DNA of 50,386 nt from positions 1-50,386 of the forward strand of contig JAGBNC010000029.1 in assembly GCA_017634595.1 (NCBI GenBank). Reading direction: 5' to 3'. Positions 1-50,386 of the stretch are shown one piece after another (positions within the stretch are counted from its first letter, which is position 1; every line of letters begins with the position of its first letter). Below the pieces are notes generated by a model that did no database searches, was not told where the DNA came from, and was given only the letters and a program-made list of their open reading frames with translations. Origin of the DNA: Bacteroidales bacterium (GTDB lineage: Bacteria; Bacteroidota; Bacteroidia; Bacteroidales; UBA932). A program made the position numbers and the translations under genes.

Positions 1-673
1 ACATCGATCCGGGCACCTGAACGAAATAGTACATAACATTGTCCACGACGACCGCCTTTTGTGTTGAGAGAAAGAAGCGTAGTGTGAAATCAGCGTCCTC
101 GCAAGGAGGGTATTCCCTATAGTGTATGGGCCCTTTGGAAGAACTGACTCTAAAGAGTTTATTCCAAGCAAAAGAGGCATAGGGGACAGCCCCTTCGATG
201 AAGAAATTGGGTATGATCTCCTGTTGAGTCACAACGCGCAGGGACGGCTGCAGGGGAGTGCGTATGTCACAATCCCTTTCAAATACTTTGGCTGCATCGC
301 AAGTTGCCACATCTATATCAGGGGCGGAATTGATCGCATCATACATAATGCGCAGGAAATCAAGATGAAAATAATCATCGCTGTCCGGCAGCCACAAATA
401 ATCCCCCGTCATAAGTTCGAACCCTGCGTTACGGGCGGCTGTCACTCCCGCGTTTTTCTGGTGAATGACTTTGAAACGCGGGTCTTCAGCGGCAATCTCA
501 TCGCACATCCGGCCGGAGGCGTCGGTTGAGCCGTCATCAATCAGGATGACTTCAATGTTTCTGTAGCTTTGATTCCTTAGGCAATCGAAGGTCTGCTCCA
601 AATACGCCGCACTGTTGTAGATAGGGACAATGACGCTGATCAAAGCTTCTTCTTTGCTGTTTTTGGGATTCAT
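1..673 (-). CDS. Glycosyltransferase family 2 (partial, C-terminus beyond window)
   Basis: I read 224 open codons on the minus strand from the ATG at 671-673 to the window edge. Residues 9-20 give the GT2 start ALISVIVPIYNS. These are followed by the nucleotide-binding signature VILIDDGSTDAS and the metal-binding DxD-type motif PDSDDY about 100 residues in. This is the inverting GT-A fold that transfers a sugar from a nucleotide donor, usually in capsule, O-antigen or exopolysaccharide assembly at the inner face of the cytoplasmic membrane. The acceptor cannot be told from this part. A TAtcTTTG -7 box lies 24 bp upstream. The right neighbour (Fic) is divergent, so this is the first gene of a leftward unit whose remainder is outside the window. 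Confidence 0.9.
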   Translation of the reverse strand, partial: MNPKNSKEEALISVIVPIYNSAAYLEQTFDCLRNQSYRNIEVILIDDGSTDASGRMCDEIAAEDPRFKVIHQKNAGVTAARNAGFELMTGDYLWLPDSDDYFHLDFLRIMYDAINSAPDIDVATCDAAKVFERDCDIRTPLQPSLRVVTQQEIIPNFFIEGAVPYASFAWNKLFRVSSSKGPIHYREYPPCEDADFTLRFFLSTQKAVVVDNVMYYFVQVPGSM

Positions 674-696
674 TTCTTATGTGAATAGATTCGGTG

Positions 697-704
697 CAAA
701 GATA
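697..704 (-). promoter_or_regulatory. Probable -7 box for the glycosyltransferase gene
   Basis: Read on the minus strand this is TATCTTTG, a match to the Bacteroidota -7 consensus TAnnTTTG, 23 bp before the ATG at 673. No clear TTTG -33 element is seen at the expected distance, so the call rests on the -7 box and its position. Confidence 0.5.
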
Positions 705-744
705 AGAATTATTTCAGTACGTCGTAGCTTTGCAAGTTTGGTCG

Positions 745-796
745 GAGAGTCTCCGACGAAGATGCGAGATTCTCCGATGGAGGCAAGAGATTCTAC
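745..796 (+). repeat. Two and a half tandem 21-bp repeats upstream of fic
   Basis: The units begin GAGAGTCTCCGA (745-765), GAGATTCTCCGA (766-786) and GAGATTCTAC (787-796). The spacing is exactly 21 bp, about two helical turns. The first unit overlaps a perfect inverted repeat, TCGGAGA-G-TCTCCGA, at 742-756. The array lies in the divergent region between the glycosyltransferase and the Fic gene. The regular phasing suggests a protein-binding array, but no binding protein can be named. Confidence 0.75.
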
Positions 797-846
797 AAAT
801 TTGATACAGCAATTTTTGATGAAGCTCGTTTATTTTGACAGATTCT

Positions 847-901
847 TTTGCTTCAGTCAATTTTTTGTTATTTTTGACAGTTGAAAGAAAAACTGTCAAA
901 A
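847..901 (+). promoter_or_regulatory. fic promoter overlapped by an inverted-repeat operator
   Basis: TTTG at 847-850 and TATTTTTG at 869-876 are spaced 18 bp apart, matching the Bacteroidota -33/-7 promoter. A perfect 11-bp inverted repeat (TTTTGACAGTT at 872-882, AACTGTCAAAA at 891-901, 8-nt loop) covers the -7 box, the likely transcription start and the bases up to the ATG at 903. A further half copy, TTTTGACAG, lies at 833-841. A protein bound here would block transcription. The winged-helix C-terminus of the Fic protein makes autoregulation plausible, but that is inference. Confidence 0.75.
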
Positions 902-902
902 G

Positions 903-2012
903 ATGGAAGCCTACGATCGTAATATCCCATACAACAACTTGCCGTCTTTGCCGCCGGCAACAGAATTGTACCGTGACGAAGATGTGATGAATAAACTGAT
1001 GCTGGCGAGTCGGAGTCTGGCCGAATTGAAAGGGCTGGCGTCAACGCTTCCCAATCAGTCCATCTTCGTAAACACCATTGCCCTGCGTGAGGCAAAGGCC
1101 AGTAGCGCCATCGAGAACATATTCACGACGGATGATGAGCTATACCGGTCTTTGTCTTATCAGAAAGATGATTTCCTGGATGGCCCGGCCAAAGAGATTC
1201 TTCATTATCGTGAAGCTCTTTGGAAAGGATTCAACAGAGTTGTATCAGACAAGACGATGACCCTCGATACGATAATTGACGTGTACCGGGCGGTTAAACA
1301 GGCTCACGATGGCATCCGCCCATACCAGGCGGAGGTCGTGATCAAAAAGAGGGGCTGGGGATCCCTGGTCGCCGAAACGGTTTACACGCCACCACGCGGA
1401 AAAGGAGTAGTGGAGAAGAAGATGGCGGATCTGTTGGAATTCATGAATGACGATACCAAGTATCCAATCGACCCGCTCTTGAAAATGGCAATGGGGCACT
1501 ATCAATTTGAAGCCATACATCCCTTCCGCGATGGCAATGGAAGAACCGGAAGGATCCTCTGTATCTTGTACCTGATACAAAAACAGCTGCTGGATTTACC
1601 CATTCTGTACCTCAGTTCATACATTCTCCGGAACAAGGATGCGTATTATCAAAAACTGGGTGGGATTACAGGGACGCTAATGTGGAAACCGTGGATTCTG
1701 TATATGCTGGAAGCGGTTTCTCAAACGGTGGAATACACCCTCGACAAGATGATGCGGATTAAGACACTTATGGAAAGGACCAGGACAGTTTTGATTGACA
1801 ACAAGATTCCTGTGGAGAAGATGAATATCCCCAAGTTTTTTGAGCAACCCTACATCCGTCCGAAGAACCTGCTTTCGGAAAAAGTCAAAAGTATCAATAC
1901 GGCCAAAAAGTATCTGTCCCAATTGGAGACGCTTGGAATGCTTGCCAAGGAAAAAGTCGGCAAAGAGTATATATGGTTCAATACGAATCTGATGGCTATC
2001 CTGACGGATTGA
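903..2012 (+). CDS. Fic family protein (Fic_N, Fic domain, C-terminal winged helix)
   Basis: This 369-residue protein carries the full Fic active-site motif HPFRDGNGRTGR at residues 206-217, with the catalytic His at 206. It would transfer AMP or another phosphate-containing group from a nucleotide to a target hydroxyl. An inhibitory-helix motif of the class II form (S/TxxxEG/N) is present as SSAIEN at 67-72, so the enzyme is probably self-inhibited at rest. Residues 1-85 match Fic_N, and the tail after about 290 has the look of a winged-helix DNA-binding domain. The ATG at 903 directly follows an inverted repeat, which fits autoregulation. No antitoxin gene stands beside it, as expected for a class II protein. 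The target is unknown. Confidence 0.93.
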   Translation: MEAYDRNIPYNNLPSLPPATELYRDEDVMNKLMLASRSLAELKGLASTLPNQSIFVNTIALREAKASSAIENIFTTDDELYRSLSYQKDDFLDGPAKEILHYREALWKGFNRVVSDKTMTLDTIIDVYRAVKQAHDGIRPYQAEVVIKKRGWGSLVAETVYTPPRGKGVVEKKMADLLEFMNDDTKYPIDPLLKMAMGHYQFEAIHPFRDGNGRTGRILCILYLIQKQLLDLPILYLSSYILRNKDAYYQKLGGITGTLMWKPWILYMLEAVSQTVEYTLDKMMRIKTLMERTRTVLIDNKIPVEKMNIPKFFEQPYIRPKNLLSEKVKSINTAKKYLSQLETLGMLAKEKVGKEYIWFNTNLMAILTD

Positions 2013-2159
2013 CGAAGATGTCTGATAATTGATTTGCGAAGGTCTTATGTGGATGCTGGAGACCTTCTGCGCCCGCATCATGGCCGCCGGGGAGGAAAAC
2101 TAGGCCAGCCTTCCCTTGTAATCAGTGCGATGGCGATAGCCACTCATCAAGGTAAGGCT

Positions 2160-2333
2160 TTATTCCGAATCTGCGGTTATTGCGTCAAACCCTGTCCACA
2201 GTTCATCAATGAGGTCCCGGCTGTTGTAGGCTTCCTGGACTCCGCCGAATAGAGCTCTTCACGCCAAGGGCTGGAGATGATGCTCATCACAGGCTTCCTT
2301 CACGATGGATATAATGCTGTCTATAAGTGCCAT
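2160..2333 (-). pseudogene. Small unrecognised reading frame interrupted by one TGA
   Basis: Starting at the ATG at 2331-2333, 5 bp after the GNAT stop and on the same strand, the frame reads 24 codons (MALIDSIISIVKEACDEHHL and on). It meets TGA at 2259-2261, then continues in the same frame for 32 more plausible codons to TAA at 2160. The second half contains the string RDLIDELWTGFDAI. The protein is not recognised. It may be a nonsense-mutated small gene, a real 24-codon peptide, or chance. The rest of 2013-2338 shows no other convincing gene; a plus-strand open stretch there has no family features. Confidence 0.3.
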
Positions 2334-2338
2334 ATTCA

Positions 2339-2821
2339 TTATTGCAAAACCAGTTCCATGGATGTATACTGGGGCTTCATTCCGACGGCCTCATAGAAGG
2401 CGCGTGCGCCGGGGTTGCACTCCCAGACATGCAGGGTGATGTTATGACACCCCAGTTTCCCGGCATAAGCCTTTACATACTCGAACAGGGCTTTCCCGAT
2501 ATGCTGTCCCCGGGCCTTTTCATTGATGCAGAGGTCGTCGATGTAGAGGGTGGTGATTTCCTTGAGGCTTCCGCTGCCCTGGTGCTGAATGGCGCAGAAG
2601 ACGTAGCCGAGGACACCCCCTTCACTTTCGCAGACGAAGACCGGGGTCTCAGGATTGTCAAAGATGGCAAGGAGCTCGGCATCCGTGTACTTCTTGCCGG
2701 TTTCCTTGAAGAGGTCCGGACGGCCTTTGTGGTGGACCGAGAGCACCTGCTGAAGGAGGCTATTCACAGCCTCCAGGTCGCGAGGCTCGGCTTTCCGTAT
2801 GGTATGGGTAATCTGTTCCAT
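2339..2821 (-). CDS. GNAT family N-acetyltransferase
   Basis: This 160-residue protein starts at the Met of MEQITHTIRKAEPRDLEAV; an upstream extension of 26 residues has no family character and is left out. The acetyl-CoA-binding motif A is visible as IDDLCINEKARGQHIGKALF, including the RGQHIGKA pyrophosphate loop. It is followed by the C-terminal NPGARAFYEAVGM signature. These enzymes move an acetyl group from acetyl-CoA to an amine; the substrate (small molecule, peptide or drug) cannot be told. It lies between a methyltransferase relic and Fic in the accessory strip. Confidence 0.88.
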   Translation of the reverse strand: MEQITHTIRKAEPRDLEAVNSLLQQVLSVHHKGRPDLFKETGKKYTDAELLAIFDNPETPVFVCESEGGVLGYVFCAIQHQGSGSLKEITTLYIDDLCINEKARGQHIGKALFEYVKAYAGKLGCHNITLHVWECNPGARAFYEAVGMKPQYTSMELVLQ

Positions 2822-2932
2822 TGCTATATGATTGTAATCAGTCCTGCGACTCTTACGGACAACATCCTGGATATGAATGAGATTGCTATTCTCGCCCAAT
2901 GCGTATGGATACTGAACCGTTTTGCCATAAAA

Positions 2933-4445
2933 TCATTTTGTCAGTTCCTGGTACATCTTGAAGAGGCTGGCAACGATGTCGGATTCAGAGGCGTCTTTGG
3001 GGAAGCCGTATGCCTCCAGGACGGCGGCATCGTTGGCGCGGTGGGCCTTGCGGAGTTCGGGCGGCATCGCCATCTCATCATAGAGGTCTGCGAGACTGCT
3101 GTCCGGATAGAGGGCACGGGCATCAAGAATAGCTTGGGCGGTCTGCTCAATTGTGCTCTTCTGGGCATCTGATGCTTTATCAGGCCAAGGGAAATTGTTG
3201 TACACGGCCGGAGTATATCTGTAATCTGACTTTAAACGCCCCCCCACAACTCTCATCCAAGCCATATGCAACGATGACACTAATGTTCCAAACATATATA
3301 ATGTGGCTTCTGGCACTAGGTAAAGCATGTTGCTAGCGATAACTTCCGGAGACACGAAACCAATCGGAATATACTTTCTACGCTGAGATGAAACCTCTGG
3401 TACGACCAGATAGTTGCTTTCCGGTTGACGGATTTGTGTAAATAGCATAGGAATCTCAGCATCTCGTCGGACAGAAGCTGTAGGACTGCCCTCACGCATT
3501 TTGGCGACAGCTTCAATGCGCTCCATAATCGGTGGAACATTGCGGTATTCTGACGGTGAAACACCTTTGAGCCACAAGCAGTAGCGCATTTTGTTCTGAA
3601 TGAAGTCTTCCGAACTGATATATCTGCGAATAAGAGGTCCCGCGATTCTGAATGAAAACGCTTGGCGCATCCAACAGGTATCCGTTGATATTTGAGGCCA
3701 CAGTGGATGAATCACCATCGTAGATTCTTCGCTTACGCTCAGAATGATATGTAGAGAATCCAATAATGATGCAGTGGACGTGAGCTTTATCAGTAGCCTC
3801 GCTATTCCATACAAATGTGCGATAAGCAAAGAGGATTTCAACACCATACTTCTCAAAGAGAGGCTTCCACAAAGTGGCCACCGACTCACCTTGAACCAGT
3901 GAATTGGTCGAAACAAAAGCAGTTAATATTGGATTATGTCCAATGTATTCAACAGCTTTTTTGTACCAAGCAGCCACATAGTCAAGTTTTCCGTATTTGT
4001 CCCATTCTGCAAAGACGGTGTCCATATCTTCAACTTGACTTAGTGAACGCCATTGGTGGCCGATAAACGGCGGATTACCCATTATGTAATCCAACTCTGC
4101 TGCCGGCACAACCTCATTCCAGTCCATCCGCAGCGCATTTCCCTCGTGGATGTTGGTGTATGTCTTCAGCGGCAGCGGGTCGAGGGAGAGACCTACGATT
4201 TCGTCGGTCTCCTGCATCATCTGACTCTCGGCAATCCAGAGGGCGGTCTGGGCTACGGAGCAGGCGAAGTCGTTAATCTCGATGCCGTAGAACTGGTTGA
4301 TGCTCACCTTGATGGGGTCGTCGATGCCGAAGACGTTGTGCAGCAGCGAAAGCCAGAAGCGCTGGGTTTCACCCTTTTCGTATCCCTTGCCGGACCATTC
4401 CTGCACGAATGCCTTTGCTGCCTGTTTCTGTGTGTTGGTGTTCAT
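2933..4445 (-). pseudogene. Remnant of a large MmeI-like DNA methyltransferase, two deletions
   Basis: The family is a class I adenine methyltransferase of about 900 residues (MmeI-type nuclease, helical, methyltransferase and target-recognition parts). Here 44 N-terminal residues (ending NVFGIDDP) join directly to IKVSINQFYGIEINDFA at about 4313. This removes roughly 300-400 residues, including the SAM motif I (PACGSGNF), which is absent. The NPPF motif IV survives (frame residues 124-127). Near 3640 the frame changes: DAPSVFIQNR in one frame is followed by GPLIRRYISSEDF in another, with a short stretch missing. The target-recognition region and C-terminus (about 3640-2933) are otherwise clean. 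The product cannot methylate DNA. Confidence 0.88.
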
Positions 4446-4470
4446 TATGCGGATGTTGTTGCAAATCTCT

Positions 4471-4501
4471 CAAATGTACAACTTTTTCGGCATCATCCAA
4501 A
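4471..4501 (-). promoter_or_regulatory. Promoter of the methyltransferase relic
   Basis: On the minus strand, TTTG (4498-4501) is followed after 19 bp by TACATTTG (4471-4478), 25 bp before the ATG at 4445. This is a full match to the Bacteroidota promoter. It indicates that the truncated gene may still be transcribed. Confidence 0.65.
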
Positions 4502-4550
4502 ACTGAGAGTCCAAAAACCCACACACTGCAATATCTGGTTGGAAATAGGC

Positions 4551-5164
4551 TTATCTTTGCGCCGGATACCCGGCATCCTTGAGGAACCTCTTCAATAGGA
4601 AGGCGAGGAAATACGGGAACGTGTAAAACTTGCCTCCCCATCCGATATTCTTGTACCCGAACTTGATGCCGTAGGAGACATCGGGATAAGACGGCCAATC
4701 GATGAGGTGGTTAAGTGAGGCGGTAGCTCCATCCTTGGCCTTTACCTCGACAGGAACCAGCGAGTCGGAATCGCGGACGAAGAAGTCCATTTCCAAAGCT
4801 GCTCATAGCCGGATTTGCGAAGCATTTCGCCGACTATATTCTCATAGATGGCGCCTTTATAAGTGCCGAAGTTCTTATTGGCCCGGAGGTCTTCCTGGGC
4901 CTCCTCGTCCAAGGACGCAATGAGCAGGCCGGTGTCGTGATAATAGACCTTGTATGTATCGGTATCGTAGTTGACCTTGAGGGGAAGCTCCGGATTGCTC
5001 AGGCAGTAGCAGATATTCACCACGCCAGCTTTCTCCAGCCACTCCACGGCACCGATGTATTCACGATTCCTTGCGCCTCTGGCCACGTTGGTAATCTGAA
5101 ACTTCTTGCTGGTCTTGGCAAGGAAGGTGGAGATATGCCTGTAAACAGCCAAAATCTTGGCCTT
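4551..5164 (-). pseudogene. C-terminal half of an AAA ATPase with DUF4143, broken
   Basis: Read leftward from 5164, the frame begins KAKILAVYRHISTFLAKTSK and runs through the DUF4143 region (EYIGAVEWLEKAGVV, YYHDTGLL, YKGAIYENIVGEML). At about 4797 it shifts to the frame with the nuclease-like end EMDFFVRDSDSLVPVEVKAK, and it ends at 4551. About ten residues expected between YEQL and EMDFF are missing at the shift. The family is a bacterial P-loop ATPase of about 400 residues with a restriction-endonuclease-like tail. Its ATP-binding half is missing on this strand and lies inverted just to the right, from 5165. Confidence 0.85.
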
Positions 5165-5300
5165 CTGGACAAGGAAGAGTCTCAGTTTTGTGCAGTATAT
5201 GGAAGGAGACGTGTTGGCAAGACATACCTCGTCCGGGAAACCTTTAATTACCAATTCTGCTTCCAGTATACGGGGGTCGCAAAAGGGACATTGCGGCAAC
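5165..5300 (+). pseudogene. Inverted N-terminal piece of the same AAA ATPase (Walker A)
   Basis: On the opposite strand to its own C-terminus, this stretch encodes LLDKEESQFCAVYGRRRVGK followed by TYLVRETFN and YTGVAKGTL. That is the Walker A region (GRRRVGKT) typical of the DUF4143 ATPases. Its left edge abuts the C-terminal half at 5164/5165, so one inversion end can be placed to the base or near it. There is no start codon with family context and the rest of the ATPase core is absent. It is not functional. Confidence 0.83.
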
Positions 5301-5458
5301 AGTTGACGCCATTCCCGGCCGTTTTAACCTCTATGCAACCCAGAACATGTGGACCTTCATCCTGCTCGATGAAGTCGATGGACGCACCTGGCAAGTCCAA
5401 TGGTCCACTGACGGCAAAGAAGGCATCGTCCCCCATCAATGCTGACTTGACTCTCTAA
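5296..5458 (+). pseudogene. Frameshifted C-terminal tail of a Bacteroidota hypothetical protein
   Basis: One frame gives GRFNLYATQNMWTFILLDEV followed by DGRTWQVQWSTDGKEGIVP. After a run of five C at 5430-5434 the natural ending INADLTL-stop continues in the next frame, as if one C had been gained. The pattern (LYxTQNMWTF, DxxxGRTWQVQW) resembles the C-terminus of short exported Bacteroidota proteins of unknown role. The 5' part is missing and is replaced by the ATPase fragment. It is followed by a good terminator, which probably belonged to the original gene. Confidence 0.6.
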
Positions 5459-5477
5459 TCTTTTCGTAGCCTGCTAG

Positions 5478-5505
5478 AAAAGTTGCCCGTCTGCGAGCAA
5501 CTTTT
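5478..5505 (+). terminator. Intrinsic terminator
   Basis: A perfect 9-bp stem (AAAAGTTGC at 5478-5486, GCAACTTTT at 5497-5505) with a 10-nt loop runs into TTTTTTG. It lies 19 bp after the stop of the plus-strand gene tail. The A-rich left side lets it work in both directions. Confidence 0.8.
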
Positions 5506-5532
5506 TTGTCACACTTTTTGCGTTTTTTTACT

Positions 5533-5566
5533 AAAAATCCCTCACAGAACGCTCTGTAAGGGATTT
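5533..5566 (-). terminator. Terminator after tRNA-Ser
   Basis: The hairpin pairs AAATCCCT (5535-5542) with AGGGATTT (5559-5566), extended inward by ACAG/CTGT. On the minus strand it is followed by TTTTTAG, 3 bp downstream of the tRNA 3' end. Confidence 0.75.
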
Positions 5567-5569
5567 CAG

Positions 5570-5658
5570 CGGAGAGGACGAGATTCGAACTCGTGGTACG
5601 GAATGACCCGTACGTCGGTTTAGCAAACCGGTGGTTTCAGCCACTCACCCACCTCTCC
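5570..5658 (-). tRNA. tRNA-Ser (anticodon GCT)
   Basis: The minus strand folds into a class II tRNA of 89 nt. The acceptor stem is GGAGAGG/CCTCTCC with discriminator G. The anticodon loop TTGCTAA (anticodon GCT at 5622-5624) sits on a CCGGT/ACCGA-type stem, and there is a long variable arm and the T-loop GTTCGAATC. CCA is not encoded. It reads AGC and AGU. A promoter and a terminator flank it, so it is a single-gene unit. Confidence 0.96.
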
Positions 5659-5688
5659 AATCACACCACGTCGTGTCAAACGGGATTG

Positions 5689-5719
5689 CAAATATACGGA
5701 CTTTTTTGGTATTTGCAAA
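5689..5719 (-). promoter_or_regulatory. tRNA-Ser promoter
   Basis: On the minus strand TTTG (5716-5719) and TATATTTG (5689-5696) are 19 bp apart. The -7 box ends 30 bp before the tRNA 5' end at 5658. Confidence 0.8.
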
Positions 5720-5752
5720 TATCTTTGTTGCTACGTTTGAAACGGCCGGACA

Positions 5753-8617
5753 TTACTCAGCAACACAGCGGATGCTGCATGCGGTGGCCCCGTATTCTTT
5801 TATCTCCCGCATATAATGGCTGCTGCCGTTCATGCAATAATATTGATATGACGAAGCTGTCTCGCAGGTCCAGTAATACAGATCTCCGACGTGTGGCGTA
5901 CCGTCTTGTTTGTCGCGGTATGATGCGCCGGGCCACCAGATAGACTCGTAGTCCCCCAAGTCGCCCCCGAAGTTTATTCCTTGTGGGTTGTAAGTGTAGG
6001 GATAAACCATCCAGACCTGTGAGCCGTGGGCGCAGAACCATATGTTCCTTTTGCCAGCACCCGGAACTCTCCATCCCGGAGGGCATGGATCGTAGATGGT
6101 CTTGCTATTGGCCCAAAGGCCATAAGAGTCGCCGTAGTTCCAATCGTAATCGGTAGATCTTCCTTTTATGAATGTAGTAGGATTCTTTACGGTATAGTCA
6201 GGCTTTGTGGACGAAGAGCTGACGACGCTTTTCCAAGACCCAGTACTTGCTGCGGTCCGGCCGTTTGAAGAGCCGGCGGAGCCCATGAACGGGTCCTTGC
6301 GGCCCCATTGGTATTGGAGGCCGAGGGCCTGCACGTCTCCCGGCGTCGCACTTGTGGCGCCCAGATTGCGGTCCATGACGGTTCCCGCATTGTTTTTATA
6401 GACTTGGGCCAGGGCATAAAGATCTTCATCATCTACCCATATATGCCACGACCAGAGGATGGTGCCGTCGCTGTCTTCCACTGCCACCAGCGCGTTTCCT
6501 TCATCCGCTCCGGCTTCCACTACAATCCTGCCGTCAATCAAACGCGCCTGCTTTACCACATCGCCGCTATTGGGTCTGGTGCTGGTCCCGAAAGTCTCCC
6601 ATAGTATGGAGACCGAACTGCACGCACCAACGGAAGCTGTGCCGTTGCCTTTAACTGTCTCAAAAGATATGAGGTTCCCTGGGCGGACGATATGGCTGTT
6701 GGCCGCAGCATCCAAAGGGGCAACGATGACTTCGCATTCGGCTGAAACACCGTTGTATGTCATAGCCGTGACGGTACATTTACCGGGAGCCACGCCAGAC
6801 ACGAGACCTTCCTGGTCCACTCCGGCAACATTCCCGTCACTGCTCAGCCAATCAATCGTGGTGACATTGGAATCGGACGGCAGAACCGAGGCGCTAAGCA
6901 GAATGGTCTCTCCGGGTGCTATCAGGACCGTTTTCTTGCTGATAGATACACTCCCGGGTGCGCTTATAGGATCGTCATTCATACGCTGGCACCTTACCGA
7001 TGCGCCATAGCGGCCGTCGAGCTTCAGACCCGACAGAAGCACGCTTCCATCCGGCTCAAGGGACAGGCTGTAAGGCGTGCCGTCGTAAGTCTCGCAAGTC
7101 CACCAATAGCCCGAAGTCCATTTCCCGACAATCCCGCCGTCGGCGCAGTATCCGGCGGCCGGATACCATGAACCGCAAATGCTTGCACCTCCTTCTGATT
7201 CATCCCACACGGAGGATTGGGCGCCGACGGCTGTAGGCCATACGCCGCCGGGACCGCCGGACGGGATGCGCCAGCCCGGAGGGCAGGGGTCCGAAATGCT
7301 CTTCTCGGAGGTCCATGCCGCCGAGCCTCCGGTGGATGCGGATCCTTGCCTGCCTTCAGGAAGCGGATCCTTGCAGCCCCACTTGTAGTATAATCCTGAG
7401 GACTCTTTGTTCCCGGATGCATTGCTTGTAGCTCCCATATTCCTGTCCATCAGATGGCCAGCGCCATTCGGCATCTGGGTGGCACTGCTTTCAGGGTCGA
7501 AATCTTTGGATACCCAGATATGCCAAGACCATAACGGCTCGTCATCCCTGTCTTTTACGATTATGAGCGCGTTGCCGTCCTGGCCGCCGGTCGAGAATAG
7601 TACATATCCATCCTGCAGCCTGACATTCTTGACGACGGAGCCGCTTGATGTTTCAGAGCCGTCTCCATTGCTTTCCCACAAAACCTGTGCGCTCCATGGC
7701 GTCCCGTCCACAGTATCAGGGCCTGGGCCTTTTACGGTCGCTGTGAACATGTAGTCGCCGTATTCGGAAACGATATAGCTGTTTGCAGTTTCAGGGGCGC
7801 TCAAATCCTTATGTACGTCCTTGATCCTTGAATCGAGCGTCCCGAGGTTGACTATTTCGTTCTGGCCTATTTCCAGGGACTTCCCTGAAGTGACACGCCC
7901 GAGCAGGTAGTTGGCCGCATCGTAGCAGTCTATCGTGAAGCCTTCCGAAAGCAGGACGGGAAGCGTGGCAATGAAGAATGTGCCCGCCCCTCCGTTGTCG
8001 ATCCTGATGGAACTGCCTCCTTCCGTAAATGCTGCAGAGGCGTCCTCTCCAGTGAAAGAGCAGGAGATCTTGCCGCCACCATGGATACGTTCTCCGCCGT
8101 TGGCGGAAAAAACTATATAGGATATATCGCTCCGTGTGAATGACAGCTTAATCAAGCTCGTAATATTCTTGAAAAATAAGGTACTTTGTGGAGTCAGATC
8201 ATAAGTCTTGACTATGCAGACATGTGCATCATAGAATCGTCCTGACTGCACTGCATTGACAGCTCCGACGAGAGTGAATCCCTTGCCCGTGTTGTCGGAG
8301 ACGCCCTCTCCGCCATATACGGCAACGATGAAACTGTCCCCGGTTCCGGTGCTGAGTGTAATCGGGACGCGGCTGCCCTCTCCGGTTAGGGTTGCTGATC
8401 CCACATCCCCGTTTTTCCGGCTATAATATCTTATGACATCCCCTTCCTGCCAGAGGGTTTCTTTCCCTTCCGTATAGGCCGTCTTCGTGTCCTGTTCACA
8501 ACAAGCAATGAATGAGCGTTGTACAGTGTCTTTAGGGCCGCTTTCAACCCGATCTGCAGTGCAGGCGGACGCTGCGAAGGCGGCAAAGAACAATAATTCA
8601 AAGAATCTGACTTTCAT
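5753..8617 (-). CDS. Large modular surface lipoprotein (fimbrillin-like N-terminus, two Fib_succ_major-type modules, Big_2)
   Basis: The start chosen is the ATG at 8615-8617, with GGGAGGG just upstream; it gives a 954-residue lipoprotein with lipobox ending ASAC (Cys19). After a fimbrillin-like region (to about 265) come two copies of one module, about 279-545 and 640-954. Each has NSYIV/NSHIV, LWSWHIWV, MDRNMGAT/MDRNLGAT, YKWGxKDP/YQWGRKDP, DPCPPGWR(I/V)P and YWWTCE/YYWTCE. Between them (about 555-632) lies a Big_2 Ig-like domain with LPSDSNVTTIDWLSSDGNVA. Export and anchoring at the outer membrane are expected from the lipobox. Adhesin-like or glycan-binding roles are possible; the function is not known. 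There is no SusC/SusD partner. Confidence 0.85.
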   Translation of the reverse strand: MKVRFFELLFFAAFAASACTADRVESGPKDTVQRSFIACCEQDTKTAYTEGKETLWQEGDVIRYYSRKNGDVGSATLTGEGSRVPITLSTGTGDSFIVAVYGGEGVSDNTGKGFTLVGAVNAVQSGRFYDAHVCIVKTYDLTPQSTLFFKNITSLIKLSFTRSDISYIVFSANGGERIHGGGKISCSFTGEDASAAFTEGGSSIRIDNGGAGTFFIATLPVLLSEGFTIDCYDAANYLLGRVTSGKSLEIGQNEIVNLGTLDSRIKDVHKDLSAPETANSYIVSEYGDYMFTATVKGPGPDTVDGTPWSAQVLWESNGDGSETSSGSVVKNVRLQDGYVLFSTGGQDGNALIIVKDRDDEPLWSWHIWVSKDFDPESSATQMPNGAGHLMDRNMGATSNASGNKESSGLYYKWGCKDPLPEGRQGSASTGGSAAWTSEKSISDPCPPGWRIPSGGPGGVWPTAVGAQSSVWDESEGGASICGSWYPAAGYCADGGIVGKWTSGYWWTCETYDGTPYSLSLEPDGSVLLSGLKLDGRYGASVRCQRMNDDPISAPGSVSISKKTVLIAPGETILLSASVLPSDSNVTTIDWLSSDGNVAGVDQEGLVSGVAPGKCTVTAMTYNGVSAECEVIVAPLDAAANSHIVRPGNLISFETVKGNGTASVGACSSVSILWETFGTSTRPNSGDVVKQARLIDGRIVVEAGADEGNALVAVEDSDGTILWSWHIWVDDEDLYALAQVYKNNAGTVMDRNLGATSATPGDVQALGLQYQWGRKDPFMGSAGSSNGRTAASTGSWKSVVSSSSTKPDYTVKNPTTFIKGRSTDYDWNYGDSYGLWANSKTIYDPCPPGWRVPGAGKRNIWFCAHGSQVWMVYPYTYNPQGINFGGDLGDYESIWWPGASYRDKQDGTPHVGDLYYWTCETASSYQYYCMNGSSHYMREIKEYGATACSIRCVAE

Positions 8618-8974
8618 GTTCAGCCCTCCCATTCATAATCGTGTTCATCATACTGTTCCATTGAGCCGCTTGTACAAACAAGGGCGGATGTGGTGTAAAC
8701 ATCCAAAAATAATTCAGGAGCTTGGTATTCCATGGTGCAATGGTTGATTATCGTACAAAGATGCATGATATATTCTTGCCCGTCAAGTCCAAACAAGGTC
8801 CACTTTCAGTGGGAAGTGATGTCCGGGGGTGGAGCGCAGGCGGTCGTGGCGGTGTGGCGCTGCAGGTTGGTCGAAAAGTGGGCGGACCTGAAGCGTTAAA
8901 GCCCTTTTTTGAGGCAGGCCCACCCATCAGATGACCAACCTGCAGCACCGCACCGGCCCAGCGGTCTCCTGCTC
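8618..8974. other. Intergenic region between lipoprotein gene and comF
   Basis: No gene is supported here. The left part carries the leader of the lipoprotein gene; a CATCTTTG string near 8758-8765 (minus strand) is only a weak -7 candidate. The right part is taken up by the long palindrome at 8851-8954, which closes the comF operon. Confidence 0.6.
8851..8954. repeat. Long imperfect palindrome downstream of comF
   Basis: The outer arms are 22 bp (8851-8872 and 8933-8954) with two mismatches, both of which can pair as G-U in one of the transcripts. A nested stem pairs GTGGGC...CCTG (8879-8890) with CAGGCCCAC (8914-8922). The roughly 23-base centre contains a T-run (A-run on the minus strand). 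It begins 21 bp after the comF stop on the transcribed strand, so it can act as terminator or 3'-end stabiliser for the six-gene unit. It does not share the core of the palindromes at 32919 and 42801. Confidence 0.8.
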
Positions 8975-9712
8975 CTAGCCGGCAAAGGCCAGGGTGGCGG
9001 CGCTGATGCGGACGGAGGGGCCGGCGGCCTCTCGGAGTTCCATGAAGCAGGCCGCAAGAGTGGATCCGGTGGTGAACACATCGTCCACAATGAGGATGTG
9101 GCGGGCGGACACGGGCCTGCGTGTGACGCAGAATGCCCCTGCCACATTGGCGGCGCGCTCAGAATCCGAGAGCCTGGTCTGAGTGCCCGTACGCCGTACG
9201 CGCCGCAGGAGCCCGGGCTCGAAACGCACCCCCGGACCCAGCTCCAGCCATATCTGGCGAGCGATTATCTCTGCCTGGTTATAACCCCTGCGAGCCTTTC
9301 TGGACCAATGCAGAGGCACGCAGCAGACCACATCTACATCGGCAAACAGCTCCGACGCGGCGAGCCGAGCTCCAAGCAGACGAGCAAAATACTTCCCGCC
9401 CGCGAAGTTACGGTGGTACTTAAGAGAGCGCGTGACATCCTCATAGCCTTGATAGTGAAATAGAGCGGCCGCGTAGCAGTATCCTGTGCCCGGCATATCA
9501 GGAAGAAGGCGCGAGTTGAGGCGGTCGGCCATAGGATTGTGCGACATGCCCTCGAACTGTGTCAGCGGAAGATCGGCCATGCAGGCGGTACACAAATGTC
9601 TCTCGCCCACAAGCAACTGCCTGCCGCACACGAGGCACAGCCTGGGCATGATGAAGTCGGCCAGTGAGAGGAGAAGTTTTTCAGGAGTCAGGGAGTTCAG
9701 GCGAGGGTCCAT
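8975..9712 (-). CDS. comF: ComF family phosphoribosyltransferase-like protein
   Basis: This 245-residue protein has an N-terminal zinc-finger pair (CLVCGRQ and CTAC, residues 26-42) and a type I phosphoribosyltransferase fold ending in the PRPP-loop motif ILIVDDVFTTGST. Both are standard for ComF/GntX proteins. In transformable bacteria ComF acts in the cytoplasm on incoming single-stranded DNA; in non-competent Bacteroidota its task is unclear. It starts 3 bp after the fabG stop and is the last gene of the minus-strand unit. Confidence 0.92.
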   Translation of the reverse strand: MDPRLNSLTPEKLLLSLADFIMPRLCLVCGRQLLVGERHLCTACMADLPLTQFEGMSHNPMADRLNSRLLPDMPGTGYCYAAALFHYQGYEDVTRSLKYHRNFAGGKYFARLLGARLAASELFADVDVVCCVPLHWSRKARRGYNQAEIIARQIWLELGPGVRFEPGLLRRVRRTGTQTRLSDSERAANVAGAFCVTRRPVSARHILIVDDVFTTGSTLAACFMELREAAGPSVRISAATLAFAG

Positions 9713-9715
9713 AGG

Positions 9716-10450
9716 CTAACTGGACACGCCGCCGCAGCAGCTGATAACCTCGCCGTTTACGTAGGAAGACAGATCGCTGGCAAGGAAGAGCGCCACTCCA
9801 GCCACCTCTTCTTTGGTGCCCCAGCGATGCATGGGTATATTGTTGAGCCAGAACTCTTTGACCCTGTCGTTGAGACGGTCCACCATCTCCGATTCTATCA
9901 TGCCCGGAGAGATGCAGTTGGCCCTCACGCCGCGGGGCCCGAGCTCCTTGCAGATGGATTTGGCGAGCCCGAGCATACCGGCCTTGGAGGCACCGTAGTT
10001 GACCTGTCCGGCATTGCCGTGCACGCCGGCGCAGGAACTCATGAAAATCATGCTTCCGCTGCGCTGCCGCATCATGAAGGGTGCCACAGCATGGGAGAAG
10101 TTGAATGCCGATTTGAGGTTGTTGTTGATCACGCTGTCCCAGCTGTCTTCGCTCATGCGCAGCAGCAAGCCGTCATCGACTATACCGGCATTGTTGACCA
10201 GGACGTCGATGCGGCCAAACTCGGACACGGTCTTGCTGACCACGTCGTGTGCGGCATCGAAACAAGATGCGTCCGATTCGTACCCCCGGACTGTTCCAAG
10301 GCTCCCGAGCTCCTCGACGAGTCCTTCGGGCATGTGCCTGCAGGTGAATACTACGCTTGCCCCCTCGCGGAGGAAACGCCGTACAATGGCTTCCCCTATG
10401 CCCTTGGAGCCGCCTGTGACTATAACTATTTTTCCATCAAGAAGTCCCAT
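9716..10450 (-). CDS. fabG: 3-oxoacyl-ACP reductase-like short-chain dehydrogenase
   Basis: This 244-residue classical SDR has the NAD(P)-binding motif TGGSKGIG at 12-19, NNAG in the middle and the catalytic YxxxK as YGASKAG, preceded by the SSCAG serine region. The C-terminal GGVSS tail and length fit FabG, which reduces 3-oxoacyl-ACP with NADPH in fatty-acid elongation. The substrate is inferred, since other SDRs share these motifs. It lies 4 bp from pepP and 3 bp from comF in a translationally packed operon. No other fatty-acid genes are near, so an alternative ketoreductase role remains open. Confidence 0.85.
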   Translation of the reverse strand: MGLLDGKIVIVTGGSKGIGEAIVRRFLREGASVVFTCRHMPEGLVEELGSLGTVRGYESDASCFDAAHDVVSKTVSEFGRIDVLVNNAGIVDDGLLLRMSEDSWDSVINNNLKSAFNFSHAVAPFMMRQRSGSMIFMSSCAGVHGNAGQVNYGASKAGMLGLAKSICKELGPRGVRANCISPGMIESEMVDRLNDRVKEFWLNNIPMHRWGTKEEVAGVALFLASDLSSYVNGEVISCCGGVSS

Positions 10451-10454
10451 AATT

Positions 10455-11870
10455 CTATTTGTCTTTAGCCATAGCTTCTTCTACTTCGTCGGGCGAGACG
10501 GGGAGCCTGTTGCTGCCCAGCCTGCGGGCTCCGTCCTGAGTTACGAGCACGTCGTCTTCCAGACGTATGCCTCCGAAGTCGAAGTATTGTTCAAGTTTAC
10601 TGTAGTTTACGCGCCCCTTGTCGGTACCTTCCTGCTTCCACAAATTGATGAGGGCGGGGATAAAATAGATGCCGGGCTCGTCGGTGATGACGTTGCCGGG
10701 AACGAGTTTACGTGCCATCCTGAGGCTGCCCAGACCAAGCTGAGGGGAGCGCTTCTGGCCGGGGTCGTAGCCCACCAGGTCTTCGCCGAGGTCTTCCATG
10801 TCATGTACGTCCAGGCCCATGTTGTGGCCGAGTCCGTGAGGCATGAACAGACCGGCTATACCGTCTGAGGTCATCTCGTCGAGGTCGCCGCTCACCAGGC
10901 CCAGCTGGCTAAGGTTGTCCAACATGTGACGGGCCACAGCCAGGTGACAGTCCAAATAACTCACACCAGGGCGCGTCATACTGAAAGCCAGCTCGTTACA
11001 TTCGTAAACCGTCTGGTATATATCTCTCTGGCGCGGGGTGAAGCGGCCGCTGGTAGGGTAGGTGCGGGTGTGGTCCGAGGCATAGTGGTCGTTGCTCTCT
11101 GCGCCGGCGTCGATGAGCAGCAGGCGCCCCGGCTCTATGGGACACTCGTGCGAATGGCAATGGAAAATCTCACCGTGCTGGGTGAGGATGGTGGCGAAGG
11201 AGACACCCCAGCCGCCTGCAATCGTCACGCCTTCCATGGCACCGACAATCTCCTGCTCAATGCGCCCGAGGCGTATGCCCTTTCGTGCCGCCGTATGCAT
11301 TGCGTAGCCCAGGTCGCCGGCTTTGTCGAGCATGGCAATCTCGTCGGCATCCTTGACCAGACGCATCTGTATGACTGCCTTGACCAGCGGCTCAGAGGCA
11401 AGCGGGCAGCCCTTTTTGCCCATATTGAACACTTTGTCCGGCGCTACGCCCAGAAGGGAACTGAGCAGCACTGCATTGTACCAGCGTGACACCGGCAGCC
11501 AATGTACGGGCCTGCCGGCGGCTATTGCCGCTGCTACGTCACTGCTGAATTCGGAGTATTTTCCGGAACGTCCGGCTCCTGCGGACTGGGCAAGTGATGC
11601 CACCGTCGGCATGGGCCCGGTCCAGATGATGTCGTCGATATCGTAGTCGTCGGCATAGACGGTGTCGATGCCGGATTCAAGGTCCATGATGGCGGCGAAC
11701 CTAGGTTCGTCAATGCCGAAAAAGTACAGCCAATTGCTGTCCTGACGCCATTTGTAGCCATTGTCGCGATATTGTGCGGCAGACTCAACGTTGCCGATGA
11801 AGATGGCGATTCCTTTCTCGCCTTTCAGAAGCCCGCGCAGGCGGGACCGTCTTTCAGTGTACTTGTTCAT
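10455..11870 (-). CDS. pepP: Xaa-Pro aminopeptidase (M24B, aminopeptidase P family)
   Basis: This 471-residue protein has the aminopeptidase P N-terminal domain (to about 170) and a pita-bread catalytic domain with the five metal ligands in order. They are the Asp of LLIDAGAES, the Asp of YASDHTRT, the His of PHGLGHNMG, the Glu of TDEPGIYF and the Glu of GIRLEDDVLV. It removes the N-terminal residue from peptides with Pro in second position, in the cytoplasm, using two Mn or similar ions. It follows manC by 3 bp and precedes fabG by 4 bp. Confidence 0.95.
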   Translation of the reverse strand: MNKYTERRSRLRGLLKGEKGIAIFIGNVESAAQYRDNGYKWRQDSNWLYFFGIDEPRFAAIMDLESGIDTVYADDYDIDDIIWTGPMPTVASLAQSAGAGRSGKYSEFSSDVAAAIAAGRPVHWLPVSRWYNAVLLSSLLGVAPDKVFNMGKKGCPLASEPLVKAVIQMRLVKDADEIAMLDKAGDLGYAMHTAARKGIRLGRIEQEIVGAMEGVTIAGGWGVSFATILTQHGEIFHCHSHECPIEPGRLLLIDAGAESNDHYASDHTRTYPTSGRFTPRQRDIYQTVYECNELAFSMTRPGVSYLDCHLAVARHMLDNLSQLGLVSGDLDEMTSDGIAGLFMPHGLGHNMGLDVHDMEDLGEDLVGYDPGQKRSPQLGLGSLRMARKLVPGNVITDEPGIYFIPALINLWKQEGTDKGRVNYSKLEQYFDFGGIRLEDDVLVTQDGARRLGSNRLPVSPDEVEEAMAKDK

Positions 11871-11873
11871 AAG

Positions 11874-12959
11874 CTATCGGTATTTTTCGAATTCAGGAGC
11901 TGACAGCTCCGAGAGGAAACCTTTGAGGGTGTTTTCATCCCGTGGGCAAATGACCAGCACGTCGTTCGTATCTATTACAGTATAATCTTTCAAGCCCTTG
12001 ACAGCCACGAGCTTGTCTTTGCGGCTCGAGAACATCATCAGACCCTTGTTGTCTTTAAGTAAGCTGTCGCCATTGATCTTGACAGCGTTGCCCTCGCTGT
12101 TGGAAAAGTACTCGTACAGAGAACTCCAGTTGCCGAGGTCGTTCCATTCGAAGAACGAGGGGATGGCCATCACCCGCTGCGATTTCTCCATGACCGCATA
12201 GTCGATGGATGTGCGGGGCATGTCGGCATAGATCCGGTTGAGGTATTCCCTTTCCAGGGGAGTGGATATGTACTGTTCCCATCCGTTCCACTGCGCAGTG
12301 ACGTCGGGGGCATAGCGCTCCAGTTCGCCGGCAATCACCGAGGCCTTCCAGATGAAGATGCCGGCATTCCACAGGAACTCCCCGCTGTCGATGAACACCT
12401 GGGCCAGTTCTTTGCTCGGCTTCTCGGTAAAAGTCTTGACTTTCAACGGGGTGCCGTCGGTCATGGGCCCGTCGGTCTGGATGTATCCGAAGTTGGTGTC
12501 GGCCCGTCGCGGGAGTATGCCGAGGGTAAGGAGCACATCGTTCTGGGCCGAGTAGTCAAGGGCGCTGAGCACCGTCTCTGTGAAGAGCCTGCTGTCGCCT
12601 ATCACCTGGTCGGCGGGGGTCACGAGCACCACTGCCTGGGGGTCGCGCTTGAGTATGGCGTAGGTAGCATAGGCTATGCACGATGCCGTATTGCGGTTGT
12701 AAGGTTCCAGAAGCAGATTCCCGGCCGGGAGCTCAGGAAGATTCTCCTGCACGAGCTGGCTGAAGCGTTCCAGGCTTACTACGATTATGTTCTCTTCCGG
12801 GACTACTTCGCAGGCCCTGTCGTAGGCTAGTTTCAAGAAACTCTTCCCCGATTTGGAGAAGTCTTGGAACTGTTTGGGCCGGCTCTGACGGCTTATCGGC
12901 CAGAAGCGGGTTCCAAGGCCTCCGGCCATGATGACGCAAAAGTAGTGAGGGTCTTTCAT
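11874..12959 (-). CDS. manC: Mannose-1-phosphate guanylyltransferase
   Basis: This 361-residue nucleotidyltransferase has the signature GGLGTRFWPISRQSRPKQF at 14-32, then VVLVTPADQVI and the sugar-binding FTEKP. It makes GDP-mannose from mannose-1-phosphate and GTP for surface polysaccharides. The length matches the single-domain enzyme without the phosphomannose isomerase extension. The ATG overlaps the mutS2 stop as ATGA, so the two are translationally coupled. Confidence 0.93.
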   Translation of the reverse strand: MKDPHYFCVIMAGGLGTRFWPISRQSRPKQFQDFSKSGKSFLKLAYDRACEVVPEENIIVVSLERFSQLVQENLPELPAGNLLLEPYNRNTASCIAYATYAILKRDPQAVVLVTPADQVIGDSRLFTETVLSALDYSAQNDVLLTLGILPRRADTNFGYIQTDGPMTDGTPLKVKTFTEKPSKELAQVFIDSGEFLWNAGIFIWKASVIAGELERYAPDVTAQWNGWEQYISTPLEREYLNRIYADMPRTSIDYAVMEKSQRVMAIPSFFEWNDLGNWSSLYEYFSNSEGNAVKINGDSLLKDNKGLMMFSSRKDKLVAVKGLKDYTVIDTNDVLVICPRDENTLKGFLSELSAPEFEKYR

Positions 12960-15424
12960 TCTAGTGTTACTATGGTTACTCCGGAACCGCCCGTGCGTAT
13001 GTCTTCGTCTTTGACGGAGGCTACTCCGGGCACCGTCCGCAGGTATTTCTGAATCTCTTCGTGAAGCACGCCGGTACCCTTGCCGTGGATGATGCGCACA
13101 GAGCTGATGTTCAGCATTATGGCGTCGTCGATGTAGTGCATGACTATGTCGAGTGCGTCGGCAAGCCGGGCACCGCGTATGTCAAGTTCCGGTGAGAAAT
13201 TGAGTTTACGGGCCGATACTGAGGTGTCGAACTGTTGCCGCGGCTGCTTGAAAAGCTTGCGCGACTGCTCGCGGAATTCGTTGGACGATATCCTCTCCAG
13301 AGTATCTGCCTTCATGGTGCTGGAGATGTTGCCGACGGTGATGGTGACATTCTTGCCGTTGACCCGGGTCACTTCGCCCACCATACCGTTGCTTATTACT
13401 TTTACCTTTTCGCCCACCTTGAGCGCTTCGGCCTTGGGCTTGGGCTCTGGCTTTTCAGCTTTCTTGCCGCGGCGGTTCTCCAGCTTTGTGATCTTGCGCT
13501 CTATGTATTCGTCGCGGGCCTTTTGCTGCCGGCTCTTGCTCTCCTGCAGCGCCCCTATAAAGCCCTGCAGCTCGGCTCTTGCCGCCTTGGTCTGCTCTTT
13601 GGCCGCCTGCGATTCCTTGATCTGCCGTATTGTCTTCTCCACCTGGGCTCCGGCGCCCTTGACAATTGCTTCGGCCTCCTTGCGCGCTTCATCCAGGATA
13701 TCTTTCCTCTCGCGGCGTATGTCTTCCAGCTCCTGCTGGTACTTCTCGGTAAGCCCTTCAAGCGTCTTGTCGGTGTGCTTGATCTTCTGCAGCTTCTCGT
13801 CCAGCTGGCGGCGGTTGCGGGCTATCTTGCGCAGGTTGCGCTCCATACCCACAAACTCCGATCCGGCGCGCTCTTCGGCGTCTTTTACAATGGTTTCCGG
13901 CAGGCGCATCTTGCGGGCCAGCTCGAATGCGAACGAATTGCCCGGGAGCCCGGTCTCGAGGGCGAACATCGGAGCTATCTTCGAGGAGTCGAAGAGCATG
14001 GCGCCGTTGGTTACCCTGGTTTCGGGGCCTGCGGCGTACATCTTGAGGTTGGTGTAGTGGGTGGTGATCACTCCCCACACTCCCCGGCGGTCGATTTCTG
14101 CCAGTATAGCCTCGGCAATGGCGCCGCCGGCGGCAGGCTCGGTGCCGGATCCGAATTCGTCTATCAGCACCAGCGTATCTTCATCGGCTTCCGCGAGCAT
14201 CTCGCGCATGTCGGAAAGGAAGGAGCTGTAAGTGCTGAGGTCGTTCTCCAGCGACTGGTCGTCACCTATGCTCACCGCAATGCGTTTGAACACAGGCAGT
14301 TCCGATGTCTCGGAGGTAGGGATGAGCATGCCCCACTGGAACATGTACTGCAGCAGGCCGGCGGTCTTGAGGCACACCGATTTACCACCGGCGTTGGGCC
14401 CCGATATCAGCAAGATCCGTTTGGCGGGCGTGAGCGTTATGGTGAGCGGGACAATCTGCTTGCCCTCGCGCTTGAGCGCCCTTTCCAGCAGGGGGTGGCG
14501 CGCTTTCCTGAGGTTGACACCTCCTTCCTGGGCTATTACGGGCATGCCGGCTATGAAGTCCAGCGCCGTCTGCGCCTTGGCCATGAGGAAGTCGATCTCG
14601 CCTATAAATGCCGATGCTTGAAGCAGTTCCGGCAGATAAGGGCGCAGGAAGTCGGTGAACTCCCGCAGTATGCGCGCAATCTCGCGGCTCTGGGCAAAAT
14701 GCAGCTCGCTTATGTCGTTCTCCAGCTCAAGTATTTCGGCGGGCTCAATGTAGCTCGTCTTGCCGGTGGCCGACTCGTCGTACACGAAGCCTGAGAGCTT
14801 GCGCTTGGAGGCGGTGTTGACCGGGATGAGATACTTGCCGTCGCGCATGGACACGGAGGCGTCGGAGTCGGTAAGCCCGGCTTCCTGCGCCTGCCTGAGT
14901 ATTGCTGTGGCCCGGCGCGATATGGCGGCCTCCTTCTCCCTGAGGTGCTTACGTATCTCGAACAGCTCGTCCGAGGCGGAGTCTTTGATGTCCCCGTACT
15001 TGTCAAGTATGAGCTCTATCCTGCGGTTGACTTCAGGAAAATTGAGAATCGGGGCGCTGAGCGACTTGAGGTTGGGATAGATGCCGTCCTTGATGCTCCC
15101 GAAGAAATGGGTCACGCGGCGTACCGTGTCGAGCAGCGTCTTCAGCTTGGCAAGGCCAAGAGTGTCGATGCTGCTGCCTTCGCGTGTCAGGGGCTCCAGG
15201 AAAGGGGCTCCGTCAATGTAGCCGGCGGTGGGGAAATTCTCCTCGAAGAGCAGTATCAGCCGCATCTCGTCGGTGAGTGCGAGGCGCTTGCGTATGGTGC
15301 TTGGGGAGGTTGAAAACTCTTCCGACGCCACCCTCGCGGCGGCGTAGTCGGTACGGCACTTGTCCGTTATGATCTGCCTGACTTTGTCGAAGCCAAGTTT
15401 AGCTTCCAGTCTTTCGTTAGTCAT
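12956..15424 (-). CDS. mutS2: Endonuclease MutS2
   Basis: Start at the Met of MTNERLEAKLGFDKV; it overlaps the cdaA stop by 8 bp, and an upstream 13-residue extension lacks family character. The 822-residue product has the MutS lever region, the ABC ATPase core with Walker A GPNAGGKS and Walker B VLIDEFGSGTEP, and a long Lys/Glu-rich coiled coil (about 500-640). A C-terminal Smr domain carries ELDIRGARLADAL and the HGKGTG motif. MutS2 proteins bind branched DNA and act on stalled or collided ribosomes; the Smr domain is the nuclease part. Which role dominates here is not visible. Confidence 0.95.
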   Translation of the reverse strand: MTNERLEAKLGFDKVRQIITDKCRTDYAAARVASEEFSTSPSTIRKRLALTDEMRLILLFEENFPTAGYIDGAPFLEPLTREGSSIDTLGLAKLKTLLDTVRRVTHFFGSIKDGIYPNLKSLSAPILNFPEVNRRIELILDKYGDIKDSASDELFEIRKHLREKEAAISRRATAILRQAQEAGLTDSDASVSMRDGKYLIPVNTASKRKLSGFVYDESATGKTSYIEPAEILELENDISELHFAQSREIARILREFTDFLRPYLPELLQASAFIGEIDFLMAKAQTALDFIAGMPVIAQEGGVNLRKARHPLLERALKREGKQIVPLTITLTPAKRILLISGPNAGGKSVCLKTAGLLQYMFQWGMLIPTSETSELPVFKRIAVSIGDDQSLENDLSTYSSFLSDMREMLAEADEDTLVLIDEFGSGTEPAAGGAIAEAILAEIDRRGVWGVITTHYTNLKMYAAGPETRVTNGAMLFDSSKIAPMFALETGLPGNSFAFELARKMRLPETIVKDAEERAGSEFVGMERNLRKIARNRRQLDEKLQKIKHTDKTLEGLTEKYQQELEDIRRERKDILDEARKEAEAIVKGAGAQVEKTIRQIKESQAAKEQTKAARAELQGFIGALQESKSRQQKARDEYIERKITKLENRRGKKAEKPEPKPKAEALKVGEKVKVISNGMVGEVTRVNGKNVTITVGNISSTMKADTLERISSNEFREQSRKLFKQPRQQFDTSVSARKLNFSPELDIRGARLADALDIVMHYIDDAIMLNISSVRIIHGKGTGVLHEEIQKYLRTVPGVASVKDEDIRTGGSGVTIVTLE

Positions 15425-16184
15425 TGTTCTGAAGCTTGAGTTTAAGTGTGGCCGAAGTCTCAACCGGGGTGATGCTGGATCCGCGTACGAAACTTATGTG
15501 GCCGGTCTCCTCCGACACTACTATCACATCGGCATCGCACTGTTCTGCAAGCCCGACGGCCGCCCTGTGGCGCATACCGTACGATGCCGGAAGGTCCAGG
15601 CGATCGGTTATGGGCAGGGTGCAGCGGGCGGCAATAATGCGGTTGCCTCCGATTACCATTGCCCCGTCGTGAAGGGGAGAGTTCTTAAAAAAAATGTTCA
15701 TTATCAAGCGCTGGCTTATGCGTGCATCTATGCTGTCGCCTGTAGCGATTATGCTTTGGAGATTGTCCTTGCGGCGTATTACTATGAGAGCGCCGACATT
15801 GTGCGCGGCCATCTGCTCAACCGCCGATACGACTTCCGACATGTTGTCGGTGTCGAGGCCTTCGGCATACTGGCGCCGCATGAACTTGCGTACAAGCGTA
15901 TTGTTGCCGGCGGTGCGCCCTATGTTGTTGAGAAAACGGCGTATTTCGGGCTGGAAAATGATGATTATCGCCAGCGCTCCCACGTCCAGGATGGCGCCCA
16001 GCAGGGCGGAAATCATGCGCATGTTGAGGGCGGTAGCGAGAACGCGTATGAGGAAGAGGATAATTATGGCGATGAAGATGTTCATCGCCGATGATCCTTT
16101 AATCCAACGGAATATCACAAATATTACCGCCGCAACCAATATTATGTCGATCAGATCGACAAGTGTGAAATGTAAAAATTCCAT
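15417..16184 (-). CDS. cdaA: Diadenylate cyclase (CdaA type)
   Basis: This 255-residue protein has three N-terminal membrane helices within residues 1-85 followed by the DAC domain. The DGA motif is in SPLHDGAMVI and the RHR motif in MRHRAAVGLAE. It joins two ATP into c-di-AMP, a second messenger for osmotic and cell-wall control, at the cytoplasmic face of the membrane. It is first in a six-gene minus-strand unit and is divergent from murA across 58 bp. A TATATTTG -7 box at 16193-16200 (minus) leaves a very short leader. Confidence 0.95.
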   Translation of the reverse strand: MEFLHFTLVDLIDIILVAAVIFVIFRWIKGSSAMNIFIAIIILFLIRVLATALNMRMISALLGAILDVGALAIIIIFQPEIRRFLNNIGRTAGNNTLVRKFMRRQYAEGLDTDNMSEVVSAVEQMAAHNVGALIVIRRKDNLQSIIATGDSIDARISQRLIMNIFFKNSPLHDGAMVIGGNRIIAARCTLPITDRLDLPASYGMRHRAAVGLAEQCDADVIVVSEETGHISFVRGSSITPVETSATLKLKLQNND

Positions 16185-16192
16185 AAAGTTTA

Positions 16193-16200
16193 CAAATATA
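16193..16200 (-). promoter_or_regulatory. -7 box of the cdaA-comF unit
   Basis: Minus-strand TATATTTG lies 8 bp before the cdaA ATG. No well-spaced TTTG is seen upstream. The position implies an almost leaderless mRNA for the whole operon. Confidence 0.5.
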
Positions 16201-16242
16201 ATAATATTTTCTTGCTATCTTTAACGGACAAAAACTTTCCTG

Positions 16243-17550
16243 ATGAGTTCATTTATAGTAGAAGGCGGTCATACTCTGAGCGGCAGCATTGCCCCTCAGG
16301 GCGCCAAGAACGAAGCTCTCGAGGTTATCAGCGCAGTGCTGCTTACTTCAGGGAGCGTCACTATTTCGAATATTCCCGACATACTTGATATACGCAACCT
16401 TATAGCCCTTCTTGAGGGCATGGGTGTAAAGGTTGAGCGTCGCTCCAAAGACGAATATACTTTTACTGCTTCGCGTATCAACGAGTTCTATATATCCAGC
16501 GCCGAATTCGTGGAGAAATGTGCGCGCCTGCGCGGCTCCGTCATGGTGGTGGGTCCGCTGCTCGCCCGCTTCGGACAGGCTTATTTCCCCAAACCGGGTG
16601 GCGACAAGATAGGACGCCGCAGGGTGGACACTCATCTGGACGGATTTATCAAACTTGGAGCCGACTGCTCCTACGACACTTCCCGCAGGGCGTACAAGCT
16701 TAGCACTCAGGGTCCGCTCCAGGGCTGCTATATGCTGCTTGACGAAGCTTCCGTTACTGGGACGGCGAATATAGTCATGGCGGCGACTCTGGCAGAAGGT
16801 GAGACTACCATTTACAATGCCGCCTGCGAGCCCTATGTGCAGCAGCTCTGCAAGTTGCTCGTGGCAATGGGCGCAAAGATAGACGGGATTGGCTCCAACT
16901 TGCTGAAGATCACGGGAGTGCCTGAGCTTCACGGGGCATCCCACGTGGTGCTGCCCGACATGATCGAAGTAGGTTCTTTCATAGGTATGGCGGCCATCAA
17001 CCAGAGCGAGCTTACCATTACCAATGTCCACTATCGCGAGCTGGGCATCATACCCGAGTGCTTCCGGCGCCTGGGCATACGCCTTGAGCAAAGGGGGGAC
17101 GATATATGGGTCCCGGCCCAGGAGAGCTATGTGATAGAGTCATTCATGGACGGCTCCATCATGACGCTTGCCGATGCTCCGTGGCCGGGCCTTACGCCTG
17201 ATTTGCTGTCGGTTATGCTGGTCACTGCCGTCCAGTGCCGGGGCAGCGTGCTGATACACCAGAAGATGTTCGAGAGCCGTCTGTTCTTTGTGGACAAACT
17301 GATAGATATGGGTGCGCAGATCATCTTGTGCGACCCTCACAGGGCCGTGGTAATAGGCCACGATCACAGGGTACAGCTCCGCGGCGGCCGCATGACATCG
17401 CCAGATATCCGCGCCGGTATCGCCATGCTCCTTGCGGCTATGTCCGCTAAGGGTACTTCGGTGATCGACAATATCGACCAGATCGACCGCGGATATCAGG
17501 ACATCGATATCCGCCTCAACGCTCTGGGAGCCAAGATTACAAGGCAGTAA
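16243..17550 (+). CDS. murA: UDP-N-acetylglucosamine 1-carboxyvinyltransferase, Asp in place of catalytic Cys
   Basis: This 435-residue EPSP-synthase-fold enzyme performs the first committed step of peptidoglycan synthesis, moving enolpyruvate from PEP to UDP-GlcNAc in the cytoplasm. The KNE substrate motif is at 22-24 and LPDMIEVGSFI is in the second lobe. The active-site loop reads KPGGDKIGRRRVDTH, so the residue equal to Cys115 of E. coli MurA is Asp121. Cys-to-Asp at this site keeps activity but makes the enzyme insensitive to fosfomycin. Its 3' end overlaps convergent dapA by 14 bp. Confidence 0.96.
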   Translation: MSSFIVEGGHTLSGSIAPQGAKNEALEVISAVLLTSGSVTISNIPDILDIRNLIALLEGMGVKVERRSKDEYTFTASRINEFYISSAEFVEKCARLRGSVMVVGPLLARFGQAYFPKPGGDKIGRRRVDTHLDGFIKLGADCSYDTSRRAYKLSTQGPLQGCYMLLDEASVTGTANIVMAATLAEGETTIYNAACEPYVQQLCKLLVAMGAKIDGIGSNLLKITGVPELHGASHVVLPDMIEVGSFIGMAAINQSELTITNVHYRELGIIPECFRRLGIRLEQRGDDIWVPAQESYVIESFMDGSIMTLADAPWPGLTPDLLSVMLVTAVQCRGSVLIHQKMFESRLFFVDKLIDMGAQIILCDPHRAVVIGHDHRVQLRGGRMTSPDIRAGIAMLLAAMSAKGTSVIDNIDQIDRGYQDIDIRLNALGAKITRQ

Positions 17551-18415
17551 GCACTTCCTTCATCAGCGCATGCGTACTCTCCTCCGCAGGGACGAGAGGA
17601 AGGCGCATGGTATCGGTGCAGAGCCCGAGCTGTGAGAGGGCGGCCTTGGCTGGTATGGGGTTGGACTCCACGAAGCAGGCCTTGTAGAGCGGCCTTAGAG
17701 CGGAGTCAATCGCCTCCGCCTCTTCCCAGCGTCCGTCGAGGGCTGCATGGGTGAGAGCGGCCACTTTCTCCGGTACTATATTGGATGCCACGGAGATGAC
17801 GCCTTTGCCACCGGCTTTCATCATCTCCAGTGTGAGGTCGTCGTCACCGCTGAGCACCATGAAGTCGGAAGGGGCCTCCGCCAGTATCTCGCGTGCCTGC
17901 TCTATTTTGCCGGACGCCTCTTTGATGCCAATTATTCCCGGCACCTCACGTGCGAGGCGCAAGCAGGTCTGCGGCAGCATATTGGCTCCGGTGCGGCCGG
18001 GTACGTTGTAAATAACCAGTGGTTTGCTGCTTGCCGAGGCAATGGCTTTGAAATACCGGAACTGGCCTTCCTGGTTGGGCTTGTTGTAGAAAGGCACCAC
18101 TACAAGCCATGCGTCAACGGCGGGGCCGTCCAGCATGTCCATCTGAGCAAGCGTGCCCTGGACTGAGTTGCTGCCGCAGCCGACCAGCAGTGGCCTTCCC
18201 CCGGCATGGTCGTGAGTAATCTCCAGCATGGATACTCTCTCCACCGGGTCGAGGGTAGGGGTCTCTCCGGTAGTGGCAAGCGGCACGAGGAAATCGGCAC
18301 CGCCCTTGATCTGGCGGTCCAGCAGGGCTGCGTAGGCTTCGTAATCTACTTCGCCATCGGTCTGGAACGGAGTCACGAGAGCCGTTCCGCATCCTTTCAA
18401 TTCGGGAATTTTCAT
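17537..18415 (-). CDS. dapA: 4-hydroxy-tetrahydrodipicolinate synthase
   Basis: This 292-residue TIM-barrel lyase condenses pyruvate with aspartate semialdehyde, the entry to lysine and meso-diaminopimelate. ALVTPF is near the N-terminus and ATTGETPTL forms the pyruvate-binding loop. YNVPGRTG carries the catalytic Tyr, and IIGIKEASG carries the Schiff-base Lys. The ATG overlaps the dapB stop as ATGA, and thrA and dapB precede it, so the cluster runs aspartate kinase, reductase, synthase. Confidence 0.96.
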   Translation of the reverse strand: MKIPELKGCGTALVTPFQTDGEVDYEAYAALLDRQIKGGADFLVPLATTGETPTLDPVERVSMLEITHDHAGGRPLLVGCGSNSVQGTLAQMDMLDGPAVDAWLVVVPFYNKPNQEGQFRYFKAIASASSKPLVIYNVPGRTGANMLPQTCLRLAREVPGIIGIKEASGKIEQAREILAEAPSDFMVLSGDDDLTLEMMKAGGKGVISVASNIVPEKVAALTHAALDGRWEEAEAIDSALRPLYKACFVESNPIPAKAALSQLGLCTDTMRLPLVPAEESTHALMKEVLTAL

Positions 18416-19077
18416 TTGATTATCAATTCTTTGAAGCTGTGAACTCCGGTTAAACCTTCGGTCATCTGAGCTGCTACTACGGCTCCTTCGGCAAAGCCTT
18501 GACGGGAGAATGCCTCGTGTGAAATCTTTATCTTGTCAACCTCTGATTTGAACTTCACCACGTGCTTTCCCGGCACCTCGCCCTCCCTGATGGAAGTGAT
18601 GTCAGGCTTCACTCCAAGGTGACCTGCTACCAGGCGCGCCATTTCTTTGGCGGTTCCGCTCGGGGCGTCAAGCTTGTGGACATGGTGGGTCTCTTCGATA
18701 TGGGGTACGTACCCGTAGCCCTTGAGTATGTCGGATACCTTCTCCAGTGCGGCGTAAGTGGCATTAACGCCTATCGAGAAGTTGGAGGAATATATCATAG
18801 GGGTGCCGGCGGCGTAGAAAGCGGCCACGACGTCGCCCATGATGTCGTCCCAGCCGGTGGTGCCTACCACCACCGCTTTGAAATGCTCGGCAATCCATTT
18901 GTAGTTGGCCCTGAAAGCTGCGGGCGTGGTGAAGTCTATGCAAACGCATTCGCGAGCTGTCTCGGGGGGAACGGCGCACACGTCTTCCGTGGCGCATACC
19001 AGTTCAATACCTTTGTGGAGCAGTACTCCTTCGATGATATGGCCCATGCGGCCATAGCCGCTGATTATAACTTTCAT
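18412..19077 (-). CDS. dapB: 4-hydroxy-tetrahydrodipicolinate reductase
   Basis: This 221-residue protein has the nucleotide-binding GYGRMGH at 7-13 and the DapB signature EETHHVHKLDAPSGTA, with the catalytic His and Lys. It reduces the dapA product with NAD(P)H. It is shorter than the 240-270 residues common elsewhere, but this is usual for Bacteroidota. It begins 10 bp after thrA and overlaps dapA by 4 bp. Confidence 0.95.
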   Translation of the reverse strand: MKVIISGYGRMGHIIEGVLLHKGIELVCATEDVCAVPPETARECVCIDFTTPAAFRANYKWIAEHFKAVVVGTTGWDDIMGDVVAAFYAAGTPMIYSSNFSIGVNATYAALEKVSDILKGYGYVPHIEETHHVHKLDAPSGTAKEMARLVAGHLGVKPDITSIREGEVPGKHVVKFKSEVDKIKISHEAFSRQGFAEGAVVAAQMTEGLTGVHSFKELIIK

Positions 19078-19087
19078 AGCGTATTAT

Positions 19088-21154
19088 TTATTGTAAGATG
19101 TTGCGTATTATTCCGCTGGCTGCCAGCCGGGCGCCTTCTCCGGAGCCCTTGATGACCAGCGGGTATCCTTCCGAGCTGTGTATGATGGTGACATTCTCCG
19201 TGCCGCTTATCCAGTAGAACGGGCTGTCTATCCCGACGAGTTTCATCCTTATGTCTGCCTTGAAACGTCCGTCGGCCTTTTTCTGCAGGGTGGCTACGAA
19301 GCGCTGGCGCATGCCCATGGCGTCCAGCTCGTCCTCGCGTTTAATGAACTTGGGCTCATCTTTTTCCAGCCTGCTGTAGAAGTCGTCAATGCTCCCGCGG
19401 AAGTATTCCTTGCCCAGCATCGGTACTATCTCCACATCTTTTTCTTCCAACGGTACGCCGGCCTCGCGCGAGAGTATCAGCAGCTTGCGCAGCGCATCGC
19501 GTCCTCCGAGGTCGGTGCGCGGGTCCCTTTCGGTCAAGCCTTCTTCCTGGGCCTTGCGCAGCAGTGTGGCGAAAGTCTCGCTCCGGGCTCCGTCGTAGCT
19601 GGTTATTATGTGGTTGAGGGTGCAGGAAACCACTGCTTCTATGAGGGTTACTCCATCGCCGCAGTTGGCTCCGTCAGAGATGGACTGGAGTATGGGCAGT
19701 GCGTTTCCTACCGTGGTGTCGTAGCGGAAGAAGCACCCGTTCTCGGCTGCTGCGGCTTTCAGCGCCGCATAATCGACATAGGGGATAGCAAGCGAGCGGC
19801 GGTTGGAACTGACAATGTTGATGCCGGCGTTGAACAGCGGGATGAACTTGCGCCATATTTCGGTACTGTTGGTGCAGTCCACGAACACGCTGCGGCTGCG
19901 GGCGGTCCGGAGTACTTTGTCGGCGAATCCGTGGTCGCTCGATATTTCTTTGATGTTCAGACGCTTGCCGGCGGACAGGAAACGCCCTCCGCAAGCATCT
20001 ACAATGCCTTTGAGCGCCTTGCCCACGGCACCGTTGCCGGCTACGTACACATCGATAGTCCTGAGCGCCCTTTCTTCGAAGAACTCCCGGTGGATTGCGG
20101 CCACCGTGCTACGTGCGACATTGGTGCGGACCGGGATCAGGAAATTGACGCCGTCTTCACAGCGGACGTTGCCCAGCGCCTTTATTCCGGCCTCACGCAG
20201 CGCGGTGCCTATACGCCTTAAGCTTGCCTTGCCGCCTACCGGACCCTCGCCTATGAGGCATACGGTCGAGGTCTGCGAGGCTTCATCGTCAAGCGAAGTC
20301 ACGCCTTTCCACTCGCCAATAGCGGAATTGTGCCCGCTGATCACGGTCCCAGGATTCTGCGGGTCGAAAGTGTTGAGTATCTTTATGGCTATGCCTTTCT
20401 CGCGCGCGGGAGCCACTGCCGGGGCGTAGAGCACCTTGGCGCCGTATCTGGCCATGTCGAAGGCCGCTTTGTAGCTGATCTCCGGTATGGTGCGGGCGGA
20501 GCTCACGAGTTTGGGATTGGTGGTCATGATGCCCGGCACGTCGGTCCATATCTGCAGGTCAGCGGCACCGGTGGCGGCGGCGTAGAGGGAGGCGCTGTAG
20601 TCGGAACCGCCCCTGCCGAGGGTGGTGACTTGGCCCTGGTCCGTACGCGCAATGAACCCCGGCACCACGAAAACCTTTGCCTCCGGGTGCTCTTCTATGG
20701 CGTCGTTAATGGCTTTATATGTTTTGGCTATGTCCACAATTCCTTCTCGTACGCTTATGAGGTCACGGGAGTCAAGCCATACGGTCTTGTAGCCCTCGCA
20801 TGAGAGCTTGCGCGACAGTATCCGGGTTGACAGGAGCTCGCCGAAGGATTCTATTACCGGAGGGATGCACCTGATCTCGGAAAAAGTGTTGCGGCAGTCT
20901 CCCGATGCTTCCAGGCGCTCCTTTCCTGTGAAAAGGCGCCCGATTATGGCAAGATGCCTGTGCTCCAGCTGGTCTATCAGATGTTCAGGGTCTTCGGCCC
21001 GTCCTATTTCTATGAGTGCATCGGTGCAGCCGCTGATAGCGGAGCTCACGAGTATCACCCTGTCCCTTTCTGCTGTTTTTTCTACTATATCCAGAACCCG
21101 CGACATCGCCGTGGCGCTTGCTACCGACGATCCGCCGAATTTGAGAACTATCAT
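19088..21154 (-). CDS. thrA: Bifunctional aspartate kinase / homoserine dehydrogenase, shortened regulatory region
   Basis: The N-terminal kinase domain (1-275) shows KFGGSSVA at 5-12, TLGRGGSDYSA and TDVPGIMTTNP. The C-terminal homoserine dehydrogenase starts near 366 with VYVAGNGAVGKAL. Together they phosphorylate aspartate and reduce aspartate semialdehyde to homoserine. The protein has 688 residues against about 810-820 for usual ThrA. The link between the domains (about 275-365) has one recognisable ACT-like unit (STVCLIGEGPVGGK) where two are normal. Feedback control by threonine may therefore be weak or altered. It leads the thrA-dapB-dapA operon and is divergent from murB. Confidence 0.94.
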   Translation of the reverse strand: MIVLKFGGSSVASATAMSRVLDIVEKTAERDRVILVSSAISGCTDALIEIGRAEDPEHLIDQLEHRHLAIIGRLFTGKERLEASGDCRNTFSEIRCIPPVIESFGELLSTRILSRKLSCEGYKTVWLDSRDLISVREGIVDIAKTYKAINDAIEEHPEAKVFVVPGFIARTDQGQVTTLGRGGSDYSASLYAAATGAADLQIWTDVPGIMTTNPKLVSSARTIPEISYKAAFDMARYGAKVLYAPAVAPAREKGIAIKILNTFDPQNPGTVISGHNSAIGEWKGVTSLDDEASQTSTVCLIGEGPVGGKASLRRIGTALREAGIKALGNVRCEDGVNFLIPVRTNVARSTVAAIHREFFEERALRTIDVYVAGNGAVGKALKGIVDACGGRFLSAGKRLNIKEISSDHGFADKVLRTARSRSVFVDCTNSTEIWRKFIPLFNAGINIVSSNRRSLAIPYVDYAALKAAAAENGCFFRYDTTVGNALPILQSISDGANCGDGVTLIEAVVSCTLNHIITSYDGARSETFATLLRKAQEEGLTERDPRTDLGGRDALRKLLILSREAGVPLEEKDVEIVPMLGKEYFRGSIDDFYSRLEKDEPKFIKREDELDAMGMRQRFVATLQKKADGRFKADIRMKLVGIDSPFYWISGTENVTIIHSSEGYPLVIKGSGEGARLAASGIIRNILQ

Positions 21155-21172
21155 ATACTAATTCTAACTGAA

Positions 21173-21202
21173 CAAATATAGCAATTAATTTTGTTATCTT
21201 TG
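21173..21202. promoter_or_regulatory. Divergent -7 boxes for thrA and murB
   Basis: On the minus strand TATATTTG at 21173-21180 lies 18 bp before the thrA ATG. On the plus strand TATCTTTG at 21195-21202 lies 7 bp before the murB ATG, so murB mRNA would be nearly leaderless. The two boxes are 14 bp apart, so only one polymerase could bind at a time. Confidence 0.6.
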
Positions 21203-21209
21203 TCAAGCT

Positions 21210-22208
21210 ATGCGAAAGGAATTCAATTTTGATTTAAGTGCACTCAATACTTTCAGGATGAAGGTGCGCTGTGCGTGTTTCGTAGAGTACCAGAGCGTGG
21301 ACGAATTAAGCTCACTCGACCTTGATTCCCTGCCCAAGCCCATCAAGCATATAGGAGGCGGATCCAACCTCTTGTTTACGGGAGATTTCCCGGGTACCAT
21401 ACTACATTCGGCTATACGTTACATAAAATATGTCGATCTGGGTCTGGATGAGGTGCCGGTAGTGGTCGGCGCCGGCGTGACCTGGGACGCCCTGGTGGAG
21501 GAGCTCTGCGGCTACGGCTTCTGGGGCGCCGAGAACCTGTCCCTGATTCCCGGGGAGGTGGGTGCCGCCGCGGTGCAGAATATTGGCGCTTACGGTGTGG
21601 AAATCAAAGACTTGATATCAGGGGTTTCCTGCTATGACCTGCAGGAACGCCGCCCCTGCAAGTTCAGCGTAGCTGAGTGCGGTTACGGCTACCGGGAGTC
21701 GATGTTCAAAGAAAGCGACGGCCGGTATGTTATTACATCCGTACTCCTAAGGGTGTCGCGAAAGCCCCGCCCGCGCCTTGAATACAAGGGACTTGCCGAT
21801 GTCGATGCGTCCAGCCCGGCGTCGGTGCGCGAGGCCGTGATAGGCATACGCCGCTCCAAGCTGCCTGATCCCTCAGACTTGGGCAGCGCGGGCTCGTTTT
21901 TCAAGAACCCGGTCATCAGTGCTGCTGATTTCGTGCGGGTGTGCGATGCCGCCCCCGGCGAGACAGTCCCTCACTACGTGCTGAGCAACGGCTTCGTGAA
22001 AGTGCCTGCCGCATGGCTCATCGACCGCTGCGGCTTCAGGGGGGAGAGGGAAGGCGGCGCCCAGGTGTACGAGCGCCAGCCTCTGGTGATTGTCAACGCC
22101 TCTGGCGAAGCTGCCCCCGGAGATATCCTGGAACTGGAACGGAGGATAGTGGCTTCTGTCAATGAGAGATTCGGCGTGACTCTGAGCCCTGAAGTTGAAC
22201 ACATATAG
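21210..22208 (+). CDS. murB: UDP-N-acetylenolpyruvoylglucosamine reductase
   Basis: This 332-residue FAD enzyme reduces the MurA product to UDP-MurNAc with NADPH. The FAD-binding region shows [13 protein letters not shown]; then come [19 protein letters not shown] and the catalytic region [10 protein letters not shown] with the proton-donor Ser. YGYRESMFK marks the type I (E. coli-like) enzyme. It ends 43 bp before aspS, which has its own -7 box. Confidence 0.95.
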
Positions 22209-22220
22209 ACGTATTTTTGC

Positions 22221-22228
22221 TATCTTTG
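22221..22228 (+). promoter_or_regulatory. -7 box of aspS
   Basis: TATCTTTG lies 23 bp before the aspS ATG at 22252 and 13 bp after the murB stop. A TTG at 22195-22197 is the only, weak, -33 candidate. Confidence 0.55.
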
Positions 22229-22251
22229 CAATTCTGAATCAAAGACACACT

Positions 22252-24018
22252 ATGTACAGGACCAACACTTGCGGAGAGCTCCGCATTTCTGACAAAGGAA
22301 AGAAAGTTACCCTCGCGGGATGGGTTCAGAAATCCCGCAAACTCGGAGGCATGACCTTCATCGACCTGCGCGACCGTTACGGCATCACTCAGCTTGTGGT
22401 TGAGGCCGATGCGGCTCCGGAGCTGGTGGATACGGCATCTTCTCTCGGAAGGGAGTATGTCATACAGGTCGTCGGTGAGGTGCTCGAGCGTCAGAGCAAG
22501 AACCTCAAGATGCCTACCGGTGAGATAGAGATCAAAGTAGAAAGCATCAATATACTCAACAAGTCAGCCGTGCCCCCTTTCACCATTGAGGAGCAGAGCG
22601 ACGGCGGTGAGGACCTCAGGGCCAAGTATCGTTACCTTGACCTGCGCCGCCCGCCCCTGCAGAGGGCTCTGGCGCTCAGGCACCGCCTGGCGCAGGAGAT
22701 ACGTACCTACCTTGACAACCAGGGCTTTATGGAGATTGAGACGCCTTACCTTATCAAGTCCACTCCTGAGGGAGCCCGTGACTTCGTGGTGCCTTCCCGC
22801 ATGAATCCCGGCACCTTCTACGCCCTCCCGCAGAGCCCGCAGACTTTCAAGCAGCTGCTTATGGTGGCAGGCTATGACCGCTACTTCCAGATAGTACGTT
22901 GCTTCCGCGACGAGGACCTTCGCGCCGACCGTCAGCCGGAGTTTACGCAGATCGACTGCGAGATGAGCTTCGTGGAGCAGGAAGATGTGCTGAATACCTT
23001 CGAGGGCATGATGCGCCAGATGTTCAAGAACGCTCTCGGCGTGGACATTCCCAATCCTCTGCCCCGCATGAGCTGGTACGATGCCATGGACCGCTACGGC
23101 TCCGACAAGCCCGATATCCGCTTCGGCATGGATATTCACGAGGTCACTTCCAATGTGCAGGGCTGCGGTTTCGGAGTATTCGATTCGGCCGCTTATGTCG
23201 GTGCTATCGCAGTTCCCGGTTGCGCTGAGTATACACGCAAGCAGCTTGATGAGCTTACGGAATGGGTCAAGCGCCCGCAGGTTGGTGCCGCCGGGCTGGT
23301 TTACGTCAAGCTCAACGCCGACGGCAGCATCAAGTCTTCCGTTGATAAATTCTACACCCCAGAGCAGCTAAAGGCTTTGGCCGATGTGTGCGGCGCTTCC
23401 TCCGGCGATCTGCTGCTGTTGATGTGCGGTGACAAGCGCAAGACTCAGACTCGTCTGGGTGTACTTCGTATTGAGATGGGCAACCGCCTCGGCCTGCGTG
23501 ACCCTCACGTGTTCGCACCTCTGTGGATCGTGGATTTCCCTCTGCTGGAGTGGAGCGAGGAAGACGGCCGTTTCTATGCCATGCACCATCCTTTTACCGC
23601 TCCCAAGCCCGAGCATGAGAAGTGGTTCTATTCCAACGCTAAGGAAGATCTGGAGAGGGTGTGCGCCAACGCCTATGACTTCGTGCTCAACGGCACCGAG
23701 CTGGGCGGCGGTTCCATCCGTATCCACAATGCCGACATGCAGAAGCGCATGTTCGAGGTCCTTGGGATTGGTCCTGAGGAGGCTGAGTACAAGTTCGGCT
23801 TCATTATCAACGCATTCAAGTTCGGCGCACCGCCTCATGGAGGCCTGGCATTCGGCTTCGACCGCGTGTGTGCCCTCTTCGGCGGCCAGGAGACTATCCG
23901 CGACTATATCGCTTTCCCTAAGAACAATCAGGGCCGCGATGTGATGATTGATTCTCCTTCCAAGATCGATCAAGAGCAGATGGACGAGTTGTTCCTCGTG
24001 TCAACAGCCAAGGAGTAA
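22252..24018 (+). CDS. aspS: Aspartate-tRNA ligase
   Basis: This 588-residue class II synthetase starts at [11 protein letters not shown]; the open frame upstream overlaps murB and is not family sequence. It has the OB-fold anticodon domain (1-110), motif 2 as [18 protein letters not shown], the bacterial GAD insert in the middle and motif 3 as [13 protein letters not shown]. It charges tRNA-Asp, and possibly tRNA-Asn in lineages without asnS. Confidence 0.97.
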
Positions 24019-24021
24019 CTG

Positions 24022-24061
24022 CCGGGCCCGCTGGTGCCTGGAAACCTCCAGTCGGGCCCGG
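24022..24061 (+). terminator. GC-rich hairpin after aspS
   Basis: CCGGGCCCGCTGG (24022-24034) pairs with CCAG-t-CGGGCCCGG (24048-24061), a 13-bp stem with one bulged base, starting 4 bp after the stop. A third CGGGCCCG copy lies at 24074-24081. No U-tract follows, so it may be a 3'-stabilising or factor-dependent end. The rest of 24082-24180 shows no gene. Confidence 0.65.
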
Positions 24062-24180
24062 GAACGGCAACCCCGGGCCCGCACCTTTGGCGTCAGTGCG
24101 TATTGGCGCTTCGGCCAGTTCCGTTCCGTAGAAGATATTGATGTCAAAGCGTATGACATGTAGCCGTGTTTGAATCCATG

Positions 24181-26115
24181 CTAGGCCTTCCGGCAGACGA
24201 ACTCCAAGAAGGGTTCGATATCCCTGCGGGAAGTGAACCGGGCAATATAGACCTGATTCCCCAGGGCGTCGGACAGGGCGTCGGGCATGCGCTCGCACAT
24301 GCAGAGGTCGTAGCGGGCGAGAATCTCCTCATGGGTGTGGACGTAACGGTGTGAGTCTCTTCGGCTTGCATAGGCGCACCAATATTGCTCGCCCGCCGTC
24401 TTGCGCCGCTGGTCAAACGCTACCATGTCGGCCCAGATCTGGAATACGTCGGTGGAATGGGCGAAGTTCATCATGTCGGGCGTAAAGCCGCCGGCAGGGC
24501 GCATGTTCACCTCGAGCCCGACAAAATCTCCCTTCTTTCCAAGCCCTTCGCGGTCACGGTCAAGCTTGAAGAACTCCAGGTGTACGAAGCGTCTGGTGAT
24601 GCCGAAGGCCTTGACGGTACGCCTTCCTATGCGTCTGAGGGCAGCAGGTACGTCCTTCTCAACCCAGTAGCATGTCTCAAGCTTGCCGTGGACTATGTCC
24701 ATGATGGGGGTAGGGAAGACACCCATCGACTCGAACAGTGGTTCACCTTTGGAGTCATAAACGGCATCGTAGGAAGTCAGCAGGCCGGTGATGAATTCTT
24801 CCACCACGAAGCCTCCGAAGTCGGATTCATGGGACTTGAACCAATCTTGCAACTCGCTGTCGGAATGTATCTTGAAGGTGCCGCTGGCGCCTACTCCGTT
24901 GTCGGGTTTGGCAATCACGGGGAAACCGGTCTTGCGCGTGAATGCAAGCACGGCGTCAAGACCCTCGCACGCCTTGATCTGGCGGGCGGTGGGTATGCCT
25001 CCGGATGCATAGAACCGCTTCATTTCCGACTTGTTCTTGATGCCGGAGATGCGGTCGGTGTGGAGGCCGGTAGTCACATTGAAGTCCGTGCGCAGGCGGG
25101 CGTCCTGCTCCAGCCAATATTCATTGTTGGACTCAATCCAGTCAATGTGCCCGTGCTTGTGGGCGAACCACGCTACGGCGCGGTACACCTCGTCGTAATC
25201 TTCCAGGTTGCGGACTTGATAGTAATCGGAGAGGGCCCACTTGAGCTCGTCATTGAGGGCGTCCCAGGGAGTGTCGGCAATGCCCAGCACGTTTACGCCG
25301 TTGCGCTTGAGAGCTGCGCAGAAATGGCTGTATGTCTGGGGAAAATGAGGGGAAATAAAAACAAAATTCATAAAGGTATACACTTGGTTCTCACTACATA
25401 TCTGACGCATTTGCCCGTTGGATATTTCCCACGCTGTGCCGTGAAGCGTGCTGCGGCCGTCTTTTACGAGGATATAGCCTCCGTCCGGGAAGGTATAGAA
25501 CGAGTGGTTGAAACTGTCGGGGAAAGCTATATCCTCGAAGAGCCGTTTGCCGTCAATCGCTGCGTTTCTTACTTGATAATAATGAGGGATGATTCGTATG
25601 TCGGTGAGGCCCAGGCCGGTGAGCCAGCGTGAGTATCGGGGGTCGGCAGCCTCTCCCGGCAGCTCGGGGTGGGAATACACCATGCCGGCGCAGTTCATGC
25701 TCCCGGCGCTGCAGCCCATGACCAGGCCGTCAAAACCGTCCAGAAGCTCCTTAAGGCGGATTTCGTGCAGGAAACGGTTCTGAGTGGGAACGTGTCCTCC
25801 GCAAAGTACAATCCAGTCGGCGTCACGGACCAGTTCTGCAGCCCGGGCGGAGTTTCGCCGGTCGAGCATCGTGATGACTGATGGCTCTATGCCGGAGTTA
25901 CGCACGCAGCGGGACATGCCGTCCAAAACGCTGTCGGTAAAGGCCATGTCGTCGGGAGCGGCGCTGACCATCAGGATTCTAAGGCCTCCGGCTGTCCGGC
26001 CTGGCCGGAGACACGCCGCCGCCAGTTCCAATTTGACTGTGTCAAGGAATCCATTGTCGGCCGTGAACCTGTCCTCACCATAGCGGGTGGGGCTTCCTGT
26101 AAGAATGAGCGTCAT
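24181..26115 (-). CDS. Fusion of peptidase S51 and ATP-grasp ligase
   Basis: Start at MTLILTGSPTRYGED, because the 11 residues upstream lie inside the hairpin at 26122-26145. Residues 1-240 are a peptidase S51 (dipeptidase E/cyanophycinase clan) with the nucleophile in VMGCSAGSMN (Ser136). From residue 249 the chain reads MNFVFISPHFPQTYSHFCAA, which has the form of the first residues of free-standing Bacteroidota ATP-grasp proteins. It goes on with GFPVIAKPDNGVGASGT (ATP Lys) and VGLEVNMRPAGGFTP (Mg ligands). The joint protein would hydrolyse an acidic or special peptide bond and also form a carboxylate-amine or carboxylate-thiol bond with ATP. The substrate is unknown. It follows the EF-G paralogue by 53 bp. 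Confidence 0.88.
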   Translation of the reverse strand: MTLILTGSPTRYGEDRFTADNGFLDTVKLELAAACLRPGRTAGGLRILMVSAAPDDMAFTDSVLDGMSRCVRNSGIEPSVITMLDRRNSARAAELVRDADWIVLCGGHVPTQNRFLHEIRLKELLDGFDGLVMGCSAGSMNCAGMVYSHPELPGEAADPRYSRWLTGLGLTDIRIIPHYYQVRNAAIDGKRLFEDIAFPDSFNHSFYTFPDGGYILVKDGRSTLHGTAWEISNGQMRQICSENQVYTFMNFVFISPHFPQTYSHFCAALKRNGVNVLGIADTPWDALNDELKWALSDYYQVRNLEDYDEVYRAVAWFAHKHGHIDWIESNNEYWLEQDARLRTDFNVTTGLHTDRISGIKNKSEMKRFYASGGIPTARQIKACEGLDAVLAFTRKTGFPVIAKPDNGVGASGTFKIHSDSELQDWFKSHESDFGGFVVEEFITGLLTSYDAVYDSKGEPLFESMGVFPTPIMDIVHGKLETCYWVEKDVPAALRRIGRRTVKAFGITRRFVHLEFFKLDRDREGLGKKGDFVGLEVNMRPAGGFTPDMMNFAHSTDVFQIWADMVAFDQRRKTAGEQYWCAYASRRDSHRYVHTHEEILARYDLCMCERMPDALSDALGNQVYIARFTSRRDIEPFLEFVCRKA

Positions 26116-26121
26116 ATAGAA

Positions 26122-26145
26122 GAGGCCGACCCGTGAGTCGACCTC
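26122..26145 (-). terminator. Hairpin between EF-G paralogue and S51/ATP-grasp gene
   Basis: On the minus strand GAGGTCGAC and GTCGGCCTC form a 9-bp stem with one mismatch and a 6-nt loop, followed by TTCTAT. It begins 23 bp after the stop of the EF-G paralogue and ends 6 bp before the next ATG. It may attenuate readthrough. Confidence 0.55.
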
Positions 26146-26168
26146 CATATAGAAATGTGTGAATAAGC

Positions 26169-28262
26169 TTAGTCTTCCTCCTTCTCCTGTGCTGCGTAGT
26201 CGGCAAGGAGCTTGTTCTGCACATCACCCGGTACAGGCTGGTAGTCAGCAAATTCCATGGTGAAGGTGGCTGAACCTGCGGTGAGGGAGCTCAGAGTGGT
26301 GGAGTAGCGGTAGAGCTCTGCCAGAGGCACGCGTGCCTTGAGGATGGCGAAGCCCTTGTCGGCACCCATGTCACCGAGCATGCCGCGACGGTTCTGAAGG
26401 TCGGACATAACGGCGCCCTGATACTCGCTCGGGGTCATGACTTCCACGTTGTAGATAGGCTCGAGGATCTTAGGACCTGCATTGCGGAAAGCCTCACGGA
26501 ATGCGTTGCGGCCAGCAATGATGAAGGCTATTTCCTTGGAATCCACCGGGTGCATCTTACCGTCATATACGAACACGCGGATATCGCGGGCGTAGGAACC
26601 GGTGAGAGGGCCTTCCACCATTCTCTCCTTGATACCCTTGAGGATAGCGGGCATGAAGCCGAGGTCGATGGCACCACCCACGACGCAGTTGTAGAACTCA
26701 AGTTTGCCGCCCCATTCGAGCTCGGTGATATCCTGGCTCTTGATGTTGAGCTGAGTCTCTTTGCCGTTGATCATGAACTTGGTGTTGAGATCACCCTCTG
26801 CAGGGCACACGAGCAGATGAACCTCGCCGAACTGGCCGGCGCCGCCGGACTGCTTCTTGTGACGGTACTGGGCGCTTGCCACCTTGGTGATGGTCTCGCG
26901 GTACGGCACCTTGGGTGCGAAGAGCTCGACTTCCAGGCCGAACTCGTTGTTCAGACGCCACTTGACGATGTTGATATGCTGCTCGCCGTTGCCGCTGAGG
27001 ATGGTCTGACGGAGCTCCTTGGAGTACTCCACAACCACGGTAGGATCCTGGGAAGAGATCTTCTTGAGGGCATCGCCAAGCTTCTGGTCGTCCTGCTGTA
27101 CCTTGGCCTTGATGGCGCAGCGATATTTGGGTGCAGGATATTGGATGCGGTCGTAGTTGATATCGGAACCGGGGGCGCAGAGAGTCGTGCTGGACTTGCT
27201 GTTCTTGAGCTTGACTGCGCAGCCGAAGTCTCCGGCGTGGAGGCAGGTCACAGGCTCCTTCTTGCTGCCTGCAACTGCATAGATGGCTGAGAAACGGTCT
27301 TTGCCTCCGGACACGGGATCCTCAAGGTCCATGCCCGTGGTAAGTGTGCCGCTCATCACTTTGAAGTAAGAAACCTCGCCGAGGTGCTGCTCTACGTCGT
27401 TCTTGTAGATGAAGATGGAAGTAGGGCCGTCTTCCTTGACTGCGGGTGCGGGTGCAACGTCCTTGATGAACTCGAGGAGACGCTTGACGCCAATATCCTT
27501 CTTGCCGCAGGCGCAGAACACGGGATAGACCTCACCGCTTGCGATACCCTTGTTCAGGCCGCTGTGAATCTCTTCCTCGCTGAGGGTGCCTTCTTCGAAG
27601 TATTTCTCCATGAGAGCGTCGTCAAACTCGGCGGCCTTCTCTATGAGCTGCTCGCGGTATTCTTCCGCCTGGTCGGCAAACTCTGCCGGAATGTCAAGAA
27701 CCTCACCGCCCTTGTAGTACTTCATGGTGAGCACGTCGATTACGCCTTCGAATGCAGCGCCGGCGGCATTGGGGAACTGTACGTTCACGATCTTGCCGCT
27801 GAAAGTCTCTTTCATGGAGTTCTGGACGTTATCCCAGTCGGCCTTGTCGGCATCCAGCTGGTTCACTGCGACAATCATAGGCAGCTTCTGTGACTCGGCC
27901 CTGCGGACGAAGCTCTCTGTGCCTACTTCCACACCCTGCTGGGCATTGATCACAAGGACGCCGCTCTCGCAAACGCGGAAAGCTGAATAGGCACCGCCGA
28001 TGAAGTCGTCGGAACCGGGAGCGTCGATGATGTTGATCTTACTGCCTTCAAACTCTGAGTAGAGCGGGGTGGCATAGATGGAACGCTGGTTGATTTTTTC
28101 AAGCTCGTTGTTGTCGGACATTGTGTTCTTGTCCTCGATTGAGCCCATTCTGGAGATAACTTTGCCCTCGAAGAGCATGGCTTCCGCGAGAGTGGTCTTT
28201 CCTGACTTGGTTGCGCCGAGAAGGACTACATTGCGGACCTCTTTGGTTTGGTATTCTTTCAT
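26169..28262 (-). CDS. fusA2: Elongation factor G paralogue (EF-G2 type) with degenerate G domain
   Basis: This 697-residue protein has all EF-G domains, including domain IV (SGGAGQFGEVHLLV) and domain V. The G domain has drifted: G1 is GATKSGKT (16-23), G3 is DAPGSDD (80-86) and G4 is NQLD (134-137). The His that follows DxPG and activates water in EF-G is Ser84 here. The Bacteroides paralogue EF-G2 is known to move tRNA and mRNA without hydrolysing GTP and to serve under carbon starvation. The present gene fits that type by sequence. It has its own promoter and lies away from the ribosomal protein genes. Confidence 0.9.
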   Translation of the reverse strand: MKEYQTKEVRNVVLLGATKSGKTTLAEAMLFEGKVISRMGSIEDKNTMSDNNELEKINQRSIYATPLYSEFEGSKINIIDAPGSDDFIGGAYSAFRVCESGVLVINAQQGVEVGTESFVRRAESQKLPMIVAVNQLDADKADWDNVQNSMKETFSGKIVNVQFPNAAGAAFEGVIDVLTMKYYKGGEVLDIPAEFADQAEEYREQLIEKAAEFDDALMEKYFEEGTLSEEEIHSGLNKGIASGEVYPVFCACGKKDIGVKRLLEFIKDVAPAPAVKEDGPTSIFIYKNDVEQHLGEVSYFKVMSGTLTTGMDLEDPVSGGKDRFSAIYAVAGSKKEPVTCLHAGDFGCAVKLKNSKSSTTLCAPGSDINYDRIQYPAPKYRCAIKAKVQQDDQKLGDALKKISSQDPTVVVEYSKELRQTILSGNGEQHINIVKWRLNNEFGLEVELFAPKVPYRETITKVASAQYRHKKQSGGAGQFGEVHLLVCPAEGDLNTKFMINGKETQLNIKSQDITELEWGGKLEFYNCVVGGAIDLGFMPAILKGIKERMVEGPLTGSYARDIRVFVYDGKMHPVDSKEIAFIIAGRNAFREAFRNAGPKILEPIYNVEVMTPSEYQGAVMSDLQNRRGMLGDMGADKGFAILKARVPLAELYRYSTTLSSLTAGSATFTMEFADYQPVPGDVQNKLLADYAAQEKEED

Positions 28263-28293
28263 TGTATCAGGTGTTGTTAATTATCAAAGTCTG

Positions 28294-28325
28294 CAAATCT
28301 AATAATTTTTACACCGATTACCAAA
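28294..28325 (-). promoter_or_regulatory. Promoter of the EF-G paralogue
   Basis: Minus-strand TTTG (28322-28325), 20 bp, TAGATTTG (28294-28301), 31 bp before the ATG. It overlaps the 3' end of the small upstream gene, so the EF-G paralogue can be expressed independently. Confidence 0.7.
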
Positions 28326-28487
28326 ATAATAATCAAAGACCTGCACTCCGGTGCAGCCTAATTCCTGCATCAGGAGCTCGTCTATGTCGTCGGGGCAGAT
28401 TCCGAGGCGCTTGCAGATCGCTTCATAGCTGCTGAAAGTTCCCGACTCCAGCAGCGACTCAAACCTTTCATAAACTCTTTCTCTCAT
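28299..28487 (-). CDS. Small conserved helical protein, possible HTH
   Basis: The 62-residue product starts at MRERVYERFESLL; the 48 codons before it run through AT-rich promoter sequence. The pattern YEAICKRLGICPDDIDELLM resembles a helix-turn-helix core, and similar short proteins occur widely in Bacteroidales without a known function. It is divergent from the XRE regulator gene and lies 36 bp before the EF-G paralogue on the same strand. Confidence 0.65.
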   Translation of the reverse strand: MRERVYERFESLLESGTFSSYEAICKRLGICPDDIDELLMQELGCTGVQVFDYYFGNRCKNY

Positions 28488-28681
28488 TTTCTTTTCTTTT
28501 GTGCCGCAAATTTGGACAGATGTATTGGATATTGCAACTTTTCGGAGGGGGTAAAAACGGGGGTAAAAAAATATTTTGCTGATTTTTAAAATTTTTGTCT
28601 GATTTTTATAGAAAAAAGTCCATGAAATCACTATGGCTTAAGATGTTAGGAAGAATTAAATTTGCAGTTCGTAACGGTTTT

Positions 28682-28999
28682 ATGGACAAATTGCACGAAA
28701 ACATCAGGAGAGTTCGCATCAAGCTCGGCTATTCGCAGGACGAAATGGCCGACAAGATGGGTATCGAACGCTCCACCTACAGCAATTTCGAGCTCGGCAA
28801 GACCAAGTTGCTGAACCGCAATATGTCCAAACTCTCCGAGGTGAGCGGTATGAGCGAGGAGGAGATTCTGCTCGGAGGATCTTCGGTGCACGGGTATTTG
28901 TCGGAAGGCACTCTGGTGGACCGTATTGATGCCCTTGAGGCCAAAATCGACAATCTTACGGCGGTGGTAGAAAAGCTTCTCAAGAAGTCGTCAAAGTGA
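28682..28999 (+). CDS. XRE family transcriptional regulator
   Basis: Start at MDKLHENIRRVRIKLGYSQD, because a TAAATTTG box (28657-28664) lies just upstream. The 105-residue protein has a Cro/C1-type HTH at 5-60 (YSQDEMADKMGIERSTYSNF) and a C-terminal heptad coiled coil (DRIDALEAKIDNLTAVVEKL), which suggests a dimer. Its partner or operator is not known. It ends 57 bp before rnhB. Confidence 0.9.
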   Translation: MDKLHENIRRVRIKLGYSQDEMADKMGIERSTYSNFELGKTKLLNRNMSKLSEVSGMSEEEILLGGSSVHGYLSEGTLVDRIDALEAKIDNLTAVVEKLLKKSSK

Positions 29000-29018
29000 T
29001 TCACTGCGGCAATTATTT

Positions 29019-29049
29019 TTTGAAGCGTGTGCATTTGTGATTATATTTG
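29019..29049 (+). promoter_or_regulatory. Promoter of the rnhB-rsmA unit
   Basis: TTTG (29019-29022), 19 bp, TATATTTG (29042-29049), a full consensus match. The rnhB ATG follows 6 bp after the -7 box, so the transcript is leaderless or nearly so. Confidence 0.75.
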
Positions 29050-29055
29050 CAAATT

Positions 29056-29667
29056 ATGCGCGGGGAAATTAAACTGCTCAGCAATATGGAAAAGGGACGC
29101 CTGGAGGCCGGTTGCGACGAGGCCGGGCGCGGTCCGCTGGCTGGCCCCGTGTATGCCGCCGCAGTCATTCTTCCCGAAGATTTCCACCACCCCCTTCTTA
29201 ACGACTCCAAGCAGATGAGCCGCAAGGCCCGCGAGGTGCTGCGCCCAATTATCGAGCGTGAGGCCCTGGCCTGGGCCGTCGTGGCCGTGGAAGCGGAGGA
29301 GATTGACCGTGTCAATATATTGAAAGCCAGTATCATCGGTATGCAGAGAGCGGTGGCGGCACTGAAGCTCCGTCCCGATTTCCTGCTTATCGACGGCAAC
29401 CGTTTCATGCCTTTCGACGGCATACCTTACCGGACGGTGGTCCATGGTGACGCCACCTACGCCAGTATTGCCGCTGCCTCCGTGCTTGCCAAGACCTGGC
29501 GCGACGAGCGCATGAGCGAGCTTGCACTCAAGTATCCCGGTTACGGCTGGGAGCACAACGCCGGCTATCCTACCCCCGAGCACATTGATGCCATACGCCG
29601 CCTCGGACTCACGCCTGAGCACCGCAGGAGCTTTCACCCCAAAGAATTAGAACCAACATTGTTTTGA
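29056..29667 (+). CDS. rnhB: Ribonuclease HII
   Basis: This 203-residue enzyme cuts RNA at RNA-DNA junctions and removes single ribonucleotides from DNA. The DEAGRG motif ([11 protein letters not shown]) gives the first Asp and Glu; DFLLIDGN and [22 protein letters not shown] supply the others. The ATG at 29056 was preferred to 29086 because the [16 protein letters not shown] stretch aligns with the usual N-terminus. It is separated by 1 bp from the S46 peptidase gene. Confidence 0.95.
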
Positions 29668-29668
29668 T

Positions 29669-31777
29669 ATGAAAAAATTACTTACTGCGTTTTTGTGCGC
29701 CATGCTGTTGATGCCCGTGTCCCTGCGTGCCGACGAGGGCATGTGGCTTCTGCCCCTGCTGGAAAAGATGAATGCCGACGCCCTCCGCAATCTGGGCTCC
29801 AGGCTTACTCCCGAACAGATCTACAGTGTCAACAACTCTTCCATCAAAGATGCAATAGTGCAGTTTGGAGGCGGTTGTACCGGTGAGATTATTTCCGGAA
29901 GCGGCCTGCTGGTAACCAACCACCACTGCGGCTACGGCAGCATCCAGGGCCTTTCGTCCACCGAGCACAACTACCTCGAAGACGGATACTGGGCCATGAG
30001 CCGCGACGAGGAACTCCCCGTTCCCGGCCTGACCGTGCGTTTCCTGCAGAGCATGAGCGACGTTACCGACGCCATCAACTCGGGAGTGTCCCGTCAGGAC
30101 CTGATACGCGAGGCGCAGCAGGCCAATCCCAATTGCCAGGTGCGCATTACGAGCTTCTACAATGAGAATGTGTACTACCTCATTGTGTCCAAGATCTACC
30201 GTGACGTACGCTTCGTGGGCGCTCCTCCCGCAGCTGCCGGCAAGTTCGGCGGCGATACCGACAACTGGATGTGGCCCCGTCATACCTGCGATTTCTCAAT
30301 GTTCCGTGTATATGCCGGTCCCGACAATGAGCCTGCCGACTATTCCCCCGACAATGTGCCCATGGTGCCGCGCCAGTTCCTCGGAGTGTCCCTCAAAGGT
30401 GTGCAGGAAGGCGATTTCGCCATGATTATGGGTTATCCCGGAAGCACCCAGCGTTTCCAGACCTCCGCCCAGCTGGAGGAGATGCTTGAGTCCAACAATA
30501 TACGCATTGCTGCCCGCGGCATACGTCAGGAAATACTTTGGAAGGCTATGCGCGCCGACGAAAAAGTGGGTCTGCAGTACGCCAGCAAGTATTCCGGATC
30601 GTCAAACGGCTGGAAGAAATGGATAGGCGAGAAGGAAGCTTTCGATGCTCTGGGCATAATCCCGCGCCAGCAGCAGAAAGAGAAAGAACTTGCTGAATGG
30701 ATTGCCGCCGATCCCGGCCGCAGCAACGCCTGGGGCGGTGCAGTAGAGAATATCGCCAAGTGCGTGAGCGATACCAAAGCTCCCACCGAATCGGCTATCC
30801 TTCTCAACGAGAGCCTTGGCCGCATTGAGCTGCTGAGCTTTGCCGCCGCCATGTCTCGCTCTCTGGAAATGGTCCGCAATGCCGCCAAGGCCAATCCCGA
30901 GCAGGCTGTCAGCGAGAAAGAAGTGATAAACAGCGTCTTAGAGATGCTCGATCCGGAGTATGAGAACTACAATGCTGATGTAGATCACGACGTGGCCGTG
31001 GCCATGATAGACTTCTACAAGGCCAACATGGCTGAAGGCGATGTTATGTTGGTGAACGGCAAGGACATACGCAAGCTTGATACACGCCGTTTCGTGGATG
31101 CAATGTTCAAGAAGAGTATCTTCACCTCCGTGGACAAGCTCCACTCCAAGCCCATTACCGACAAACTGCTCAAGTCCGATCCAGCTGTGCAGCTGGCCGG
31201 AGCCCTGATTGACAAACTGGTGCCCCTGCGCACTCAGATCATGGGCAATCAGAAAGAACTTGCCGCAGCTACCAAGGCCTATGCGGCCAGCCTGCTGGAG
31301 TGGAAGAAGGGCGAAGCTTCCTATCCCGATGCCAACATGACCTGCCGCCTCACTTACGGCACGGTCAAGAGCTATGAGCCCAAAGACGGCGTGCTCTATA
31401 AGTATTATACCACGCTTGCCGGCGTGATGGAGAAGGAAGATCCTGACAATTACGAATTTCGTGTGCCAGCCAAACTTAAGGAAATCTACAACAACAAGGA
31501 CTATGGCCAGTATGCCGACGCCAATGGTGAGCTTGTAACTTGCTTCCTCACCAACCTCGACATCACCGGAGGCAACTCCGGCAGCCCTGTCATGGACGCC
31601 GACGGCAACCTCATAGGTCTCGCTTTCGACGGCAACTGGGAGGCCATGAGCAGCGACGTTATGTTCGAACCCAACCTCCAGAGGTGCATCTGCGTGGATA
31701 TACGCTACGTACTCCTCATGATGGATAAGTTCGGAGGGGCAGGCTATCTGCTTGACGAAATGAATATTGTGCGATAG
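29669..31777 (+). CDS. S46 family dipeptidyl-peptidase, DPP7-like
   Basis: This 702-residue exported serine peptidase has a signal peptide (MKKLLTAFLCAMLLMPVSLRA). The triad is His86 in TNHHCGY, Asp208 in PRHTCDFS and Ser637 in TGGNSGSPV. S46 enzymes remove N-terminal dipeptides in the periplasm and feed peptide catabolism. The residue 18 after the nucleophile sets specificity: Gly in DPP7 (hydrophobic P1), Arg or Ser in DPP11 (Asp/Glu P1). Here it is Gly655 (FDGNWEAM), so the DPP7 type is inferred. It sits between rnhB and mrp with 1-2 bp gaps. Confidence 0.93.
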   Translation: MKKLLTAFLCAMLLMPVSLRADEGMWLLPLLEKMNADALRNLGSRLTPEQIYSVNNSSIKDAIVQFGGGCTGEIISGSGLLVTNHHCGYGSIQGLSSTEHNYLEDGYWAMSRDEELPVPGLTVRFLQSMSDVTDAINSGVSRQDLIREAQQANPNCQVRITSFYNENVYYLIVSKIYRDVRFVGAPPAAAGKFGGDTDNWMWPRHTCDFSMFRVYAGPDNEPADYSPDNVPMVPRQFLGVSLKGVQEGDFAMIMGYPGSTQRFQTSAQLEEMLESNNIRIAARGIRQEILWKAMRADEKVGLQYASKYSGSSNGWKKWIGEKEAFDALGIIPRQQQKEKELAEWIAADPGRSNAWGGAVENIAKCVSDTKAPTESAILLNESLGRIELLSFAAAMSRSLEMVRNAAKANPEQAVSEKEVINSVLEMLDPEYENYNADVDHDVAVAMIDFYKANMAEGDVMLVNGKDIRKLDTRRFVDAMFKKSIFTSVDKLHSKPITDKLLKSDPAVQLAGALIDKLVPLRTQIMGNQKELAAATKAYAASLLEWKKGEASYPDANMTCRLTYGTVKSYEPKDGVLYKYYTTLAGVMEKEDPDNYEFRVPAKLKEIYNNKDYGQYADANGELVTCFLTNLDITGGNSGSPVMDADGNLIGLAFDGNWEAMSSDVMFEPNLQRCICVDIRYVLLMMDKFGGAGYLLDEMNIVR

Positions 31778-31779
31778 AA

Positions 31780-32832
31780 ATGACTGGGAACGAAATACTT
31801 AAGCTCCTTTCCGAGGTCCGTCACCCAGCCCGAGGCGACCGTGACATTGTGGAACTCGGAATGGTCAACTCGATCGATACCGACGGCGGAGTGCGCGTTG
31901 TCCTGGGCTTTCCCAAGCGGCGCGACCCGCTTGCTGAATATCTTATTGGCGCAACCCGTGCAGCGCTTATTCGCGGCGGCGTCAAGGATCCGAAGGTGGA
32001 TACTGTTGTGCTCGAAGATGCGGCTCCCAAAAAGAAGGGGCTGGAGTTCGACACCGAGTGCCTTCGCAATGTGCGCCATATTGTCGGAGTGGCCTCCGGA
32101 AAAGGCGGCGTGGGTAAATCCACTGTCGCGGTCAACCTTGCCTGCGCCCTTGCGCGCCTGGGCTACAAGGTGGGCCTGGCCGATGCCGATGTGTACGGTC
32201 CTTCGGTGCCGCTTATGACCGGTACCGAGGGGGCGTCGCCCATGGCGGAAGAGCAGGACGGCAAGGAGCTCATAATCCCGCTTGAGAAATATGGGGTGAA
32301 GTGGATGAGCATAGGCTACTTCGCTGAGCGGGGACAGGCGCTGATATGGCGCGGTCCCATGGCATGCAATGCTTTGAAGCAGATGATATTGCAGGTCAAA
32401 TGGGGAGTGCTTGACTTCCTCCTGATCGATATGCCTCCAGGTACCGGCGACATCCACATCAGCTTGCTGCAGGATATCCCAGTCGAGGGGGCCATTCTGG
32501 TGACCACGCCTCAGGAAGTGGCGCTGGCTGATGTTGAGAAAGGTGCCAATATGTTCCGCAACAAGGGCATCGAGAGGCCTATCTTCGGCCTGGTTGAAAA
32601 CATGGCCTGGTTCACTCCGGCCGAGCATCCTGACGAGAAGTACTATATTTTCGGCAAGGATGGCGGGGCGCACATGGCGGAGGACCTTGGAATTGAGCTG
32701 CTCGGGCGTATTCCGCTGGTGCAGAGCATACGTGAAAGCGGTGACTCCGGCGAGCCGGCTGCGCTGGGCACGCGTCCTGACGCTCAGGCTTTCCTCGATC
32801 TGGCCGCACGCCTGGCATCCAAACTCGGCTGA
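31780..32832 (+). CDS. Mrp/NBP35-type iron-sulfur cluster carrier ATPase
   Basis: This 350-residue protein has an N-terminal MIP18/DUF59 domain (1-85) and a MinD-like P-loop domain with the deviant Walker A GKGGVGKST. Later it shows DMPPGTGDIHI and ENMAWFTPAEHP. Mrp proteins hold and deliver Fe-S clusters in the cytoplasm. The CxxC pair seen in some relatives is replaced by TPAEHP here, which is common in Bacteroidota. The stop TGA shares its A with the start of rsmA. Confidence 0.93.
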   Translation: MTGNEILKLLSEVRHPARGDRDIVELGMVNSIDTDGGVRVVLGFPKRRDPLAEYLIGATRAALIRGGVKDPKVDTVVLEDAAPKKKGLEFDTECLRNVRHIVGVASGKGGVGKSTVAVNLACALARLGYKVGLADADVYGPSVPLMTGTEGASPMAEEQDGKELIIPLEKYGVKWMSIGYFAERGQALIWRGPMACNALKQMILQVKWGVLDFLLIDMPPGTGDIHISLLQDIPVEGAILVTTPQEVALADVEKGANMFRNKGIERPIFGLVENMAWFTPAEHPDEKYYIFGKDGGAHMAEDLGIELLGRIPLVQSIRESGDSGEPAALGTRPDAQAFLDLAARLASKLG

Positions 32833-32834
32833 TG

Positions 32835-33680
32835 ATGGAAGTTAGAGCCAAGAAAGCGCTGGGGCAGCATTTTCTGACTGACCAGTCCATAGCCCGGCGC
32901 ATAGTCGAAACACTTTCCGAGGGCGCGGGACCCTCCCGTTCACATGGCCACGGGCGGCCATGGTTCTGCGGGGCAGACGCGCCCTCAGAAAGAGTAAGTA
33001 GTGTGCGTGACGTTCTTGAAATAGGACCGGGAATGGGAGTGCTGACCCAGTACCTGCTGCAGAGGGAAGATATTGACCTGAAGGCAGTTGAACTGGACGG
33101 CGAGTCGGTGGACTATCTGCTGATGCATTTCCCCGGCATCCAGGGCCGCCTGCTTCAGGCCGATTACCTTCGTCTGCCCATGGATAAGGTCTTTCCGGGC
33201 CCGTACCGCATAATCGGCAACTTCCCTTATAATATATCCTCCCAGATCTTTTTCAAGATTCTGGACGACAAGGACCGCGTGCCCGAAGTGGTGTGTATGG
33301 TGCAGAAGGAGGTTGCCGAGCGTATTGCCGAGAAGCCGGGCAGCAAGACATACGGAATCCTGAGCGTGCTGCTGCAGGCCTGGTACGACATAGAATACTG
33401 CTTCACAGTGGGGTCCGGTGCTTTCAGCCCGCAGCCCAAGGTGCAGTCGGCGGTGATACGCCTGGTGCGCAATTCGCGAACGAGCCTCGGCTGCGACGAG
33501 AAGTTGTTCCGCCAGGTGGTGAAAACCGCTTTCAATCAGAGGCGCAAGACCCTGCGCAATGCCCTCAAGCCATTGGTGCCGGAAGCTCAGTCTCTGAGTT
33601 CCGACTTGCTTGACCTGAGGGCGGAACGCTTGGGTGTAGAAGATTTCGTGGCTCTTACTGAGGCTGTTGCTGCCCTATAA
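32835..33680 (+). CDS. rsmA: 16S rRNA dimethyladenosine transferase with palindromic insert
   Basis: This 281-residue KsgA methylates the two adjacent adenines in the 3' hairpin of 16S rRNA. KKALGQHFLTD is at 6-16, the SAM motif EIGPGMG at 62-68 and the catalytic NFPYNISS further on. Between TLS (26-28) and VLEIGPG there are about 25 residues more than in other KsgA proteins, rich in Gly, Ser, His and Arg. They come from a 68-bp palindromic element at 32919-32986 that keeps the frame. ATG at 32832 is an alternative start, one codon upstream. The 3' end overlaps the convergent vWA gene by 26 bp. Confidence 0.95.
   Translation: MEVRAKKALGQHFLTDQSIARRIVETLSEGAGPSRSHGHGRPWFCGADAPSERVSSVRDVLEIGPGMGVLTQYLLQREDIDLKAVELDGESVDYLLMHFPGIQGRLLQADYLRLPMDKVFPGPYRIIGNFPYNISSQIFFKILDDKDRVPEVVCMVQKEVAERIAEKPGSKTYGILSVLLQAWYDIEYCFTVGSGAFSPQPKVQSAVIRLVRNSRTSLGCDEKLFRQVVKTAFNQRRKTLRNALKPLVPEAQSLSSDLLDLRAERLGVEDFVALTEAVAAL
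32919..32986. repeat. Palindromic element inserted in frame in rsmA
   Basis: The outer 9-bp arms are perfect: GAGGGCGCG (32919-32927) and CGCGCCCTC (32978-32986). Three smaller hairpins lie inside: GGGA-ccc-TCCC (32927-32937), CATGGCC-6 nt-GGCCATG (32943-32962) and TCTGC-ggg-GCAGA (32965-32977). It thus folds as a cloverleaf. It shares an ordered core, CCCTCCC..TCAC..GGC and GCAGACG, with the element at 42801-42942. Confidence 0.85.
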
Positions 33681-35160
33681 CGCCTGAAGCCTTGTCTATA
33701 AGTTCCAAAAGCTGGCTGCGGAGCCCCATAGGGTCCGTGTCGCCGGCCGGCTTGACTGCGGGCTTTATAAGGTCGGTCGCCATGCTCAGGCTGGCGGTGC
33801 CCTTGTATGAAGAGTTACGTAGCGTAAGGGCGAATGCAGCAAGTCCGGCTGCAAATCCGAATTCACTGCTGGGCTTCACGCCTTCTACGGGTATGCCGGT
33901 GTTTTCGGTAAGCAGGAAACTGTCTTCGCCCAGGGCCTTCTTATAGCGGACGTTTATGATGGCTGCTGTGGCGTGCATGGTGTAGGTCTGGGATGGAATG
34001 ATTTCGTATAGAGCAGTGACTGTCTGGCCGGCTCCTATCTCACCCGCATCTTTCTTGTCGTCTTGGAATTCTTCGCTGCTCATGACCCTGTTCTCATATC
34101 CTATAAGACGGTAGCTGTCAACGTTTTCGGTGAAACGTACCTGGCACTTGACATCATTGGCCACAGAGAAGAAGTGGGAGCGTTCGTTTACGAATACCTT
34201 CATCATCTCATCCTCGCAGTCGATATAAGTATAGGTCCCGTTGCCATGGTTCGACAGGCTCTCCATCCTCGCATCTTGATAGTTGCCGGTGCCGAAGCCC
34301 ATGATGCTCAGATATATGCCCTTGTCGAGGTAGTTTTCGACCATCTCCACCAGCGCATCGGTAGATGACACGCCCACGTTGAAGTCGCCGTCGGTACACA
34401 TGATGATACGGTTGTTTCCGCCCTTGATGTAGTGGGCAACTGCCTCTTCGTACGCCATCTTCATAGCCTCTCCGCCGGCAGTGGAACCGCTGGCTATCAA
34501 GCCCTTGATGGCTTTCTTGATGGTCTCCGAGTCTTTCACCAGCGTGGACTCGAGTACCTTGCTCACTTTGCCGGAGTATGTTATAATGGACACTCTGTCG
34601 GTAGGACGCAGTGCATCCACCATATTGCAGAGGCCGCTCTTTAGTAAGTCTATCCGGTCCGTGCCGGACATTGACCCGGAGGTGTCGATAAGCAGTATGA
34701 AGTTTGCTTCCGGCATCTCGGCTTCGCTCAACTCCTTGCCCTTCAGCCCTATTCTCAGCAGCTTGTGGCCTTCCGCCCAGGGACAGTCGCCTATTTCTGC
34801 ATTGAGCGCCAGGGTCTCGTCACCCTTCGGGGCCGGGTAGTCGAAAGTGAAGTAGTTCAGGAATTCTTCCGTGCGAATGGCGTCTGCTGCAGGTATGCGT
34901 CCGTATTTCACGCACCTTCTCATATACGCGTATGAGGCTCCGTCGGCATCGACCGAGAAAGACGATTCCGGCTGCTGTGCAACCTTGATGAAGGGGTTCT
35001 CGACCGTCTCATAGAATGTATCGCCGCTGACAGGGTCCCTTTCCCCGTTGTATCCTTGATCATACTTTGGGAAATCATAGTCGTGGCTATAGTTGCGCAT
35101 GCATGAAGGAATCCCGAAGGTCAAAGCTGCGGCAAGTAGAATCCTTAATATGTTTTTCAT
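33655..35160 (-). CDS. vWA domain lipoprotein (YfbK-like)
   Basis: Start at MKNILRILLAAALTFGIPSC, with the lipobox Cys at 20 (501 residues). It has the von Willebrand N-terminal region (NPFIKVAQQPESSFSVDADGAS), a vWA domain with the MIDAS motif DTSGSMSG near 160, and a DUF3520-type tail (EFGFAAGLAAFALTLRNSSY). It is expected at the outer membrane or periplasmic face as a metal-dependent binding protein; the ligand is unknown. A TAACTTTG -7 box lies at 35191-35198 (minus). It converges on rsmA with a 26-bp overlap. Confidence 0.9.
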   Translation of the reverse strand: MKNILRILLAAALTFGIPSCMRNYSHDYDFPKYDQGYNGERDPVSGDTFYETVENPFIKVAQQPESSFSVDADGASYAYMRRCVKYGRIPAADAIRTEEFLNYFTFDYPAPKGDETLALNAEIGDCPWAEGHKLLRIGLKGKELSEAEMPEANFILLIDTSGSMSGTDRIDLLKSGLCNMVDALRPTDRVSIITYSGKVSKVLESTLVKDSETIKKAIKGLIASGSTAGGEAMKMAYEEAVAHYIKGGNNRIIMCTDGDFNVGVSSTDALVEMVENYLDKGIYLSIMGFGTGNYQDARMESLSNHGNGTYTYIDCEDEMMKVFVNERSHFFSVANDVKCQVRFTENVDSYRLIGYENRVMSSEEFQDDKKDAGEIGAGQTVTALYEIIPSQTYTMHATAAIINVRYKKALGEDSFLLTENTGIPVEGVKPSSEFGFAAGLAAFALTLRNSSYKGTASLSMATDLIKPAVKPAGDTDPMGLRSQLLELIDKASGVIGQQQPQ

Positions 35161-35203
35161 AAAAAAATGTATTTTTACAAAATAAATGCGCAAAGTTAAA
35201 GAT

Positions 35204-35241
35204 TCTTGCGTGCAAGATTTATAAAATAATGGATTTTATAA
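35204..35241. repeat. Two adjacent palindromes in the vWA / NigD-like divergent region
   Basis: TCTTGC-gt-GCAAGA (35204-35217) and TTATAAAAT-aatgg-ATTTTATAA (35219-35241) are both perfect and sit side by side. The second ends 6 bp before the NigD-like start. They could be operators or an mRNA leader hairpin for the sigma-factor cassette. Confidence 0.6.
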
Positions 35242-35247
35242 GTGATG

Positions 35248-35931
35248 ATGCATTATATGAACAGAATATTAGCTTTGGCCCTGGCCATACCGCTGTTAGC
35301 CGCCTGCTCTAATCATTACTCCCCGGATGTAGGATATCAATCTGATGTCAAAGGAGATAAATCAGATCGCAGTCAGCCTGTTACGTTGTTGGCGACGGTT
35401 AAGCAAGATACCGACGGCTCGGTCTATTTGTGGTCCAAAGGCGTACGGATCAATCCGTCGGAGCCCTTCAAGTTCACCAGGCAGCATAGGGTGATGGCCC
35501 AGATTTCCTATATCAAGGGAGAAAAACCCGGTGAGGCGCAGATCGACTGGATGGAGCCGATCGACGAGGGCACCTTTACCGCCGATGCAAGCGTGAGCGG
35601 GCAGGACGGTCTGGATATTAATGAGTACTCATGGATGTCCGATGCCGATGACGGATATCTTACCTTGCTTTACACAACGTGGTGGGGCGAGCATCCCGTG
35701 CACCACGATTTCTATCTGGTCGCCGGTCTTGATCCGGACGACCCTTATAGCCTGGAACTCAGACATAACGCTCATGGAGATCCGAAAGATGTGAAAGGAG
35801 AGGGTTTGATCTGTTTTGATATTAATTCGCTTCCTTTTACCGGAGAAGAAAGTAAAATACTAAGCTTGAAGTGGCATAATACTGATGGCAAAACGCTAAC
35901 GGCAAAATTTGAATTCAGAAGCAGGAAATAG
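35248..35931 (+). CDS. NigD-like lipoprotein
   Basis: The signal peptide and lipobox end in PLLAAC, with Cys20 when the ATG at 35248 is used; starts at 35242 (GTG), 35245 or 35257 are also possible. The N-terminal OB-like part has GSVYLWSKGVRINPSEPF and HRVMAQISYIKG. The C-terminal half has DGYLTLLYTTWW, as in NigD-like proteins of Bacteroidota, whose biochemical role is not established. It overlaps the sigma-factor gene by 23 bp, which suggests a shared pathway at the cell envelope. Confidence 0.8.
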   Translation: MHYMNRILALALAIPLLAACSNHYSPDVGYQSDVKGDKSDRSQPVTLLATVKQDTDGSVYLWSKGVRINPSEPFKFTRQHRVMAQISYIKGEKPGEAQIDWMEPIDEGTFTADASVSGQDGLDINEYSWMSDADDGYLTLLYTTWWGEHPVHHDFYLVAGLDPDDPYSLELRHNAHGDPKDVKGEGLICFDINSLPFTGEESKILSLKWHNTDGKTLTAKFEFRSRK

Positions 35932-36472
35932 TCTGTCGGAAAGAGAGTTGGTGAGGCTTGTCGGTGACGGAGACCCCCGTGGCCAGAGGGAGTTGTATGA
36001 TCGGTACGCTCCTTTTCTGACGGCGCTGGCATCACGATACCTTGGAGGCACCGACCAGGTGAAAGACTTGCTTCAGGATGTGTTCATCAAGGTCTTCGAC
36101 CGCTTCAGAACTTTCCGCTACCGTGGTGAAGGTTCTCTGAAGGCCTGGTTGTCGAAGATAGTGGTTAACGAAGCCTTGCATCTGCTTCGCAAGTCGGATC
36201 GAATGCTGCCGGTAGAGAATCTCCCCGAGCCGGATTCGGACGAAGACCCCGATGTGGACGAGGTGCCGCTCCCGGTCCTGCAAGATATGATCAGCCGCCT
36301 ACCCGACGGATACCGCACAGTGTTCAACCTCTATGTGTTTGAGCAGATGCGCCACAAGGATATAGCGGCACTTTTGGGCATTAAAGAGAACTCGTCAGCA
36401 TCTCAGTTGCTGCGTGCAAAGGCGATGCTGGCAAAAGAAATCAAAGAATATAAGTACGGAAATGGCAGATAA
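35909..36472 (+). CDS. ECF-type sigma-70 factor, probable TTG start
   Basis: No ATG exists before the sigma domains, so TTG at 35909 is the best start; it overlaps the NigD-like gene and would depend on coupled translation. The 187-residue protein has sigma region 2 (DQVKDLLQDVFIKVFDRF, then SLKAWLSKIVVNEALHLLRK) and region 4 (LPDGYRTVFNLYVFEQMRHK and IAALLGI). Between them is an acidic linker (PEPDSDEDPDVDE). It would direct RNA polymerase to a regulon not visible here. The next gene overlaps it by 11 bp and is the likely anti-sigma factor. Confidence 0.9.
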   Translation: MNSEAGNSLSERELVRLVGDGDPRGQRELYDRYAPFLTALASRYLGGTDQVKDLLQDVFIKVFDRFRTFRYRGEGSLKAWLSKIVVNEALHLLRKSDRMLPVENLPEPDSDEDPDVDEVPLPVLQDMISRLPDGYRTVFNLYVFEQMRHKDIAALLGIKENSSASQLLRAKAMLAKEIKEYKYGNGR

Positions 36473-37700
36473 TAAATGGAATGACAAATTGCGCAAGCAA
36501 ATGTCGGAATACACTCAGACGCCGCCGGACGGTCTGTGGGACCTTATTGAAGACAAGGTCCGCAAGCCTGCCGTCGTCTTCCCCTGGTGGTGGGCTCTCG
36601 CCGGGGCATGTGCTGCACTGCTGGCTTTGTTGTTGATTGTCAGGCCCGAACAGCCTATTGAAGTAACTTCGGGCCCTGTAGTCGCCGAAGCCACCGATAC
36701 TGTCGAAACGGCCCCGGCACCCCCGGAGCAAACTGAAAAGCAGCTTCTGGAAGTGCCGTCGGTACTTACTGTGGATTCCCATGCTGCTCCCGTCTCTTTC
36801 CGCCGTGTCCGGACCCTTGTGGCGGAAGATCATGAATCTGCAGCGGAGCAGCCGCAGCCGGCGGGTCAGCGCACATCGTCGGAGGAGAAACTCCCGGCAG
36901 TCAAGGAAACTCCGTCCGATCAGCCCCTGCCGTCCGAAGCAGAACGCCCTTCAGAACAGAAGCCGGACCAGGCTCCGTCCGAACCGGAGCATGTGGTACC
37001 GCTGCAGCGTATCCCGGCTCCCAGTCCTCTTCTGGCCGATGCGTCTGCCAGCCGTATGCGTCTGACTCTCATGGCTTCAGGTGCTCCCGGTGGCGGAGTG
37101 TCGAACACAGAAAGTGGATATGGGATGCCAGCCGGCATGAGGTTGGCCAGCCCGTCGCGTCTGCTCAGCAGGAACCGCAGCACCGTCACCGAGACAGATT
37201 ACAGCATGCTGTACCGCGTCGGATTGCTTGCCAATGTTAAGCTTGCACGCCACTGGAGCATCGAGACCGGCGTTCAGTTGAGCCGCCTCAAGAGCGAAGT
37301 GGTGTCGAAGTCAGGCACGATGTCCACCCAGACCAGCAACGATCAGTACTATCTGGGTGTGCCCCTGCTTGCAGTATATACTCCATGGGAGGGACGCAAC
37401 CTATCTGTTTATCTTTCCGCCGGCCCTATGGCCGAATATGGAATCAAGCTCTCCGGCAGCGTCCGGGAGGTCATAGGCGGCAACGTCAATATGAACAACA
37501 TCGAGTCGTCCTCGCCCGGAGATTGGATATGGTCGTTGGGAGCAAATGCCGGTGTGCAGCTGCAACTGGGCAGGCTCGGCGCCATATTCGCGCAGCCGGG
37601 AGTGTCGTGGCACATGCCCGGGCAGGAGGTGCAGGAATCGTATTACACCGCCAACCCCGTTGCCTTCAATCTGGCCTTCGGTTTCAGGCTGCTGTTCTAA
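36462..37700 (+). CDS. Anti-sigma-like membrane protein with outer-membrane beta-barrel domain
   Basis: Start at MADNKWNDKLRKQMSEYTQT, overlapping the sigma stop by 11 bp (412 residues). There are 40 cytoplasmic residues (PPDGLWDLIEDKV) and one membrane helix at 41-60 (WWWALAGACAALLALLLIV). A Pro/Glu-rich stretch (61-190) follows, then an outer-membrane beta-barrel-like domain (about 240-412) ending in FRLLF, with aromatic last residue. One chain thus appears to join the inner membrane to an outer-membrane-type barrel across the periplasm. Gene order makes the N-terminus a candidate sigma-binding part. This is inferred, not shown. Confidence 0.8.
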   Translation: MADNKWNDKLRKQMSEYTQTPPDGLWDLIEDKVRKPAVVFPWWWALAGACAALLALLLIVRPEQPIEVTSGPVVAEATDTVETAPAPPEQTEKQLLEVPSVLTVDSHAAPVSFRRVRTLVAEDHESAAEQPQPAGQRTSSEEKLPAVKETPSDQPLPSEAERPSEQKPDQAPSEPEHVVPLQRIPAPSPLLADASASRMRLTLMASGAPGGGVSNTESGYGMPAGMRLASPSRLLSRNRSTVTETDYSMLYRVGLLANVKLARHWSIETGVQLSRLKSEVVSKSGTMSTQTSNDQYYLGVPLLAVYTPWEGRNLSVYLSAGPMAEYGIKLSGSVREVIGGNVNMNNIESSSPGDWIWSLGANAGVQLQLGRLGAIFAQPGVSWHMPGQEVQESYYTANPVAFNLAFGFRLLF

Positions 37701-37811
37701 AGTTTGTCGTGGATGGCTTTGAAGCGGGCGCATCGTACACCCCGCGTAAGTGCAGCACCGGCAGAACTGCCAGAGCCGCAGCTTTGTGGCGGAAAATCTC
37801 AGAGATCATAG

Positions 37812-37885
37812 TCGGGGTGATGTGACTCGAACACACGACCCTCTGGTCCCAAACCAGATGCGCTAGCCAACTGCGCCACACCCCG
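37812..37885 (-). tRNA. tRNA-Pro (anticodon TGG)
   Basis: The 74-nt minus-strand cloverleaf has the acceptor stem CGGGGTG/CACCCCG with discriminator A. The anticodon loop is TTTGGGA (TGG at 37849-37851) and the T-loop is GTTCGAGTC. CCA is not encoded. Between 37701 and 37811 there is no gene I can support; a 41-codon minus-strand frame (MISEIFRHKAAALAVLPVLH) is open but has no recognisable family. Confidence 0.96.
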
Positions 37886-37893
37886 AATAGACG

Positions 37894-37923
37894 GCAAAGT
37901 TAACAATTATTTGTTAACTTTGC
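37894..37923. promoter_or_regulatory. Perfect palindrome containing the tRNA-Pro -7 box
   Basis: Arms of 13 bp (GCAAAGTTAACAA and TTGTTAACTTTGC) surround a 4-nt loop. Minus-strand TAACTTTG at 37895-37902 fits the -7 box, 10 bp before the tRNA. The same palindrome lies 19 bp downstream of the mdh stop, so it may end mdh transcription, control the tRNA, or both. Confidence 0.65.
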
Positions 37924-37941
37924 CTATAGCATATACTTCAA

Positions 37942-38934
37942 TTACAGATTAGGGTTCTCTTTCTTCCAATCTGTCACGGGAGGTACGATTCCGAGGGAAA
38001 CGATCTCGTCGCGCATCTTGCAGAGGTGCTCGTAAGATGCCTTGAGGTCGGCCATCTCTTCGGCGGTGCCTTCGGGAGCCGTGTAGTGTACGCCGTCGGC
38101 ATCAATGACTGTAGGCATAGCCATCATCACATTGGTGTAGCCAAACTCGGGAGCGTTGACGTAGCAGCCTGCAGGCCAGCAGAACTTGTCGCCGCCCATT
38201 GCAGCCTCGATCATCTTGACAGCCTGATATGCAGGGCTCTGGAAAGAGCTGCGGCCGCGGAGCTTGATGATGTTGGATCCGCCCTGGATGGTAGCGTGCT
38301 TGATCTCTGCCCAGCGCTCTTCGGAGAGTTTCTTCTCTGCGAGGGGAGTGCCGTCTATGAGGGCTTTGCTGGCGAATACCGCCATTGCCTCACCGTGTCC
38401 GCCGTAGGTGCGGGCGCCGGTTACCTTGCACTGCTGTACGCCGAATTCGGCTGCGAGAGCTTCCTGGAGACGGGTGCTGTCGAGGGCGGCAAGGGAGGTG
38501 AGCTGGTTGGGCTTAAGGCCGGAGTGGATGAGGGCGGTGAGAGCCGTCACATCTGCAGGGTTGAAAATGACAACGACGTGCTTGACATCGGGGCAGTACT
38601 TGCGGATGTAGTCACCGAATTCGGCGGCAATCTTGCAGTTGCCTTTGAGAAGGTCTTCGCGGGTCATGCCCTCTTTACGGGGAGCGCCGCCGGAAGACAC
38701 GATGTACTTGGCATCTTTGAAAGCGACCTCGGGGTCAACAGTCCAGGTGACGTTGGCGCCTTCGAATGCGCAGTGATAAATCTCTTCTGCCACGCCGTGA
38801 ACACCGGGTTCAAAGATATCGTAAAGGCAGATGTTGGGGGTGAGGCCGAGCATAAGCGCGGTCTGGGCCATGTTGGAGCCGATCATTCCGCCGGCGCCCA
38901 CGATGGTCAATTTCTCGTTAGTCAAATATTTCAT
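37942..38934 (-). CDS. mdh: Malate dehydrogenase
   Basis: Start at MKYLTNEKLTIVGAGGMIG, with AAAGGAT upstream; 13 residues further upstream are not family sequence. The 330-residue protein has the NAD motif GAGGMIG and substrate-binding Arg region GGAPRKEGMTREDLL. The catalytic His lies in TYGGHGEAMAVF. It interconverts malate and oxaloacetate with NAD in the cytoplasm, part of the reductive branch toward fumarate and succinate in anaerobic Bacteroidales. Minus-strand TAAATTTG at 38971-38978 is the likely -7 box. Confidence 0.94.
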   Translation of the reverse strand: MKYLTNEKLTIVGAGGMIGSNMAQTALMLGLTPNICLYDIFEPGVHGVAEEIYHCAFEGANVTWTVDPEVAFKDAKYIVSSGGAPRKEGMTREDLLKGNCKIAAEFGDYIRKYCPDVKHVVVIFNPADVTALTALIHSGLKPNQLTSLAALDSTRLQEALAAEFGVQQCKVTGARTYGGHGEAMAVFASKALIDGTPLAEKKLSEERWAEIKHATIQGGSNIIKLRGRSSFQSPAYQAVKMIEAAMGGDKFCWPAGCYVNAPEFGYTNVMMAMPTVIDADGVHYTAPEGTAEEMADLKASYEHLCKMRDEIVSLGIVPPVTDWKKENPNL

Positions 38935-38982
38935 ATCCTTTAATAGGTTTTTGGGGTTCAAAAAATCTTTCAAATTTACGCA

Positions 38983-39001
38983 TTTTCTATTAAATAGAAA
39001 A
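38983..39001. repeat. AT-rich palindrome between lepA and mdh
   Basis: TTTTCTATT-A-AATAGAAAA is perfect over 9 bp per arm with a one-base centre. It lies 8 bp after the lepA stop and just upstream of the mdh -7 box, where a DNA-binding protein or a weak terminator could act. Confidence 0.5.
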
Positions 39002-39009
39002 ATCTGCCG

Positions 39010-40794
39010 CTAGCTGTCGAGTTTCAGCACCGCCATGAAGGCGCTCTGCGGGACCTGGACAGTGCCTATCTGGCGCATGCGCTTCTTGCCTTCCTTTTGT
39101 TTCTCAAGGAGTTTGCGCTTGCGGGTCACGTCGCCGCCGTAGCATTTGGCCGTAACATCCTTGCGCACCTGCTTCACCGTCTCGCGGGCTATGATCTTGG
39201 CACCGATGGCCGCCTGGATGGGGATGTCGAACTGCTGGCGCGGGATAAGATCCTTGAGCTTCTCGCACATTTTGCGCCCGAAAGTGTAGGCGTTGTCTTC
39301 ATGGATCAGCGTTGACAGTGCATCTGCCGGCTCGCCGTTCAGCAGAATGTCGAGCTTGACGAGTTTGGCAGGGCGGTACTGGGTAATGTGGTAGTCAAAG
39401 GAAGCGTATCCTTTACTGATGGTCTTCAGCTTGTCGTAGAAGTCGAACACGATCTCGCTCAGCGGCATGTCGTAGTTGAGCTCCACCCGGTCTGCAGTGA
39501 TGTAGTGCTGGCTTACGAGTGTGCCTCTGCGGTCGAGGCAGAGCTTCATTATGGGGCCGAAGAACTCGGTTTTGCTGATGATCTGGGCGCGGATGTACGG
39601 CTCCTCTATGTGGTCGATAAGGGTGGGCGCCGGAAGGCCGGAGGGGTTGTGCACGTCGAGCACTTCGCCCTGCATCGTATATACCTTGTACGATACGTTG
39701 GGGACGGTGGTGATGACGTCCATGTCGAACTCGCGGTACAGGCGTTCCTGCACGATTTCAAGGTGCAGCAGACCGAGGAAACCGCAGCGGAATCCACTGC
39801 CGAGGGCGAGCGAACTTTCGGGTTCGTACACGAACGAAGCATCGTTGAGCTGGAACTTCTCCAGCACGCTGCGCAGTTCTTCGAACTTGTCCGCCTGCAC
39901 AGGGTACATACCTGCGAACACCATCGGCTTGACTTCCTCGAAACCGGCTATGGCATTTTCGCAGGGGCGTGCGGTGTGCGTGATGGTGTCGCCCACCTTG
40001 ACTTCCACGGCGCTCTTGATGCCGGTAATGATGTAGCCTACGTCGCCGCAGCCGACTTCGGTGCCCGGCATAAGCTTCATCTTGAGCGACCCCACTTCCT
40101 CTACTTCGTACTCCATGCCGGTGGCTACGAACTTGACCTTGTCGCCTTTGCGTACGCTGCCGTTGCTCACTTTGAAGTAGGCAATGACGCCACGGAAAGA
40201 ATTAAATACGGAATCGAATATGAGGGCCTGCAGAGGGGCTTCAGGGTCGCCTTTCGGGGCGGGAATCTTCTCTACGATGGCATCGAGGATAGGGGGGACG
40301 CCCTCGCCGGTGCGCGCCGACACACGGAAAATGTCGTCGGGGTCGCAGCCCAGAAGATCGCAGATCTCGTCGGCTACTATGTCGGGCTGGGCTGAATCCA
40401 TGTCTATCTTGTTGAGGATAGGGATGATTTCGAGTCCGTGGTCGATGGCCATGTAGAGGTTGGATATGGTCTGGGCCTGCACGCCCTGGGTGGCATCCAC
40501 GACCAGCAGCGCGCCTTCGCATGCTGCGATGCTTCGCGATACCTCGTAGCTGAAGTCCACGTGGCCGGGAGTGTCGATGAGGTTGAGCCTGTAGCCGTTG
40601 TAGTTCATCTGGATGGCGTGGCTCTTGATGGTGATGCCCTTCTCCTTTTCCAGGTCCATGTCGTCAAGCACCTGGTTCTCCATGTCGCGGGCCGACAGGG
40701 TGCTGGTAAGTTCGAGGAGCCGGTCGGCCAAGGTGCTCTTGCCGTGGTCGATGTGGGCAATTATGCAGAAGTTGCGTATGCGGTTCATTTCCAT
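39010..40794 (-). CDS. lepA: Elongation factor 4 (LepA)
   Basis: This 594-residue translational GTPase shows G1 [10 protein letters not shown]3 DTPGHVDF and G4 NKID. The LepA-specific C-terminal domain ends with [20 protein letters not shown]. It acts on stalled or misassembled ribosomes and 30S biogenesis. Start chosen at MEMNRIRNF, since a TATCTTTG box (40803-40810, minus) lies 8 bp upstream; MNRIRNF two codons on is equally possible. Unlike the EF-G paralogue in this window, its G domain is intact. Confidence 0.97.
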
Positions 40795-40934
40795 ATTGAG
40801 TGCAAAGATAATTATTTTAAACGGGTTTCGTGATGTTGCCGGTGCCACGGCTTTCTTTTTTCTTCGCGATGCCGCTCCCGAGGCTCCCGCCGGAGAAAAC
40901 TGCCGGTCTTCTACGAAATTACTGCGATGATGTA

Positions 40935-40966
40935 TTTGCGGTTGACGGGAGGATTGATTATCTTTG
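40935..40966 (+). promoter_or_regulatory. Promoter of the transketolase genes
   Basis: TTTG (40935-40938), 20 bp, TATCTTTG (40959-40966), 35 bp before the ATG at 41002. The remainder of 40849-41001 holds no gene. Confidence 0.75.
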
Positions 40967-41001
40967 CGAGATAAGAAAGAAATCTAATTTTCAACAACGA
41001 T

Positions 41002-41841
41002 ATGAATAATTCTCAAGAATTAAGCAGAATCGCCTCCCAGGTGCGCAGGGATATTGTCCGTATGGTCTGCGCAGCCAAATCCGGCCATCCGGGCGGCTCG
41101 CTGGGCATCACCGATGTGATGACAGCGCTTTATTTCAATGAAATGAAACACGATCCCGCCACCTGGACGCGCGGCGCAAAAGGCCAGGACGCCTTCATCA
41201 TTTCCGCAGGGCACCTCGCCCCGGTTTATTATTCAGTGCTTGCCCGCGCGGGCTATTTTCCTGTGAGTGAGCTGGGTACCCTCCGTAAGTTCGGCACCCG
41301 CCTGCAGGGACATCCGTGCATCACCGACGCCCTTCCCGGCGTATTCCAGAGTTCCGGTTCCCTTGGCCAGGGCCTTTCCTGCGCCGCCGGTATCGCTCTC
41401 GGCAAGAAGCTTGACGCCGAGAGCGAACGTGTCTATTGCCTCCTTGGCGACGGCGAGAGCGAGGAAGGACAGATTTGGGAAGCCGGTATGTGGGCTGCCC
41501 ATCACAAGCTCGACAATCTCATCGCCTTCACCGACTGGAACGGCCAGCAGATCGACGGTCCCGTGGAGGCCGTGGGCGGCGTTGGAGACCTGCGTGACAA
41601 GTGGACCGCCTTCGGCTGGGAAGTCATTGAGGCGGACGGACACGATTTTGATTCCATCCTTCAGGCTTTCGAGATTGCACACGCAGCAAACGGCAAGCCC
41701 AAGATGATACTGTTCCGTACCGAGATGGGACACGGAGTCGATTTTATGGCCGGTACGCACAAGTGGCACGGTAAGGCTCCAAGCGCCGAGCAGTGCGAGG
41801 AGGCCCTTAAGCAACTGGAGGAAACTTTAGGAGATTATTAG
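41002..41841 (+). CDS. Transketolase, N-terminal subunit
   Basis: This 279-residue protein covers the thiamine diphosphate-binding domain of transketolase, with the motif GDGESEEGQIWEA followed by the Asn of DWNGQQ. HPGGSLG and GSLGQGLS are substrate and cofactor contacts. Together with the next gene it moves two-carbon units between sugar phosphates in the non-oxidative pentose pathway. Split transketolases are well known in many anaerobes. One base separates the two genes. Confidence 0.94.
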   Translation: MNNSQELSRIASQVRRDIVRMVCAAKSGHPGGSLGITDVMTALYFNEMKHDPATWTRGAKGQDAFIISAGHLAPVYYSVLARAGYFPVSELGTLRKFGTRLQGHPCITDALPGVFQSSGSLGQGLSCAAGIALGKKLDAESERVYCLLGDGESEEGQIWEAGMWAAHHKLDNLIAFTDWNGQQIDGPVEAVGGVGDLRDKWTAFGWEVIEADGHDFDSILQAFEIAHAANGKPKMILFRTEMGHGVDFMAGTHKWHGKAPSAEQCEEALKQLEETLGDY

Positions 41842-41842
41842 T

Positions 41843-42796
41843 ATGAAGAAATACACTGACCAGGGTAAGGTAGATACCCGAAGCGGCTTCGGAGCGGGGC
41901 TCCTTGAGGCCGGACGCAAGGACAGCCGCGTCCTTGCACTTACCGCGGACCTTAAGGGCTCGCTCAAGATGGACGCTTTTGCGGCCGAATTCCCCGATAG
42001 ATTCATCCAATGCGGTATCGCTGAGGCCAATATGGTGGGCGCCGCAGCTGGTCTGGCAATTGCCGGCAAGATTCCGTTCATCGGCTCCTTCGCCGAGTTC
42101 GTCACAGGCCGTGTATACGACCAGCTCCGCCAGGAAGTGGCTTATGGCCACACCAATGTGAAAATCGCGTCTTCGCACGCCGGAATCACCCTGGGCGAGG
42201 ACGGCGCGACGCACCAGACTATGGAGGACATCGCCCTTATGCGCGCCCTTCCCGGTATGGCTGTCGTGGCTCCGTGCGACTTTAACCAGACCAAGCAGGC
42301 CACCATTGCCGCCGCCGAGTGGGACGGTCCCGTGTACCTTCGTTTCGGTCGCCCCGCGGTGCCCAATTTCACCGACCCTGACGCTCCCTTTGAGATCGGC
42401 AAGGTGTACAATATGAACGAGGGCAAGGACGTTACCATCCTGACCTGCGGCCACCTTGTGTGGGAGGCCCTGCAGGCCGCGGAAGCCCTTGAGGCTGAAG
42501 GCATCAGCGCCGAAGTGCTCAATGTGGCCACTATCAAGCCCCTCGACGAGGAGACCGTGCTCGCGTCTTTAAGGAAGACCCGTTGCGCCGTGGTGGCGGA
42601 GGAACACAATGCCGCCGGCGGTCTGGGTGAGGCCATCGCAAGCCTTGCCACGGCGAAACTGCCTACGGCAATTGAATTCGTGAACGGTCAGGACAAATTT
42701 GGCCAGTCGGGTACTCCCGCCGAGCTGATGAAGGCCTGGGGCTTCGACGCCGCACATCTGGCAGAGGCCGCTAAGAAGGCCATTGCACGTAAATAA
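41843..42796 (+). CDS. Transketolase, C-terminal subunit
   Basis: The 317-residue partner contains the pyrimidine-binding domain with the catalytic Glu in CGIAEANMVGAAAGLA, the phosphate-binding SHAGITLGEDGATHQ, and the C-terminal transketolase domain (VYNMNEGKDVTILTCGHL). It functions only with the N-terminal subunit. The cloverleaf-like palindrome starts 4 bp after its stop. Confidence 0.94.
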   Translation: MKKYTDQGKVDTRSGFGAGLLEAGRKDSRVLALTADLKGSLKMDAFAAEFPDRFIQCGIAEANMVGAAAGLAIAGKIPFIGSFAEFVTGRVYDQLRQEVAYGHTNVKIASSHAGITLGEDGATHQTMEDIALMRALPGMAVVAPCDFNQTKQATIAAAEWDGPVYLRFGRPAVPNFTDPDAPFEIGKVYNMNEGKDVTILTCGHLVWEALQAAEALEAEGISAEVLNVATIKPLDEETVLASLRKTRCAVVAEEHNAAGGLGEAIASLATAKLPTAIEFVNGQDKFGQSGTPAELMKAWGFDAAHLAEAAKKAIARK

Positions 42797-42800
42797 TTTA

Positions 42801-42942
42801 TTTCCAGCAGGGGGCAGGGGGGCTGGCTGCAGACTACGCCCCTTCGGGGCTATCCCTCCCATCGCGAGCGATGGGCCCCTCCCACTCACGGCTGCGTGGG
42901 CGCAGACGGTCTGCAGCCAGTCCCCCTGCCCCCTGCTGAAAT
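42801..42942. repeat. Cloverleaf-like palindromic element
   Basis: The outer arms 42801-42834 and 42909-42942 pair over about 33 bp with one mismatch and one bulge. Three hairpins lie inside: GCCCC-ttc-GGGGC (42838-42850), CCCATCGC-ga-GCGATGGG (42858-42875) and CCCAC...GTGGG (42881-42900). It fills the gap between the transketolase genes and the next plus-strand gene, so it is transcribed. The core CCCTCCCACTCACGGC (42877-42892) and GCAGACG (42902-42908) recur in the rsmA insert. Confidence 0.9.
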
Positions 42943-42956
42943 TGATAATACTTATT

Positions 42957-43418
42957 ATGCGATATTTCATTCGAGCGGTCAAATACTTCGTACAGCTGAT
43001 GGTGATACTTGCTCTTATCATCACCATACTAGTCGTTGCTAAAATAGTCCCAGGCGACATTTCATTGATATTCGTCAATGGCTATGACTCCCTCTGGCAG
43101 ATAGCGCTGCTCATGGCCGTCTTCGCTGCCATATACCCCCGCCTCGGATATGTACGTCGCCAGGCTCTGGTTCCGGGCTCGGATGAAGAAATTGAGCCGG
43201 TGCTGCGTCGTGTGATGCAAGCTCACGGCTATGTTGAAGAACCGGCCGCAAAAGACGGCACCAGGACATTCCGCAAGAAGTCCGCAGGTGACCGCCTCAC
43301 ACGCCTCTGGGAAGACCGCATCAGTGTGAGCCGCTGCGCCATGGGCTTCGAGCTCGAAGGCATAGGCCGTGACGTGACGCGCCTCTGCAACGCCCTGCGG
43401 GACAACTCTGGGCTTTAA
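42957..43418 (+). CDS. Small membrane protein of unknown function
   Basis: Start at MRYFIRAVKYFVQLMVILAL; the open frame before it runs through the palindrome and is not taken. The 153-residue product has two membrane helices (about 8-33 and 43-62) and a basic cytoplasmic part (PGSDEEIEPVLRRVMQAHGY, FRKKSAGDRLTRLWED). I do not recognise the family, though similar two-helix proteins occur in Bacteroidales. Confidence 0.75.
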   Translation: MRYFIRAVKYFVQLMVILALIITILVVAKIVPGDISLIFVNGYDSLWQIALLMAVFAAIYPRLGYVRRQALVPGSDEEIEPVLRRVMQAHGYVEEPAAKDGTRTFRKKSAGDRLTRLWEDRISVSRCAMGFELEGIGRDVTRLCNALRDNSGL

Positions 43419-43423
43419 TCCCT

Positions 43424-43852
43424 TTATTCGGCCCCTGCGGCCTCCCTTAATTTATCCATAAATTCTTTCGGGCTATAGACCGGCAAGGCTGTGTATGGCT
43501 CGAAATGTTTTTTGTTGTTGGTTACTATCACATCGCTCTCCATTTCTGCGGCTGAGATTTGAAGGGCGTCTTCAAAGTCAGGACATTTAGATTCCATAGC
43601 AAATGCTATGTCCATTGCTCCGAGTGAGATTATCTTCCATTCGCGGTAAAAAAGTTTAAACCGTTCTATCAAATCTTCTTTGGCTACGTACTTTAGCGAG
43701 CAGTAAGCCATGTCGGCAATGCTCAGACTGGTAATCCTGAAACGTATATTGGCATTACTGCCGAGATTTATCAGTTCGGTAGATTCCTTATGTGAAGGGC
43801 GTCCAGGCAGAAGAGTGTCCAATGCGACGTTAGTGTCAAGAAATACTCTCAT
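43424..43852 (-). CDS. PIN domain toxin (VapC-like)
   Basis: This 142-residue protein has the PIN acidic set: Asp6 in MRVFLDTNVALD, the Glu/Asp in CPDFEDALQ and the Asp before VIVTNNKKHF. PIN toxins cut RNA, often tRNA or 23S rRNA, when freed from the antitoxin. Its ATG overlaps the antitoxin stop as ATGA, the usual coupling. The target is unknown. Confidence 0.88.
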   Translation of the reverse strand: MRVFLDTNVALDTLLPGRPSHKESTELINLGSNANIRFRITSLSIADMAYCSLKYVAKEDLIERFKLFYREWKIISLGAMDIAFAMESKCPDFEDALQISAAEMESDVIVTNNKKHFEPYTALPVYSPKEFMDKLREAAGAE

Positions 43853-44127
43853 AATCCTTTACTTAAGATATAAGCCAACCTTTCATCATTATTGATGTCC
43901 TCCTTTGTGGGGCCGTTGTTGAATGCCAGTGCTTTAATTTCCGGGCGTATAGCAGCGGGGAACTCGATTTTAGGCCATTCAGGCTCCGCTGGAGCGACTT
44001 TCTCCAGCATTTCTTCGACTAGCCTGTTTAGGCTGACATCTTTTTGTTTTGCTTTGAGTTTCAGTCTTGCAACCAGCCCTTCGTCCAGGCGGAATGCTGT
44101 CTGTATCTTGCGTGTCGAGGTGTACAT
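43849..44127 (-). CDS. Antitoxin with ribbon-helix-helix-like N-terminus
   Basis: Start at MYTSTRKIQTAFRLDEGLVA, 16 residues into the longer open frame. The 92-residue product has an RHH-like N-terminus (TAFRLDEGLVARLKLKAKQK) and an acidic, Pro-rich tail (EPEWPKIEFP) suited to bind the PIN partner. It would bind its own promoter. A -7 box TAGTTTTG (minus, 44145-44152) and the inverted repeat at 44160-44185 stand just upstream. Confidence 0.82.
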   Translation of the reverse strand: MYTSTRKIQTAFRLDEGLVARLKLKAKQKDVSLNRLVEEMLEKVAPAEPEWPKIEFPAAIRPEIKALAFNNGPTKEDINNDERLAYILSKGL

Positions 44128-44144
44128 AATAACTATTGTTTCTG

Positions 44145-44185
44145 CAAAACTAAAGAAAGTATAACAGAATTGCAATAGTGTTATA
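44145..44185 (-). promoter_or_regulatory. Toxin-antitoxin promoter with inverted repeat
   Basis: Minus-strand TAGTTTTG (44145-44152) is the -7 box. TATAACA (44160-44166) and TGTTATA (44179-44185) form an inverted repeat separated by 12 bp, placed over the -33 region, as expected for an autoregulatory site. Binding by the antitoxin is inferred. Confidence 0.6.
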
Positions 44186-44264
44186 TATTATTTTACGTAT
44201 GGCGGTATAGGAAACAAGAGCATTTTTTATTAAATTTGCGGATAACCGTTTCTTAACCGATATC

Positions 44265-46865
44265 ATGAAAGGAATTATTCGTTTATTCGCTCTCGCGGCT
44301 TTCTCTGTAGCCGCCCTTGTCTCTTGCTCAAAGTCTTCTGATGGCACCGTTGGGCAACTGACTGAGTCTCTTGATGCTGGAGCCTGGGAATGCTCTCAGT
44401 GGATATCGGCGGCGGATGCTCCGGTAGTCACGGGCAAGGTGGAAAGTAAAAAAAACTGCCGTGCTGCTGACGGAGCCTCCTGGTTTGTGTCCACTGTGAC
44501 CAACGGCAAGAAAGTGACTTGCGCCAAGTGGATGACCACCGGCCTGGGTGTGTACGAATTGTACGTCAACGGGAAAGTGGTTGGCGCTGAGGTCCTTAAA
44601 CCTGGTTTTACCCATTTTGAGAAAACCAAGATCTCCTATACTTACGACGTGACCGATGCCTTCATCACGAAAGCAGGAGCCGCCAATCAGCTCTCCGCTC
44701 AGGTGACCCCTGGCTGGTGGGGCGACAAGATTATCACCCCTGCAGGCCACGAGGGCATGATAGGAAAGAAATGCGCTTTTCGCGCCGTGCTTGAACTCAG
44801 CTATACCGACGGCACTAAAGAATTCTTCGGCACCGATACTCAGAATTGGAAGGCCGGAATCGCCGGCCCCGTCAAGCACGCTGCCATTTTTGACGGCGAA
44901 GAGTATGACGCCCGCGAACTTCCTGGTTATGCCGCTCCGGAGAAGCTCGGTACTCCGGAGCTGAACACTGAGTTCCAGGGAGAAATAGTCCCGACCTGCG
45001 GAGCTGAGATTTATCTGCGTCCCGATATCGCCCTCAAACCAGTCCGCGCCTATACCTGGAGCGGAGTGGAGGGCAAGACCGAAGACGCCTATGGCAAAGT
45101 GATAATAACCAAAGAGTTCGCCTCCGGGGCCCCCATGAGTATCGCCCCCGGTGACACCCTTGTGGTTGACTTCGGACAAAACGCCTCCGCCGTGCCGTTC
45201 TTTGTGTTCAAGGCTGCTGAGGGCACCGAGCTTACGTGCCTCCCTGCAGAGATTCTTAACGACGGCAACGGCGCTAAGAGCCGCGGAATGGACGGACCCG
45301 AAGGCAGCTGCCACCGCACCAACCTTCGTGTTCCCGACCAGGGCATGATACTGAAATATACCTTCGGTGCGGCAGATGACTTTGTGACCTATCATCCACG
45401 CTGCACCTTCTTCGGCTACAGATATGTATCTATTACCGCCACTGGCGACGTGGAGATAAAGTCGTTGGAATCTGTCCCGGTATCTTCAATCACAGCCGCT
45501 CTCGAAACGGGCCGCATCACCACCGGAGACGAAAGCATCAACAAACTGATATCCAATACTATTTGGGGACAGCGTTCTAACTATCTGTCGGTTCCTACCG
45601 ACTGCCCGCAGCGTAACGAGCGCCTGGGCTGGACGGCAGATACCCAGGTATTCAGCGAGACCGGATCTTTCTTTGCCAACACCGATGCTTTCTTCCACAA
45701 GTGGATGCGCGACATGCGCGACACTCAGTTGCCGTCCGGCGGCTATCCCGGGGTGGCTCCTCTCGCCCAGTACGGCGCGCTGCCCAATTCCATGTCCCGC
45801 CTCGGCTGGGCCGACGCCGGCGTCATTGTGCCCTGGACCATCTACAAGCAATTTGCCGATACCGCCATTGTCAGAGAGAACTGGGAATCCATGGAACTGT
45901 GGATGAACCATATCAACGCAGTGAAATACGATCACGCTTCTCTGGCTGACGAAAACGGTAACTACCAGTGGGCCGACTGGCTCAGCTATGAACCTCTCGA
46001 GTCCAGCGGCGGCGGTGCGTTTGTGCGCGATGCCTCAGGCCACCGTGTCCCGCGCCCCGAGGCACTTGAGTATTGGAACTATCTCTGTGCTTCATACTGG
46101 GCCATAGATGCTGCAATGATGGCAGATATGGCGCGTGTGGCAGGCGGCCGCGGTGAAGACTATGAAAATATGGTAAACGTTGCAAGGACGTACCTTAAGG
46201 AGACATTCCTGAATGACGATGGCACCTTCAAGTTGGAAATACTCAATACCATGCAGACCCCTGCTCTCTTTGCCCTCCGGAACAAACTCGTTGACGGGGA
46301 GGCCCGTGAGGCCATGATCACTCGCCTTCGCGAGAATTTCACCGCCCATGACGGCTGCCTGCAGACAGGATTCCTAGGTACCTCGATATTGATGCAGACG
46401 CTAACCGACAACGGCTGTGCGGACCTGGCCTGGGATCTGCTCTTCCAGCGTAAGAATCCCAGCTGGCTGTATTCTGTTGACAACGGCGCCACCACCATCT
46501 GGGAGCGCTGGAACAGCTACATGATTGAAAAGGGTATGGGACCCAAGGGCATGAACAGCTTCAACCATTATGCTTATGGCTGTGTGTGCCAGTGGATTTG
46601 GGAGACCGTGGCGGGTATCGCAGCCGATCCTGACTGCCCTGGTTTCAGACACATCATCATGAAACCGGTACCCGACAAGCGTCTTGGATATATCAAGGCT
46701 GAGTACCCTTCAGCCGCGGGCCTTATCAAGAGCGCCTGGCGTTATGACGGCGACACCTGGACCTGGGATTTCACTGTGCCCGAAGGAGCCGTGGCCACCG
46801 TCACCTTGCCCGGCGAATCAGAGTCCAACGACTATCAAGCCGGCAGCTATACTATAGTCAAATAA
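44265..46865 (+). CDS. Alpha-L-rhamnosidase (GH78), lipoprotein
   Basis: This 866-residue protein has a lipoprotein signal (lipobox Cys21 in AALVSC). It has N-terminal beta-sandwich domains with LGVYELYVNGKVVG and the GH78 (alpha/alpha)6 barrel with PTDCPQRNERLGWTADTQ (from about 444) and TTIWERWNSY (Glu747, probable base). It frees terminal L-rhamnose from plant pectin side chains, flavonoid glycosides or bacterial polysaccharides. It is paired with a GH3 gene 13 bp downstream; no SusC/SusD or regulator is adjacent. TAAATTTG at 44231-44238 is the likely -7 box. Confidence 0.93.
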   Translation: MKGIIRLFALAAFSVAALVSCSKSSDGTVGQLTESLDAGAWECSQWISAADAPVVTGKVESKKNCRAADGASWFVSTVTNGKKVTCAKWMTTGLGVYELYVNGKVVGAEVLKPGFTHFEKTKISYTYDVTDAFITKAGAANQLSAQVTPGWWGDKIITPAGHEGMIGKKCAFRAVLELSYTDGTKEFFGTDTQNWKAGIAGPVKHAAIFDGEEYDARELPGYAAPEKLGTPELNTEFQGEIVPTCGAEIYLRPDIALKPVRAYTWSGVEGKTEDAYGKVIITKEFASGAPMSIAPGDTLVVDFGQNASAVPFFVFKAAEGTELTCLPAEILNDGNGAKSRGMDGPEGSCHRTNLRVPDQGMILKYTFGAADDFVTYHPRCTFFGYRYVSITATGDVEIKSLESVPVSSITAALETGRITTGDESINKLISNTIWGQRSNYLSVPTDCPQRNERLGWTADTQVFSETGSFFANTDAFFHKWMRDMRDTQLPSGGYPGVAPLAQYGALPNSMSRLGWADAGVIVPWTIYKQFADTAIVRENWESMELWMNHINAVKYDHASLADENGNYQWADWLSYEPLESSGGGAFVRDASGHRVPRPEALEYWNYLCASYWAIDAAMMADMARVAGGRGEDYENMVNVARTYLKETFLNDDGTFKLEILNTMQTPALFALRNKLVDGEAREAMITRLRENFTAHDGCLQTGFLGTSILMQTLTDNGCADLAWDLLFQRKNPSWLYSVDNGATTIWERWNSYMIEKGMGPKGMNSFNHYAYGCVCQWIWETVAGIAADPDCPGFRHIIMKPVPDKRLGYIKAEYPSAAGLIKSAWRYDGDTWTWDFTVPEGAVATVTLPGESESNDYQAGSYTIVK

Positions 46866-46878
46866 TAATTACCTCAAT

Positions 46879-48930
46879 ATGAAACGAACATTGCTTTTAA
46901 CCGTTCTGCTGCTTTCCGCCTTTGCTGCGCAGGCACAGATTCAGATTACCCGCGAAGACCGTGAAAGGGCAGAGGCTCTTGTGGAGCAGATGACCCTTCA
47001 AGAAAAGTGTGCCCTGATAACCGGACAGGACGATGGCTTCCATACCGCCGCCATCGAGCGGCTTGGCATTCCGGCCGTACGTATGGCTGACGGTCCTCAA
47101 GGCGTTAGGAATAAGACTCATAGCACATATTATCCCTGCGGCATCAGCCTCGCCGCATCGTTCAATCGCTCCGTAGCGCACGGAGTCGGGACCGGCATTG
47201 GCTGGGACGCCTCAGCGCGCGGGGTGCGCGTCATGCTCTGTCCGGGAGTCAACATCTACCGTTCTCCCCTCTGCGGTCGCAATTTCGAATACTATGGTGA
47301 AGATCCTTATCTTGCCAGTGAGACGGCCGTCCAATACATACGAGGCATCCAGGAGCAGAGGGTTATAGCTACCATCAAGCACTTTGCCCTTAACAATCAG
47401 GAATATGACCGCCACGGAACCGCTTCGCTGGCCGACGAACGCACCATCAACGAGATTTATTTCCCTACCTTCCGCAAGGCTGTCGAACAGGCGCGCGTAG
47501 GTGCTGTCATGACAAGTTACAACCCCGTGAACGGCATTCATGCTCCTGAGAACCAATGGTTGCTCGGACAGCTCCGCGGATGGGGGCACGATGGTATAGT
47601 GATGTCTGACTGGACTTCTACTTACACTACTCTGGGATGCTTGACAAGCAGTCTCGATCTGGAAATGCCTAAGGATTATGTCCTTAACTATGAAGCTGTG
47701 AGCGAACTGGTTAAGAACGGCACCGTGGATGAATCTCTGGTAGATCAGAAGTGTATCCGAATACTCCAGACTTTCGCTGCTTACGGCCTCCTGGATCTTC
47801 CCATGCAGAACGAAAGCATACCTGAGAACAATCCCGCCTCACGTCAGAAGGCCTACGAGGCTGCCCTTGAGGGACCGGTGCTGCTCAAGAACGACGGTAT
47901 CCTCCCCATCAAGGCTGCCAAGAACAACAATATTGTGGTTCTTGGTCCCAACGCCGACATTATTCCCTATGGCGGCGGCTCCGGACGCATGGATCCTATC
48001 GAAGGCACAACCACAACTCTTTGGCAGGGTATTGCAGCTCTTGGAAAGAACTACAAAGCCAGCTTGATGGATTGGCAGAATATCGACGAAGCGGCACTTG
48101 CCAAGGCATCTGCCGTCATTGTGTCCGTTGGCTTCAACCACGACACAGAGAAGGAAGGCGCCGACCGTACATATTCTCTCCCTAAGGGTCAGAACGAGCT
48201 CATAGCACGCGTTGCCGCGTTGAATCCTAATGTTATTGTGGTGGCCAACAGCGGTGGAGAGTTTGATGTTGCGCCTTGGCTTGGCAATGTGAAGGCCCTG
48301 CTGATGGCCTGGTATGCAGGTCAGGAGAGCGGCCGCGCCCTTGCTGCCATCATCTCCGGCGCCGTTTCCCCTTCGGGCCGCCTTCCTTTCACTTTCTGGG
48401 GCTCGGAGGAGAAGAATCCTGCCGCTAAGTATTATCATACTTTCGTGCCCGTGGTTAATCAGCACCGCAAGAACCGCGACGTCCAGCCGTATTCCTTGTA
48501 CAACGAGGGTATTTTCCTGGGCTACAGAGCTGTGGGACATTCTGCCGCCGAACCTCTGTTCCCCTTCGGCTTCGGCCTCAGCTATGGCAGCTTCGAGTAT
48601 TCCGCCGGAGAGCTTGAGACGCTTCCGTATGGATATCGTGTCACCTTTACCGTCAAGAACACTGGCCGCGCAGCCGCTTCAGAGGTAGCTCAGGTGTATG
48701 TGTCTGCAGTGAAACCCGCAGTAGAACGTCCTGCCAGAGAGCTTAAAGGGTTCGAGAAGCTTACTCTTGCCCCCGGTGAGTCCAAGAAGGTAAGTATTTT
48801 GCTTACAAGCGGCTCATTTGCCCGTTACAGCGCTGCACAGCATGACTGGGTGGTTGACAAAGGGGCGTACAACGTGATTGTAGGCCGCTCTTCAGCGGAT
48901 TCGCAGATTGAACTTAGCGTGAAGCTGTAG
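46879..48930 (+). CDS. Glycoside hydrolase family 3 (beta-glycosidase)
   Basis: This 683-residue exported enzyme has a signal peptide (MKRTLLLTVLLLSAFAAQAQ) and the GH3 N-terminal barrel with VRMADGPQGVR. KHFALNNQEYDR carries the KHF motif, and the nucleophile is Asp244 in GIVMSDWTS. The second alpha/beta domain holds GPNADIIPYGGGSGRM, and a C-terminal Fn3-like domain follows. It lacks a PA14 insert. It removes terminal beta-linked glucose or xylose. Next to GH78 it would trim the product left after rhamnose removal, as for rutinosides or neohesperidosides (inference). Confidence 0.94.
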   Translation: MKRTLLLTVLLLSAFAAQAQIQITREDRERAEALVEQMTLQEKCALITGQDDGFHTAAIERLGIPAVRMADGPQGVRNKTHSTYYPCGISLAASFNRSVAHGVGTGIGWDASARGVRVMLCPGVNIYRSPLCGRNFEYYGEDPYLASETAVQYIRGIQEQRVIATIKHFALNNQEYDRHGTASLADERTINEIYFPTFRKAVEQARVGAVMTSYNPVNGIHAPENQWLLGQLRGWGHDGIVMSDWTSTYTTLGCLTSSLDLEMPKDYVLNYEAVSELVKNGTVDESLVDQKCIRILQTFAAYGLLDLPMQNESIPENNPASRQKAYEAALEGPVLLKNDGILPIKAAKNNNIVVLGPNADIIPYGGGSGRMDPIEGTTTTLWQGIAALGKNYKASLMDWQNIDEAALAKASAVIVSVGFNHDTEKEGADRTYSLPKGQNELIARVAALNPNVIVVANSGGEFDVAPWLGNVKALLMAWYAGQESGRALAAIISGAVSPSGRLPFTFWGSEEKNPAAKYYHTFVPVVNQHRKNRDVQPYSLYNEGIFLGYRAVGHSAAEPLFPFGFGLSYGSFEYSAGELETLPYGYRVTFTVKNTGRAAASEVAQVYVSAVKPAVERPARELKGFEKLTLAPGESKKVSILLTSGSFARYSAAQHDWVVDKGAYNVIVGRSSADSQIELSVKL

Positions 48931-48952
48931 CTGGCTTAGACCGCTTTGATTT

Positions 48953-48983
48953 GAGCGACGGGGTTGTAACGGCCCCGTCGCTC
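48953..48983 (+). terminator. Hairpin after the GH3 gene
   Basis: GAGCGACGGGG (48953-48963) and CCCCGTCGCTC (48973-48983) form a perfect 11-bp stem with a 9-nt loop, 22 bp after the stop. An AT-rich stretch but no U-run follows. It separates the glycosidase unit from the rRNA promoter. Confidence 0.75.
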
Positions 48984-49046
48984 CTATATTATATAAGCCA
49001 TGCCGCTCGCTGCGGAAAAAATATTTTGAAAAAAGTTTTAAAAAAA

Positions 49047-49077
49047 TTTGGTGAGTAAAAAAAAATGTGTACCTTTG
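49047..49077 (+). promoter_or_regulatory. Strong rRNA-type promoter
   Basis: TTTG (49047-49050), 19 bp, TACCTTTG (49070-49077), preceded by A/T tracts that resemble an UP element. A leader with a C4/G4 hairpin (about 49081-49102) and rRNA-leader-like sequence follows for about 190 nt into 23S rRNA. Confidence 0.85.
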
Positions 49078-49266
49078 CATCCCCTTCGGAAACGAGGGGG
49101 TTTGAAAACAAGAGTTCATTGACAATACTGAGAGAGATAACGAGGTAAAAAGAGATTAATAGTCTGTAATAAATCGAAGTTTTTTCGAGTTGTTAGGGCT
49201 ACAATTTCAAAGGCAAAACGAGTAACACGAGACGTTTAATAAGTCGTCAAGTGTGATTCACAAGAA

Positions 49267-50386
<1,120 letters not shown>

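Follow-up and report, generated by a model that had tools for sequence, protein, structure and literature searches.

An in-frame palindromic insert in rsmA of a Bacteroidales bacterium belongs to a genus-wide family of pseudoknotted hairpin repeats with mostly copy-specific arms

The window analyzed here, a 50,386-nucleotide stretch of a Bacteroidales contig (JAGBNC010000029.1), encodes on its plus strand (32,832..33,680) a 282-aa 16S rRNA dimethyladenosine transferase (RsmA/KsgA), which matched the ksgA family TIGR00755 with 236.8 bits against a cut-off of 171. This was the only full-length rsmA/ksgA match found in its own genome, as a second match was short, antisense and located over an insert within the gene itself. 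The initial annotation had described this insert as an in-frame palindrome that lengthens the protein by about 25 residues, placed after the N-terminal helix and before SAM motif I. Both its sequence and its frame were as claimed, and the excess was confirmed, with motif I, when counted from an equivalent start, lying at residue 61 in the window protein compared to residue 36 in relatives that have no insert (e.g., L068 and L069).

All features of the insert lie on the plus strand. Its outer stem (P0) is formed by a left arm, CTTTCCGAGGGCGCG (32,913..32,927), which pairs with a right arm, CGCGCCCTCAGAAAG (32,978..32,992), with one mismatch. The stem therefore reaches 15 bp and the element, arms included, covers 32,913..32,992 and not the 68 bp originally proposed, within which the perfect 9-bp stem (32,919..32,927 with 32,978..32,986) was nonetheless correctly identified. 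Three internal hairpins, described together with that stem, are found in the DNA minimum fold only; the DNA centroid shows two, and the minimum for RNA is a nested structure. The core was located at 32,910..32,965 by covariance model R2 (53.3 bits, E 7.9e-11). It includes the pseudoknot 5' strand CCCGT (32,935..32,939), which co-varies with the P3 loop across the family; the P3 hairpin CATGGCC-ACGGGC-GGCCATG (32,943..32,962), which folds and whose pairs also co-vary across the family; and, in the P3 loop, the pseudoknot 3' strand ACGGG (32,950..32,954). A small hairpin, CTGC-GGG-GCAG (32,966..32,976), is present in the right half in the DNA minimum fold. The P1 hairpin is missing, as is the first (5') half of P2, and four of the eight P2 pairs are unformed in the R2 match. 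Beside the full copies in L065 and L067, this rsmA copy looks like a shortened, deletion-derived form. When folded as RNA, neither positions 32,919-32,986 (z -4.0) nor 32,911-32,997 (z -5.0) were equaled by any of 200 dinucleotide shuffles, and folding 32,919-32,986 as DNA gave a z of -2.85, with 1 of 200 shuffles as low.

AlphaFold2 modeling of RsmA on 55 rows produced a mean pLDDT of 89.7, with values below 50 at residues 1-5, 31-33 and 35-48 and an average of at least 91 in ten-residue blocks from residue 61 onward. In this model, the insert lies between helix 17-26 and the first beta strand (59-63) and is predicted to be a low-confidence loop, which bears on the initial suggestion to check by folding for a surface loop. 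The best-matching stretches of solved RsmA relatives start at residue 52 to 60.

Although first treated as an isolated insertion, the element belongs to a genus-wide repeat family. A search of the host genome, suggested at the outset, retrieved six further copies with blastn and 23 copies in total with R2 (E ≤ 1e-4). The first covariance model, R1, was built from 25 of 27 parsed copies, leaving out L008 (misparsed) and L024 (a near-copy of L011); four loci lacking the left half were not parsed, and L013, L021 and L061 were used without their leading bases. The second, R2, was built from 72 matches. Removing duplicates and short flanks from 155 matches produced 143 non-redundant copies, of which those outside the own genome are mostly best scorers and no random sample, with rsmA and aroB loci fetched by protein. 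Nearly all genomes with record titles are MAGs. Within the genus, R1 matched 99 of 121 sampled genomes (E ≤ 0.001). Within an order-level sample of 198 genomes, matches at E ≤ 1e-4 were found in four, namely the own genome, one from another genus of the same family and two from other families; a further genome of the same genus in this sample had no match at this threshold.

R2 matched the window twice, once in rsmA and once at an intergenic copy (42,852..42,911, plus strand; 70.1 bits, E 9.3e-15) with a type B core and the pseudoknot CCCAC/GTGGG. The left (42,805..42,834) and right (42,909..42,938) arms of this second copy (L142), both on the plus strand and ~30 bp long, pair with each other, and the complete unit (42,805-42,938) sits between the next ORF and the stop of ORF 41,843-42,796, whose product appears by eye to be transketolase C-terminal-like.

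Searches with the core gave no match in phage records at E ≤ 0.01 and partial matches of 36-41 bases in six Azospirillum plasmids among the plasmid records. Most of 55 IMG/VR stretches (L236-L290) hold a similar repeat, CCCTCA-CCCTCCCA-hairpin-TGGGCCCCTCCC-TCTCCC, often with several copies per contig. This repeat has the P2 hairpin of the present family, with identical flanks, but a different right half, TCTCCC..GGGAGAGG, and the resemblance of the IMG/VR and Azospirillum repeats to the core may reflect either homology or convergence. Against Rfam, four copy-bearing loci matched only two microRNA models at E ≤ 1, far below gathering scores, and five IMG/VR loci matched only sub-threshold models (microRNAs, a snoRNA and an sRNA).

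A full copy is ordered as arm, P1 hairpin, TCCCTCCCA, P2 hairpin, TGGGCCCCTCCC, NN, P3 hairpin and arm'. Across P2, P3 and the pseudoknot, 45 cells were changed on both sides, compared to 15.3 after shuffling and 1 to 11 with slid partners. The pseudoknot, in which the P3 loop pairs with the CCCNN strand after P2, was perfect in 128 of the 131 copies that could be parsed (of 143) and occurred in five combinations (GT/AC, 97; AT/AT, 14; TC/GA, 13; AC/GT, 3; CC/GG, 1); of the three imperfect cases, one pairs by wobble and two are unpaired. Shuffles, which leave the kinship among copies in place, gave a mean of 76 and a maximum of 87 perfect pseudoknots. The core is also G+C-rich and leaves four or five of the six frames open in each of three consensi, which would make many insertions into surface loops tolerable. 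Selection for open frames was not seen, as their number is close to our own estimate of the G+C expectation.

At rsmA, the core was present within the gene in nine of 80 loci from the genome collection (six plus, three minus) and just upstream in one more. Among the matches listed, it was also found at rsmA in L028, L029 and L350, beyond the collection loci. Most of the closest relatives by rsmA are Bacteroidales MAGs from rumen and gut; some bear the title Candidatus Cryptobacteroides, which is therefore the probable name of the genus. All 80 loci, which were found by protein match, are open to motif I, and in the nine with the core the frame is kept and no stop is introduced. The prediction that sister proteins would lack the insert was borne out by 71 of 80 loci without the core in the gene; the opposite case, in which the same residues recur throughout the order while the DNA palindrome is not conserved, did not hold. 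In a tree of 50 RsmA rows, built with the loop left out, the window protein is placed in a clade of five rows (99/93) that includes three minus-orientation rows and one row without the core, and each of these states may reflect gain, loss or inversion of the core. Other repeat-like inserts were observed at the same site in L053, L065-L067, L070, L096, L104 and L115, with peptides like RSEATQGVSGGTPPVP, LSQKDGKG and STPLHPQGGLRGVPLRH, which suggests that several palindromic families may have a common landing site in rsmA.

Copies are not restricted to this protein. Of 20 own copies whose surroundings were examined (L150, the 21st, was left out), five lie in recognized proteins, namely RsmA, AroB, AroE-AroK, PrmC and an EamA transporter; in L143, L151 and L154, the open frame matches Pfam but the copy is close to one of its ends, and its place in the gene is unsure. 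Of 122 copies with flanks of 900 nt or more on both sides, 43 are spanned by a frame that is open for at least 60 aa on both sides. By our reading (Pfam, with AroB and RsmA assigned by homology), 31 of these frames are recognized proteins and 12 are not. In addition to the five above, the hosts, whose names within the Pfam families are presumed, are TrmB-like, DnaX, UDP-glucose dehydrogenase, radical SAM YgiQ-like, RibF, ferredoxin-type, GHMP kinase, RlmI-like and other methyltransferases, PmbA/TldD, THUMP-like, Mur ligase, GH3, TilS-like and TsaD-family proteins. Because the sample consists of best scorers and protein-fetched loci, these counts should not be read as rates across the genome, and any copy that disrupts its gene would go uncounted. 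Two copies within one open frame were observed in L180 (dnaX of G089) and L352 (a Mur ligase of G071).

AroB carries different elements in one loop depending on the species: a plus-orientation type C element in the own genome and minus-orientation elements in two others. The copy lies between GHTIGHA and HGE, which we take to be catalytic motifs, and in AroB proteins that lack an insert this loop is about six to eleven residues long. In G043 aroB (L190), two elements of opposite orientation were observed side by side, in frame.

Copies thus occur in either orientation, between as well as inside genes. At two intergenic sites of G007, related genomes provided the empty form, judged by eye and with no core found by R2: L233 is empty in G042 and G090, and L235 is empty in G063 and G077. 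At both sites, the core and both arms are absent together. The L235 place is filled in G080 by an element in the opposite orientation with different arms. A long palindrome of similar architecture, whose centre differs and which has arms of its own, occupies the same place in G024 (L409), where R2 finds no core.

Flank complementarity exceeded the 99th percentile of mismatched flank pairs in 135 of 143 copies (median score 21 vs 6.5), and the median arm length was 30 nt in the 125 copies scoring at least 14. Within one copy, the two arms show a median complementarity of 91% (87 copies), and arms are mostly specific to their copy. For pairs of copies within a genome, arm identity, measured on the inner 24 nt, had a median of 0.67 (range 0.50-1.00) where cores were at least 97% identical (8 pairs) and of 0.58 where cores were 90-97% identical (49 pairs), against a background of 0.46 between genomes. 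The clearest case is provided by four G007 copies, with cores 98-100% identical and arms (inner 24 nt) 50-67% identical. Exceptions are ten G089 copies with core and arms in common and the G064 copies, which have a common skeleton. Orthologous copies of G088 and G003 have near-identical arms among the matches listed. In the six plus-orientation rsmA orthologues, the arms co-vary, with two-sided changes in 11 of 26 pairs and in 19 cells compared to 7.8 cells after shuffling.

Two possible sources of the arms were considered. An inverted copy of the target flank, suggested by the overlap of the rsmA arm ends with the conserved (T)LS or PV codons, is not seen at the two intergenic empty sites and stands only as a candidate. 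The clues conflict in this respect, as both arms are new at those two sites, whereas in rsmA the outer arm end overlaps conserved codons (on the left in L029, L056 and the window, on the right in L110). Copying from elsewhere in the genome was set aside, since the two arms searched were each found only at their own copy: the L233 arm in eight genomes (including G007, which is 61% complete) and the own aroB arm in the own genome. A strand bias, with more G than C in the left arm of 70 of 115 uneven copies (p 0.025), is too weak to use.

Taken together, the element is probably a non-autonomous mobile hairpin repeat, which in rsmA would be translated in place as a disordered linker. The inserted unit would consist of the conserved pseudoknotted core together with its ~30-bp inverted-repeat arms, and copies landing in genes would survive when the frame is kept and no stop is brought in. 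After insertion, the arms would stay complementary while their sequence changes, through template switching by DNA polymerase, which we infer to be the best account of arms that are complementary yet changing. Template switching is described as homogenizing inverted-repeat arms and inverting spacers in yeast genes (PMC8604942), and as creating and maintaining hairpin stems (PMC8794818).

A selected cis-acting RNA structure, such as an mRNA stabilizer or 3' end element kept by the host, with in-gene copies as by-products, would fit the location of most examined own copies outside recognized proteins (5 of 20 inside), the co-variation of arms at an orthologous place and the ten G089 copies with a common core and arms. 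Nevertheless, the same place is filled or empty in related genomes, both orientations occur at one site and many copies lie in coding regions, and we regard this explanation as unlikely. Less probable still is removal of the insert at the RNA level by self-splicing, or its skipping by the ribosome through programmed bypassing, in which case the core would be a signal and the protein would have normal length. The folded, pseudoknotted core and the position of copies next to presumed catalytic motifs, as in AroB, are in keeping with such a process. In the mobile bypassing element of mitochondria (byp), the insert is untranslated, so that its frame and stops are free. Here, 80 rsmA loci are open to motif I and 31 recognized proteins are open through the copy, neither of which splicing or bypassing would require, although frame-breaking copies may be missed in a list picked by open frames or protein match. 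The four loci compared to Rfam gave no useful match, and the structure prediction shows a plain loop for the insert within a protein that otherwise folds well. Finally, a native RsmA extension carrying a chance palindrome is already refuted: perfect 9-bp stems with 40-60 nt spacing are by themselves not rare (9 in the window vs 3-12 in six Markov controls), but the rsmA palindrome stands above chance because homologous copies exist elsewhere in the genome, and orthologues lack the core.

Template switching alone does not account for unrelated arms around identical cores. It is conceivable, if somewhat doubtful, that each insertion event makes its own perfect ~30-bp arms and so builds a new palindrome around the conserved pseudoknotted core, through a process such as snap-back synthesis on single-stranded DNA that has been captured. 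In keeping with this are the four G007 copies with near-identical cores and divergent arms, the absence of both arms in empty relatives at two of those four sites, and the two searched arms, each seen at its own copy alone (one of them with the 61% complete G007 among the genomes searched). If arms were made at each insertion, the arm-sharing copies of G089 and G064 would be later duplications of whole units. Such a route, building a new palindrome each time, would be unlike any transposition known to us.

The foremost guess as to the mobilizer, though a weak one, is a RAYT-like transposase of the Y1/HUH type that would act in trans. PF01797 (Y1 transposase) matched 89 of 121 genus genomes at E ≤ 0.001, with 79 over the cut-off, and was present in 80 of 99 copy-bearing compared to 9 of 22 copy-free genomes (Fisher p 3e-4, uncorrected for kinship or genome quality). 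The number of RAYT-like hits correlated with copy number across the 121 genomes (Spearman 0.45, likewise uncorrected). Conversely, 19 of 99 copy-bearing genomes had no PF01797 hit. A REPtron, in which the RAYT gene is flanked by copies, was looked for but not established, as copies occurred within about 1.5 kb in only one of 31 PF01797 loci (L307).

Several known systems resemble this family. The Rickettsia palindromic elements (RPE) and the coding palindromes of Wolbachia are hairpin repeats of 105-146 bp found between genes and in frame in conserved genes, and one product, a guanylate kinase, is reported to have been shown active (PMC2229807). The present family likewise combines hairpin repeats between genes with in-frame copies in conserved genes; it differs in occurring in another phylum and in its pseudoknotted core, and arms that mostly vary from copy to copy may be a further difference. 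Although an RPE model exists in NCBIfam, none of the 21 NCBIfam families that RsmA matched at E ≤ 0.001 is named RPE, in a comparison of protein only. The parallel with RPE drawn in the initial annotation is accordingly one of behavior and does not establish family membership. GTAG/CGTC REPs are palindromes of 20-40 bp that often lie just 3' of genes; some are found within ORFs, and sister species can have them at roughly the same position (PMC3733652). In contrast to REPs, these tags are not constant here: GTAG occurred anywhere in 56 of 143 copies (51 shuffled) and CGTC in 56 (96 shuffled), with GTAG at one fixed place (the P3 foot, minus strand) in 19 of 143, and copies were near RAYT-like genes in one of 31 loci. 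MITEs such as ERIC and NEMIS are described in PMC2229807 as non-autonomous elements below 200 bp that form in-frame fusions. The element here would also be non-autonomous, is in the same size range and is found in in-frame fusions. MITE terminal repeats are common to the copies, whereas the arms here are present in 135 of 143 copies yet mostly not common between them. In Nematomorpha mitochondria, coding genes contain long perfect inverted repeats whose two arms each code for conserved protein, and the abstract of that report (PMC6649704) makes no mention of a mobile core.

Among open-licence papers, we found no report for this genus, nor of a pseudoknotted core with copy-specific arms, and the core sequence used as a literature query returned only papers of unrelated title. 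In-frame palindromes are already known from RPE and from intragenic REPs in several genera; what is novel is the question of where arms specific to each copy come from. For annotation, the family is a warning that such loops are not conserved protein domains. Until now, coding palindromes were an oddity confined to Rickettsia, Wolbachia and certain genomes rich in REPs. In the gut genus studied here, such a family is present in most of the genomes sampled and has copies in many housekeeping proteins, and because dozens of related genomes provide filled, empty and both-orientation sites, three old questions become testable: how folded DNA invades genes, how much insertion a housekeeping enzyme tolerates, and whether template switching remakes hairpin arms.
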